This document shows positions 1 to 38,086 of a DNA stretch of 38,086 bases, piece after piece. The stretch is from an uncultured Prochlorococcus sp. (GTDB lineage: Bacteria > Cyanobacteriota > Cyanobacteriia > PCC-6307 > Cyanobiaceae). Below the pieces are notes generated by a model. It had not been told where the DNA came from. It saw nothing but the letters and a program-made list of their open reading frames with translations, and made no database searches. The stretch lies in the NCBI GenBank assembly GCA_902626435.1, contig CACOFO010000009.1, positions 1 to 38,086 on the forward strand, in the 5' to 3' direction. The position numbers and the translations under genes were made by a program. The first letter of the stretch is position 1; each line of letters begins with the position of its first letter.

Positions 1-57
1 GGTAAAGTTGAAGTCCCTCAAGAAGCTTTTATGGCAGTCCTAAAATTAAACCAGTAA
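1..57 (+). CDS. C-terminal end of an unidentified protein (partial)
   Basis: Frame 1 is open from the first base and ends at a TAA at 55-57, giving 18 residues (GKVEVPQEAFMAVLKLNQ). The gene starts outside the window. The tail is too short to assign to a family. It does not look like the C-terminus of a DppB-type permease, which would be the expected partner of the next gene, so the two may not be functionally linked. It could be a chance open frame, but the composition and the position just ahead of a same-strand gene favour a real gene end. Confidence 0.5.
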   Translation, partial: GKVEVPQEAFMAVLKLNQ

Positions 58-134
58 TTTTTTAAAATTTAAAATTAATAACTATTTTTTTTTAAAAGAA
101 TTGGGTATATTTCAATCATATCTATAAAAAAAAA

Positions 135-977
135 TTGGATATTAAATCATTCAATCGTGTCGGCGCAAATATCAGAAAAGCTGGATTTTTAATTGTACTT
201 TTTTATCTTCTTGTTGTTTTAATAATGAAATTTTTAGAGGCCAATAATTTTTTTGGTTATTCATTTTCAATATTAAGCAATGATATCTTTGCCCCTCCTT
301 CGCTTAATCATTTCTGTGGCACGGATAGATTAGGAAGAGATGTTTGCTTAAGAACTTTGCAAGGATCATCTTTAGCTATAGAAGTTGTTTTTTTAGCTAT
401 TCTTTTTTCATTAAGTTTGGGTTTGCCATTAGGACTATTAAGTGGATATTTTGGTGGCTTTTTTGATAAATGTTTATCGCTAATCATGGATACTATTTTT
501 TCAATACCTGTAATTTTGCTTTCAGTTGTTGTTGCTTTTGTCTTGGGTAAGGGTATTCTTAACGCCGCTTTGGCATTGTGTATTGTTTACTCGCCTCAAT
601 ATTTTAGATTAATTAGAAATCAGACAATATTAGTTAAATCCGAAACTTACGTTGAGGCAGCTCAAGTTTCAGGAGCTGATGTCAAGACAATTATTTTTAA
701 ATATATTCTCCCAAATGTAATAACACCTTTGCCTATTCTGCTTACTCTAAATGCTGCGGATGCTGTTTTGGTATTAGGAAGTTTAGGATTTTTAGGTCTT
801 GGTGTTCCCGCAGATGTCCCAGAGTGGGGAAGTGATTTAAATCTTGCTCTTGCCGCTTTGCCTACAGGTATATGGTGGACAGCTTTGTTTCCAGGTTTGG
901 CAATGTTTTTTTTAGTTTTAGGTCTTTCTTTTATAGGTGAGGATCTAGAAGAAATTTTTGATAGTCAGAAGTCTTAA
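135..977 (+). CDS. ABC transporter permease, DppC/OppC type (peptide/nickel family)
   Basis: Inner-membrane permease of the BPD_transp_1 superfamily, in the dipeptide/oligopeptide/nickel branch. The sequence shows an N-terminal membrane segment (about residues 18-35), the family signature GTDRLGRDV near residue 62, several further hydrophobic spans, and the EAA loop (YVEAAQVSGADVKTIIFKYI, about 172-191) that docks on the ATPase. The C-terminus (GEDLEEIFD) also matches the family. Length (280 aa) is normal. The start is a TTG at 135; the in-frame stop at 93-95 and the lack of an upstream ATG leave little choice. No partner permease, ATPase or binding protein lies next to it here, so the substrate cannot be inferred. 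It meets trmH tail to tail with a 5-bp gap. Confidence 0.85.
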   Translation: MDIKSFNRVGANIRKAGFLIVLFYLLVVLIMKFLEANNFFGYSFSILSNDIFAPPSLNHFCGTDRLGRDVCLRTLQGSSLAIEVVFLAILFSLSLGLPLGLLSGYFGGFFDKCLSLIMDTIFSIPVILLSVVVAFVLGKGILNAALALCIVYSPQYFRLIRNQTILVKSETYVEAAQVSGADVKTIIFKYILPNVITPLPILLTLNAADAVLVLGSLGFLGLGVPADVPEWGSDLNLALAALPTGIWWTALFPGLAMFFLVLGLSFIGEDLEEIFDSQKS

Positions 978-982
978 TAAAT

Positions 983-1654
983 TTAGTTTTCTTTAATAGG
1001 ATCAAATTCGCCTTGATCATTCAACTTTGGATATTCTTTAGCTGATTTTTTATATATCTCAGCTAATTCTGGATAACACCATTCAAAAAGTGTTTTTTGA
1101 TATTCATCTATATTTAAACCTTCTCCGTTAGAGGGCAATATACATTTATTTTTTCTCTGGCGAATAGCTTCAAATAATAATATGGAAGCAGCAACTGAAA
1201 CATTCAGGGATTGAACCATACCTCTCATAGGTATGAAAATTGATTGATCAACCATCGAAATAAGTTCATTACTTAATCCCCATTTTTCTGCTCCTAAAAC
1301 AAAACATGTATTTTGAGAATAATCAAAATTTCTATAATCTACAGATTCACTATTAAGAGTCGTTCCATATAATTTAAAACCCTTATTCTTTAAATCAGAT
1401 ATTGCCTTGATAATACTTTCATGATTATTTAGTTTGACCCATTTTTGACTTCCTTGAGCAGTACTATTAAAGGTCTTAATTGTATCCCTTTTGCTAATGA
1501 AATTTGCTTCAAAAACTCCTGCTGCATCACAAGTCCTTAATATTGCAGATAGATTATGTGGTTTATTGACATCCTCAACTAAAACAGTCAAGTTTTTCAT
1601 TCTGCAACCTAGAACATTTTTGATTCGCTCAAATCTTCTTGGCAAAATTGTCAT
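983..1654 (-). CDS. trmH: tRNA (guanosine-2'-O)-methyltransferase, TrmH/SpoU family
   Basis: SPOUT-fold methyltransferase expected to methylate the ribose of G18 in the tRNA D-loop using S-adenosylmethionine. All three SpoU motifs are visible: motif 1 NLSAILRTCDAAGV (residues 34-47) with N34 and catalytic R40, motif 2 around GAEKWGLSNE (121-130), and motif 3 SLNVSVAASI (149-158), which forms the trefoil-knot SAM site. The N-terminal basic segment and the C-terminal tail beyond the knot resemble TrmH rather than the rRNA enzyme RlmB. The start is an ATG (1652-1654). It is divergent from the small protein at 1751, with 96 bp between the starts. Confidence 0.88.
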   Translation of the reverse strand: MTILPRRFERIKNVLGCRMKNLTVLVEDVNKPHNLSAILRTCDAAGVFEANFISKRDTIKTFNSTAQGSQKWVKLNNHESIIKAISDLKNKGFKLYGTTLNSESVDYRNFDYSQNTCFVLGAEKWGLSNELISMVDQSIFIPMRGMVQSLNVSVAASILLFEAIRQRKNKCILPSNGEGLNIDEYQKTLFEWCYPELAEIYKKSAKEYPKLNDQGEFDPIKEN

Positions 1655-1677
1655 TTACAATTTTTCACACTTTTTAA

Positions 1678-1683
1678 ATTATA
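1678..1683 (-). promoter_or_regulatory. candidate -10 box for trmH
   Basis: The minus strand reads TATAAT here, 24 bases before the trmH ATG, which would give a leader of about 16 nt. No clear -35 element is seen. Perfect TATAAT hexamers occur by chance in DNA this AT-rich, so this rests on position alone. Confidence 0.3.
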
Positions 1684-1720
1684 TTCAAAAAATATAAATT
1701 ACCTATTAAATCTCTTGGTT

Positions 1721-1726
1721 TATAAT
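1721..1726 (+). promoter_or_regulatory. candidate -10 box for the 1751 gene
   Basis: TATAAT on the plus strand, 24 bases before the ATG at 1751. A transcript starting about 7 bases downstream would have a leader of under 20 nt. No Shine-Dalgarno sequence is visible ahead of the ATG, which fits a short leader. Evidence is position and consensus only. Confidence 0.35.
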
Positions 1727-1750
1727 ATTTAAGTAGTATGAATTATCTCC

Positions 1751-1954
1751 ATGGCATACATAGAATGGGACTATACAGTTATAACTAGCATGGTAGAAAA
1801 ACAAGGATGGAATTTGCCTGAGCGAGATTCTGAAGAATGGAATAAATTTAAAGATGAATTAGGAGAAAAAATGAGAGGAGTTGGTCTCGTTTTCGAAAAA
1901 TATTGTAAATTCACCCCTGACGTGGGTGAAGGGGTTCATCTTTTAGATGAATAG
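1751..1954 (+). CDS. small conserved picocyanobacterial protein of unknown function
   Basis: A 67-residue acidic, soluble protein without signal peptide or membrane segment. It carries a W-x-LPERDSEEW segment (about residues 20-31) followed by a predicted helix, and ends VGEGVHLLDE. I do not recognise a named domain. The ATG at 1751 follows a good -10 candidate, and a hairpin lies just after the stop, so it looks like a monocistronic gene. The charged, non-random composition and the isolated transcription unit support it being real. No function is proposed. Confidence 0.7.
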   Translation: MAYIEWDYTVITSMVEKQGWNLPERDSEEWNKFKDELGEKMRGVGLVFEKYCKFTPDVGEGVHLLDE

Positions 1955-1971
1955 TTAAAAATAGTTTTAAA

Positions 1972-1997
1972 CCATTGATGTATCCCTTAATCAATGG
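1972..1997 (+). terminator. candidate hairpin after the 1751 gene
   Basis: CCATTGAT (1972-1979) and ATCAATGG (1990-1997) form a perfect 8-bp stem with a 10-nt loop, flanked by an A-rich stretch before and CTTATTAATT after. It begins 18 bases past the stop at 1954. The stem is AT-rich and the T-tract is interrupted, so it is a weak intrinsic terminator at best. The remaining DNA up to 2154 has stops in all frames and no recognisable RNA. Confidence 0.35.
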
Positions 1998-2154
1998 CTT
2001 ATTAATTCCTAAGATAATACAATTTAATTAAATTAGAACTGGTAATTATTAAGGCTTTATAAAGCTTGTTCTGTAAAAAGCTTATTCGTATTAAAAAAAT
2101 TTATTTTTTTACTCCCACAAAAAAGTTATTTAAATTCTATATTTGTATTAAAAT

Positions 2155-2547
2155 ATGAAAAATAAATTAACTTTTTTGTTCGACGGTGGTTGTCCACTTT
2201 GCTTGAGAGAAACAAATTTTCTAAAAAAAAGGGATATCTCAAATCAAATTTCATTTGTAGATATTAACAGTAAAAATTATGATCAAAATCTTTTTAAGGG
2301 AATCTCATATTCAGAAGCCATGTCAAACCTGCATGGGATTATGGAAAACGGTGAAATTATTAGAGGATTAGATGTGCTTGCATATTCTTATGAATTAATT
2401 GGATTAGGTTGGGTTTATTATCCTTTGAAAATTAATTTCTTATCTCCATTATTGAGGCGGGTTTACAGATATTGGGCAAAATATAGACTTAAAATTACAG
2501 GTCGATCTAACATTGAAAAACTTTGTACCTCTAAGTGTGATCAATAA
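2155..2547 (+). CDS. DCC-family thiol-disulfide oxidoreductase-like protein (DUF393)
   Basis: A 130-residue protein of the DCC/DUF393 family, named for its DGxCxxC motif, seen here as FDGGCPLC at residues 9-16 (C13 and C16). Family members have a thioredoxin-like arrangement with a CxxC redox pair and are assumed to be oxidoreductases, though physiological substrates are mostly unknown. A hydrophobic stretch (LGWVYYPLKINFLSPLL, about 85-101) may pack against the membrane or a partner. There is a second cysteine pair at the extreme C-terminus (C124 and C128). It is the first gene of a tight operon ending in the photolyase: 2 bp to the next start. That context suggests a supporting redox role, which is inference. 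Confidence 0.85.
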   Translation: MKNKLTFLFDGGCPLCLRETNFLKKRDISNQISFVDINSKNYDQNLFKGISYSEAMSNLHGIMENGEIIRGLDVLAYSYELIGLGWVYYPLKINFLSPLLRRVYRYWAKYRLKITGRSNIEKLCTSKCDQ

Positions 2548-2549
2548 AT

Positions 2550-2786
2550 ATGGAAAATATTGACATAGACAGAATAATAGAAATGTGTTGGGAAGATAGA
2601 ACACCGTTTGAAGCTATTGAGTATCAATTTGGTTTAAAAGAGGAAGATGCGATAAAAATTATGCGTCAAAATCTAAAATCTAAATCCTTCAAAGTTTGGC
2701 GAAAAAGAGTTTCGGGAAGAAATACTAAACATATGGCGCTTAAAGATTCAACTAGATTTAAATCTACTCATAGGAGAAAATTATAA
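2550..2786 (+). CDS. TIGR03643 (DUF2805) family small protein
   Basis: A 78-residue protein. The core IDRIIEMCWEDRTPFEAIEY, followed by a short turn and GLKEEDAIKIMRQ, matches the TIGR03643/DUF2805 family and looks like a helix-turn-helix of the Trp-repressor type. The second half (residues 40-78) is strongly basic, with FKVWRKRVSGRNTKHM and an Arg/Lys-rich tail, which fits nucleic-acid binding; that is inference. The biochemical role of the family is not established to my knowledge. It starts with ATG 2 bp after the DUF393 gene and ends 3 bp before the DUF2256 gene, so co-translation with the photolyase is likely. Confidence 0.85.
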   Translation: MENIDIDRIIEMCWEDRTPFEAIEYQFGLKEEDAIKIMRQNLKSKSFKVWRKRVSGRNTKHMALKDSTRFKSTHRRKL

Positions 2787-2789
2787 ATT

Positions 2790-2921
2790 TTGAAGAATCT
2801 TTCTACTAAAACTTGTCCTGTTTGCAATCGGCCATTCGAGTGGCGTAAGAAATGGAAAAACTGTTGGGATGATGTTATCTACTGTTCAAAAAAATGTAGT
2901 AATAGAAAGTCGCAAAGATGA
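2790..2921 (+). CDS. DUF2256 small zinc-binding protein, 43 aa
   Basis: A short ORF starting with TTG at 2790, 3 bp after the previous stop; an in-frame stop at 2784-2786 rules out an earlier start. It encodes 43 residues with CPVC at 9-12, a conserved basic/aromatic stretch ([14 protein letters not shown]) and CSKKC at 32-36, the DUF2256 pattern. The two cysteine pairs should bind one zinc ion. Its TGA (2919-2921) overlaps the photolyase ATG (2918-2920) as ATGA, which points to translational coupling. DUF2256 genes are, as far as I know, frequent neighbours of this photolyase family. The function is unknown; a nucleic-acid or protein-binding adaptor is a guess. Confidence 0.85.
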
Positions 2922-4408
2922 AACAAGTATCAATTATTTTTCCCAATCAACTTTTTAGAGAAAGCCCAATCTTAAAAATAAATTGTGAAATTTTAATTTT
3001 GGAAGACTCACTATTTTTTGGGAATGATAAATTTCATAAATTAATTAACCATAAAAATAAGTTAGTTTTTCATAGAGCATCTATGCTCGCTTATAAAAAA
3101 TATTTAGAAAAATCTGGCTTTAAAGTTTTATATATCGAAAACAAGAATAATATTTCGACAGTTGAATACTTATCAGAATTTATTAAAGATAAATATCAGA
3201 AAATAAATCTTATAGATCCTCATGATTTTTTAATAATGAAGAGGATCAAAAATTTTGTTGAAAGTAATAATTTAGCTTTAGATGTTCTTCCCTCTCCTAT
3301 GTTTATGAGCAGTGATGATTTAAAAGAGTTATTTGCATCAAATACAAAAAAACCTCTTATGGGTAGATTTTATGAGAAACAAAGAAAAAGCCAAAAGATA
3401 TTAATTAATTCGGATGAAACACCTGAAGGGGGTAAGTGGAGTTTCGATGAAATGAATAGGAAAAAATTACCAAAGAAAATAAGCATACCTGATACACCCA
3501 TATTACCAAAAAATAAATTTGTAATTTATGCCGAGAAGTCATTGGCTAATTTTGATATAGAGTTTATTGGAGAAAGTAATAACTTTATATATCCAACTAA
3601 TTTTGATGAGGCAGATAAATGGTTAAATGATTTTTTTAAAAATAGATTTTTCTTTTTTGGAGATTATGAAGATGCTATTTCTAATGAAAATTCTTTTTTA
3701 TGGCATAGTTTACTTTCTCCTCTCTTAAATAGTGGTTTACTAACGCCAAATGAAGTAGTAAATAAAGCATTACTTTATGCCAAAAATAATAATGTTCCAA
3801 TTAACTCTTTAGAGGGTTTTATTCGTCAAATTATTGGATGGAGAGAATTTATTTGCCTTGTCTATAAGAAGTATGGAACAGAGATGCGAAATAGTAATTT
3901 TTGGAATTTTGAAAATAAGCCAATTCCGAAATCTTTTTATCAAGGAAATACAGGAATTGAACCAGTAGACATTGTTATAAAAAATATTATTAAATTTGGT
4001 TATTGTCATCATATTGAGAGGCTTATGATTGTTGGCAATTTTATGCTTCTATGTAGAATTCACCCCAACCAAGTTTATAAATGGTTTATGGAAATGTTTA
4101 TTGATTCTTATGATTGGGTGATGGTACCTAATGTTTATGGAATGAGTCAGTTTAGTGATGGAGGTATTTTCTCAACTAAACCATATATTTCAAGCTCTAA
4201 TTATGTAAAAAAAATGTCAAATTTTAAAAGTGGACCTTGGTGTACAATATGGGATGGCTTATTTTGGAAATTTATTAAAGATAATGAAATCTTTTTTAGG
4301 AAGCAATATCGACTAGCAATGTTAACGCGAAATCTCGATAAAATGCCAGAGGAAAGATTAAATAATCACTTAAAAACGGCAGATAAATTTTTAAAAAATA
4401 TTCAATGA
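2918..4408 (+). CDS. FeS-BCP family photolyase/cryptochrome (DPRP, (6-4)-type) lacking the FeS cysteines
   Basis: A 496-residue protein of the deoxyribodipyrimidine photolyase-related family (PhrB/CryB group), flavoproteins that use FAD and blue light to repair (6-4) photoproducts or sense light. The N-terminal Rossmann domain (about 1-130) starts with SIIFPNQLF and should hold the antenna pigment. The C-terminal FAD domain has [13 protein letters not shown] (299-311), [15 protein letters not shown] (361-375, with H364 and H365 at the family's catalytic His-His position) and [13 protein letters not shown] (404-416). Of the four cysteines that hold the 4Fe-4S cluster, only C442 remains: the first aligns with P349, the CxxC pair with K437 and a shortened loop. 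The start ATG overlaps the DUF2256 stop. Repair substrate and cluster loss are inferred from alignment by eye. Confidence 0.9.
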
Positions 4409-4513
4409 TTTAAGACTAATAATTTACAGTAAATTTTGAAAAATTAAGAGAATATTATATTATTACGAAATATTACAGACCGATGTTAAGTTTGAAAAAA
4501 TAATATTTATTTT

Positions 4514-4693
4514 ATGGAAATTGGAACACTTTTTTTGAAAAGTAATTCAACAGGAATTATCACTTTTTCTGAATTAGATTGGATAACTACCCATCAATCT
4601 AAGTTTTCAAGATTAGAGGAATCTATAGCCATTAAGTTAGGAAGAATGCTTGATTCAGGATCTATAAATATAGGTTGCCGTTTAAATTCCTGA
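4514..4693 (+). CDS. small conserved protein of unknown function, 59 aa
   Basis: ATG at 4514 opens a 59-codon frame ending in TGA (4691-4693). The protein begins MEIGTLFLKSNSTGIITFSE, then a helical segment with LEESIAIKLGRMLDSG, and ends IGCRLNS. The mix of hydrophobic and charged residues looks coded rather than random. It has no signal peptide or membrane span. It stands alone 105 bp after the photolyase gene, in a stretch otherwise empty of genes (4409-4906). I recall proteins of this shape as conserved hypotheticals in picocyanobacteria but cannot name a family. Confidence 0.6.
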   Translation: MEIGTLFLKSNSTGIITFSELDWITTHQSKFSRLEESIAIKLGRMLDSGSINIGCRLNS

Positions 4694-4712
4694 TTATCTT
4701 TTTATTTTATTA

Positions 4713-4856
4713 ATGAAGTATCAAGAAAAGAAAAATTTATTATTTAGGGAAAGAGTTCATTCTTTAAACATCTTTCTTTTTTTAGGATTTAATCTTACAC
4801 TCATTTCTGTCCTAGGTTTTATTTGGTTCAATTCTTCAATTGAAAAAGTAGTTTAA
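4713..4856 (+). CDS. small single-span membrane protein, 47 aa
   Basis: ATG at 4713, TAA at 4854-4856. The 47 residues have a basic N-terminus (MKYQEKKNLLFRERVHS) followed by one strongly hydrophobic segment (NIFLFLGFNLTLISVLGFIWF, about 19-39) and a short polar tail, so the positive-inside rule puts the N-terminus in the cytoplasm. It follows the 59-aa ORF by 19 bp on the same strand and may share its transcript. No family is recognised. AT-rich DNA readily yields hydrophobic frames, which limits confidence, but the sharp charge/hydrophobic pattern is typical of real small membrane proteins. Confidence 0.5.
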   Translation: MKYQEKKNLLFRERVHSLNIFLFLGFNLTLISVLGFIWFNSSIEKVV

Positions 4857-4906
4857 ATTTTTGAATTTTTTGTATATTAAAGTTATCTTACATTATAAAT
4901 TTTATC

Positions 4907-6223
4907 TTGAGCCTTGGATATTTACAAAGAAAAGCAGCTTGGGAAATTTTATTAAAAGTTAGTTCAGGTGATTTTTCTGATCATGCCCTTGAAAAGGTTT
5001 TGAAAAATTATCAATTTGATCCTCTTGATATTGCTTTTATTACTGAATTATCTTTTGGATGTATAAGGTATAGAAAATTTCTTGATCTTTGGGTGGATCA
5101 TACATCAAAAATTACTCATAAAAAGCAGCCTCCAAAATTAAGATGGCTTTTACATGTAGGTTTATATCAACTATTGAAAATGGATAAAATTCCATTTCGT
5201 GCAGCTATTTCTACTACTGTAGAAGTAGCTAAAAAAACACATTTAAAGGGTTTAACAGGAACTGTAAATGCGATATTGAGAAATGCATCAAAAAAAATAA
5301 ATCATGAAATATTTCCAAAAATATCTTCTGATAAAAAAGAAAAAATTTCTTATCTTGAGTCATTGCCATTATGGCTTGTAAATGATCTTTATAAATGGGT
5401 AGGAAATAATGATGCTGAAAATATCGCTAAGGCATTTAATAAAAAACCTTCAATTGATTTGAGAATTAACCAACTAAAAACTGATTTAGATGAGTTTATG
5501 AAAGTACTTCATGAAAACAAAATTGATGCTGAAATTATTAAGGATTTTAATAATGGAATTACATTAAAATCTAATCCAAGATCTATTAAAAAATTACCAG
5601 GATATAGTGATGGACTTTGGACAATTCAAGATAGATCTTCTCAGTGGGTAGCACCTCTTTTAGATCCAAAACAAGGTGAAAAGATTTTAGATGCTTGTGC
5701 AGCGCCAGGTAGTAAATCTACGCACTTGGCAGAATTAGTAAATGATAGTGCTGAAATACTAGCTGTAGATAGATCAGAAAAAAGATTGAAAATACTTCAA
5801 TCAAATTTAGAAAGGTTAAATTTAAAATCTATCAATATCCTCAAGGCTGATGCAACAAGATTGATTGAATTAAATCCAAATTTTATATCTTATTTTGATA
5901 AGATTTTGTTAGATGCCCCCTGTTCTGGGATTGGAACTCTTTCAAGGAATCCTGATTCGAGATGGTCTTTAAGTAAAGAAAAAATAAAATCCTTAACTTT
6001 ATTGCAGGAAAAACTATTACAAAGTATTGTTCCTCTTTTGAAAAAAGATGGAACTTTAGTTTATTCAACTTGTACTATCTGCCCTGATGAAAATAATTTC
6101 TTAATTGAAAGATTTATTGAAAAAAACAAAGATTTAAGGTTAGTTAGCCAAAAACAAATTTTACCTAGCTTAGACTTCCCTGGTGATGGATTTTATTCTG
6201 CAATAATTTCTTATAAAACTTAA
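4907..6223 (+). CDS. rsmB: 16S rRNA (cytosine-967-C5)-methyltransferase RsmB/Sun
   Basis: 438-residue m5C methyltransferase. An N-terminal NusB-like RNA-binding domain (about 1-130, with GCIRYRKFLDLWV and NAILRN) precedes the Rossmann catalytic domain. SAM-binding motif I is DACAAPGSKS (262-271). The two characteristic cysteines are C339 in DAPCSG (336-341) and the nucleophile C389 in YSTCT (386-390). This two-domain order distinguishes RsmB from RsmF. The start is TTG at 4907; the translated N-terminus SLGYLQRKAAWEIL begins the NusB domain as expected. It meets the PBP gene tail to tail with a 10-bp gap. Confidence 0.92.
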   Translation: MSLGYLQRKAAWEILLKVSSGDFSDHALEKVLKNYQFDPLDIAFITELSFGCIRYRKFLDLWVDHTSKITHKKQPPKLRWLLHVGLYQLLKMDKIPFRAAISTTVEVAKKTHLKGLTGTVNAILRNASKKINHEIFPKISSDKKEKISYLESLPLWLVNDLYKWVGNNDAENIAKAFNKKPSIDLRINQLKTDLDEFMKVLHENKIDAEIIKDFNNGITLKSNPRSIKKLPGYSDGLWTIQDRSSQWVAPLLDPKQGEKILDACAAPGSKSTHLAELVNDSAEILAVDRSEKRLKILQSNLERLNLKSINILKADATRLIELNPNFISYFDKILLDAPCSGIGTLSRNPDSRWSLSKEKIKSLTLLQEKLLQSIVPLLKKDGTLVYSTCTICPDENNFLIERFIEKNKDLRLVSQKQILPSLDFPGDGFYSAIISYKT

Positions 6224-6233
6224 AAATAAAATT

Positions 6234-8012
6234 TTATTTTTTAATTGGGATTTTAAAAATTTCAGCTATAAATTTCTTCCATAAATAAGCTGCATTTCCA
6301 CTAGATAATTTAGATTCTTTATTATCGTCGTAACCTATCCAAATACCTGTTGTAAGGTTATCAAGTGAACCAATAAACCAAAGATCTCTATTCCCATCAG
6401 ATGTTCCTGTTTTTCCATAAATTTTCTTTCCTTTTATAGAGGCTGCTTTCGAAGTACCTTCTTTTACTGATTTTTCAAGAAGTTTATTTATTTTTTTATT
6501 AACTTTTAAATCTAATATTTTCTTGGGAATAGATTTGTTTTCCCAAATAGTTTGATTATTAAATGATTCTATTTTTTCTAAAATGCTAGGGCTTTGAATC
6601 TTCCCATTATTATTAATCGCAGAATATACATTTGTAATGTTTAATAGATTATCTCCATAGGAACCAATAGCTAATGATAGAAATTCCTTGAACTTTTGTT
6701 CATAACCCAGACCAAATGAATTCGCTAGATTAATAATATTTTTTAAGCCGATTTTTTTTGTTATTGATATTGGAACGATATTTGATGAACTTTTAAATGA
6801 TTCAATCAAAGAGACTGAACCTTTATAGTCTTCTGAAAAATTTTTTGGGCAATAACTTTCCCAGCATGTTGGTAAGTCTTCAAATTTATCGCTTAGTTTT
6901 ATCCCTTCTATTAATGCTGCAGCATAAGGAATTACTTTAAAAGTAGAACCTAGAGGTCTTATATTTGATGTTACTCTATTATATTCGTTAATTGATGGAT
7001 TTTTGCTGGTTATCATTGTCCTTATTAAACCAGTTTTTGATTCGATTGATAACAGAGCAAATTCAAGTTCTTTAGGCCCAGCATATCTAGATATGTTTTG
7101 GGCTTTTTCTTGCCAATCTTTGTTGATAGAAGTTTTAATTCTTAAAAACTTATAATCCTCAATATTTTCAATTCTTTTATCTGTTTCCTCAAGAATAAAG
7201 TTTATTAGTAATTTATCATCTAAAAAATTATCAGCTGTTTGATAATTTAAGTTTATTCTCTCTTCAATAGCCTTATTTTTATTAGCTAGAGAAATATATC
7301 CATCAAGATACATTGATTCAAGAACTTTATTTCTATTTTTAATAGCTAGTTCTACATTTTGATAGGGTGAATAAAAAGAAGGAGCTGGAGCTAATCCCGC
7401 AATTAATGCGATCTCTGATAAGGTCAACTCTTCGATTAGTTTCCCAAAATAAACTTGAGAAGCTTCGTTAACCCCGTATGCTCCTGATCCTAAATAAATA
7501 TTATTTAAATATATTTTTAAAATTTGATTTTTATCATATCTAAATTCAAGTATTAGTGATATAAATATTTCTTTGATTTTTCTTTGAATACTTAAATCAT
7601 TATTTAGATAAAGTATTCTTGCAAGTTGTTGAGTAATCGTACTTCCTCCCTCTTTAACATAACCACTTCTAATATTTTGAAAAATGGCACGAGCAATACT
7701 TTTTAAATCTATTCCATTGTGTTTGTAAAAGATTTTATCCTCAGAAGATATAAAAGCATGTTTTAAAAAAGGTGGAATTTTATTTTTACAATTATTTATT
7801 TCAAATTTCCTGCTTAATTTGCTTAATATTTTTTTATCAGAAGATGATATTACATAAGAATAATTGGTTGTGCGAGAACTTTTATTTTTAGATACATCAA
7901 ATTTAAATGTAGTAATTATTAGACTATAAATATAAAAAAATATTCCTGAAAAAATTAATATTGGAATTATTAAAACAAAAGATTTGGATTTAATCTTTTG
8001 CACCTTAAGCAA
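6234..8012 (-). CDS. class A penicillin-binding protein (glycosyltransferase GT51 + transpeptidase)
   Basis: Bifunctional peptidoglycan synthase anchored by one N-terminal membrane segment (about 12-35). The GT51 domain has catalytic E91 in the segment SSEDKIFYKHNG (89-100), EGGSTITQQLAR (121-132) and the YLNNIYLGSGAYG block (168-180). The transpeptidase domain has the active-site serine S356 in STFK (356-359), the SSN triad (409-411) and KTGTSDG (534-540). At 592 aa it is a compact class A PBP, with little C-terminal extension and no PASTA or OB insertion evident. Its start overlaps the 3' end of chlG by 8 bp on the same strand, so the two are probably co-transcribed. Which class A PBP it is (1A/1B/1C) I cannot say. 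Confidence 0.93.
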   Translation of the reverse strand: MLKVQKIKSKSFVLIIPILIFSGIFFYIYSLIITTFKFDVSKNKSSRTTNYSYVISSSDKKILSKLSRKFEINNCKNKIPPFLKHAFISSEDKIFYKHNGIDLKSIARAIFQNIRSGYVKEGGSTITQQLARILYLNNDLSIQRKIKEIFISLILEFRYDKNQILKIYLNNIYLGSGAYGVNEASQVYFGKLIEELTLSEIALIAGLAPAPSFYSPYQNVELAIKNRNKVLESMYLDGYISLANKNKAIEERINLNYQTADNFLDDKLLINFILEETDKRIENIEDYKFLRIKTSINKDWQEKAQNISRYAGPKELEFALLSIESKTGLIRTMITSKNPSINEYNRVTSNIRPLGSTFKVIPYAAALIEGIKLSDKFEDLPTCWESYCPKNFSEDYKGSVSLIESFKSSSNIVPISITKKIGLKNIINLANSFGLGYEQKFKEFLSLAIGSYGDNLLNITNVYSAINNNGKIQSPSILEKIESFNNQTIWENKSIPKKILDLKVNKKINKLLEKSVKEGTSKAASIKGKKIYGKTGTSDGNRDLWFIGSLDNLTTGIWIGYDDNKESKLSSGNAAYLWKKFIAEIFKIPIKK

Positions 8013-8952
8013 CTAAAAAACTATGACCTATCGCTAGAGCAGTAACTAACATTCCAGTTATAAGAAACGGTTGGGCACTTGCTTGATATTTGACATCAAA
8101 CTTTAGAGGATCTCTTAGTAACCACATATCTTGAAATGTAATTTGCGGAATTACCAATAAAACCAAAATTACAGAGGCTAAATTTTGACCAATAATAACT
8201 AATACTACAACCATTGCTAATTGAAAAATGTCAATTAGCCCTGCACTTATTCTACTTGCATTTTTAATCCCAAATACTACTGGTAAAGAATTCAAGCCTA
8301 GCTTTGAATCTCCTTCAACGCTTTTGAAATCATTAATGACGGCAATACCAAGTCCAGAAAGGCTATAAGCAAGTGTAAGTAAAGCTGTTACTATAGTTAA
8401 TTTTCCAAACAAGGCTTGTCCTGCCCACCAAGGTAAGGCTATATATGATGCTCCTAATGCATAATTACCAAGCCAGCCATTTTGTTTTAATTTAAGAGGT
8501 GGAGCAGAATATATATAACTAACAAAAGATCCTCCTAATGCTAAAAGTAAGACAGAAGGAAAATTGTGCTTAGCGTATATATCTAATAGAAAAGCAACTA
8601 TTAGGCCTGCAATAAGTAATACCCAGATTTGAATTTTTACATCTTTAATTGAAATTTTTCCAGAAGGAATTGGTCTATTCGGTTCGTTAATTGCGTCAAT
8701 TTCTCTATCAAAAAAATCATTTATGGTTTGTGTATAACCTGCCAGAAGTGGCCCACTCATTAACATGCATGCTAGTGAAGCTAAAACATTACTAAATGTC
8801 CATTCAAAATTTCCACTTGCAGCAGCTCCACAAATAACACCCCATATCAAAGGGATCCATGTAATTGGCTTCATTAACTGTATACGAAGTTTCCATATAC
8901 TTGAAGTTTCAGAGGCACCCTTAATTCCTAAAAGTTGTTTTGGATCATTCAC
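8005..8952 (-). CDS. chlG: chlorophyll synthase ChlG
   Basis: UbiA-superfamily membrane prenyltransferase that attaches the phytyl or geranylgeranyl chain to chlorophyllide, the last step of chlorophyll a (or divinyl chlorophyll a) synthesis, in the thylakoid or plasma membrane. The prenyl-diphosphate/Mg motif NDFFDREID is at 78-86, followed by EPNRPIPSG (90-98). The second Asp motif DFKSVEGD is at 208-215. About eight to nine hydrophobic spans are visible and the length (315 aa) is typical. The start ATG lies 8 bp downstream of the DUF2862 gene's stop on the same strand; the 3' end overlaps the PBP gene by 8 bp, so DUF2862-chlG-PBP form one unit. Confidence 0.95.
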   Translation of the reverse strand: MNDPKQLLGIKGASETSSIWKLRIQLMKPITWIPLIWGVICGAAASGNFEWTFSNVLASLACMLMSGPLLAGYTQTINDFFDREIDAINEPNRPIPSGKISIKDVKIQIWVLLIAGLIVAFLLDIYAKHNFPSVLLLALGGSFVSYIYSAPPLKLKQNGWLGNYALGASYIALPWWAGQALFGKLTIVTALLTLAYSLSGLGIAVINDFKSVEGDSKLGLNSLPVVFGIKNASRISAGLIDIFQLAMVVVLVIIGQNLASVILVLLVIPQITFQDMWLLRDPLKFDVKYQASAQPFLITGMLVTALAIGHSFLVA

Positions 8953-8960
8953 TTTACTAT

Positions 8961-9185
8961 TTAACCTTTCTCAATTTCTTCTGGGAAAAACCAGTTTTGC
9001 TCACCATTCTGGAATTTTGCGGTTATTCCAATACTCCTGCCATCTGTCATTTTATAGCCTGTTATTACAGCTTTAGGATTAGAGGATATTTGATCAATTA
9101 ATTTCGCTGGTAGTCTATCTTTTACTTTATTAATGTTAATTTTAATTTTACTACCGATTTTGGGTAATAATCTTGTTTCAGCCAT
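8961..9185 (-). CDS. DUF2862 family small cyanobacterial protein
   Basis: A 74-residue basic protein: KIGSKIKININKVKDRLP, then ITGYKMTDGRSIGITAKFQNG and WFFPEEI near the C-terminus. The pattern of short beta strands with GYKMTDG and the aromatic W-F-F-PEE ending is that of DUF2862, a cyanobacterial family with an SH3-like appearance and no established function. It is the first gene of the unit DUF2862-chlG-PBP (8-bp gap to chlG) and is divergent from hisF with 59 bp between starts. A link to chlorophyll synthesis is suggested by position only. Confidence 0.8.
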   Translation of the reverse strand: MAETRLLPKIGSKIKININKVKDRLPAKLIDQISSNPKAVITGYKMTDGRSIGITAKFQNGEQNWFFPEEIEKG

Positions 9186-9244
9186 AAGAGGTAAAATGGA
9201 AGCTATTATGCAAGATTAACAGCATTTGGACAATTTTTACTAAA

Positions 9245-10018
9245 ATGGTAGCTCTTCGTTTAATTCCTTGTTTAGATGTAGCCAACGGCAGAGTGGTTAA
9301 AGGTGTAAATTTTGTTAACTTGAGAGACTCAGGTGATCCTGTTGAATTGGCTTGTAGGTATTCTGATGAAGGCGCAGATGAATTAGTATTTTTAGATATT
9401 AGAGCAAGTGTGGAAAATAGGAATACATTAGTTGATCTTGTTTCTAGGACAGCAAAATCAGTCAAAATACCTTTTACAGTAGGGGGAGGTATAGATTCTG
9501 TTTCTTCTATTAATGATCTTTTGAGAGCGGGAGCAGATAAAGTGAGTTTGAATTCCTCAGCCGTTAGAAATCCTGAATTAATTTCTAAAAGTGCTAGTGA
9601 ATTTGGTACTCAATGCATCGTTATAGCAATCGATGCTAGAAAAAAAGTTAATAAGGTTGATGAATGGGAGGTATATGTAAAAGGAGGGCGAGAAAATACT
9701 GGAATAGATGTATTAAGTTGGGCAAAGAAAGTTGAGGAATTAGGAGCCGGGGAAATATTGCTAACTTCAATGGATGGTGATGGGACTCAGAATGGATATG
9801 ATTTACATTTAACAGAATCCGTTACCAATATTGTTAATATCCCAGTAATTGCTTCAGGAGGAGCAGGCTCTCTAGAAGATATTTATGACGTTTTCAAAGA
9901 AGGCAGGGCATCAGCAGCACTTTTAGCATCATTACTTCATGATAAGAAACTTACTTTACAAGAAATAAAAACTTTCCTCCTCAAAAAAAATCTTCCAATT
10001 AGACCATATGAATTATAA
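9245..10018 (+). CDS. hisF: imidazole glycerol phosphate synthase cyclase subunit HisF
   Basis: TIM-barrel cyclase of histidine biosynthesis. With HisH it converts PRFAR and glutamine-derived ammonia to imidazole glycerol phosphate and AICAR. The catalytic aspartates are D11 in [14 protein letters not shown] and D130 in IAIDARKK. Both phosphate-binding half-barrel motifs are present: TVGGGID (78-84) and ASGGAGS (in [10 protein letters not shown], about 199-208). Length (257 aa) is standard and the ATG at 9245 gives the canonical N-terminus. hisH is not in the window. It is followed at 41 bp by menG on the same strand. Confidence 0.96.
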
Positions 10019-10059
10019 TTTGGGTTTATTCCAAAAAGAAAGTACTTTAAAATTTAAAA

Positions 10060-10761
10060 ATGAAATTCATAAAAACTATAGAAGTCAAAAATATATTTAA
10101 TAAAATTTCTTATAAATATGACTTTTTAAATAATCTGTTAAGTTTTGGACTGCACAGATTATGGAAAAGGAAATTAGTTAATTTATTGGAACCTTTAAAT
10201 GGTGAAGATTGGGCTGATTTATGCTGTGGCACTGGAGATTTAGCATTTTTAATTTCTGAGAGAGTTATTCCAAGAGGTTCAATTACTGGGATTGACAGTG
10301 CCAAGGATATCCTAAATATTGCAAAGAAAAAATCAGATATGAAAAAAAATAAATTTATTAAGTGGGAAATTAAAGATGTTTTAGAAATTAATGATTATTC
10401 AAAAAATTTTGATGGGATTTGCATGTCCTATGGACTAAGAAACTTAAATAATGTTGAAGAAGGAATAAAAAAAGTTTTTTATCTTTTGAAGAGTAAAGGA
10501 AGGGCAGGATTTCTGGATTTTAATCACTCAACAAAAAATTCTTTATCTAATATTTTTCAGAAATTATATTTGAGACTTATTGTTGTTACAGTTTCGCGTC
10601 TTTTTAATTTTAGTAAGGAGTACGCGTATATTGAAAAAAGTATTAAATATTTTCCGAAGAAAAATGAGCTTATAAAAATAGCTAAGGAAGTTGGATTTCA
10701 AAAAGCTGAATATAGAACTATTTTTTTTGGGCAAATGGGAATACTCATTTTAGCTAAATAA
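10060..10761 (+). CDS. menG: demethylphylloquinone/demethylmenaquinone methyltransferase (UbiE/MenG)
   Basis: Class I SAM-dependent methyltransferase of the UbiE family. In cyanobacteria it makes the last C-methylation of phylloquinone, the photosystem I quinone. The N-terminal signature (FNKISYKYDFLNNLLSFGLH, 13-32), SAM motif I DLCCGTGDLAF (53-63), the acidic residue of GIDSAKDIL (77-85) and the family motif MSYGLRNL all appear. The 233-aa length is normal. The assignment to phylloquinone rather than ubiquinone follows from cyanobacteria lacking ubiquinone. It meets the DUF721 gene tail to tail, with a 5-bp gap. Confidence 0.92.
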   Translation: MKFIKTIEVKNIFNKISYKYDFLNNLLSFGLHRLWKRKLVNLLEPLNGEDWADLCCGTGDLAFLISERVIPRGSITGIDSAKDILNIAKKKSDMKKNKFIKWEIKDVLEINDYSKNFDGICMSYGLRNLNNVEEGIKKVFYLLKSKGRAGFLDFNHSTKNSLSNIFQKLYLRLIVVTVSRLFNFSKEYAYIEKSIKYFPKKNELIKIAKEVGFQKAEYRTIFFGQMGILILAK

Positions 10762-10766
10762 AGAAT

Positions 10767-11297
10767 TTAGTTATTTATTTTTCTCCAACAAAAAGCACAC
10801 TTTCCCCATCTTTTGATTTCGCCCTCAGGCGTTGGGGAATTACAGAAATTACAAATCCCCATATTGTTTTGATGGATTCTGCTGGGATGCTTGTCCCAAA
10901 TTATCTTTGCATTTGTAGCTTTAAAATTTTTATTTTTAATTTCATAATTTTGTATTATTTTTATTTCATTCAAAGTTATTCCAATTTTTTCTATTCTCTC
11001 TTTTAATTTATGCTTGTTGTAGATTAAAGCTTGGCGCCATTGGGGATTATTTACTGCAATAGTAAGTATTTTTTTTTCAATATTTAATGGTTTGCATTCC
11101 TGAAATAGTTCTAAACCGATTAAGTCCTCCCAGTTTTCGTTGATTTTAGAAAGTTTATCTAAGTCCCCACAGGATTTTTTGAAATTATCAAGACAATTTT
11201 TTAATGGATGTGGATTCCTTCTATTCACTATTGGCAAATACTTTTTGTCCAATTTGTAAAATTTACTTATTAAGACTAAAGTTAATCTAATCTTCAA
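10767..11297 (-). CDS. DUF721 (DciA-like) protein with C-terminal zinc ribbon
   Basis: The middle (about 30-120) is a DUF721 domain: NPHPLKNCLDNF, then NWEDLIGLELFQECKPLNIE and LTIAVNNPQWRQALIYNKHKL. DUF721 is the domain of DciA, the helicase-loading factor of most bacteria without DnaC. The C-terminus adds two CxxC pairs (CNFC and CAFC in the last 30 residues), a zinc-ribbon-like knuckle absent from simple DciA proteins. The start is uncertain: the longest frame uses TTG at 11297, only 30 bp from the divergent gene; a GTG at 11228 (residue 24) just before the conserved NRRNPHP would give 153 aa and leave promoter room. A replication role is inferred from the family. Confidence 0.8.
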   Translation of the reverse strand: MKIRLTLVLISKFYKLDKKYLPIVNRRNPHPLKNCLDNFKKSCGDLDKLSKINENWEDLIGLELFQECKPLNIEKKILTIAVNNPQWRQALIYNKHKLKERIEKIGITLNEIKIIQNYEIKNKNFKATNAKIIWDKHPSRIHQNNMGICNFCNSPTPEGEIKRWGKCAFCWRKINN

Positions 11298-11327
11298 AAA
11301 GATGCTCGTTGTTTTAATAAAGAATTT

Positions 11328-12077
11328 GTGAAAGTTATTGGATCTGCAGCTAAGACAGTTTTTTATTTAAAAAAAATTCAGGGTCAATATCCAAGTTGGA
11401 GACTTCAGTACAAAATAAAATGCAAAAGTACTGAAAATGAGCTTACAAACTGGCTTGGATATTCTGAAATAAAGAGAAATCAGCCAGTAGCGATAATAGC
11501 AAGAGAACAGTTCTCCGGTTTTGGTCAAAACTTAAAAACTTGGGTTTCTCCAAAAGGAGGGATTTGGTTAAGTGCAGCTTATCCAATATTTTCAAAAGAA
11601 TTTACAAGTCAAATATTTAATTTGTCTTTAGGAATTAAGATATGTGAAATGCTTAGACAAGAAAATATAAATGTTTGTTTGAAATGGCCAAATGATATTT
11701 TCTTTGGTTCAAAAAAGTTGATTGGATTTTTACCGAGGGTGATAACCAGAGGCAAGGAAATTATTTATGTAAGAATAGGTCTTGGCATGAATGTTTTAAA
11801 TTACACCCCATCAGAAGGTATTTCATTATCAAAAGTACTTCAAACTAAGAATATTAATCAACATTACTGGACAGCCAAAGTTCTTAAAGCTTTTCATGAT
11901 TCAGTTAAATGTAATAACAAAAAAGAATATGTGATTAAATCGGCAAATAAGTTCCTCACTAAAAAATTTTTACCTAGTGGTTTTTGCCCTCATACATGGA
12001 AAATTAAAGATATTGATTCGAATGGGAATTTAAGAATTGAAAATGAAACTCAACTGAAGGTAATTAGAAGGTTCTGA
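11328..12077 (+). CDS. birA: biotin-[acetyl-CoA-carboxylase] ligase-like protein (BirA catalytic domain)
   Basis: A 249-residue stand-alone class I biotin protein ligase without the DNA-binding domain of bifunctional BirA. It should activate biotin as biotinyl-AMP and attach it to AccB for fatty acid synthesis. Matches are STENE (34-38) for the DSTN site, WVSPKGGIWLS (72-82), KWPND (119-123), SKKLIGFL (128-135) and RIGLGMNV. The nucleotide loop that is normally GRGRRGRKW reads GFGQNLKTW (64-72), so the arginines are replaced, including the position equivalent to E. coli R118 (here Q67). The start is GTG at 11328. It meets the ABC ATPase gene with a 2-bp gap. Confidence 0.85.
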   Translation: MKVIGSAAKTVFYLKKIQGQYPSWRLQYKIKCKSTENELTNWLGYSEIKRNQPVAIIAREQFSGFGQNLKTWVSPKGGIWLSAAYPIFSKEFTSQIFNLSLGIKICEMLRQENINVCLKWPNDIFFGSKKLIGFLPRVITRGKEIIYVRIGLGMNVLNYTPSEGISLSKVLQTKNINQHYWTAKVLKAFHDSVKCNNKKEYVIKSANKFLTKKFLPSGFCPHTWKIKDIDSNGNLRIENETQLKVIRRF

Positions 12078-12079
12078 AT

Positions 12080-12766
12080 TTAATTAACTTTTAATTCAAC
12101 TATTCTTCCATCCTTAAATTTGGCTATTTTTTTTGCTCGATTTGCAACTTCATCTTCGTGAGTAACTAAAACTATAGTTATTCCGGATTCATGCAGTTTG
12201 TCAAAAAGATCCAGTACATCTTCAGTTGTTTTTGAATCTAGTGCTCCTGTGGGTTCGTCTGCTAATAATATTGCAGGGTTATTTATAATAGCCCTAGCAA
12301 TAGCAACTCGTTGTTGTTGACCTCCAGATAATTGGTTAGGGCGATTATTCATTCTCTCAGAAAGGCCGACTTTCTTTAAGGCATTCTTGCCTCGTTCTAA
12401 TCTTTGCTCAGGTTCAATACCAGCATAAATCATTGGTAAAATTACGTTCTCAAGTGCTGTTGCGTCTGAAAGAAGATGAAATTGTTGAAAAACGAAGCCT
12501 AATTTTTGGTTTCGTATCTCCGCTAGCTCATCATCAGATAATTTTTCAACAGGGATGCCATTTAATTTATAAACACCTTCAGATGGTCTATCTAGACATC
12601 CAATTATATTCATTGCTGTACTTTTACCTGAGCCACTTGCTCCCATTACCGCTAAATAGTCACCTTTATAAATTTCTAAGTTTATACTATCTAAGGCTTT
12701 AACAGTTAGATCATTTTTTCCGTATGTTTTAGATATTCTCTCTAAACTTGCTACTTTTTTAGACAT
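12080..12766 (-). CDS. ABC transporter ATPase, MacB/LolD/DevA-like
   Basis: A 228-residue ATP-binding subunit of the MacB/LolD class, which powers lipoprotein release or mechanotransmission efflux pumps. Walker A is GASGSGKST (42-50), the Q-loop is FVFQQFHLLS, the signature LSGGQQQRVA, Walker B AILLADEPTGALDS, and the switch histidine sits in VTHEDE. The long DEPTGALD plus ASGSGKST combination is typical of this class. No MacB/DevC-type permease is next to it: the neighbours are ndhB (15 bp upstream on the same strand) and the biotin ligase (convergent). Cargo is unknown; in cyanobacteria, DevBCA-like glycolipid export or lipoprotein trafficking are options. Confidence 0.88.
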   Translation of the reverse strand: MSKKVASLERISKTYGKNDLTVKALDSINLEIYKGDYLAVMGASGSGKSTAMNIIGCLDRPSEGVYKLNGIPVEKLSDDELAEIRNQKLGFVFQQFHLLSDATALENVILPMIYAGIEPEQRLERGKNALKKVGLSERMNNRPNQLSGGQQQRVAIARAIINNPAILLADEPTGALDSKTTEDVLDLFDKLHESGITIVLVTHEDEVANRAKKIAKFKDGRIVELKVN

Positions 12767-12781
12767 TTATTGAAAATTCTT

Positions 12782-14302
12782 CTAAGGAATATTATTTGTT
12801 ATGGCAATAATGTCTTGCAAAAAAGGTGTTTCTGAAACTGCTGTGTTAGCTAATTTAAAAAGAGGGTTAGAAAGAATTCCTCCAAGAGCTGTTACTGCCA
12901 CGCAAGTATAAAGTGCAATTCTCAATGGAGGCAATCCTACAATTCCCCAATTAATTTCCGGATATGATTTCACTATTTCAGAAGCTTCCTGTGGTTCTTT
13001 AACTACCATCATTTTGATCACTGAAATGTAGTAATAAATAGAAATAACTGAGGTTACTAGTCCAATAATTACTAATAGATATTGATGATTAGCCCAACCA
13101 GCAAAGAATAAATATATCTTTCCAAAAAATCCCAACATTGGAGGTAATCCTCCAAGAGAAAGAAGACAAAGGCTTAAGCCTAATGTAATAAGAGGATCTT
13201 TTTGGTAAAGACCTGAGTAATCAAGAATTCTGTCAGAACCAGTTCTTAGAGAGAAAAGTATTACACATGAAAAAGCTCCTAAATTCATAAACAAATATGC
13301 AGCTAAATATAAAACAGCCGCTGATAAACCATCTTGAGTCCCAGATACTATTCCAATCATTACAAATCCGGCTTGTCCAATAGAACTGTAAGCTAGCATT
13401 CTTTTCATTGAGGTTTGAGCTAGAGCAACAACATTTCCTAGAGCCATACTCAAGATGGCCAAAATAGTAAATAAAAGTTTCCATTCCTCATCGAAAGATG
13501 AGAAAGTAGTACTTAATATTCTTATCGCAAATGCAAAACCCGCAGTCTTTGAACCAACAGATAAAAAAGCTACTACGGGTGTAGGTGATCCCTCATAAAC
13601 ATCAGGCGTCCATTGATGAAAGGGAACTGCAGCTATTTTAAATGCAACGGTTGATAAAACAAATACAAGAGCTAAAGAAGTAATGAACGATGGCTTGTTG
13701 ATAATCTCTAAACCAATTGTTGCTAAGTTTGTTGAACCACTTAATCCATAAAGAAAAGAGGAGCCATACAAATAGACTGCAGCAGCCGCTGACCCCACAA
13801 GCAGGTATTTTAAAGCAGCTTCTGAACTTCTCGGATCTCTCTTGAGATAACCAGAAAGTAAATAGCTCGCTACCGATAAAGTCTCAAGAGATATAAATAC
13901 ACTAATAAGGTCAGTAGATCCACACAAAAGCATTGCCCCAAGAGTAGCCGAAAGAACTATCGCTGCGAACTCCCCAATCGGACTACCACTTTGTTCTGTA
14001 TAACGCCAGCTTATGAGTAAAGAAACTAAAGTTGATAAAGCTATTATTGCTCTAAATGCGATTGCTAAATTATCTGAATTAAATGAACCTAGAAACGCAA
14101 TATTTACTGGATTGGTCCATTGCAAGGCTAGACTTGAGAGAGAGCTGCCAATTGATAAATAGCAAATTATTGGTGCCCACTTTGAGGCAGTTTTTTCTCC
14201 CGCTAAATCTACAAGAAGAGTCCCAACAATACCTATTAAGATGAAAGCCTCTGGAACAATGGCTTGAGCATTTAAATTAATTGTAAAGATTTCGTTGGGC
14301 AC
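12782..14302 (-). CDS. ndhB: NAD(P)H-quinone oxidoreductase subunit 2 (NdhB)
   Basis: A 506-residue, multi-span proton-translocating subunit of cyanobacterial NDH-1, homologous to NuoN/Nqo14. It works in respiration, cyclic electron flow around photosystem I and, in other NDH-1 forms, CO2 uptake. Antiporter-like signatures are visible: [15 protein letters not shown] (about 135-149), [13 protein letters not shown] (about 158-170) and [20 protein letters not shown] (about 224-243), with the lysine and glutamate residues used for proton transfer. About fourteen hydrophobic segments span the length. The start ATG (14300-14302) faces topA across a 175-bp shared upstream region. Confidence 0.96.
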
Positions 14303-14364
14303 TTTATTAAATAGGATTAAATTAGATGATTGATTGTAATGGTCAAAGAGTTAATCTTAACTTG

Positions 14365-14372
14365 ATTATAAT
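14365..14372. promoter_or_regulatory. overlapping candidate -10 boxes between ndhB and topA
   Basis: The sequence ATTATAAT holds TATAAT on the plus strand (14367-14372, about 105 bases before the topA start) and TATAAT on the minus strand (14365-14370, about 63 bases before the ndhB start). If both are used, the two transcripts would start on either side of the same 8 bp and compete. There is no clear -35 for either. Consensus and location are the only evidence. Confidence 0.3.
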
Positions 14373-14393
14373 TTGTGGGTATGATTTTTGAAA

Positions 14394-14417
14394 TTTTCAA
14401 GAGAAATTACTTGAAAA
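14394..14417. repeat. inverted repeat in the ndhB-topA intergenic region
   Basis: TTTTCAAG (14394-14401) and CTTGAAAA (14410-14417) are perfect inverted 8-mers separated by 8 bases. The site lies about 25 bp downstream of the candidate topA -10 box, within the probable topA leader. It could be an operator for a dimeric regulator or a leader hairpin. There is no U-tract immediately after it, so a terminator is less likely. Confidence 0.4.
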
Positions 14418-14477
14418 AGTTTTAAATAATCATAATATGCCCTAACCGAACAAAAACACCAATTTTTGAAATAAACC

Positions 14478-17084
14478 TTGGATCACACACTTGTTATTGT
14501 TGAAAGTCCCACCAAAGCAAAAACTATAAGAAAGTTTTTGCCTTCAAATTATGAAGTTCTTGCTTCAATGGGACATGTAAGAGATCTTCCAAAAGGAGCG
14601 GCTGAAATCCCCGCTGCAGTTAAAAAAGAAAAATGGTCAAGGATAGGAGTAAATACAACAGAGGATTTTGAACCACTTTATATAGTTCCAAAAGATAAGA
14701 AAAAGGTTGTAAAAGAGCTGAAAGATGCATTAAAAGGTGCTACCCAACTATTGTTAGCAACTGATGAAGATAGAGAGGGAGAGAGTATTAGCTGGCATCT
14801 TCTGCAAATACTTAAGCCTAAAGTCCCAACTAAGAGAATGGTTTTTCATGAAATCACAAAAAAGGCAATTAATAAAGCTTTAGATCAAACAAGAGAAATT
14901 GATATGGAACTTGTTCAGGCTCAAGAAACTAGAAGAATCTTGGACAGGCTTTTTGGATATGAATTATCTCCTTTACTTTGGAAGAAGGTAGCCCCCCGAT
15001 TATCTGCTGGTCGGGTTCAATCAGTTTCTGTAAGACTTCTTGTTAGAAGAGAGAGAGAAAGAAGATCCTTTAAAAAAGCTAGTTATTGGGGGATTAAAGC
15101 TTCTCTAATAAAAGATAATGTTGCTTTCGAAACAAAATTATTTAGTATAAACGGTCAAAGAATTTCTAATGGTTCCGATTTTGATGAACAGACCGGCAAA
15201 TTAAAACAAGGAAATAAATCTTTAATAATTGGAGAAGATAAAGTAAAGGATTTATTGAAGACTTTTTCTTCTGAGGATTGGTTAGTCTCGAAAATCGAAA
15301 AAAAACCATCAACTCGTAAGCCAGTACCTCCTTTTACAACAAGTACATTGCAACAGGAAGCAAACAGGAAGCTTCGTTTGTCTGCGAGAGAAACCATGAG
15401 ATGTGCACAAGGGCTATATGAGAGAGGTTTTATAACATATATGAGGACTGATTCGGTTCATCTTTCCGAACAAGCCACAAAAGCTGCTAGAGAATGTGTC
15501 AGTTCTATGTATGGAAAAGAATATTTATCTAACTCACCAAGACAATTTAATTCAACTGCAAGAAATGCTCAAGAAGCACACGAAGCTATTAGGCCGGCAG
15601 GTGAGGTATTTAAAACACCAAAGGAAACTAATCTAACTGGTAGAGACTTATCTCTTTACGATTTAATTTGGAAAAGAACTGTAGCTAGTCAAATGGCGGA
15701 AGCTAGGTTAACAATGATTAATGCTGAAATTAGTGTGGGGGATGGATTATTTAAATCGAGCGGGAAAAGTATTGATTTCGCAGGATTCTTCAGAGCTTAT
15801 GTCGAGGGAAGTGATGATCCAAGTTCATCCCTTGAACAACAAGAGATTATTCTCCCAAACTTAACAACTGGAACAAGTCTTAAAGTTACTAATAAGGAAT
15901 CTACTTTTCATGAAACTAAGCCGCCTGCAAGATATTCAGAGGCTGCATTAGTTAAAGTTCTTGAAAAAGAAGGGATTGGAAGACCTTCTACCTATGCAAG
16001 CATTATTGGGACAATTGTGGATAGAGGTTATGCAATTTTATCTTCCAATACTTTGGCTCCAACATTTACAGCTTTTGCCGTTACCGCGCTATTAGAAGAG
16101 CATTTTCCTGATCTGGTTGATACTACTTTTACTGCAAAAATGGAGTCTTCATTGGATGAAATATCTTCAGGCAATCTTGAGTGGCTACCATACCTCGAGA
16201 CTTTTTATAAAGGTAAAAATGGTCTGGAGGTAAAAGTTCAAAAAACAGAGGGTGATATTGATGGAAAAGCTTATAGACAAGTTGACTTCGAAGATCTTCC
16301 TTGCGTGGTCAGAATTGGCTCTAACGGCCCTTGGTTAGAGGGCACAAAAATAGATGAATCTGGCAATGAAATTCAGGCGAAAGGTAACCTCCCAATGGAC
16401 ATAACTCCAGGAGATTTAGACATAAAGCAAGTTGATCAGATTTTAAGTGGCCCATCAGATCTTGGAACTGATCCAAAAACTGGGGAGAAAGTCTTTTTAA
16501 GATTTGGCCCTTATGGCCCTTACGTCCAATTGGGAAATAATGATCAAGATAAAGCTAAACCAAGAAGAGCTTCATTGCCCAAAGAGCTGAAAACTGATGA
16601 TCTTACTCTAGATGAGGCTCTTGTACTTTTAAGTTTGCCTAGATTATTAGGAGTTCATCCTGAAGGAGGTGTTGTTGAGGCTGATAGAGGAAGATTTGGT
16701 CCTTATATTAAATGGATTAAAAATGAAAATGAATCTGAAAACAGATCATTAAAAAAAGAGGATGATGTTTTTACGGTTGATATAAAACGAGCATTAGAAA
16801 TTCTTTCGATGCCCAAAATGGGTAGAGGTGGTCAAGAGGTACTTAAAGACTTTGGAAAACCCAGAGAATTTAAAGAAAAAATCCAAATGTTAAATGGAAG
16901 ATATGGTGTCTACTTGAAATGTGGTAAAACTAATGTTTCGATTTCAAAGGATACTGACTTAGAAAAATTCTCCATAGATGATGCTGTATTTCTTATAGAA
17001 GAAAAACTAAAAGATAAAAAGGGATCTACTTCAAAAAAAACAAAATTAATTAATAAAAAATCTACAAGGAAAAAGAAAAGTTAG
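14478..17084 (+). CDS. topA: DNA topoisomerase I (type IA)
   Basis: 868-residue type IA topoisomerase that relaxes negative supercoils. The TOPRIM domain has the catalytic glutamate E10 in VESPTK (8-13) and DEDREGE (96-102). The active-site tyrosine is Y321 in TYMRTDS (320-326). APRLSAGRVQSV (172-183) and GIGRPSTYA are further family blocks. The C-terminus carries several Topo_C repeats (FLRFGPYGPYVQLG, RGRFGPYIKW, NGRYGVYLKCG) instead of the four-cysteine zinc fingers of E. coli TopA, and ends in a lysine-rich tail. The start is TTG at 14478, the only start before the conserved HTLVIVESPTKAK. The next gene starts 7 bp after its stop. Confidence 0.96.
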   Translation: MDHTLVIVESPTKAKTIRKFLPSNYEVLASMGHVRDLPKGAAEIPAAVKKEKWSRIGVNTTEDFEPLYIVPKDKKKVVKELKDALKGATQLLLATDEDREGESISWHLLQILKPKVPTKRMVFHEITKKAINKALDQTREIDMELVQAQETRRILDRLFGYELSPLLWKKVAPRLSAGRVQSVSVRLLVRRERERRSFKKASYWGIKASLIKDNVAFETKLFSINGQRISNGSDFDEQTGKLKQGNKSLIIGEDKVKDLLKTFSSEDWLVSKIEKKPSTRKPVPPFTTSTLQQEANRKLRLSARETMRCAQGLYERGFITYMRTDSVHLSEQATKAARECVSSMYGKEYLSNSPRQFNSTARNAQEAHEAIRPAGEVFKTPKETNLTGRDLSLYDLIWKRTVASQMAEARLTMINAEISVGDGLFKSSGKSIDFAGFFRAYVEGSDDPSSSLEQQEIILPNLTTGTSLKVTNKESTFHETKPPARYSEAALVKVLEKEGIGRPSTYASIIGTIVDRGYAILSSNTLAPTFTAFAVTALLEEHFPDLVDTTFTAKMESSLDEISSGNLEWLPYLETFYKGKNGLEVKVQKTEGDIDGKAYRQVDFEDLPCVVRIGSNGPWLEGTKIDESGNEIQAKGNLPMDITPGDLDIKQVDQILSGPSDLGTDPKTGEKVFLRFGPYGPYVQLGNNDQDKAKPRRASLPKELKTDDLTLDEALVLLSLPRLLGVHPEGGVVEADRGRFGPYIKWIKNENESENRSLKKEDDVFTVDIKRALEILSMPKMGRGGQEVLKDFGKPREFKEKIQMLNGRYGVYLKCGKTNVSISKDTDLEKFSIDDAVFLIEEKLKDKKGSTSKKTKLINKKSTRKKKS

Positions 17085-17091
17085 AAAAAAT

Positions 17092-17640
17092 ATGATTTTT
17101 AAAAAAAAAGAATTTTTTTTATTAATTTTTTTAATTTTATTGCAATCATGCTCTGGAGGGAGGATTGGAAATTTTCTTGAAAGTAGTTTTAATGATTTAG
17201 AAACAATAAGCAAAGATGAAGATTCACAAAAGAATTTATTAAATAAAAAAATTGTAGTAGGAAAAAATGAAGAAATAAAAAAAGTTGAGAAGCCAAAAAA
17301 TGTTCTAGAAAATAAAAAGGAAATAAATTTAGAAAAAGAAAAAGAAGAAATTAATGGCATAAAAAATAAAAAAATAAAAAGAGTTGAGAAGCCAAAAAAT
17401 GTTCTAGAAAATAAAAATACTATAAATGTAGAAAAAATACCTAAACAAAAAAAATACAAAATTAAGAATTCTTCAAAAAAAAGAAAAATTGAACTTCAAT
17501 CTTACAAAATAATATTCATCCTAAAAGATGTAGATCCAAAAGATCCTACTGAAGAGTTAAGTTCCATATTAAGTAATTCTGAGGTAAATTTTGAAATAGA
17601 AAAGATTGAACGAATCTTAGATTCAAAAAATAAAAAATGA
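17092..17640 (+). CDS. putative lipoprotein, Lys/Glu-rich with internal repeat
   Basis: The N-terminus is a lipoprotein signal: basic start, hydrophobic core (FFLLIFLILL) and lipobox LQSC with the modifiable cysteine at residue 20. The middle (about 55-130) is highly charged, rich in K, E and N, with the segment VEKPKNVLENK occurring twice 33 residues apart, coded by a perfect 35-bp direct repeat. The last 45 residues (YKIIFILKDVDPKDPTEELS onward) look like a small ordered domain. No family is recognised. It follows topA by 7 bp and probably shares its transcript. The low-complexity linker is likely to be variable between strains. Confidence 0.7.
   Translation: MIFKKKEFFLLIFLILLQSCSGGRIGNFLESSFNDLETISKDEDSQKNLLNKKIVVGKNEEIKKVEKPKNVLENKKEINLEKEKEEINGIKNKKIKRVEKPKNVLENKNTINVEKIPKQKKYKIKNSSKKRKIELQSYKIIFILKDVDPKDPTEELSSILSNSEVNFEIEKIERILDSKNKK
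17284..17318 (+). repeat. direct repeat copy 1 (35 bp) inside the lipoprotein gene
   Basis: A 35-bp sequence beginning GTTGAGAAGCC is repeated without mismatch at 17383-17417, with starts 99 bp apart (33 codons, reading frame kept). It encodes VEKPKNVLENK each time. The DNA around the copies is similar but diverged, so this looks like an old in-frame tandem duplication of which one core stayed identical. Confidence 0.9.
17383..17417 (+). repeat. direct repeat copy 2 (35 bp) inside the lipoprotein gene
   Basis: Second perfect copy of the 35-bp repeat starting at 17284; it codes for the same VEKPKNVLENK segment in the linker of the lipoprotein. Confidence 0.9.
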
Positions 17641-17671
17641 ATAAAAATTATTTAAAAATATTCAAAAAAAA

Positions 17672-18310
17672 ATGAAAATAAGAACAAAAACTGAAGCATT
17701 AAATATTGTAGAGAGCTCATATTTAGCATCGCTATCATCTTTATTATGGATTGCTCTATATTATTTACCAATTGGGGGAGCGTTATTAAGGTTGATTTTA
17801 CCCCTCCCAATGATCCTGTTGCACTTGAGAAGAGGTACTAAAATCGCATTGGAAGGAATCTTGATTCAGTTTCTACTTTTATTCATAATTATGGGTCCTG
17901 TTAGAGGAACCTTATTTTTATTTCCTTATGGGATCTTGGCTTTTTGGTTGGGCTGGTGTTGGTTTAAAGAAAAGAGTTGGAGACTAAGTTTAATTATTGG
18001 AGTCATTATTGGAACCCTCGGTTTCTTTCTAAGAGTAATAGCATTATCCACATTGGTTGGAGACAATCTTTGGGTGTTAATTACTAGAGCAAGTTATGGT
18101 CTAATAGAGAAGTTCGTTGAATTATTAAATTTACCTTTTTCTCCATCAATTTTAAGTATCCAATTAGTTGCAATTTTGTTAATAATTTTTCAAGAAATCG
18201 TTTATGTTTTTACGGTACATGTAGTTGCCTATTCTCTTTTTCCAAGATTTAAATTAACTATCCCAGATCCTCCAAGATTAATTAATGGCTTGGTTGATTT
18301 AAATAATTGA
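17672..18310 (+). CDS. DUF2232 family integral membrane protein
   Basis: 212 residues with about six hydrophobic spans and short loops, including IALYYLPIGGALLRLILPLPMI near the N-terminus followed by HLRRGTKIALEG, the pattern of the DUF2232 (YybS-like) membrane family that resembles ECF-transporter S components and MreD. Function is not established. The start ATG at 17672 follows the lipoprotein stop by 31 bp. Its stop (TGA, 18308-18310) overlaps a TTG start of the next gene, suggesting coupling with the CobT-like protein; whether the two are functionally related is unknown. Confidence 0.75.
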   Translation: MKIRTKTEALNIVESSYLASLSSLLWIALYYLPIGGALLRLILPLPMILLHLRRGTKIALEGILIQFLLLFIIMGPVRGTLFLFPYGILAFWLGWCWFKEKSWRLSLIIGVIIGTLGFFLRVIALSTLVGDNLWVLITRASYGLIEKFVELLNLPFSPSILSIQLVAILLIIFQEIVYVFTVHVVAYSLFPRFKLTIPDPPRLINGLVDLNN

Positions 18311-19479
18311 AAAAAAGAATAATGTATAGTAAAGAATCAGGGATAAATTTTTTTGGAAATGAATCCAATAGAAAAAGGGAACTTAATACGATAGATATAC
18401 TTGAAAAGAATATAAATAATTTCAAAATATTTCTTGTAATTGCAAGCACTAATACATCTCAAATCCCAGGAATTTCCGCTGCAGGTATTAGTGCAAAGTC
18501 AAGGAGAATTACTGCGCTCGCTGATGCGGAATTTTTGCTGAAGGGTGCTTCAAAAGATCATAAGTATAAATTGCCTTTCCTTAATGCGGGAGTAACTCCG
18601 GCCCTAATAAGTTATGTTTGTTCAAAGCTCATAAATGTTTATCCAGTTATTGTTCCTTTAGGAATAGGAATAAAGCCTTGCTTCAATCATTTAGTTGTAG
18701 AAGATAGAGATTTGGGACCATCAAATTGTCTTACTACTGGAAAATCTATGCTCAAAGAGAGAGTTATAAATCTCTATGAAAGAGGTCTTGCTATTGGAAA
18801 ATCTTCTAAACAACCAATCTTAATTTCTGAATGTGTGCCGGGTGGGACCACAACTGCTCAGGCTGTAATGGAAGCTTTTAGTTTGCAGGTGTCTAATTTA
18901 GTAGGGAGTAGCTTATTCAAAGCTCCAAGAGATCTCAGAAGAAAAGTAGTTCAAAAAGGACTTTTAAACGCAAATCTTAAGATTGATTTTGACTCTTTTG
19001 ATGTCGTCGCAGCAGTTGGAGATCCTTTCCAAGCTTTTTCAATGGGTTTATTAATTGGTGCTAGGTTAGCAAACCAACCTGTCATATTGTCTGGTGGAAG
19101 TCAAATGTTAGCTGTCATTGTACTTGTATTAGAATTCTTAAGCTCAAAGAATAAAGATGATTTTATTGAGGATGTTTTTATTGCAACAACTGGCTGGCTT
19201 GTAAAAGATAATTCTCTAAATGATTTATTAAATTTGATTAATCAGAAATATAAGGTCAAATTATTAGGTTTAGTAAGTCCTTTAAATTTTAAATCGTCAA
19301 CATACCAAGAATTGAAGGATTATGAAATGGGTCATGTGAAAGAAGGTGTAGGTGCTGGTGGAATATCATTACTTGCTTTCTTAAATGGATTTAAAAATGA
19401 AGAAATAGTTTCATTATGTCAACAAAATCTGGAAATGATGAAGGGTCTTGGTCAAATTTCTTTAGAGAAGGATTGCTAA
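18307..19479 (+). CDS. cobT: CobT-like nicotinate-nucleotide phosphoribosyltransferase family protein (UPF0284/TIGR00303)
   Basis: 390-residue member of the archaeal/cyanobacterial branch of CobT. CobT enzymes make the alpha-ribazole phosphate that becomes the lower ligand of cobamides; marine picocyanobacteria make pseudocobalamin, so the base here may be adenine rather than dimethylbenzimidazole. Visible blocks are GISAAGISAKSRRITALADAE, LNAGVTPALISYV, GKSSKQPILISECVPGGTTTAQAV and GAGGISLLAF. Two starts are possible: TTG at 18307, overlapping the DUF2232 stop, or ATG at 18322 five codons later; I cannot decide between them. The next gene starts directly at the following base (19480). Confidence 0.8.
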   Translation: MKKRIMYSKESGINFFGNESNRKRELNTIDILEKNINNFKIFLVIASTNTSQIPGISAAGISAKSRRITALADAEFLLKGASKDHKYKLPFLNAGVTPALISYVCSKLINVYPVIVPLGIGIKPCFNHLVVEDRDLGPSNCLTTGKSMLKERVINLYERGLAIGKSSKQPILISECVPGGTTTAQAVMEAFSLQVSNLVGSSLFKAPRDLRRKVVQKGLLNANLKIDFDSFDVVAAVGDPFQAFSMGLLIGARLANQPVILSGGSQMLAVIVLVLEFLSSKNKDDFIEDVFIATTGWLVKDNSLNDLLNLINQKYKVKLLGLVSPLNFKSSTYQELKDYEMGHVKEGVGAGGISLLAFLNGFKNEEIVSLCQQNLEMMKGLGQISLEKDC

Positions 19480-20478
19480 ATGTTATCAAAACTTGCAAAC
19501 AGAAGAGAATTTTTAAATTTCGGTAAACTTTGGCTTTTATTTTTCTTAAGCTCTTGCAGTAATCTTCAAAATAAAGTAAAGATTGCACTACAAAATTCTT
19601 TTTATCCACAATCTTTTAAAGATACTATTCCAAAAAATTGGAAGCAGGAAAAAATAAATTTTAAAAGTATTCAATCACAAAAAAATAGAAACTCAATTTT
19701 AAATACTGACTTTACGTTAATAAATGATGGATGGATCACTAGTATAAATTTTGCTGAATTTGAAAAATTAAATCAATATCCATTGATCGAAAATCTGGAT
19801 AAGAGATCGATCAATTTTTTAGGAAGTTTTAATCAAAATCAAAGAAGTAAATTATTTCCTATTGGATTAGTACCTTATACAATTATCATTAAAAATAATA
19901 AAGAACTAATAAATTTAGCGAGAACTTCTTGGGATTTTCTTCTATCTAAAAAATTGACGGGGAAAATTATTTTTCCACAAAGTCCCAGAATAATATTGTC
20001 AATTGCTAAAAAAATTAATTCATCTAACTCCTTAAAAAAACTCAAAAGCCAAGCAATGTTATTTGATGATAAAAATATGTTGAATTGGTTGATTAATTCA
20101 GATGCTTGTATAGCTATAGTACCTTATAGTCTCTGCTCAAAATATTTAAAAATAGATCCAAGACTTTCTTTAGTTTTCCCAAGCCAAGGAGTACCTCTAA
20201 TGTGGCATTTTCTACTCAGTCGATCAAAACTAAATAATGAAATATTAATTAAATGGATTAAATCTTTAGAAAATAAATCAATAGTAGATAAATTAGCGAG
20301 TCAAGGTTGGTATCTACCATTCAATAGTGATTACGTAAAAAATAAATATAAATCTGAGATGTCTACTATATCAGGACCTTCTCAGAAATGTTGGGATAAT
20401 AGTTGGTCTTTCCCTGTATTAACAAATGAACAAAAAATTAATCTACAAAATTTATGGAATGAATCTTTAACCCCATAA
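19480..20478 (+). CDS. putative Tat-exported lipoprotein with PotD-like binding-protein fold
   Basis: 332 residues. The N-terminus has a twin-arginine motif (NRREFLNFG, residues 7-15), a hydrophobic core and a lipobox LSSC (cysteine at about 26), so export folded through Tat and lipid anchoring are plausible. The body resembles the spermidine/putrescine-binding protein family: FPIGLVPYTIIIKN, then the WDFLLSKKLTGKIIFPQSPR segment and VFPSQGVPLMWHFLLSRS. The usual partner genes (potA, potB, potC) are absent from the window. It starts with ATG at the base after the CobT-like stop and overlaps the aldo/keto reductase gene by 12 bp at the 3' end. Ligand unknown. Confidence 0.65.
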   Translation: MLSKLANRREFLNFGKLWLLFFLSSCSNLQNKVKIALQNSFYPQSFKDTIPKNWKQEKINFKSIQSQKNRNSILNTDFTLINDGWITSINFAEFEKLNQYPLIENLDKRSINFLGSFNQNQRSKLFPIGLVPYTIIIKNNKELINLARTSWDFLLSKKLTGKIIFPQSPRIILSIAKKINSSNSLKKLKSQAMLFDDKNMLNWLINSDACIAIVPYSLCSKYLKIDPRLSLVFPSQGVPLMWHFLLSRSKLNNEILIKWIKSLENKSIVDKLASQGWYLPFNSDYVKNKYKSEMSTISGPSQKCWDNSWSFPVLTNEQKINLQNLWNESLTP

Positions 20479-21609
20479 TCTTTTTGTGGGAGTGTCTATT
20501 AATAAGTTATGAGTTTGCTTTAATAAATTTGGTATATCTAATTTACAAGGACATTTAGGAACACATTCATGACATTGTTGACAAAATGAGTAATTTTTTT
20601 CTTCCCACCAGTGGCCAGCTTTTCCTATTAAATTGTATCTTTCTTTTGAAAATTCTAATTGGCCATAACCAATAGATATATTTCTTAAACGAAGTATTTC
20701 TGGAATAGGTATTTCATTTGGGCATGGCAGACAACTTCTGCATTGTTCACATTTGGTTGAGTTTAATCTTTTATGAGCTATTTCCTCAATTTTACTAAAG
20801 GCGTTTCTTTCAAGTGTTGTGAGCTTCTCGCAAGAGTTTCTTAGTTTATTCGCAAACTCAAAATCTTTTTTGTTTGTAGCTCCCAAAGACAAAGTTGTAA
20901 TTCCTTTAGCCAATAAATATCTATAAGCTAACTCTAATGGATGAAAAGGCTTGGAGGCCTCTAATAAAATATCACTTGGAGAATATAATCTCCCGCCTTT
21001 ATCTGCAGGCGATATTGCTAATACTCCCATACCTTTTTTAATAGCTTGTTCTGCTAAAGCAATTTTAGATTGATCTAAATAATGTAAATGAAGACTACAA
21101 AAACTAAAAACTTCCGAGTTAATTGCTTCTTTAATTAGTGAATAACTTCCGTGTGAACTAAAACCAACTTGATCTACTAGTTCCTTTTCAAGTATCCATG
21201 ATATAAATTTTTTACCCTCTCCTGCTAGAACCCAATCTAGATGTTCTTTTAAGTTGAGTCCATGTATTGCAAGATTATGAATTTTCTTGAGATTTAAATT
21301 GTTGAGAGAATTTATGAAATTATTTTTTAAAAAGTTAAAATTACCTTTTGGTAAAACTTTGGTTGTGATCACCCAATTTTTTTCTGATATATTCTCTTCT
21401 TTCGCTAGTTTTTTTATTGAATTTCCAACTAGCGATTCAGCATCACCATAAGAAGGTGCTGTTTCTATGTGGTTAATACCTACATAATATGCATTTTTTA
21501 TTATGCTATACATTTTTTCGAGACTTTCAGTTGCTCGCATTGTCCCTAAAGTGAATAAGCTCACTTTCGCTCCTCTACCAAATGATCTTTTTTGTGAATT
21601 AATAATCAT
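20467..21609 (-). CDS. aldo/keto reductase with C-terminal 2x[4Fe-4S] ferredoxin-like domain
   Basis: 380 residues. The N-terminal two-thirds is an AKR TIM barrel (LGTMRATESLEKMYSIIKNA, then HIETAPSYGDAESLVG with the catalytic-type Asp/Tyr region, and LSLGATNKKDFEFA near the end). The C-terminus carries two cysteine clusters, CEQCRSCLPCP and CQQCHECVPKCP, as expected for two 4Fe-4S centres. This fused form is known as a predicted oxidoreductase of the aldo/keto reductase family; substrates are unknown. The start is ATG (21607-21609), divergent from ribE by 113 bp. Its 3' end overlaps the PotD-like gene by 12 bp on the opposite strand. Confidence 0.88.
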   Translation of the reverse strand: MIINSQKRSFGRGAKVSLFTLGTMRATESLEKMYSIIKNAYYVGINHIETAPSYGDAESLVGNSIKKLAKEENISEKNWVITTKVLPKGNFNFLKNNFINSLNNLNLKKIHNLAIHGLNLKEHLDWVLAGEGKKFISWILEKELVDQVGFSSHGSYSLIKEAINSEVFSFCSLHLHYLDQSKIALAEQAIKKGMGVLAISPADKGGRLYSPSDILLEASKPFHPLELAYRYLLAKGITTLSLGATNKKDFEFANKLRNSCEKLTTLERNAFSKIEEIAHKRLNSTKCEQCRSCLPCPNEIPIPEILRLRNISIGYGQLEFSKERYNLIGKAGHWWEEKNYSFCQQCHECVPKCPCKLDIPNLLKQTHNLLIDTPTKRLWG

Positions 21610-21722
21610 TTAAATATGTTCAATTTCTTTTTATTTACTCTTTAATTTATTTATAGTTGAAAATGATTTAAAGTAGATTAAAGTAAATACAAAATTTTGC
21701 AAAAATATTTTTCTTAAAATTT

Positions 21723-22376
21723 ATGTTCACAGGAATAATTCAATCAATTGGAAAACTAAAACAAGAAAAAAATATTTTAGAAATTGAAATTCTAGATAAC
21801 TTATTTGATATGACAATTGGTGACAGCATAGCTGTTGATGGAATTTGTTTGACAGTTAAAGAGATTTTTCAAAATAAATTTACTGCTGATGTTAGTGAGG
21901 AAACATTAAAAAAAACAACTTTAGGAGTAAAGTCGAACCTGAATCAGATTGTTAATTTAGAGCCCGCTCTTAGGGTGTCTGACCGTCTAGGAGGACATAT
22001 AGTCAGTGGACATGTTGATGGCCTTGGAACAGTCGAGAATATAGAAAAATTAGAGAAATCTTGGCTCTTATCCATAAAGTGGAAAAATAATGATTTTTCG
22101 AAATATGTAGTTAATAAAGGTAGTATTTGCGTAAATGGGATAAGTCTTACAATTGCAAAATATGCGCAGCAAGGCGAAATATTTACTATTGCGATAATTC
22201 CTCATACTTGGCATAACACAAATCTAAATAAATTAAATATTGGAGATAGCGTAAACCTTGAGGCAGATGCACTAATTAAATATGTAGAGAAATTACTTTT
22301 GTTTAATAAAAATAGAAAAGAAGACTTCTCTTCAAATAATATTTCTTCGGAGTGGCTTAAAGAAAATGGTTGGTAA
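21723..22376 (+). CDS. ribE: riboflavin synthase alpha subunit
   Basis: 217 residues forming two lumazine-binding repeats. The first begins MFTGIIQSIG and contains IAVDGICLTV; the second contains SGHVDGLGTVENI, ICVNGISLTI and IPHTWHNTNL. The enzyme disproportionates two molecules of 6,7-dimethyl-8-ribityllumazine to riboflavin plus the pyrimidinedione precursor. The ATG at 21723 gives the canonical MFTGI start. It stands alone and meets the AbrB gene tail to tail with an 8-bp gap. Its substrate, the lumazine, is also the antenna pigment of the photolyase family found at 2918, a biochemical link only. Confidence 0.95.
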   Translation: MFTGIIQSIGKLKQEKNILEIEILDNLFDMTIGDSIAVDGICLTVKEIFQNKFTADVSEETLKKTTLGVKSNLNQIVNLEPALRVSDRLGGHIVSGHVDGLGTVENIEKLEKSWLLSIKWKNNDFSKYVVNKGSICVNGISLTIAKYAQQGEIFTIAIIPHTWHNTNLNKLNIGDSVNLEADALIKYVEKLLLFNKNRKEDFSSNNISSEWLKENGW

Positions 22377-22384
22377 AATATTTT

Positions 22385-22738
22385 TTAATTTAATGGAATC
22401 AGATAAATTATTTTTGACTCTTTTTTTAGATCGATTTTAAATTCCTGACCAGGTTCTAGACCTAATTTTTTGGTGTAGGCATGTCCAATTAATAGGTTCC
22501 CATTGCCATGAACTTTAGTTTTGAATTCTGCCTGTCTGCCTCTTGAAGCTCTATTACCATTTTTCCCCTGACGACCATTACCTATTTTATAACCCTTAGC
22601 TTCGATAAGCGCTCTGTAAAAACTTTTTCTTAAGACTCTTCCACTTGGACCAACATAACCACATCCTTTTGCTATTTCATCTTCAGATTGTTTACTTAAT
22701 AATTTTGCTTTCTTAAGAAGTTCTTTTCCTTCTAGCAT
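22385..22738 (-). CDS. cyanobacterial AbrB-like transcriptional regulator (cyAbrB)
   Basis: 117 residues. The C-terminal half holds the AbrB-type DNA-binding fold in its cyanobacterial form: FKTKVHGNGNLLIGHAYTKKLGLEPGQEFKIDL. The N-terminal half is the cyanobacteria-specific extension (LLKKAKLLSKQSEDEIAKGC and GYVGPSGRVLRKSFYRALIEAKG). cyAbrB proteins are known global regulators of carbon and nitrogen balance. Start ATG at 22736-22738. It lies 97 bp downstream of ctaE on the same strand; read-through from the oxidase operon is possible. Cyanobacteria usually carry two paralogues; which one this is cannot be told here. Confidence 0.88.
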   Translation of the reverse strand: MLEGKELLKKAKLLSKQSEDEIAKGCGYVGPSGRVLRKSFYRALIEAKGYKIGNGRQGKNGNRASRGRQAEFKTKVHGNGNLLIGHAYTKKLGLEPGQEFKIDLKKESKIIYLIPLN

Positions 22739-22835
22739 TATCTAACAAATTTCTAACTATATATTCTTACTAAAAAAGAGAACTGTGGCAATATAAATTA
22801 ATAAAAAATATATTTAATTTTTTTAATTTAGCGTA

Positions 22836-23438
22836 TTATAAAAGGTACAAAATAATAAATAAAATAACCCATATTCCATCTACAAAATGCCAGTACAATT
22901 CAACAGCTTCTAATGGGAACATATTTTGACTATTGATTCTTCCACCACTGATTCTCGATTGCCAAGCAATAATTAAAATCATTAAAGTGCCTAAAGTGAC
23001 ATGTAGTCCATGAAAACCAGTTAGAGCATAAAAAGTACTTGCAAATAAATTATCGGTTAATCCAAAAGGTAAATGAAAATATTCAAATAATTGACATATT
23101 AAAAATATAATTCCAAGAAAAGCAGTAAAAAACAACCATTTTTGGGAATCAGAGTTTTTATCTTTTAAAAGTGCTTTTCCTGCTTTATGAAAAGTTGCAC
23201 TACTTATAAGTAATAAAATTGTATTGAGCGTAGGTATTGGTAGTTCTAATTCATAAATAGCACCATCAGGTAATGGATTTACTGCTTTATAAGTTAAATA
23301 AGCAGCAAAGAATCCAGCAAAAGTCATTCCGTCGGCAATTAGAAAAGTTATAAGACCAAACATTCTGAAGTCTTCATGTGTTTCATTAACTTCAGAATTA
23401 TTTTCTTTAATTTCTTTTGAGCTATCTAGAGTTGTCAT
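22836..23438 (-). CDS. ctaE: cytochrome c oxidase subunit III
   Basis: 200 residues with five hydrophobic spans, the short form found in bacterial oxidases. Conserved parts are FGLITFLIADGMTFAGFFAAYLTY near the N-terminus, FYALTGFHGLHVTLG in the middle, and EAVELYWHFVDGIWVILFIILYL at the end. It stabilises the catalytic subunit and helps proton uptake. It follows ctaD by 12 bp and is the third gene of ctaC-ctaD-ctaE. Confidence 0.95.
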   Translation of the reverse strand: MTTLDSSKEIKENNSEVNETHEDFRMFGLITFLIADGMTFAGFFAAYLTYKAVNPLPDGAIYELELPIPTLNTILLLISSATFHKAGKALLKDKNSDSQKWLFFTAFLGIIFLICQLFEYFHLPFGLTDNLFASTFYALTGFHGLHVTLGTLMILIIAWQSRISGGRINSQNMFPLEAVELYWHFVDGIWVILFIILYLL

Positions 23439-23450
23439 ATGTTTTTATTT

Positions 23451-25070
23451 TTATTCAGATAATTGTTTCCCATAACCATAAGGTTCTTCAACTAATGGAG
23501 CTTCTCCTTCCCAATTTTCAACTGGAGGCGGAGAAGATGTTAACCATTCAGGTGTAAGAGCATTCCAAGGGTTATCTCCAGCAACTTTGCCATTTCTCAC
23601 ACTAAGAAAAACATTAATCAAAAAAGGAATTGTACTTATAGCCATCAAGAGAGCCCCAAGACTACTAATTTGATTAACGAATTGGAATTGAGGATCATAT
23701 TCTGCAACTCTTCTAGGCATTCCATTTAAACCGAGCCAATGTTGAGGAGCAAAGCACAAGTTAAATCCAATAAAAGTAATGATGAAATGTAAAATTCCTA
23801 ATTTTTCATTAAGCAATTTCCCAGTTACTTTGGGGAACCAATGGTATATCGAAGAGAAAATAATAAAAACAGTTCCCCCATAAACTATGTAATGAAAATG
23901 GGCTACAACGAAATAGGTATCATGTACGTGAATATCGAAAGGGACCTGTGCTAAAGCAACTCCTGTAATGCCTCCAAAAACAAAATTTATAATAAATCCA
24001 CAAGAGAATAACATTGCACTATTGATGGAAATTTTACCCCCCCATAATGTTGCAACCCAGTTGAAAAATTTTATACCTGTTGGGACAGCTATAAATGCTG
24101 TCGCGATAGTAAAGAACAATCTCATCCAAGGGGGCGTTCCACTAGTAAACATGTGATGCGCCCAAACAACTAAACCTAAAACTACTATCCCCATTATTGA
24201 AAAAACCATTGTTGTATATCCAAAAAGTGGTTTTCTAGCATGTACAGGAAGTATTTCACTAACTAAACCAAACGCAGGAAGAACCATAATATAAACCGCT
24301 GGATGAGAATAAAACCAAAATAAATGCTGATAAACTACGACATTGCCACCTAAAACAGGATTAAAAAAACCTGTATTAGCAATGATATCGAAGCTAAGTA
24401 GAATCAAGGTCCCTGCCAAAACAGGAGTTGATAAAACAACTAATAGACTTGTCCCAAGCATTGCCCAACAATACATTGGCAATTGCATGAGTTTTAATCC
24501 TGGTCTTCTTAGTTTGATAATGGTGGCGATAAAGTTTATACCACCAAATATAGAGCTACCTCCTAGTAATAGAACACTCAGAATCCAAATTATTTGTCCC
24601 GATTGAGGAGTAGTTATGCTCAAAGGTGGATAAGCCGTCCATCCAGCCTGAGCAGCACCCTCAACAAAATAGCTTGCTACTAGCATCAAACCCGAAGGAG
24701 GAATTAACCAAAAAGCTACGGCATTTAATCTTGGGAATGCCATATCTCTTGCACCTACATAAAATGGAATTAAATAATTTCCAAAAGCACCATTAACTAC
24801 AGGCACTATCCAAAGGAATATCATTATTGTTCCATGTAAGGTTAAAACTTGGTTATAAACATCTCTTGGCATAAAGTCAGACATTGGACTAGCTAGTTCA
24901 ATTCTTATAGCGCTCGCTAAAGTTCCTCCAATCAAATAGAAAAGAAAACCGCAAACAAGATATTGTATTCCAATTACTTTATGATCAAGACTAAAACTAA
25001 AGTATCTAAGCCAGCCTTTAGGTTGAAGACTTTCATTATTAATTTTTTGTGGATCAATTGATATTGTCAT
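23451..25070 (-). CDS. ctaD: cytochrome c oxidase subunit I (A2-type heme-copper oxidase)
   Basis: 539-residue catalytic subunit with twelve spans, heme a, and the heme a3-CuB site. Visible ligands are LTLHGTIMIFLW for heme a, YSHPAVYIMVLPAFG with the CuB histidine and the His-Tyr crosslink tyrosine, WAHHMFTSG with the two other CuB histidines, and HDTYFVVAHFHYIVYGG with the a3 and second heme a ligands. The D-channel glutamate of mitochondrial-type oxidases (HPEVY) is replaced: the motif is YSHPAVY, the signature of the A2 subfamily, which uses Tyr-Ser instead. The 3' end of ctaC overlaps its start as ATGA (4 bp). Confidence 0.96.
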   Translation of the reverse strand: MTISIDPQKINNESLQPKGWLRYFSFSLDHKVIGIQYLVCGFLFYLIGGTLASAIRIELASPMSDFMPRDVYNQVLTLHGTIMIFLWIVPVVNGAFGNYLIPFYVGARDMAFPRLNAVAFWLIPPSGLMLVASYFVEGAAQAGWTAYPPLSITTPQSGQIIWILSVLLLGGSSIFGGINFIATIIKLRRPGLKLMQLPMYCWAMLGTSLLVVLSTPVLAGTLILLSFDIIANTGFFNPVLGGNVVVYQHLFWFYSHPAVYIMVLPAFGLVSEILPVHARKPLFGYTTMVFSIMGIVVLGLVVWAHHMFTSGTPPWMRLFFTIATAFIAVPTGIKFFNWVATLWGGKISINSAMLFSCGFIINFVFGGITGVALAQVPFDIHVHDTYFVVAHFHYIVYGGTVFIIFSSIYHWFPKVTGKLLNEKLGILHFIITFIGFNLCFAPQHWLGLNGMPRRVAEYDPQFQFVNQISSLGALLMAISTIPFLINVFLSVRNGKVAGDNPWNALTPEWLTSSPPPVENWEGEAPLVEEPYGYGKQLSE

Positions 25071-25870
25071 AAATTCACCTCTGTTTTTTTATTTTTGTCA
25101 AACCAATCGTTATAGTCAGATTCTTCTTCAACAATTATGGAGGCTCTCATTCCTCCATGATATGGGCCACATAATTCTGCGCAAATTATTGGATATTTTC
25201 CTACTTTTGTAGGAGTGAAATTCAGAACAGTTGGTTGTCCAGGAATAATATCCTGTTTAATCCTGAACTCAGGTACCCAAAAAGCATGAATGACATCTTT
25301 AGATTCCATTTTCATTGATACTTTTTGATCAACAGGAACGTGTAGTTCTCCTGATATAAAATTGCCTTTGGGATAATTGAATAGAAATGCAAATTGCATA
25401 GCCGAAACTTCAATTGATAAATTATTTTTCGATATTTTATTATCAGAAGTTTGACTAATCCCAGCCCATATTTTTTCAGGATTTGAACTCATCATTTCAT
25501 GGTTATGATTTAGTTCCTTCATCCCTCCCATTCGGTCGTATATGTTGTAACTATATAAACCTATTAATAAAACAATTATTGAAGGGATAATGGTCCATAC
25601 AATTTCTAAGCTTAAGTTTCCCTCTAAAGCAATACCATCACCAATCTGATCATTTCTTTTCCTAAACTTAAATAAACTATAAATTACAGCTATTGTCATT
25701 CCTATAAAAATAATTAAGCCTATGATGAAAAGAATTTTAAAAAGTTCATCGTAAATTGGCGCATTAATACTTGCTTCAGCTGGAAGCAAATTTACATTGA
25801 ATCCGATCCAAAAAGATATAGCAAAAACGAGAGAAATAATTAGTATTAAATAAATGTTTTTATTTAACAA
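25067..25870 (-). CDS. ctaC: cytochrome c oxidase subunit II
   Basis: 267 residues. An N-terminal signal/anchor (5-24) and two more hydrophobic spans (about 43-66 and 88-108) precede a periplasmic or lumenal cupredoxin domain. The CuA centre is complete: H195 in VIHAFWVPEF, and C230, E232, C234, H238, M241 in CAELCGPYHGGM (230-241). There is no C-terminal cytochrome c domain, so this is an aa3-type rather than caa3-type subunit and needs a soluble donor. The start is TTG (25868-25870). It heads ctaCDE and is divergent from ctaA across 265 bp. Confidence 0.94.
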   Translation of the reverse strand: MLNKNIYLILIISLVFAISFWIGFNVNLLPAEASINAPIYDELFKILFIIGLIIFIGMTIAVIYSLFKFRKRNDQIGDGIALEGNLSLEIVWTIIPSIIVLLIGLYSYNIYDRMGGMKELNHNHEMMSSNPEKIWAGISQTSDNKISKNNLSIEVSAMQFAFLFNYPKGNFISGELHVPVDQKVSMKMESKDVIHAFWVPEFRIKQDIIPGQPTVLNFTPTKVGKYPIICAELCGPYHGGMRASIIVEEESDYNDWFDKNKKTEVNL

Positions 25871-26135
25871 TTGAAGACTAAAAAATTTGAATTTATATTT
25901 TTAAGATATTCAATTTTTTAAATTCTGCATCCTTTGTTAAAAGAAAATTATTTAAATATCATAACTTCTTAAGATTTAAGAAATAAAAGACGTATTATTA
26001 ATAACTTTTTAGAGTTAATTGTCAGGGAAAAAAGATTAAATCAATAATTTATTTTTTAAATTAAACATATTAATTTTTAATTAATGTTTGGGTTTTGAAT
26101 CTTAATTATTATGCAAAATAATAGGTTTTATCCAT
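25871..26135. promoter_or_regulatory. divergent ctaC/ctaA intergenic region
   Basis: This 265-bp gap is the longest between divergent genes in the window and must hold promoters for ctaCDE and ctaAB. All frames are broken by stops. It contains a perfect 7-bp inverted repeat, TTCTTAA-GAT-TTAAGAA (25966-25982), and an imperfect AT-rich palindrome around 26065-26090 (AACATATTAATTTTTAATTAATGTT). No clear -35 boxes are seen. The inverted repeat is a candidate operator, but AT-rich palindromes are frequent by chance here. Confidence 0.5.
25966..25982. repeat. inverted repeat TTCTTAA-N3-TTAAGAA
   Basis: Perfect 7-bp arms around GAT, in the middle of the ctaC/ctaA divergent region, 95 bp from the ctaC start and 153 bp from the ctaA start. 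Size fits a dimeric regulator site. Evidence is symmetry and location only. Confidence 0.35.
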
Positions 26136-27062
26136 TTGATTAATAACCAATTATATAAATCAAGATATCAGCCAATTTTTAAAAGATTAGGAAGTCATTG
26201 TGTATTTGCACTCATCGCCCTAATCGTAATTGGAGGTTCTACGAGAGTCATGGAAGCTGGCCTTGCTTGCCCAGACTGGCCATTATGTTATGGATCTTTT
26301 TTGCCTTTTAGTCATATGAACCTAAGAGTTTTTCTAGAGTGGTTTCATCGCCTAGATGCTTTTCTGGTTGGAATATTAATTCTTTTAAAATTTACCCTTT
26401 CAATTATCTGGAAAAAAGAAATTCCAAATTGGTTACCTAAAACTTATTCATTACTACTTTTTCTTGTGATTGTCCAAGGATCTTTTGGAGCTTTAACAGT
26501 AATCAACCTGCTTGATTCGTATACTGTTACGGGCCATCTTTTAATAGCATTTCTCCTTCTCATTACAACAATTTCAATAAATCAAAATTTAGAAAATAAC
26601 GAAATAGAAGAGCCATTAACTTGGTGGAGATTATTATTATTTATTCCTCTTTTACTTACTCTGATTCAATCTTTTATTGGGGTAAGGCTTTCATCAACCT
26701 GGTCAGCACATGTTTGCTTATCTTTTAACAAACAATGCCTAATTCTAAATACTCATAAATTATTTGCTTTTCCAATTACTTTTTCAATTCTATTGATTAT
26801 TGCTATTGCAATTTATAAGAGAAATTTACTTACTGAAAATTGGAAATATCTCTCAGCACTTATTTTTCTCTTGTTTTCCCAAATTTTGTTGGGTGTTTTA
26901 AGTCTTAAAACAAATTTGAAAGAACCTATTTTTATTATCGGGCATCAACTTAACGCATCTTTATTTATTGCGATATTAACAACATTAATTTTTAGAAATC
27001 CTTTTACCCAAAAAGGTCTAAAACACTCCCTAAATTCTCAAATGGTTGGCATCAATTCATGA
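26136..27062 (+). CDS. ctaA: heme A synthase (COX15/CtaA)
   Basis: 308-residue membrane enzyme that oxidises the C8 methyl of heme O to a formyl group, giving heme A for the oxidase encoded next door. About eight spans are visible. The four conserved histidines appear in WFHRLDA (H71), TGHLLIA (H134), THKLFAF and GHQLNASL. The first extracytoplasmic loop has the cysteine pair [10 protein letters not shown] (C45, C51), which bacterial CtaA uses in redox control. The start is TTG at 26136. Its stop overlaps the ctaB ATG as ATGA (27059-27062). Confidence 0.92.
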
Positions 27063-28060
27063 ACAGTAGTAACTTGGAAAATTTGAGCTATAAATCTTCA
27101 ATTAGGGATGAAGTTGTACCTTCAAGAAAAAGATTAACTTTGCCACCTTGGCTTGAAGTGGCAAAACCTAGATTAATACCACTTTTACTGGCAACAACAT
27201 TGGGAGGAATGGCTTTAACAGAGGAATGGCCTTTGTCTTCACCGAAACTTATTTGTACTTTAGGAGGTGGAGCTTTGGCAGCATCAGCAGCAGGAGCTCT
27301 TAATTGCTTGTGGGAAATGGAATTAGATAAAAGGATGACAAGAACTAGCAAAAGAGCTTTGCCAGCAGGTAAGTTATCCTCTGAGACTGTATTTTTAGCT
27401 GCCGTATCATGTACTTTGGCAGCTTCTATGCTTTTAGTAAGTGGTGTAAATTATCTGGCTGCGGGATTAACTCTTCTTGGTCTATTTAGCTATGTAATTT
27501 TATATACAGTTATTTTGAAACCTCGTACAACAAAAAATATTGTTTTCGGAGGAGTTGCTGGCGCTATACCACCTCTAGTTGGAGCATCTGCGGCTACAGG
27601 GCATGTAGGTCTTAGTGGTTGGTGGTTGTTTGGTTTAGTAATGTTATGGACTCCAGCTCATTTCTGGGCACTTGCAATTTTGTTGAAGGATGATTACGCA
27701 TCTGTTGGTATTCCTATGCTCCCTTCTGTTAAAGGATCTGTTTTTACTGCTAAAGCGATTTCTCGTTATGGATGGGCAACAGTTTTAATGAGTATAATGG
27801 GAATCTTTGCTTTACCTGAAGGAGGTCTTCTATACGGAATTATGTTAATGCCATTTAATGGAAGACTTTTACAATTAATAAATAAATTAAAGAAATCACC
27901 TGATGATCTTTCAATAGCAAAGTCCCTTTTTAGGTGGTCAATTCTTTATATGTTCGGAATTTGTCTCTTGTTATTGATTTCCAGAACTAAGCTTTCAGTA
28001 GAATTTGAGGACCAATCTATGCAAATATTTTTCTCTATATTATCTTACTTTAATAATTAA
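27059..28060 (+). CDS. ctaB: protoheme IX farnesyltransferase (heme O synthase)
   Basis: 333-residue UbiA-superfamily enzyme that adds a farnesyl group to heme B, making heme O for CtaA. The polyprenyl-diphosphate motif is the [23 protein letters not shown] segment (about 80-102). Other family blocks are [20 protein letters not shown] and [23 protein letters not shown]. The N-terminus ([20 protein letters not shown]) is canonical. The ATG at 27059 overlaps the ctaA stop, so heme O and heme A synthesis are translationally coupled. Confidence 0.95.
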
Positions 28061-28098
28061 ATTAGATGTAAAATGTTTTTTAAGTAAAAGTAAGTTTG

Positions 28099-29115
28099 AT
28101 GAATTATATAAAAGTTATAGAACTCTCAAAATCATATTCAGATATTAAGGCATTAAAAAATTTATCTTTGGAAGTTGAAGAAGGAACATTATTTGGAATT
28201 CTAGGTCCAAATGGCGCAGGCAAATCAACATTAATAAAAATACTAGCTACTTTAATTGAACCTGATAGTGGAGAGGTTTTTATAAATAATATTGATTTAA
28301 TAAAAAATTCTAGAAAAATTAGAGAATTAATTGGTTATGTTGCCCAGGATATTGCACTCGATAAAATATTAACTGGACGAGAGCTTTTGGATTTTCAATC
28401 AGATTTATATCACATCGATAAAAATGAAAAAATTAAAAGGATACACAAATTAGTTGATCAATTAGAAATGAATGATTGGGTTGATCGTAAATGCGGAACT
28501 TATTCAGGTGGAATGAAAAGAAGAATAGATCTTGCAGCTGGACTTTTACATTTACCTCAAGTATTGATACTGGATGAACCTACTGTTGGTTTAGATATTG
28601 AAAGTAGGAATATTATATGGCAACTTTTGAAAGATTTGAGAAACGATGGTATGACTATTATTTTAAGTAGTCATTATCTCGATGAAATAGATAAATTGGC
28701 AGACAAATTAGTGATAATTGATGATGGAAAAGTTATAGCAAAAGGCACTCCTTCAGAACTTAAAAATAAATTAGGAGGAGATAGAATAACTTTGAAAGTT
28801 AAAGAATTTAGTAATCAGGAAGAAGCAGACAAGATATGTCAAATTTTATCTTCAATAGATGGAATTAGTCAGATAATTATCAATGAAGCTCAAGGCTTTT
28901 CAATAAATTTTGTGGCAGATAAGGAAAAGGATTTACTTACGAAGCTCAAAGTGGAATTAGCCTTTTCAAAATTTGAAATTTTTTCTCTCACTCAAAGTCA
29001 GCCAAGCTTGGATGATGTATATCTTCAGGCAACCGGGAAAACATTATTAGATGCCGAAATTTCAATGGCAGGTAAAAGAGATCTCAAAAAAGAATCAAAG
29101 CAATCAATGCGATAA
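28099..29115 (+). CDS. ABC-2 type exporter ATPase (DrrA-like)
   Basis: 338 residues from the ATG at 28099; a TTG directly before it (28096) would add one residue. Walker A is GPNGAGKST (about 36-44), the signature YSGGMKRRIDLAAGL, Walker B VLILDEPTVGLD, and the switch histidine is in SSHYLDE. The 100-residue C-terminal extension after the nucleotide domain is typical of the DrrA/CcmA exporter group. It pairs with the ABC-2 permease 45 bp downstream. It lies 38 bp after ctaB; in cyanobacteria this exporter pair often follows the heme A genes, but the cargo is unknown. Confidence 0.9.
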   Translation: MNYIKVIELSKSYSDIKALKNLSLEVEEGTLFGILGPNGAGKSTLIKILATLIEPDSGEVFINNIDLIKNSRKIRELIGYVAQDIALDKILTGRELLDFQSDLYHIDKNEKIKRIHKLVDQLEMNDWVDRKCGTYSGGMKRRIDLAAGLLHLPQVLILDEPTVGLDIESRNIIWQLLKDLRNDGMTIILSSHYLDEIDKLADKLVIIDDGKVIAKGTPSELKNKLGGDRITLKVKEFSNQEEADKICQILSSIDGISQIIINEAQGFSINFVADKEKDLLTKLKVELAFSKFEIFSLTQSQPSLDDVYLQATGKTLLDAEISMAGKRDLKKESKQSMR

Positions 29116-29134
29116 AAACTTTTGTGAAATTAAC

Positions 29135-29140
29135 TATAAT
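29135..29140 (+). promoter_or_regulatory. candidate internal -10 box before the ABC-2 permease
   Basis: TATAAT in the 45-bp gap between the ATPase and permease genes, 20 bases before the permease ATG. It might start a second transcript with a very short leader. Evidence is consensus and spacing only. Confidence 0.25.
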
Positions 29141-29160
29141 GTATTTGGTCACTGCTAATT

Positions 29161-29985
29161 ATGGAACTAAAACAATATAATTTATTTTTTTTATATCAAG
29201 AAACATTTGCCTTAACTAAGAGATTATTTATCCAACTAAAAAGAAGACCCTCAACTCTTTTGGCTGGAATATTACAACCCATAATTTGGCTTTTTTTATT
29301 TGGAGCACTATTCTCTAAGGCTCCTGAAGGTTTTTTACCAGGAGTTGATTCTTATGGGAATTTTTTAGGAGCTGGACTTATTGTTTTTACAGCTTTTAGC
29401 GGAGCCCTAAACTCTGGACTGCCTTTAATGTTTGATAGGGAGTTCGGATTTCTTAATAGGTTACTTGTGGCTCCTTTAACCAGTAGATTGTCTATAGTTT
29501 TATCTTCTTTCTTTTACATTACAATCCTAAGTTTTGTTCAGAGTATCGTAATAATGTTCGTTTCATACATTTTGGGTTATGGATGGCCAAACTTATATGG
29601 TATTGGAATTGTGTTTACAACATTAATTCTATTAGTTCTTTTCGTGACATCAATAAGTTTGTGTTTGGCATTCGTTTTGCCTGGCCATATTGAATTAATC
29701 GCTCTTATATTTGTAATAAACTTACCTCTTCTTTTCGCAAGTACTGCTTTAGCTCCAATCTCTTTTATGCCAAATTGGCTAGGGTGGCTAGCTTCATTAA
29801 ATCCATTGACTTTTGCTATTGAACCTATTAGGACTGCTTATACACAAAATATGGATTTAGAATTAGTAGCTTTACATGCCCCATATGGTGATTTAACTTG
29901 TAAGAGTTGTATCTCAATTTTGTTTTTTTTAACAGTTATCTCCTTAATTACTATAAGACCTCTGTTAAATAAAAAGTTAAATTAA
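29161..29985 (+). CDS. ABC-2 type transporter permease
   Basis: 274 residues with six hydrophobic spans. The layout is that of DrrB-like exporters: cytoplasmic N-terminus (ALTKRLFIQLKRRPSTLLAG), first span IIWLFLFGALF, and FDREFGFLNRLLVAPLTSR, the conserved cytoplasmic coupling region. Near the end is the family signature FASTALAPISFMPNWLGWLASLNPLTFAIEPIR. With the ATPase at 28099 it forms a complete exporter. ATG at 29161. It is followed 6 bp later by an uncharacterised gene on the same strand. Confidence 0.9.
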   Translation: MELKQYNLFFLYQETFALTKRLFIQLKRRPSTLLAGILQPIIWLFLFGALFSKAPEGFLPGVDSYGNFLGAGLIVFTAFSGALNSGLPLMFDREFGFLNRLLVAPLTSRLSIVLSSFFYITILSFVQSIVIMFVSYILGYGWPNLYGIGIVFTTLILLVLFVTSISLCLAFVLPGHIELIALIFVINLPLLFASTALAPISFMPNWLGWLASLNPLTFAIEPIRTAYTQNMDLELVALHAPYGDLTCKSCISILFFLTVISLITIRPLLNKKLN

Positions 29986-29991
29986 AAATTC

Positions 29992-30378
29992 ATGCTTTTA
30001 AAAAAACACCTAATAGAAGTTTTTAAAAAGGCCTCTTTAGAAAATAATTTTTTGCTTAAAGAAAATATTGTTCTTAAGTGGGTCCATAGATTTGGGATTG
30101 ATTCTTTAAATGATTTATTAATCCATAGTTCATTTTTAAAGGAAAATAAAGAAGAAAATCAAGAACAAATTTCATTAATTGATGAAGTTACTGAGAAAGA
30201 AAAGCAAGAAAAGATAAGTTGGGAATTAACTGATTTACAAACTTCTAGGCCCAATGAAATAATTAGCAAAAATAAAGATACTAATAAAATTAAACAATAT
30301 ACAAATATCCAAAAATCACCTCTTCCTTATATTAAAAATTTACGAAAGTGGATTAATAACGATAAAAAAGCTAGTTAG
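29992..30378 (+). CDS. conserved hypothetical protein, 128 aa
   Basis: ATG at 29992, 6 bp after the ABC-2 permease. The first 50 residues (FKKASLENNFLLKENIVLKW, then VHRFGIDSLNDLLIHSSFL) look like a folded helical domain. The middle (50-100) is charged and low in hydrophobics, probably a linker, and the C-terminus is a basic segment (SPLPYIKNLRKWI). There is no membrane segment or signal. I recognise no family. It is the last gene of the ctaAB-exporter run and meets groL with a 3-bp gap. A link to the transporter is suggested only by spacing. Confidence 0.65.
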   Translation: MLLKKHLIEVFKKASLENNFLLKENIVLKWVHRFGIDSLNDLLIHSSFLKENKEENQEQISLIDEVTEKEKQEKISWELTDLQTSRPNEIISKNKDTNKIKQYTNIQKSPLPYIKNLRKWINNDKKAS

Positions 30379-30381
30379 CTT

Positions 30382-32127
30382 TTACATCATTCCTGGCATA
30401 CCCATGCCACCCATTCCTGGCATACCCATGCCACCCATTCCTGGCATACCCATGCCACCCATTCCTGGCATACCCATGCCACCCATTCCTGGCATGCCCA
30501 TGCCGCCCATTCCTCCCATAGGATCTTCTCCAGGACCTCCCGGGACTGAAGTCTCAGGCTCTGGAATATCTGCGATTGCAACTTCTGTTGTAAGGAGCAT
30601 AGCTGCAATAGATACTGAATCTTGAAGAGCCAATTTTATTACTTTGGTTGGGTCTAATATCCCAGACTTTTTTAAATCCTCATATTTTCCTGTATTAGCA
30701 TTAAAGCCTTTATTAAGCCTTTGAATTTCCGCGACAACTACATCGCCATTAAAACCCGCATTTTTTGCTATTTGTTTAGTAGGTTCTAAGAGAGCTTCTT
30801 TTACTATATTTAAACCTGTTCTTAAATCATCGGATGACTTTTGACTTAATTTTGAAAGATCATTTGAAATCTCAATTAAGGTTTGTCCACCTCCCGAAAC
30901 AACACCTTCTTCAATGGCTGCCTTTGTAGCATTAAGTGAGTCTTCTGTTCTTAATTTTTTGTACTTCATCTCTGTTTCAGTGGCAGCTCCTACTTTGATA
31001 AGAGCTACACCTCCGGCAAGTTTGGCTATCCTTTCATTAATTTTATCCTGATCATATTCTGATTCTGTTGTTTTGACTTCCTTTTTTAATTTCTCTACTC
31101 GCGATTTAACTAAATCTTTAGTGTCTTCAAAGGCAAGTATTGTAGTTTTATCTTTTGTAATAGTTATTTTTTTTGCTCTACCTAAATCATTTATCGATAC
31201 TTTATCTAGTGTCATTGATTTATCTTCACTAATTAAATTAGCTCCAGTAAGAATTGCAATATCCTCAAGGGCAGCTTTTCTTCTCTCACCAAATAATGGG
31301 GCTCTTACTGAAGCTACATTTAAAACCCCGCTATTTTTATTCAATACAAGTGTTGTTAATGCTTCTCCCTCTATATCTTCAGCAAGAATCAGAAAAGGTG
31401 AGCCTGATTTTTGAATATCTTCTAATATTGGAACTAAATTAGCTAAAGTTGAAATTTTCTGGTCTGTTATTAATATTTTGGGGTTTTCGAGTTCACAAAC
31501 TTGTCTTTCTGGGTCCGTTACAAAATATGGGGAACTATATCCTCTATCAAAAGACATTCCTTCAGTTATATCTAATTCTGTATCTAATGATTGAGATTCT
31601 TCAACAGTTATCACACCATCAGAAGTAACAATATCCATGGCCTTTGAAATTATAGATCCTATTTCTTCATCACCTCCTGCACTAACTGTTGCAACTTTTT
31701 GGATATCAGAACCACTTAACGAAATACTTTTAGAACTTAATTTTTCTAAAACAAAAGCCAAGCCTGCCTCCATACCTTTTTTTAACTCCATAGGACTTGC
31801 ACCAGAAGCAATATTTTTTAATCCTTCCTGAACCATCTTCTGAGTCAAAATTGTTGCTGTCGTTGTTCCATCACCAGCACTCTCTTTTGTCTTAGATGCA
31901 ACTTGTTCTATTAACTTCGCGCCTAAATTAGAAATAGGGTTTTCAATCTCAATCTCTTTAGCAACTGTAGACCCATCTCTTACTACATCTGGCGAGCCAA
32001 ATTTTCTTTCTATTACAACGTTTTTTGCTTTAGGCCCAATAGTAACCTTTACTGCATTAGCAACGAAGTTTACACCTTTTTCTAGCGCTTCTCTCGATTC
32101 ATTAGAAAAACTTAACTGTTTGGCCAT
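30382..32127 (-). CDS. groL: chaperonin GroEL (GroEL2-like, extended GGM tail)
   Basis: 581-residue chaperonin subunit that folds proteins in a double-ring ATPase. ATP-site motifs are intact: [19 protein letters not shown] (28-46), RDGSTVAKE (50-58) and AGDGTTTA (84-91). No groES gene is adjacent and no CIRCE element is visible upstream, which matches the second, monocistronic groEL of cyanobacteria rather than the groESL copy. The C-terminal tail is unusually long, about 45 residues of repeated GGMGMPGM, coded by a 24-bp minisatellite. That tail projects into the ring cavity in GroEL; its effect here is unknown. Confidence 0.95.
30388..30507 (-). repeat. 24-bp tandem repeat coding the GroEL C-terminal tail
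   Basis: Four identical 24-bp units (30388-30411, 30412-30435, 30436-30459, 30460-30483) are followed by a fifth with two substitutions (30484-30507). On the coding strand each unit gives eight residues, GGMGMPGM. The unit length is a multiple of three, so copy-number change would keep the frame. DNA identity across four units indicates recent expansion or gene conversion. Confidence 0.95.
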
Positions 32128-32148
32128 GTTTACTGATTCTTTTATCTT

Positions 32149-32168
32149 ATTCTAATCTCCCATAGAAT
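32149..32168. repeat. inverted repeat upstream of groL
   Basis: ATTCTA (32149-32154) and TAGAAT (32163-32168) are perfect inverted arms with an 8-base spacer, 22 bp before the groL ATG. It sits where a leader hairpin or operator would act. It is not CIRCE, whose TTAGCACTC arms are absent. The arms are short, so chance is a fair alternative. Confidence 0.3.
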
Positions 32169-32258
32169 CTTTTTTAAGGGATATTTAATTTAGTGGGGAA
32201 AGCCGAATTTCTTTTAATGAGACCTACAAACCAATTCAAATAAGAGTATCTTTAAGGT

Positions 32259-32438
32259 ATGGATGAAACAAATAATCTTATTTTTACTCTTACTGCAATC
32301 CTTGCGATTGCTATGACACTAATATACTTTCCTCTAAGATTTTTCTTAACACTAACTGCAAGAAGTCGAAGACTAAAACTATTACAAAAAATCAGAAGGT
32401 TAAGAGATGAATTGGGTCAACCTTATGAAAGTACATAA
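32259..32438 (+). CDS. small membrane protein, 59 aa
   Basis: ATG at 32259, TAA at 32436-32438. The 59 residues have an acidic start (MDETNN), one hydrophobic segment (LIFTLTAILAIAMTLIYFPLRFFL, about 7-30) and a basic C-terminal helix (ARSRRLKLLQKIRRLRDELG), ending QPYEST. The charge pattern predicts N-out, C-in. The clean domain split and its fit exactly between groL and fabG (0 bp to the fabG stop on the other strand) support a real gene. Similar short proteins occur in cyanobacteria as conserved hypotheticals, as far as I recall. Function unknown. Confidence 0.65.
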   Translation: MDETNNLIFTLTAILAIAMTLIYFPLRFFLTLTARSRRLKLLQKIRRLRDELGQPYEST

Positions 32439-33188
32439 TTAAATACTCATACCCCCGTCAATACTAATTGTTTGTCCAGTAATGTAATTCCCTGCATTAC
32501 TCGAAACTAAGAATGAGACTAAGTTTGCAATTTGAGTGCAACTTCCTAATTTCCCTAGAGGAATAACTTTCAGAATCTCTTCAGTATTAAGTTTTTCAGT
32601 CATCTCCGTTTCTATGAAACCTGGAGCTATTGCATTAACGTTTATACCTCTTGAAGCAAATTCTTTAGCGCAAGTTTTGGTGAATCCAATTATTCCAGCT
32701 TTGGCTGCAGAATAATTTGCTTGACCAGGATTCCCAATTATTCCAACAACAGAAGAAATATTTACGATACTACCACTTCTTTTTTTCATCATAAATTTTG
32801 AAGCATATTTTGTACAAAGAAAAACTCCTTTCAAGTTTGTATTTAATACGTCATCCCACTGTTCCGATTTCATTCTCATTAATAGTCCATCTCTGGTAAT
32901 ACCAGCATTGTTAATGAGGATATCAACGGAACCATTAATTTTTATGATTTCTTCAAAAGCTGAACTGACAGAATCCTCTTTTGAAACATCAAATTTTAAT
33001 TTATGAGCTTTACCTCCCGATTTTTTTATTGAATTTACGACTTCTTCAGCCTTTTCATCAGAAGAAGAGTAATTAATAAAAACTTCTGCTCCTAAGCGGC
33101 TTAGTTCTAAAGCAATTTCTTTACCAATTCCTCTGCTAGCTCCAGTGATTAAAGCAACTTTGCCTGATAATGAATCTGTATTGGACAT
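32439..33188 (-). CDS. fabG: 3-oxoacyl-[acyl-carrier-protein] reductase FabG
   Basis: 249-residue short-chain dehydrogenase that reduces 3-oxoacyl-ACP with NADPH in fatty acid elongation. The cofactor motif is TGASRGIG (15-22), the structural motif NNAG (93-96), and the catalytic residues S146, Y159 and K163 (NISSVVG and YSAAK). The close match in VNISSVVGIIGNPGQANYSAAKAG makes FabG the best choice among SDRs. The start is ATG (33186-33188), divergent from ispD across 92 bp. Its last base abuts the stop of the small membrane protein on the other strand. Confidence 0.95.
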   Translation of the reverse strand: MSNTDSLSGKVALITGASRGIGKEIALELSRLGAEVFINYSSSDEKAEEVVNSIKKSGGKAHKLKFDVSKEDSVSSAFEEIIKINGSVDILINNAGITRDGLLMRMKSEQWDDVLNTNLKGVFLCTKYASKFMMKKRSGSIVNISSVVGIIGNPGQANYSAAKAGIIGFTKTCAKEFASRGINVNAIAPGFIETEMTEKLNTEEILKVIPLGKLGSCTQIANLVSFLVSSNAGNYITGQTISIDGGMSI

Positions 33189-33246
33189 TATGAAATTTTA
33201 TAATTTTCAATCGTAGTACTATTTGTGTAAAGATATTGCTTTTATT

Positions 33247-33252
33247 TATAAT
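33247..33252 (+). promoter_or_regulatory. candidate -10 box for ispD
   Basis: TATAAT on the plus strand, 28 bases before the ispD GTG, in the 92-bp gap shared with fabG. The predicted leader is about 20 nt. Evidence is consensus and spacing only. Confidence 0.35.
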
Positions 33253-33280
33253 TGTCTAGAAAATATTAAGACCTTCTATT

Positions 33281-33952
33281 GTGCACTTTTTAATACCAGC
33301 TGCAGGGAGCGGTAGCAGAATGAAAGCTGGAAAAAATAAATTACTTATTGATCTAGAAGGAGAGTCTTTGATTTATTGGACACTTAAATCTGTATTTTCT
33401 GCAAGCTCAACAAATTGGGTTGGAATAATTGGGCAACCGAAAGATAAAAATTTATTATTAAATTCAGCAAAGGATTTTGCCCATAAGGTTCATTGGATTA
33501 ATGGTGGAGACACCAGACAACAGTCAGTTTTTAATGGTTTAAAAGCGCTGCCAGAAGATGCTGAAAAAGTTTTGATACATGATGGTGCTAGATGTCTAAT
33601 AAATCCTGAATTGATAGACCTTTGTGCCAAGAAATTAGATGAAAATGAAGCTGTAATTTTGGCTACTAAGGTAACTGACACAATAAAGATTGTTGATAAT
33701 GAAGGTTTTATTAAAGAAACACCAGATAGAAATTATTTATGGGCAGCGCAAACTCCTCAGGGCTTTTTAGTAGATAAGTTAAAAAAAGCTCATAAGATGG
33801 CAATTGATAAAAACTGGAATGTCACAGATGATGCCTCACTATTTGAAATGCTTAATTGGAAAGTGAAGATTATTGAAGGAACTTATTCAAATATAAAAAT
33901 TACATCCCCTATAGATTTGAAAATAGCAAAACTTTTTGTGAAGAACCCCTAG
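33281..33952 (+). CDS. ispD: 2-C-methyl-D-erythritol 4-phosphate cytidylyltransferase
   Basis: 223-residue enzyme of the MEP pathway that joins MEP to CTP, forming CDP-ME for isoprenoids (carotenoids, phytol, quinone tails). The nucleotide-binding N-terminus is PAAGSGSRM (6-14) with K20 following. Further blocks are [20 protein letters not shown] and VTDDASLFE. The start is GTG at 33281, directly at the conserved [10 protein letters not shown]. It abuts the LD-carboxypeptidase gene tail to tail with no spacer. Confidence 0.95.
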
Positions 33953-34822
33953 TTAAAAAGGTTTATCGATACTAAGAATGCCATCATCACCATTTAAGGT
34001 GGCTTCGTATCCTAAAGGAATGCAAGCATTTCCCGATATGTGGCCTATTGGGAGTTCAAAAAGAATAGGAAAATCAAACTCTTTGAGTCTTTCAATAATG
34101 CAGTTTTTTAGTAAATCTTTCCATTCAAAGTCGCAGGAATCATTAGAAAAACTTCCGAATCCAATACCAGCAATTTCAGAAATTGTTTTAGTCATTCTGA
34201 GGTAAGTCAACATGCGATCTATTTTATAAATATCTTCATTAATATCTTCAAAAATTATTATTTTCCCTTTGCAATCTGGAAAGTGATTAGTACCAATTAA
34301 AAAAGTAGCAATAGTTAAGTTAGAAACGATAATTTCTCCTTTAGCTTTTCCAGCTCTTAAAGGAATTCCTCTTATGTCCTCAACATATCCCTCAAAAAGT
34401 AAATTTCTTAATCTCTCAAGACTCCACTCTGGCTCTTTGAAAAGGCCAGTAACCATTGGGCCATGAATAGAACCCATAAATCCTTGAGAATATTTAGATA
34501 GTAATAAAGAACATGTATCTGAGAATCCAAGCATTAAACCATGCTGCCAAGAAGGTTCTTTTTCTAAAAGTCTTGCTGAACCCCAGCCTCCTTTTGCAAA
34601 AATGATTAGCTTACTATTTTGTGCTTTTTCCAGTTCTTGAAATCTAGTTAGATCATCACCTGCAAAATAACCAAATTTTTTTGATAGAGAATTATTTTCA
34701 TTAATTTCCAAGCCCCAGTTTTTTAAGATTTCTATGCCTTTTTGAAAATTTTCGTCTTCATCAATAAAGGAGCCTGAAGCTAAAATGTCTATTTGATCTC
34801 CTTTTTTTAATCTAAAAACCAT
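33953..34822 (-). CDS. LD-carboxypeptidase family protein (peptidase S66, LdcA/MccF)
   Basis: 289-residue serine peptidase of family S66. LdcA members remove the terminal D-alanine from murein tetrapeptides during recycling; MccF members cleave microcin C. The N-terminus (LKKGDQIDILASG), KGGWGSARLL (77-86), the nucleophile S101 in GFSD, E192 in IIFEDI and H261 in PIGHISGN give the Ser-Glu-His triad. No signal peptide, so it is cytoplasmic, consistent with recycling. ATG at 34820-34822; it follows ubiA by 9 bp on the same strand. Confidence 0.9.
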   Translation of the reverse strand: MVFRLKKGDQIDILASGSFIDEDENFQKGIEILKNWGLEINENNSLSKKFGYFAGDDLTRFQELEKAQNSKLIIFAKGGWGSARLLEKEPSWQHGLMLGFSDTCSLLLSKYSQGFMGSIHGPMVTGLFKEPEWSLERLRNLLFEGYVEDIRGIPLRAGKAKGEIIVSNLTIATFLIGTNHFPDCKGKIIIFEDINEDIYKIDRMLTYLRMTKTISEIAGIGFGSFSNDSCDFEWKDLLKNCIIERLKEFDFPILFELPIGHISGNACIPLGYEATLNGDDGILSIDKPF

Positions 34823-34831
34823 ATTTAGAAT

Positions 34832-35740
34832 TTATGAGGCAATAATAATTGCTAATAAAAGGAATCCTCCATAAATTGATTGATTTTTGAAGTGATTCCC
34901 TATATTTTTTATTGATTGCTTTTCCTCAGGAAATACTTTTAGTATATCTCTCTGCATTAAGATTGACGTTGTAAGCCAAATTGGCCAAAAAATAAAATCC
35001 ATTTGATTAATAAATCCACATAATGCGAGAAAACTAGAAGTTAAAAAATAACAAATTTGAATAGTTATTTTTGTATTTTTCTGAAGATTAACAGCGGAAC
35101 TATTTATTCCAATTTTGATATCAAATTTTTTATCTGCTAAAGCATAAATCGTGTCAAAGCCAAAAGTCCAAAAAATAGTAGCTAGCCAGCAAAACAATAA
35201 AACAATACTATTCAAATTGCCTTCATTTGCAGCCCAGGGAATTAATACAGCAAAACCCCAGCATATGGATAAGATTAATTGAGGATATTTAAACCATCTT
35301 TTGGCAGAAGGATAAATTAAAATAATAGGTAAAGCTAAAAAAGCAAGTGAAATAGAAAGGAGTCTTCCAGGTTGAGGTAGTGACAAAGTTAAAAAGAAGC
35401 TACATAAAATTAAAAAGAAAAGAATTGAATAAGCCGTTTTAAGACCGATTTTATTTGCAGCTAGAGGTCTATTTTTTGTCCTGAAAACTCTTTGATCAAT
35501 TTTTTTGTCCCAAATATCATTAGCCACGCAGCCTAATCCACTTACTAGTATTCCTCCCAGAATTATTCTTAGCAACATTAAAAATGTTGGATTAGCATCT
35601 GGAGTTAAATATAAACTCCATCCAGCAGGAATAAGTAAGATCATTCTTCCAGTTGGCTTATTCCACCTTAATAATTCAAAAAAAGTACTTAATTTAAATT
35701 GTCGATTTTTATTTTGCATATTACCTATTGTATATTTCAT
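34832..35740 (-). CDS. ubiA: 4-hydroxybenzoate polyprenyltransferase-like (UbiA), probably for plastoquinone
   Basis: 302-residue membrane prenyltransferase. The first Asp motif is NDIWDKKID (74-82), followed by RTKNRPLA; the second is DTIYALADKKFD (about 195). About eight to nine hydrophobic spans are present. Cyanobacteria lack ubiquinone, and their UbiA homologue prenylates 4-hydroxybenzoate on the way to plastoquinone; that role is inferred from the family. Distinct from ChlG and CtaB, the other two members of the superfamily in the window. ATG at 35738-35740, divergent from ppx by 104 bp. Confidence 0.9.
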   Translation of the reverse strand: MKYTIGNMQNKNRQFKLSTFFELLRWNKPTGRMILLIPAGWSLYLTPDANPTFLMLLRIILGGILVSGLGCVANDIWDKKIDQRVFRTKNRPLAANKIGLKTAYSILFFLILCSFFLTLSLPQPGRLLSISLAFLALPIILIYPSAKRWFKYPQLILSICWGFAVLIPWAANEGNLNSIVLLFCWLATIFWTFGFDTIYALADKKFDIKIGINSSAVNLQKNTKITIQICYFLTSSFLALCGFINQMDFIFWPIWLTTSILMQRDILKVFPEEKQSIKNIGNHFKNQSIYGGFLLLAIIIAS

Positions 35741-35844
35741 AACTTTAAATAATCTTACTAGGATTAAATGATTTCTATTATTTAATAATCAATCTTGGGT
35801 ATATTTATTAATGGATTAAAGATATCTGCATCTTATAAAAAGAA

Positions 35845-37440
35845 ATGATACAGAAACAAGATTTAAGATATTTTCAAGAAAAGCAAATTTTAGTAGCTTC
35901 CATAGATATTGGAACTAACTCTACACATCTATTGGTAGCAGAAATTAATCTAGAATTAAAATCATTTTCAATAAAATTCACTGATAAATCTACCACTCGT
36001 CTTGGAGAAAAAAATGAGGAGGGAAATCTTACTGAAGAATCAATCCAAAGAGCATTAGTTACTCTTAAGCGATTTAAGGAATATTGTAAAAGTAATGGAG
36101 TAAAACAAATAGTAACAGCAGCAACAAGTGCAGTTAGGGAAGCTCCAAACGGTCAAGATTTTATTAGAAGAGTTCTTGATGAAACAGGTATTCAAATAGA
36201 AATGATAAGTGGTTCTGAGGAAGCTAGATTAATTTATCTTGGTGTTCTTTCTGGGATGTCTTTTGAAGACCAGTCTTTTGTAATCATAGATATTGGAGGA
36301 GGATCTACAGAATTAATACTTGCAGATAAAAAAGATGCTATTGCTCTTACCAGTTCGAGAATTGGTGCGGTAAGACTTAAAAATGATTTTTTAAATAAAG
36401 GGTCTATAACTTCAGAAAGAGCAAGTTTTTTAACAACTTTTATTAAAGGATCTTTAGAACCATCTGTTCGGAAAATAAAGAGTAGATCTAAGTTAGATAA
36501 GCCTTTATATATGATTGCAACCAGTGGCACTGCAACCTCATTAGGAAATTTGATTTCAGATGATTTGGGAGAATCTAAACAAAAGTTGCATGGATATAAA
36601 TTTAAAAGGGAAAATTTACAAAATATATTGGGAAAACTAATTAAATTGCCAGTTTCGGAAATCAAGAAAATACCGTCATTAAGTGAGAGAAGAGCAGAAA
36701 TAATTATTCCAGGAGCATTGATATTAAACACCGCAATGGAGATGTTGAACTTTGATGAATTAATAATAAGTGAGAGGGCGCTTCGAGAAGGTTTGGTTGT
36801 GGATTGGATGCTTCGTAAAGGGATAATTAAAAATGAGTTAAATATTCAAGGCAATATTAGAAAAACAACTATAGTTCATCAGGCCAGAAAGTTTGGAGTA
36901 GATAATACAAGAGCTGAGAAAGTTATTGATATTGCCTTTCAAATCTATGATCAGACTAAAAATATCTTTCATAGCGATAATGACCCTAAAGCTAAAGAAC
37001 TTCTTTGGGCAGCTTCTAATCTTTATAATTGTGGGAAATATGTGAATGTTGGTTCATATCACAAACACTCTTGGTACTTAATAAAAAATTGTGAGTTGTT
37101 GGGATATTCTGAAGCAGAAACAAATATTATTGCGTCGATCGCTAGATACCATAGAAAGACTTTCCCGAAGAAAAGACATGAGTCTTGGCAAAATTTGATA
37201 TCCAAAGAGGATAAAAAACTAGTTCTTGAAATGTCATTAATTTTGAGACTAGCAGCATCTCTTGATCAAAGACCTGAGAAGGTAATATCCCAAGTTCAAA
37301 TAAAATTGCAGGAAAATATTCTTACATTTGAACTTAGGCCTTCAAAGAGAAACCATGATCTTCTTCTTGAAAAATGGAACTTAGGATTATGTCGTAATGC
37401 AATAAAAGAATTAAAGAATTTGGATTTAAAAGTTATTTAG
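35845..37440 (+). CDS. ppx: exopolyphosphatase (Ppx/GppA family)
   Basis: 531 residues. The actin-like ATPase-fold domain (about 1-310) has the phosphate loop SIDIGTNSTHLLVAE, the second loop IDIGGGSTELIL, and TAATSAVREAPNG. The C-terminal HD-like domain (about 320-531) contains QARKFGVDNTRAEKV and ASIARYHRK. It should release terminal phosphate from polyphosphate and may also act on pppGpp. ATG at 35845 with a short purine run before it. It overlaps the RodZ-like gene by 8 bp at the 3' end. Confidence 0.93.
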   Translation: MIQKQDLRYFQEKQILVASIDIGTNSTHLLVAEINLELKSFSIKFTDKSTTRLGEKNEEGNLTEESIQRALVTLKRFKEYCKSNGVKQIVTAATSAVREAPNGQDFIRRVLDETGIQIEMISGSEEARLIYLGVLSGMSFEDQSFVIIDIGGGSTELILADKKDAIALTSSRIGAVRLKNDFLNKGSITSERASFLTTFIKGSLEPSVRKIKSRSKLDKPLYMIATSGTATSLGNLISDDLGESKQKLHGYKFKRENLQNILGKLIKLPVSEIKKIPSLSERRAEIIIPGALILNTAMEMLNFDELIISERALREGLVVDWMLRKGIIKNELNIQGNIRKTTIVHQARKFGVDNTRAEKVIDIAFQIYDQTKNIFHSDNDPKAKELLWAASNLYNCGKYVNVGSYHKHSWYLIKNCELLGYSEAETNIIASIARYHRKTFPKKRHESWQNLISKEDKKLVLEMSLILRLAASLDQRPEKVISQVQIKLQENILTFELRPSKRNHDLLLEKWNLGLCRNAIKELKNLDLKVI

Positions 37441-37927
37441 TTTTTTTAAAAAGTTCTTCTTTGGGAGTTTGATTCTGAAAAGAGTCCGAAAATAAATTGA
37501 AAATTAAGGAGGAGGCGATTAGTCCGAGAAAACCTGAAATTAAAAAAATTATTGTGAATCCTACATTAGTCAGATTCTTAGATTGCCTAGATGTATGATT
37601 TGTTTTTGAAACTTCTTCAACTATTTCCTCAATGTTTGCTTCTTTTCTTTCGGTCTTAAATTCATCCATTATAAATTCCGTATCAAGTTTCAGCTTCTGT
37701 GAAATCCGCCTAACCATTGCTTTGATAAATACTTTTTCTGGTAAATCTTCTTCATTACCTTCTTCAATAGCTTCAAGTTGATGAGCTCCAATTTTTAAAT
37801 CAGAAGCCAATTCTTCAATAGATTGATTTCTACTTAATCTGGCTTCTTTAATAAAATTTCCAATTCTCCTTAAGGAGGAATTCTCTCCTTTATTTTTGTC
37901 TTCGGCAATAGATTTTATTTCTTCCAA
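37433..37927 (-). CDS. RodZ-like helix-turn-helix membrane protein
   Basis: 164 residues. An HTH domain (about 21-75: IGNFIKEARLSRNQSIEELA, then LKIGAHQLEAIEEG and LPEKVFIKAMVRRI) is the HTH_25 type of RodZ, the cell-shape protein that binds MreB. A linker rich in Glu follows, then one membrane segment (about 121-144) and a short tail. It is shorter than E. coli RodZ and has no large periplasmic domain. ATG at 37925-37927. The cobM 3' end lies 55 bp upstream on the same strand. Confidence 0.8.
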   Translation of the reverse strand: MEEIKSIAEDKNKGENSSLRRIGNFIKEARLSRNQSIEELASDLKIGAHQLEAIEEGNEEDLPEKVFIKAMVRRISQKLKLDTEFIMDEFKTERKEANIEEIVEEVSKTNHTSRQSKNLTNVGFTIIFLISGFLGLIASSLIFNLFSDSFQNQTPKEELFKKTK

Positions 37928-37982
37928 AATAAATAAATTTTTACTAATTATAGTGATTAATATTTTTCTATCAACTTTAAGA

Positions 37983-38086
37983 TTATTTATTTCTAAAAAG
38001 ATGTCTGTAAGATGGATTATAAAGATTAGATCTGTTCTGAGAATTTTTAATTGCAGGGCTAATTATATAAATAGTTGTTCTAATTA
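37983..38086 (-). CDS. cobM: C-terminal end of precorrin-4 C11-methyltransferase CobM (partial)
   Basis: On the minus strand, the frame from the window edge to TAA (37983-37985) encodes 33 complete residues. They end with the motif SNLYNPSYRHLFR, preceded by TTIYIISPA. This matches the end of CobM/CbiF, where the last strand and the SxLYxPxxxHxFR tail are characteristic. The enzyme methylates C11 of the corrin ring using SAM in cobamide synthesis. The gene start lies outside the window. The same DNA also gives an open plus-strand frame from 38001, which is codon-aligned shadow. Confidence 0.75.
   Translation of the reverse strand, partial: IRTTIYIISPAIKNSQNRSNLYNPSYRHLFRNK

Follow-up and report, generated by a model that had tools for sequence, protein, structure and literature searches.

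Small proteins of the family DUF2256 follow DPRP photolyases more than photolyases in general in Pseudomonadota and Bacteroidota, and DUF2805 proteins show the same pattern more weakly. In an uncultured marine Prochlorococcus sp., both are encoded together with a DPRP photolyase and a DCC1-like protein in a four-gene unit. The whole stretch of DNA analysed (contig CACOFO010000009.1, 38,086 nucleotides) is called the window. Photolyases are regarded as textbook cases of repair by a single protein. The enzyme type encoded here is known in print; the unexpected part is that small partners track it. A conserved, separately encoded partner, if true, would alter the way in which photolyase activity in cells is measured, and a partner role would provide functions for two unassigned families, DUF2256 and DUF2805.

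The four-gene unit and its photolyase

The unit (Table 1) is real and more than a chance arrangement. The family labels of the initial annotation (DUF393, TIGR03643, DUF2256, photolyase) are all backed by profiles above cut-off: PF04134 with 88.6 bits (cut-off 27.8) for DCC1, PF10985 with 109.8 (22.5) and TIGR03643 with 121.4 (66.55) for DUF2805, PF10013 with 65 (25) for DUF2256, and for the photolyase the DPRP N-terminal domain PF04244 with 148.1 (22.1) and the FAD-binding domain PF03441 with 32 (27). The ORF coordinates confirm the spacing reported there: 2 bp between DCC1 and DUF2805, 3 bp between DUF2805 and DUF2256, and a 4 bp overlap of DUF2256 and DPRP. All four genes are present in 34 of 35 Prochlorococcus-type loci (L059-L093); in L087, frame changes split DCC1 and DPRP. 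Spacings are exactly 2, 3 and -4 in 28 of the 34 complete loci, and some of the remaining six deviate solely through the start codon picked by the ORF caller. All four genes are under purifying selection, with dN/dS values of 0.162 (DCC1), 0.045 (DUF2805, the lowest among nine genes tested), 0.099 (DUF2256) and 0.154 (DPRP), calculated with exclusion of pairs with dS <=0.05 or >=2. The four genes probably share a single transcript.

Table 1. Positions of the unit and of upstream elements in the window
Feature	Position	Strand	Basis
Conserved stem-loop CCATTGAT..ATCAATGG, between preceding small ORF and unit	1972..1997	+	upstream alignment
12-bp palindrome GCTTTATAAAGC, 5' of first gene	2054..2065	.	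upstream alignment; exact string search
DCC1-like thiol-disulfide oxidoreductase (PF04134, DUF393), 130 aa	2155..2547	+	ORF, profile
DUF2805 / TIGR03643 protein, 78 aa	2550..2786	+	ORF, profile, AlphaFold2
DUF2256 (PF10013) mini-protein, 43 aa, TTG start	2790..2921	+	ORF, profile
DPRP photolyase, 496 aa, by sequence of the cluster-free prokaryotic (6-4) photolyase type (PromaPL/Phr2, subgroup M)	2918..4408	+	profile, cysteines, tree

The photolyase had been labelled FeS-BCP-type. This label is wrong, because all four Fe-S ligand cysteine positions are lost. Over residues 44-493, the protein is homologous to two FeS-BCP enzymes, PhrB of Agrobacterium (4dja, phmmer E 2.4e-68) and CryB of Rhodobacter (3zxs, 6.2e-61). 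Both of these contain a [4Fe-4S] cluster, for which the window protein lacks all four ligands. Among 176 aligned DPRP rows, 80 carry all four cysteines (CCCC) and 96 none. On a DPRP gene tree (FastTree; 130 rows remaining after omission of DUF-centred loci, ORFs <430 aa and identical rows, with 3 of the 35 loci L059-L093, L039 and the window retained), the cysteine state changes once, and the window protein lies on the cluster-free side.

Judged by its sequence, the enzyme is of the cluster-free PromaPL/Phr2 type, subgroup M, a type already published (PMC9178010, PMC9426592). It shares the DPRP N-terminal domain, the loss of the four cysteines and the genus with PromaPL, a likeness drawn from the published description and not from PromaPL's own sequence. 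Identity amounts to 90% and 91% to the proteins of two loci titled P. marinus MIT 9201 (L074) and MIT 9401 (L079). The lesion specificity of the type is disputed: PMC9178010 places PromaPL among the 6-4 enzymes, while the authors of PMC9426592 propose that cluster-free Phr2 acts on CPDs. The available portions of both papers do not mention the small neighbour genes. In Synechococcus RS9916, phr2 is located differently, downstream of uvrC (PMC9426592). The Prochlorococcus nudix-photolyase operon (Osburne 2010, PMC2955971) likewise pairs a photolyase with another gene and comes from the same genus, but there the partner is a nudix hydrolase and the photolyase is named phrA by other authors (PMC2921402).

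Association of DUF2256 and DUF2805 with DPRP outside Prochlorococcus

Genomes were sorted into those with both DUF2256 and DPRP, DUF2256 only, DPRP only and neither. Counted without kinship correction, the numbers are 31/5/7/157 in Pseudomonadota (n=200) and 41/3/2/92 in Bacteroidota (n=138). In one Rhodobacteraceae MAG (G118), DUF2256, DUF2805 and one of two DPRP matches lie on a Prochlorococcus contaminant contig; without this contaminant, the Pseudomonadota counts are 30/5/8/157. The 44 Bacteroidota genomes with DUF2256 include one match below cut-off (G339, 24.6 bits) and one of 22 residues (G410). Some photolyase-family gene is present in all 36 Pseudomonadota and in 43 of the 44 Bacteroidota genomes with DUF2256. 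When such a gene is present without DPRP, DUF2256 occurs in 5 of 51 Pseudomonadota and 2 of 44 Bacteroidota genomes. Because the pairing is seen in two other phyla, an accident confined to Prochlorococcus was rejected.

The two genes are also often neighbours. A photolyase-family gene lies <=2 kb from DUF2256 in 19 of 36 Pseudomonadota and at least 31 of 44 Bacteroidota genomes, the latter a lower bound since it rests on the stronger PF03441 matches of a list that was itself cut short. DUF2256 is found on the same strand and <=300 bp from DPRP in 29 of 130 DPRP rows, 23 times upstream and 6 times downstream (loci from the genome profile search span ~1.5 kb flank per side), and this adjacency requires 15 changes on the DPRP gene tree. 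Of the DUF2805 copies, 3 of 12 in Pseudomonadota and at least 15 of 42 in Bacteroidota have a photolyase-family gene at a distance of <=5 kb. The lack of linkage beyond close relatives, named in the initial annotation as what would speak against its proposal, is not observed for DUF2256, which co-occurs with DPRP and adjoins it in both orders.

On plasmids (PLSDB; 10 of 67 DUF2256 records and 4 of 43 DUF2805 records, picked for variety), a photolyase is encoded within 5-6 kb in 4 of 10 loci with DUF2256 and 1 of 4 with DUF2805; the first ten were also profile-scanned, and the last four were judged from the PLSDB annotation, which is incomplete. DUF2805 matched none of 14 control genomes, whereas Caulobacter vibrioides and Synechococcus elongatus PCC 7942 are control species that matched both DUF2256 and DPRP. 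Among the loci L094-L138, none of 20 Verrucomicrobia-titled ones has DUF2256 nearby, and one (L096) has DUF2805 ~3 kb away. A tblastn search of phage records yielded neither DUF2256 nor DUF2805 matches, and no open-access paper was found that pairs DUF2256 with a photolyase.

Properties of the small proteins and the upstream region

In DUF2256, the cysteines of the finger CxxC..CxxxC (C9, C12, C32, C36) are invariant in 16 sequences and may bind a metal. DUF2256 has been assigned to the TRASH clan (PMC4047054) and is said to be common among proteins no longer than 50 aa (PMC11796252). The best shapes matching its AlphaFold2 model (pLDDT 83) belong to the same clan, YacG (DUF329; Foldseek E 0.3, first row) and an FCS zinc finger (E 0.83), both below significance; the comparison with YacG gives a weak Z of 3.3 over 36 residues, and the YacG profile is absent from the Pfam matches of DUF2256 at E up to 1. 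Lower matches include ribosome chains that we take for L24e. Long frames resembling natural DUF2256 fusions (L151, L157, L161, L162, L171, L176, L177) were rejected by eye as apparent upstream extensions.

The DUF2805 model (AlphaFold2, pLDDT 78) predicts a helical HTH-like core and a basic tail. Its fold matches, among them LsrR, SorC, DeoR and sigma region 4, are weak, with no Z above 4.2 and no Foldseek E below 2.5. In the DCC1 motif DGGCPLC, the residues D10, G11, C13, P14 and C16 are invariant in 6 sequences.

Upstream of the unit, a 20-base string spanning the palindrome GCTTTATAAAGC matches exactly in 32 of 300 loci, one copy each; the palindrome may be an operator or promoter element. 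The stem-loop CCATTGAT..ATCAATGG is the sole match within the window when <=3 mismatches are allowed. Promoter and terminator scans were uninformative: 15 promoter sites were found against 16.9 in shuffled sequences, and a single terminator site, located inside DPRP, against 0.6. Transcripts of phr2 in Synechococcus WH7803 were reported to stay level through the day and not to increase upon UV (PMC9426592), which argues against a UV-induced unit in that strain. The literature found on Prochlorococcus contains no expression data for this unit; in their available portions, PMC2921402 and PMC3441193 cover other or unclear photolyase genes.

A possible accessory role in photorepair and its rivals

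A photorepair role of the partners is plausible, because DUF2256 goes with DPRP genes across phyla and DUF2805 does so more weakly. We tentatively favour the reading that DUF2256 and DUF2805 are accessory nucleic-acid-binding proteins that improve DPRP photorepair without being essential. The DPRP flavoprotein would perform the photochemistry on UV lesions unaided. DUF2256, with its four-cysteine finger of the TRASH/FCS kind, would assist it in locating lesions inside the cell, gaining access to them or holding on to them, and the HTH-like DUF2805 would be an accessory nucleic-acid-binding helper in lesion access. Both would be produced from the same transcript as DPRP, and DCC1 would act as a thiol-disulfide oxidoreductase within the same unit. 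The proposal of a photorepair module in the initial annotation is thus partly supported: its partners DUF2256 and, to a lesser degree, DUF2805 are associated with DPRP. Electron supply, damage recognition and folding help, the partner functions suggested there, would be candidates. The similarity of the DUF2256 model to YacG and an FCS finger is weak and no more than compatible with the accessory reading. Necessity of the partners is unsupported, since phr2 of Synechococcus RS9916 alone gave E. coli light-dependent survival (PMC9426592). Also speaking against the accessory reading are the Verrucomicrobia-titled loci without DUF2256, the plasmid loci, most of which have no photolyase close by, and the absence of DUF2805 from the control genomes.

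As one or two of the partners accompany this photolyase class in very different bacteria, they are candidate helpers. In 2011, authors who worked on Agrobacterium PhrB remarked that an accessory protein, its identity then open, might be required (PMC3204975). This remark becomes open to direct experiment in laboratory strains. More specifically, DUF2256 might be a dedicated accessory subunit of both Fe-S and cluster-free DPRP photolyases, a minimal finger protein by which the enzyme is loaded onto DNA (or RNA) that carries damage, with DUF2805 as a second, HTH-based helper common to the short photolyase branch. We consider this joint proposal rather doubtful. If the dedicated-subunit reading is true, DUF2256 is the PhrB helper postulated in 2011 and the photolyase class is not purely single-protein.

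The main rival of the accessory-protein reading, a serious possibility, is that the partners do a separate job in UV or oxidative stress, for instance on RNA, the ribosome, gyrase or membranes, and only travel and are expressed with photolyases in a light-protection island. Evidence from cyanobacteria speaks against the accessory-protein reading and in part directly for this rival. DPRP is missing from 20 of 51 cyanobacterial genomes with DUF2256. Among the matches listed for the 49 genomes of the cyanobacterial class, DUF2256 is found in 47 and shows no association with DPRP (29/18/0/2, p 0.16); the same holds for DUF2805 (12/9/17/11, p 1). At 30 cyanobacterial DUF2256 loci, the 1.5-kb flanks contain no ORF matching the window's DPRP; by eye, the neighbours are housekeeping-like, and DPRP is elsewhere or lacking. 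Flavin reductases account for 9 of 85 scanned neighbour proteins (a selection from 199 listed), accompanied by short-chain dehydrogenases, and OsmC, MsrB, lipocalin and desaturase are also present in such islands. The weak resemblance of DUF2256 to YacG and, lower down, ribosome chains points in the same direction. A precedent is RudS (DUF1722-TudS), a once function-less domain that is often encoded alongside photolyases in light-responsive operons (PMC11417400); its substrate, however, is tRNA (thiouridine). Against a general island stand the rarity of DUF2256 in genomes with other photolyases but without DPRP and the occurrence of the DUF2256-DPRP adjacency in both orders.

It is improbable that the unit is a regulatory module, in which DUF2805, as a small HTH protein, would regulate the operon, perhaps by acting at the palindrome, and DUF2256 would modulate expression. 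The HTH-like model of DUF2805, the regulators among its weak matches and the conserved palindrome are consistent with such a module, but these fold matches are poor, and many DUF2805 copies lie outside 5 kb of any photolyase-family gene found. That the partners serve the cofactors, by loading or repairing Fe-S cluster, antenna or flavin, as the conserved cysteine motifs of DCC1 and DUF2256 might suggest, is very improbable. DUF2256 still adjoins cluster-free enzymes (19 of 57 rows, versus 10 of 73 Fe-S rows), so it is unlikely that DUF2256 serves the Fe-S cluster alone, and such a role was rejected. Furthermore, the Fe-S-holding SePhrB was able to repair 6-4 photoproducts when produced in E. 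coli (PMC9178010), a species that does not figure among the control genomes matching DUF2256.

The family of DCC1, PF04134, is broad. DCC1 adjoins DUF2805 in two loci (L037, L142) and DPRP in a third (L210), and it is weakly near DUF2256-DPRP in L179 and L194, which represent one place.

The four-gene unit and the class of its photolyase

The four genes lie where the initial annotation had placed them, and all four score above the Pfam/NCBIfam cut-offs, as DCC1-like (DUF393), DUF2805/TIGR03643, DUF2256 and DPRP proteins. The spacing that it gave, a 2-base gap, a 3-base gap and a 4-base overlap, is that measured on the ORFs. The nearest named relatives of the window place it in a Prochlorococcus genome, which is 65% complete. 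All four genes are present in 34 of 35 Prochlorococcus-type loci (L059-L093), 28 of these 34 with exactly the spacings of the window; two unit genes are broken by frame changes in one of the 34 (L087). In the sole exception (L091, Prochlorococcus AG-355-G23), DPRP is fused in frame with a piece of the neighbouring gene, which we take to be a penicillin-binding protein. The fusion (5278-7152 of L091) comprises DPRP and the 5' part of this gene, located on the opposite strand in the window (6234-8012), and is probably an amplification chimera in a single-cell genome.

Features of the unit and its flanks, with pairwise dN/dS
Feature	Position	Strand	Remarks	dN/dS
67-aa ORF	1751-1954		precedes stem-loop and unit	0.096
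Stem-loop CCATTGAT..ATCAATGG	1972-1997		conserved; upstream alignment	
12-bp palindrome	2054-2065		upstream of unit; alignment of upstream regions	
DCC1-like oxidoreductase	2155-2547	+	Pfam/NCBIfam, above cut-off	0.162
DUF2805/TIGR03643	2550-2786	+	Pfam/NCBIfam, above cut-off	0.045
DUF2256	2790-2921	+	TTG start; Pfam/NCBIfam, above cut-off	0.099
DPRP photolyase	2918-4408	+	Pfam/NCBIfam, above cut-off	0.154
59-aa ORF	4514-4693		kept in 32/34 loci searched	0.173
47-aa ORF	4713-4856		kept in 28/34 loci searched	0.292

Compared with the other eight genes tested, among them five flanking the unit (dN/dS 0.096-0.292), DUF2805 is under the strongest constraint. The stem-loop lies between the 67-aa ORF, which has no Pfam match at E values up to 1, and the unit. 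An exact 20-base string spanning the palindrome was found in 32 of 300 loci, in a single copy in each. Past the unit, on its 3' side, two small ORFs follow, neither of which matches a Pfam family above cut-off. A contig filed under the Rhodobacteraceae MAG DT_101 (L060) bears the four-gene unit with 92% identity to the window and is probably a Prochlorococcus contamination.

The photolyase had been labelled FeS-BCP-type. This label is wrong: In an alignment with 15 homologues, none of the four Fe-S cysteine positions is retained. The cysteines behave as a set across 176 aligned DPRP proteins, 80 of which have all four and 96 none, and a single change suffices to explain this state on the 130-row DPRP tree. 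Judged by its sequence, the window photolyase belongs to the prokaryotic 6-4 photolyases, subgroup M. This subgroup takes in P. marinus PromaPL (PMC9178010), and the cluster-free type is named Phr2 in picocyanobacteria (PMC9426592). The two papers differ on the target lesion: The PromaPL type is placed with 6-4 enzymes (PMC9178010), whereas CPD activity is suggested for cluster-free Phr2 (PMC9426592). One contig filed under Microbacteriaceae (L107) carries a cluster-free DPRP that clusters with Verrucomicrobiales and Akkermansiaceae sequences; its assignment is probably a binning error.

Association of the partner families with DPRP

Family-profile searches covered 200 Pseudomonadota, 138 Bacteroidota and 117 Cyanobacteria genomes. 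PF03441 is the general photolyase FAD domain.

Genomes with each family and co-occurrence with DPRP (both / partner only / DPRP only / neither); p-values ignore kinship
Group	DUF2256	DPRP	DUF2805	PF03441	DUF2256 x DPRP	p	DUF2805 x DPRP	p
Pseudomonadota	36	38	12	88	31/5/7/157	1.7e-24 (Fisher)	11/1/27/161	
Bacteroidota	44	43	39	87	41/3/2/92	5e-29	33/6/10/89	
Cyanobacteria overall	51	34	21		31/20/3/63	1e-11	12/9/22/74	
Cyanobacterial class					29/18/0/2	0.16	12/9/17/11	1

The phylogenetic-profile check proposed at the outset links DUF2256 to DPRP in Pseudomonadota and Bacteroidota; inside the cyanobacterial class, neither DUF2256 nor DUF2805 is associated with DPRP. Since the p-values ignore descent, the Pseudomonadota and Bacteroidota statistics are inflated to some degree, and one of the 31 Pseudomonadota genomes with both families (G118) depends on a contaminating Prochlorococcus contig. 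A photolyase-family gene is present in 36 of 36 Pseudomonadota and 43 of 44 Bacteroidota genomes with DUF2256 (base rates 89/200 and 87/138). Despite other photolyases, DUF2256 is rare where DPRP is missing (5/51 and 2/44 genomes). This means, DUF2256 tracks the DPRP class rather than photolyases generally. Of 14 named control genomes, Caulobacter vibrioides and Synechococcus elongatus have both DUF2256 and DPRP, Haloferax volcanii has DPRP only, and DUF2805 is absent from all.

In Pseudomonadota, 19 of the 36 DUF2256 copies lie no more than 2 kb from a photolyase-family gene and 14 no more than 2 kb from DPRP; in Bacteroidota, at least 31 of the 44 copies and 19 copies do so, respectively. 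Adjacency, defined as same strand and within 300 bp, was found in 29 of 130 DPRP rows (23 upstream, 6 downstream) and in 23 of 124 without Prochlorococcus. On the DPRP tree, the state 'DUF2256 adjacent or not' requires 15 changes; this repeated change of neighbour is what we can set against the inflation of the statistics by shared descent. As DUF2256 adjoins both cluster-free (19/57) and Fe-S DPRP (10/73), the link is independent of the cluster. The 4-base DUF2256/DPRP overlap of Prochlorococcus recurs in seven cluster-free Bacteroidota loci (L112, L117, L119, L124, L126, L131, L134). Bacteroidota of this kind have DUF2256 and DPRP in an island that also contains DUF2805, DASH cryptochrome, further photolyases, short-chain dehydrogenases and flavin reductase, the last accounting for 9 of 85 scanned neighbours. 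Another member is a protein of about 370 aa whose FAD domain near the N-terminal start suggests a short photolyase. In two cyanobacteria of one family (f7), DUF2805 is located 98 (L045) and 220 bases (L044) ahead of an Fe-S DPRP.

The plasmid evidence, from ten DUF2256 and four DUF2805 loci, is mixed. On plasmids of Rhizobium sp. K1/93, Rhizobium sp. SL42 and Acinetobacter sp. WY4, a 'cryptochrome/photolyase' gene is followed by DUF2256 less than 40 bases on, and in Vibrio parahaemolyticus I14B the distance is below 1 kb. The remaining six DUF2256 loci showed no photolyase gene nearby. One of the four DUF2805 loci (Acinetobacter nosocomialis) adjoins DUF2256 and an interrupted DPRP, which is spread over three reading frames (L304, 7240-8911).

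The open-access text searched does not tie DUF2256 to photolyases, and no open-access paper combines 'photolyase' with 'DUF2256'; an earlier report outside open access is possible. No open-access paper was found for TIGR03643, and no photolyase link for DUF2805 in the open-access text searched.

Two further loci were observed. In the divergent Prochlorococcus AG-402-K04 (L103, 5569-10174), an extended unit runs in the order DUF2805, DUF2256, DPRP, AhpC/TSA, short photolyase and dehydrogenase. It adjoins a tandem array of four paralogues, which may be pcb antenna genes; three measure about 350 aa, and the fourth is truncated where the locus ends. In a cyanobacterium (G048, contig C496, 13758-14160), a full-length DUF2805 match lies next to a DPRP match of only 48 residues, a picture that suggests decay of the photolyase with retention of its partner.

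Possible roles of the partners

Our preferred reading, a tentative one, is that DUF2805 and DUF2256 are accessory proteins dispensable for catalysis: They would improve the reach of DPRP to lesions or its hold on them, and catalysis would proceed without them. A 2011 study obtained no repair with purified PhrB, the Agrobacterium Fe-S photolyase, and considered that an unidentified accessory protein was possibly required (PMC3204975). This remark has a second possible answer, as divalent cations were later reported to increase bacterial (6-4) photolyase activity (PMC9178010), a subject reportedly treated by Ma et al. in 2017. Disruption of phr2 in Synechococcus RS9916 lowers UV-B survival about 1,000-fold, and phr2 alone raises light-dependent survival of E. 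coli nearly tenfold (PMC9426592), so the partners are dispensable for the basic activity of this orthologue.

The E. coli result, the cyanobacteria and the Verrucomicrobia loci count against a pure photolyase role of DUF2256. The family is near-universal in the cyanobacterial class, DPRP present or not. Thirty cyanobacterial DUF2256 loci with 1.5-kb flanks contain no DPRP match, and their neighbours, judged by eye, look housekeeping-like. DUF2256 is near none of the 20 Verrucomicrobia-titled DPRP loci among L094-L138, several of them on short contigs. The closest rival to accessory partners, which we regard as only slightly less likely, is a separate light-protection function inside the same islands, for which RudS is a known precedent (PMC11417400).

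The predicted DUF2805 structure has five helices including an HTH-like pair (pLDDT 78) and matches LsrR, SorC, DeoR and sigma region 4, all weakly. In the DUF2256 model (pLDDT 83), a C-terminal helix accompanies two short strands; its top matches are YacG and an FCS finger, followed by ribosome chains, presumably L24e, again all weak. They are consistent with the placement of DUF2256 in the TRASH clan (PMC4047054).
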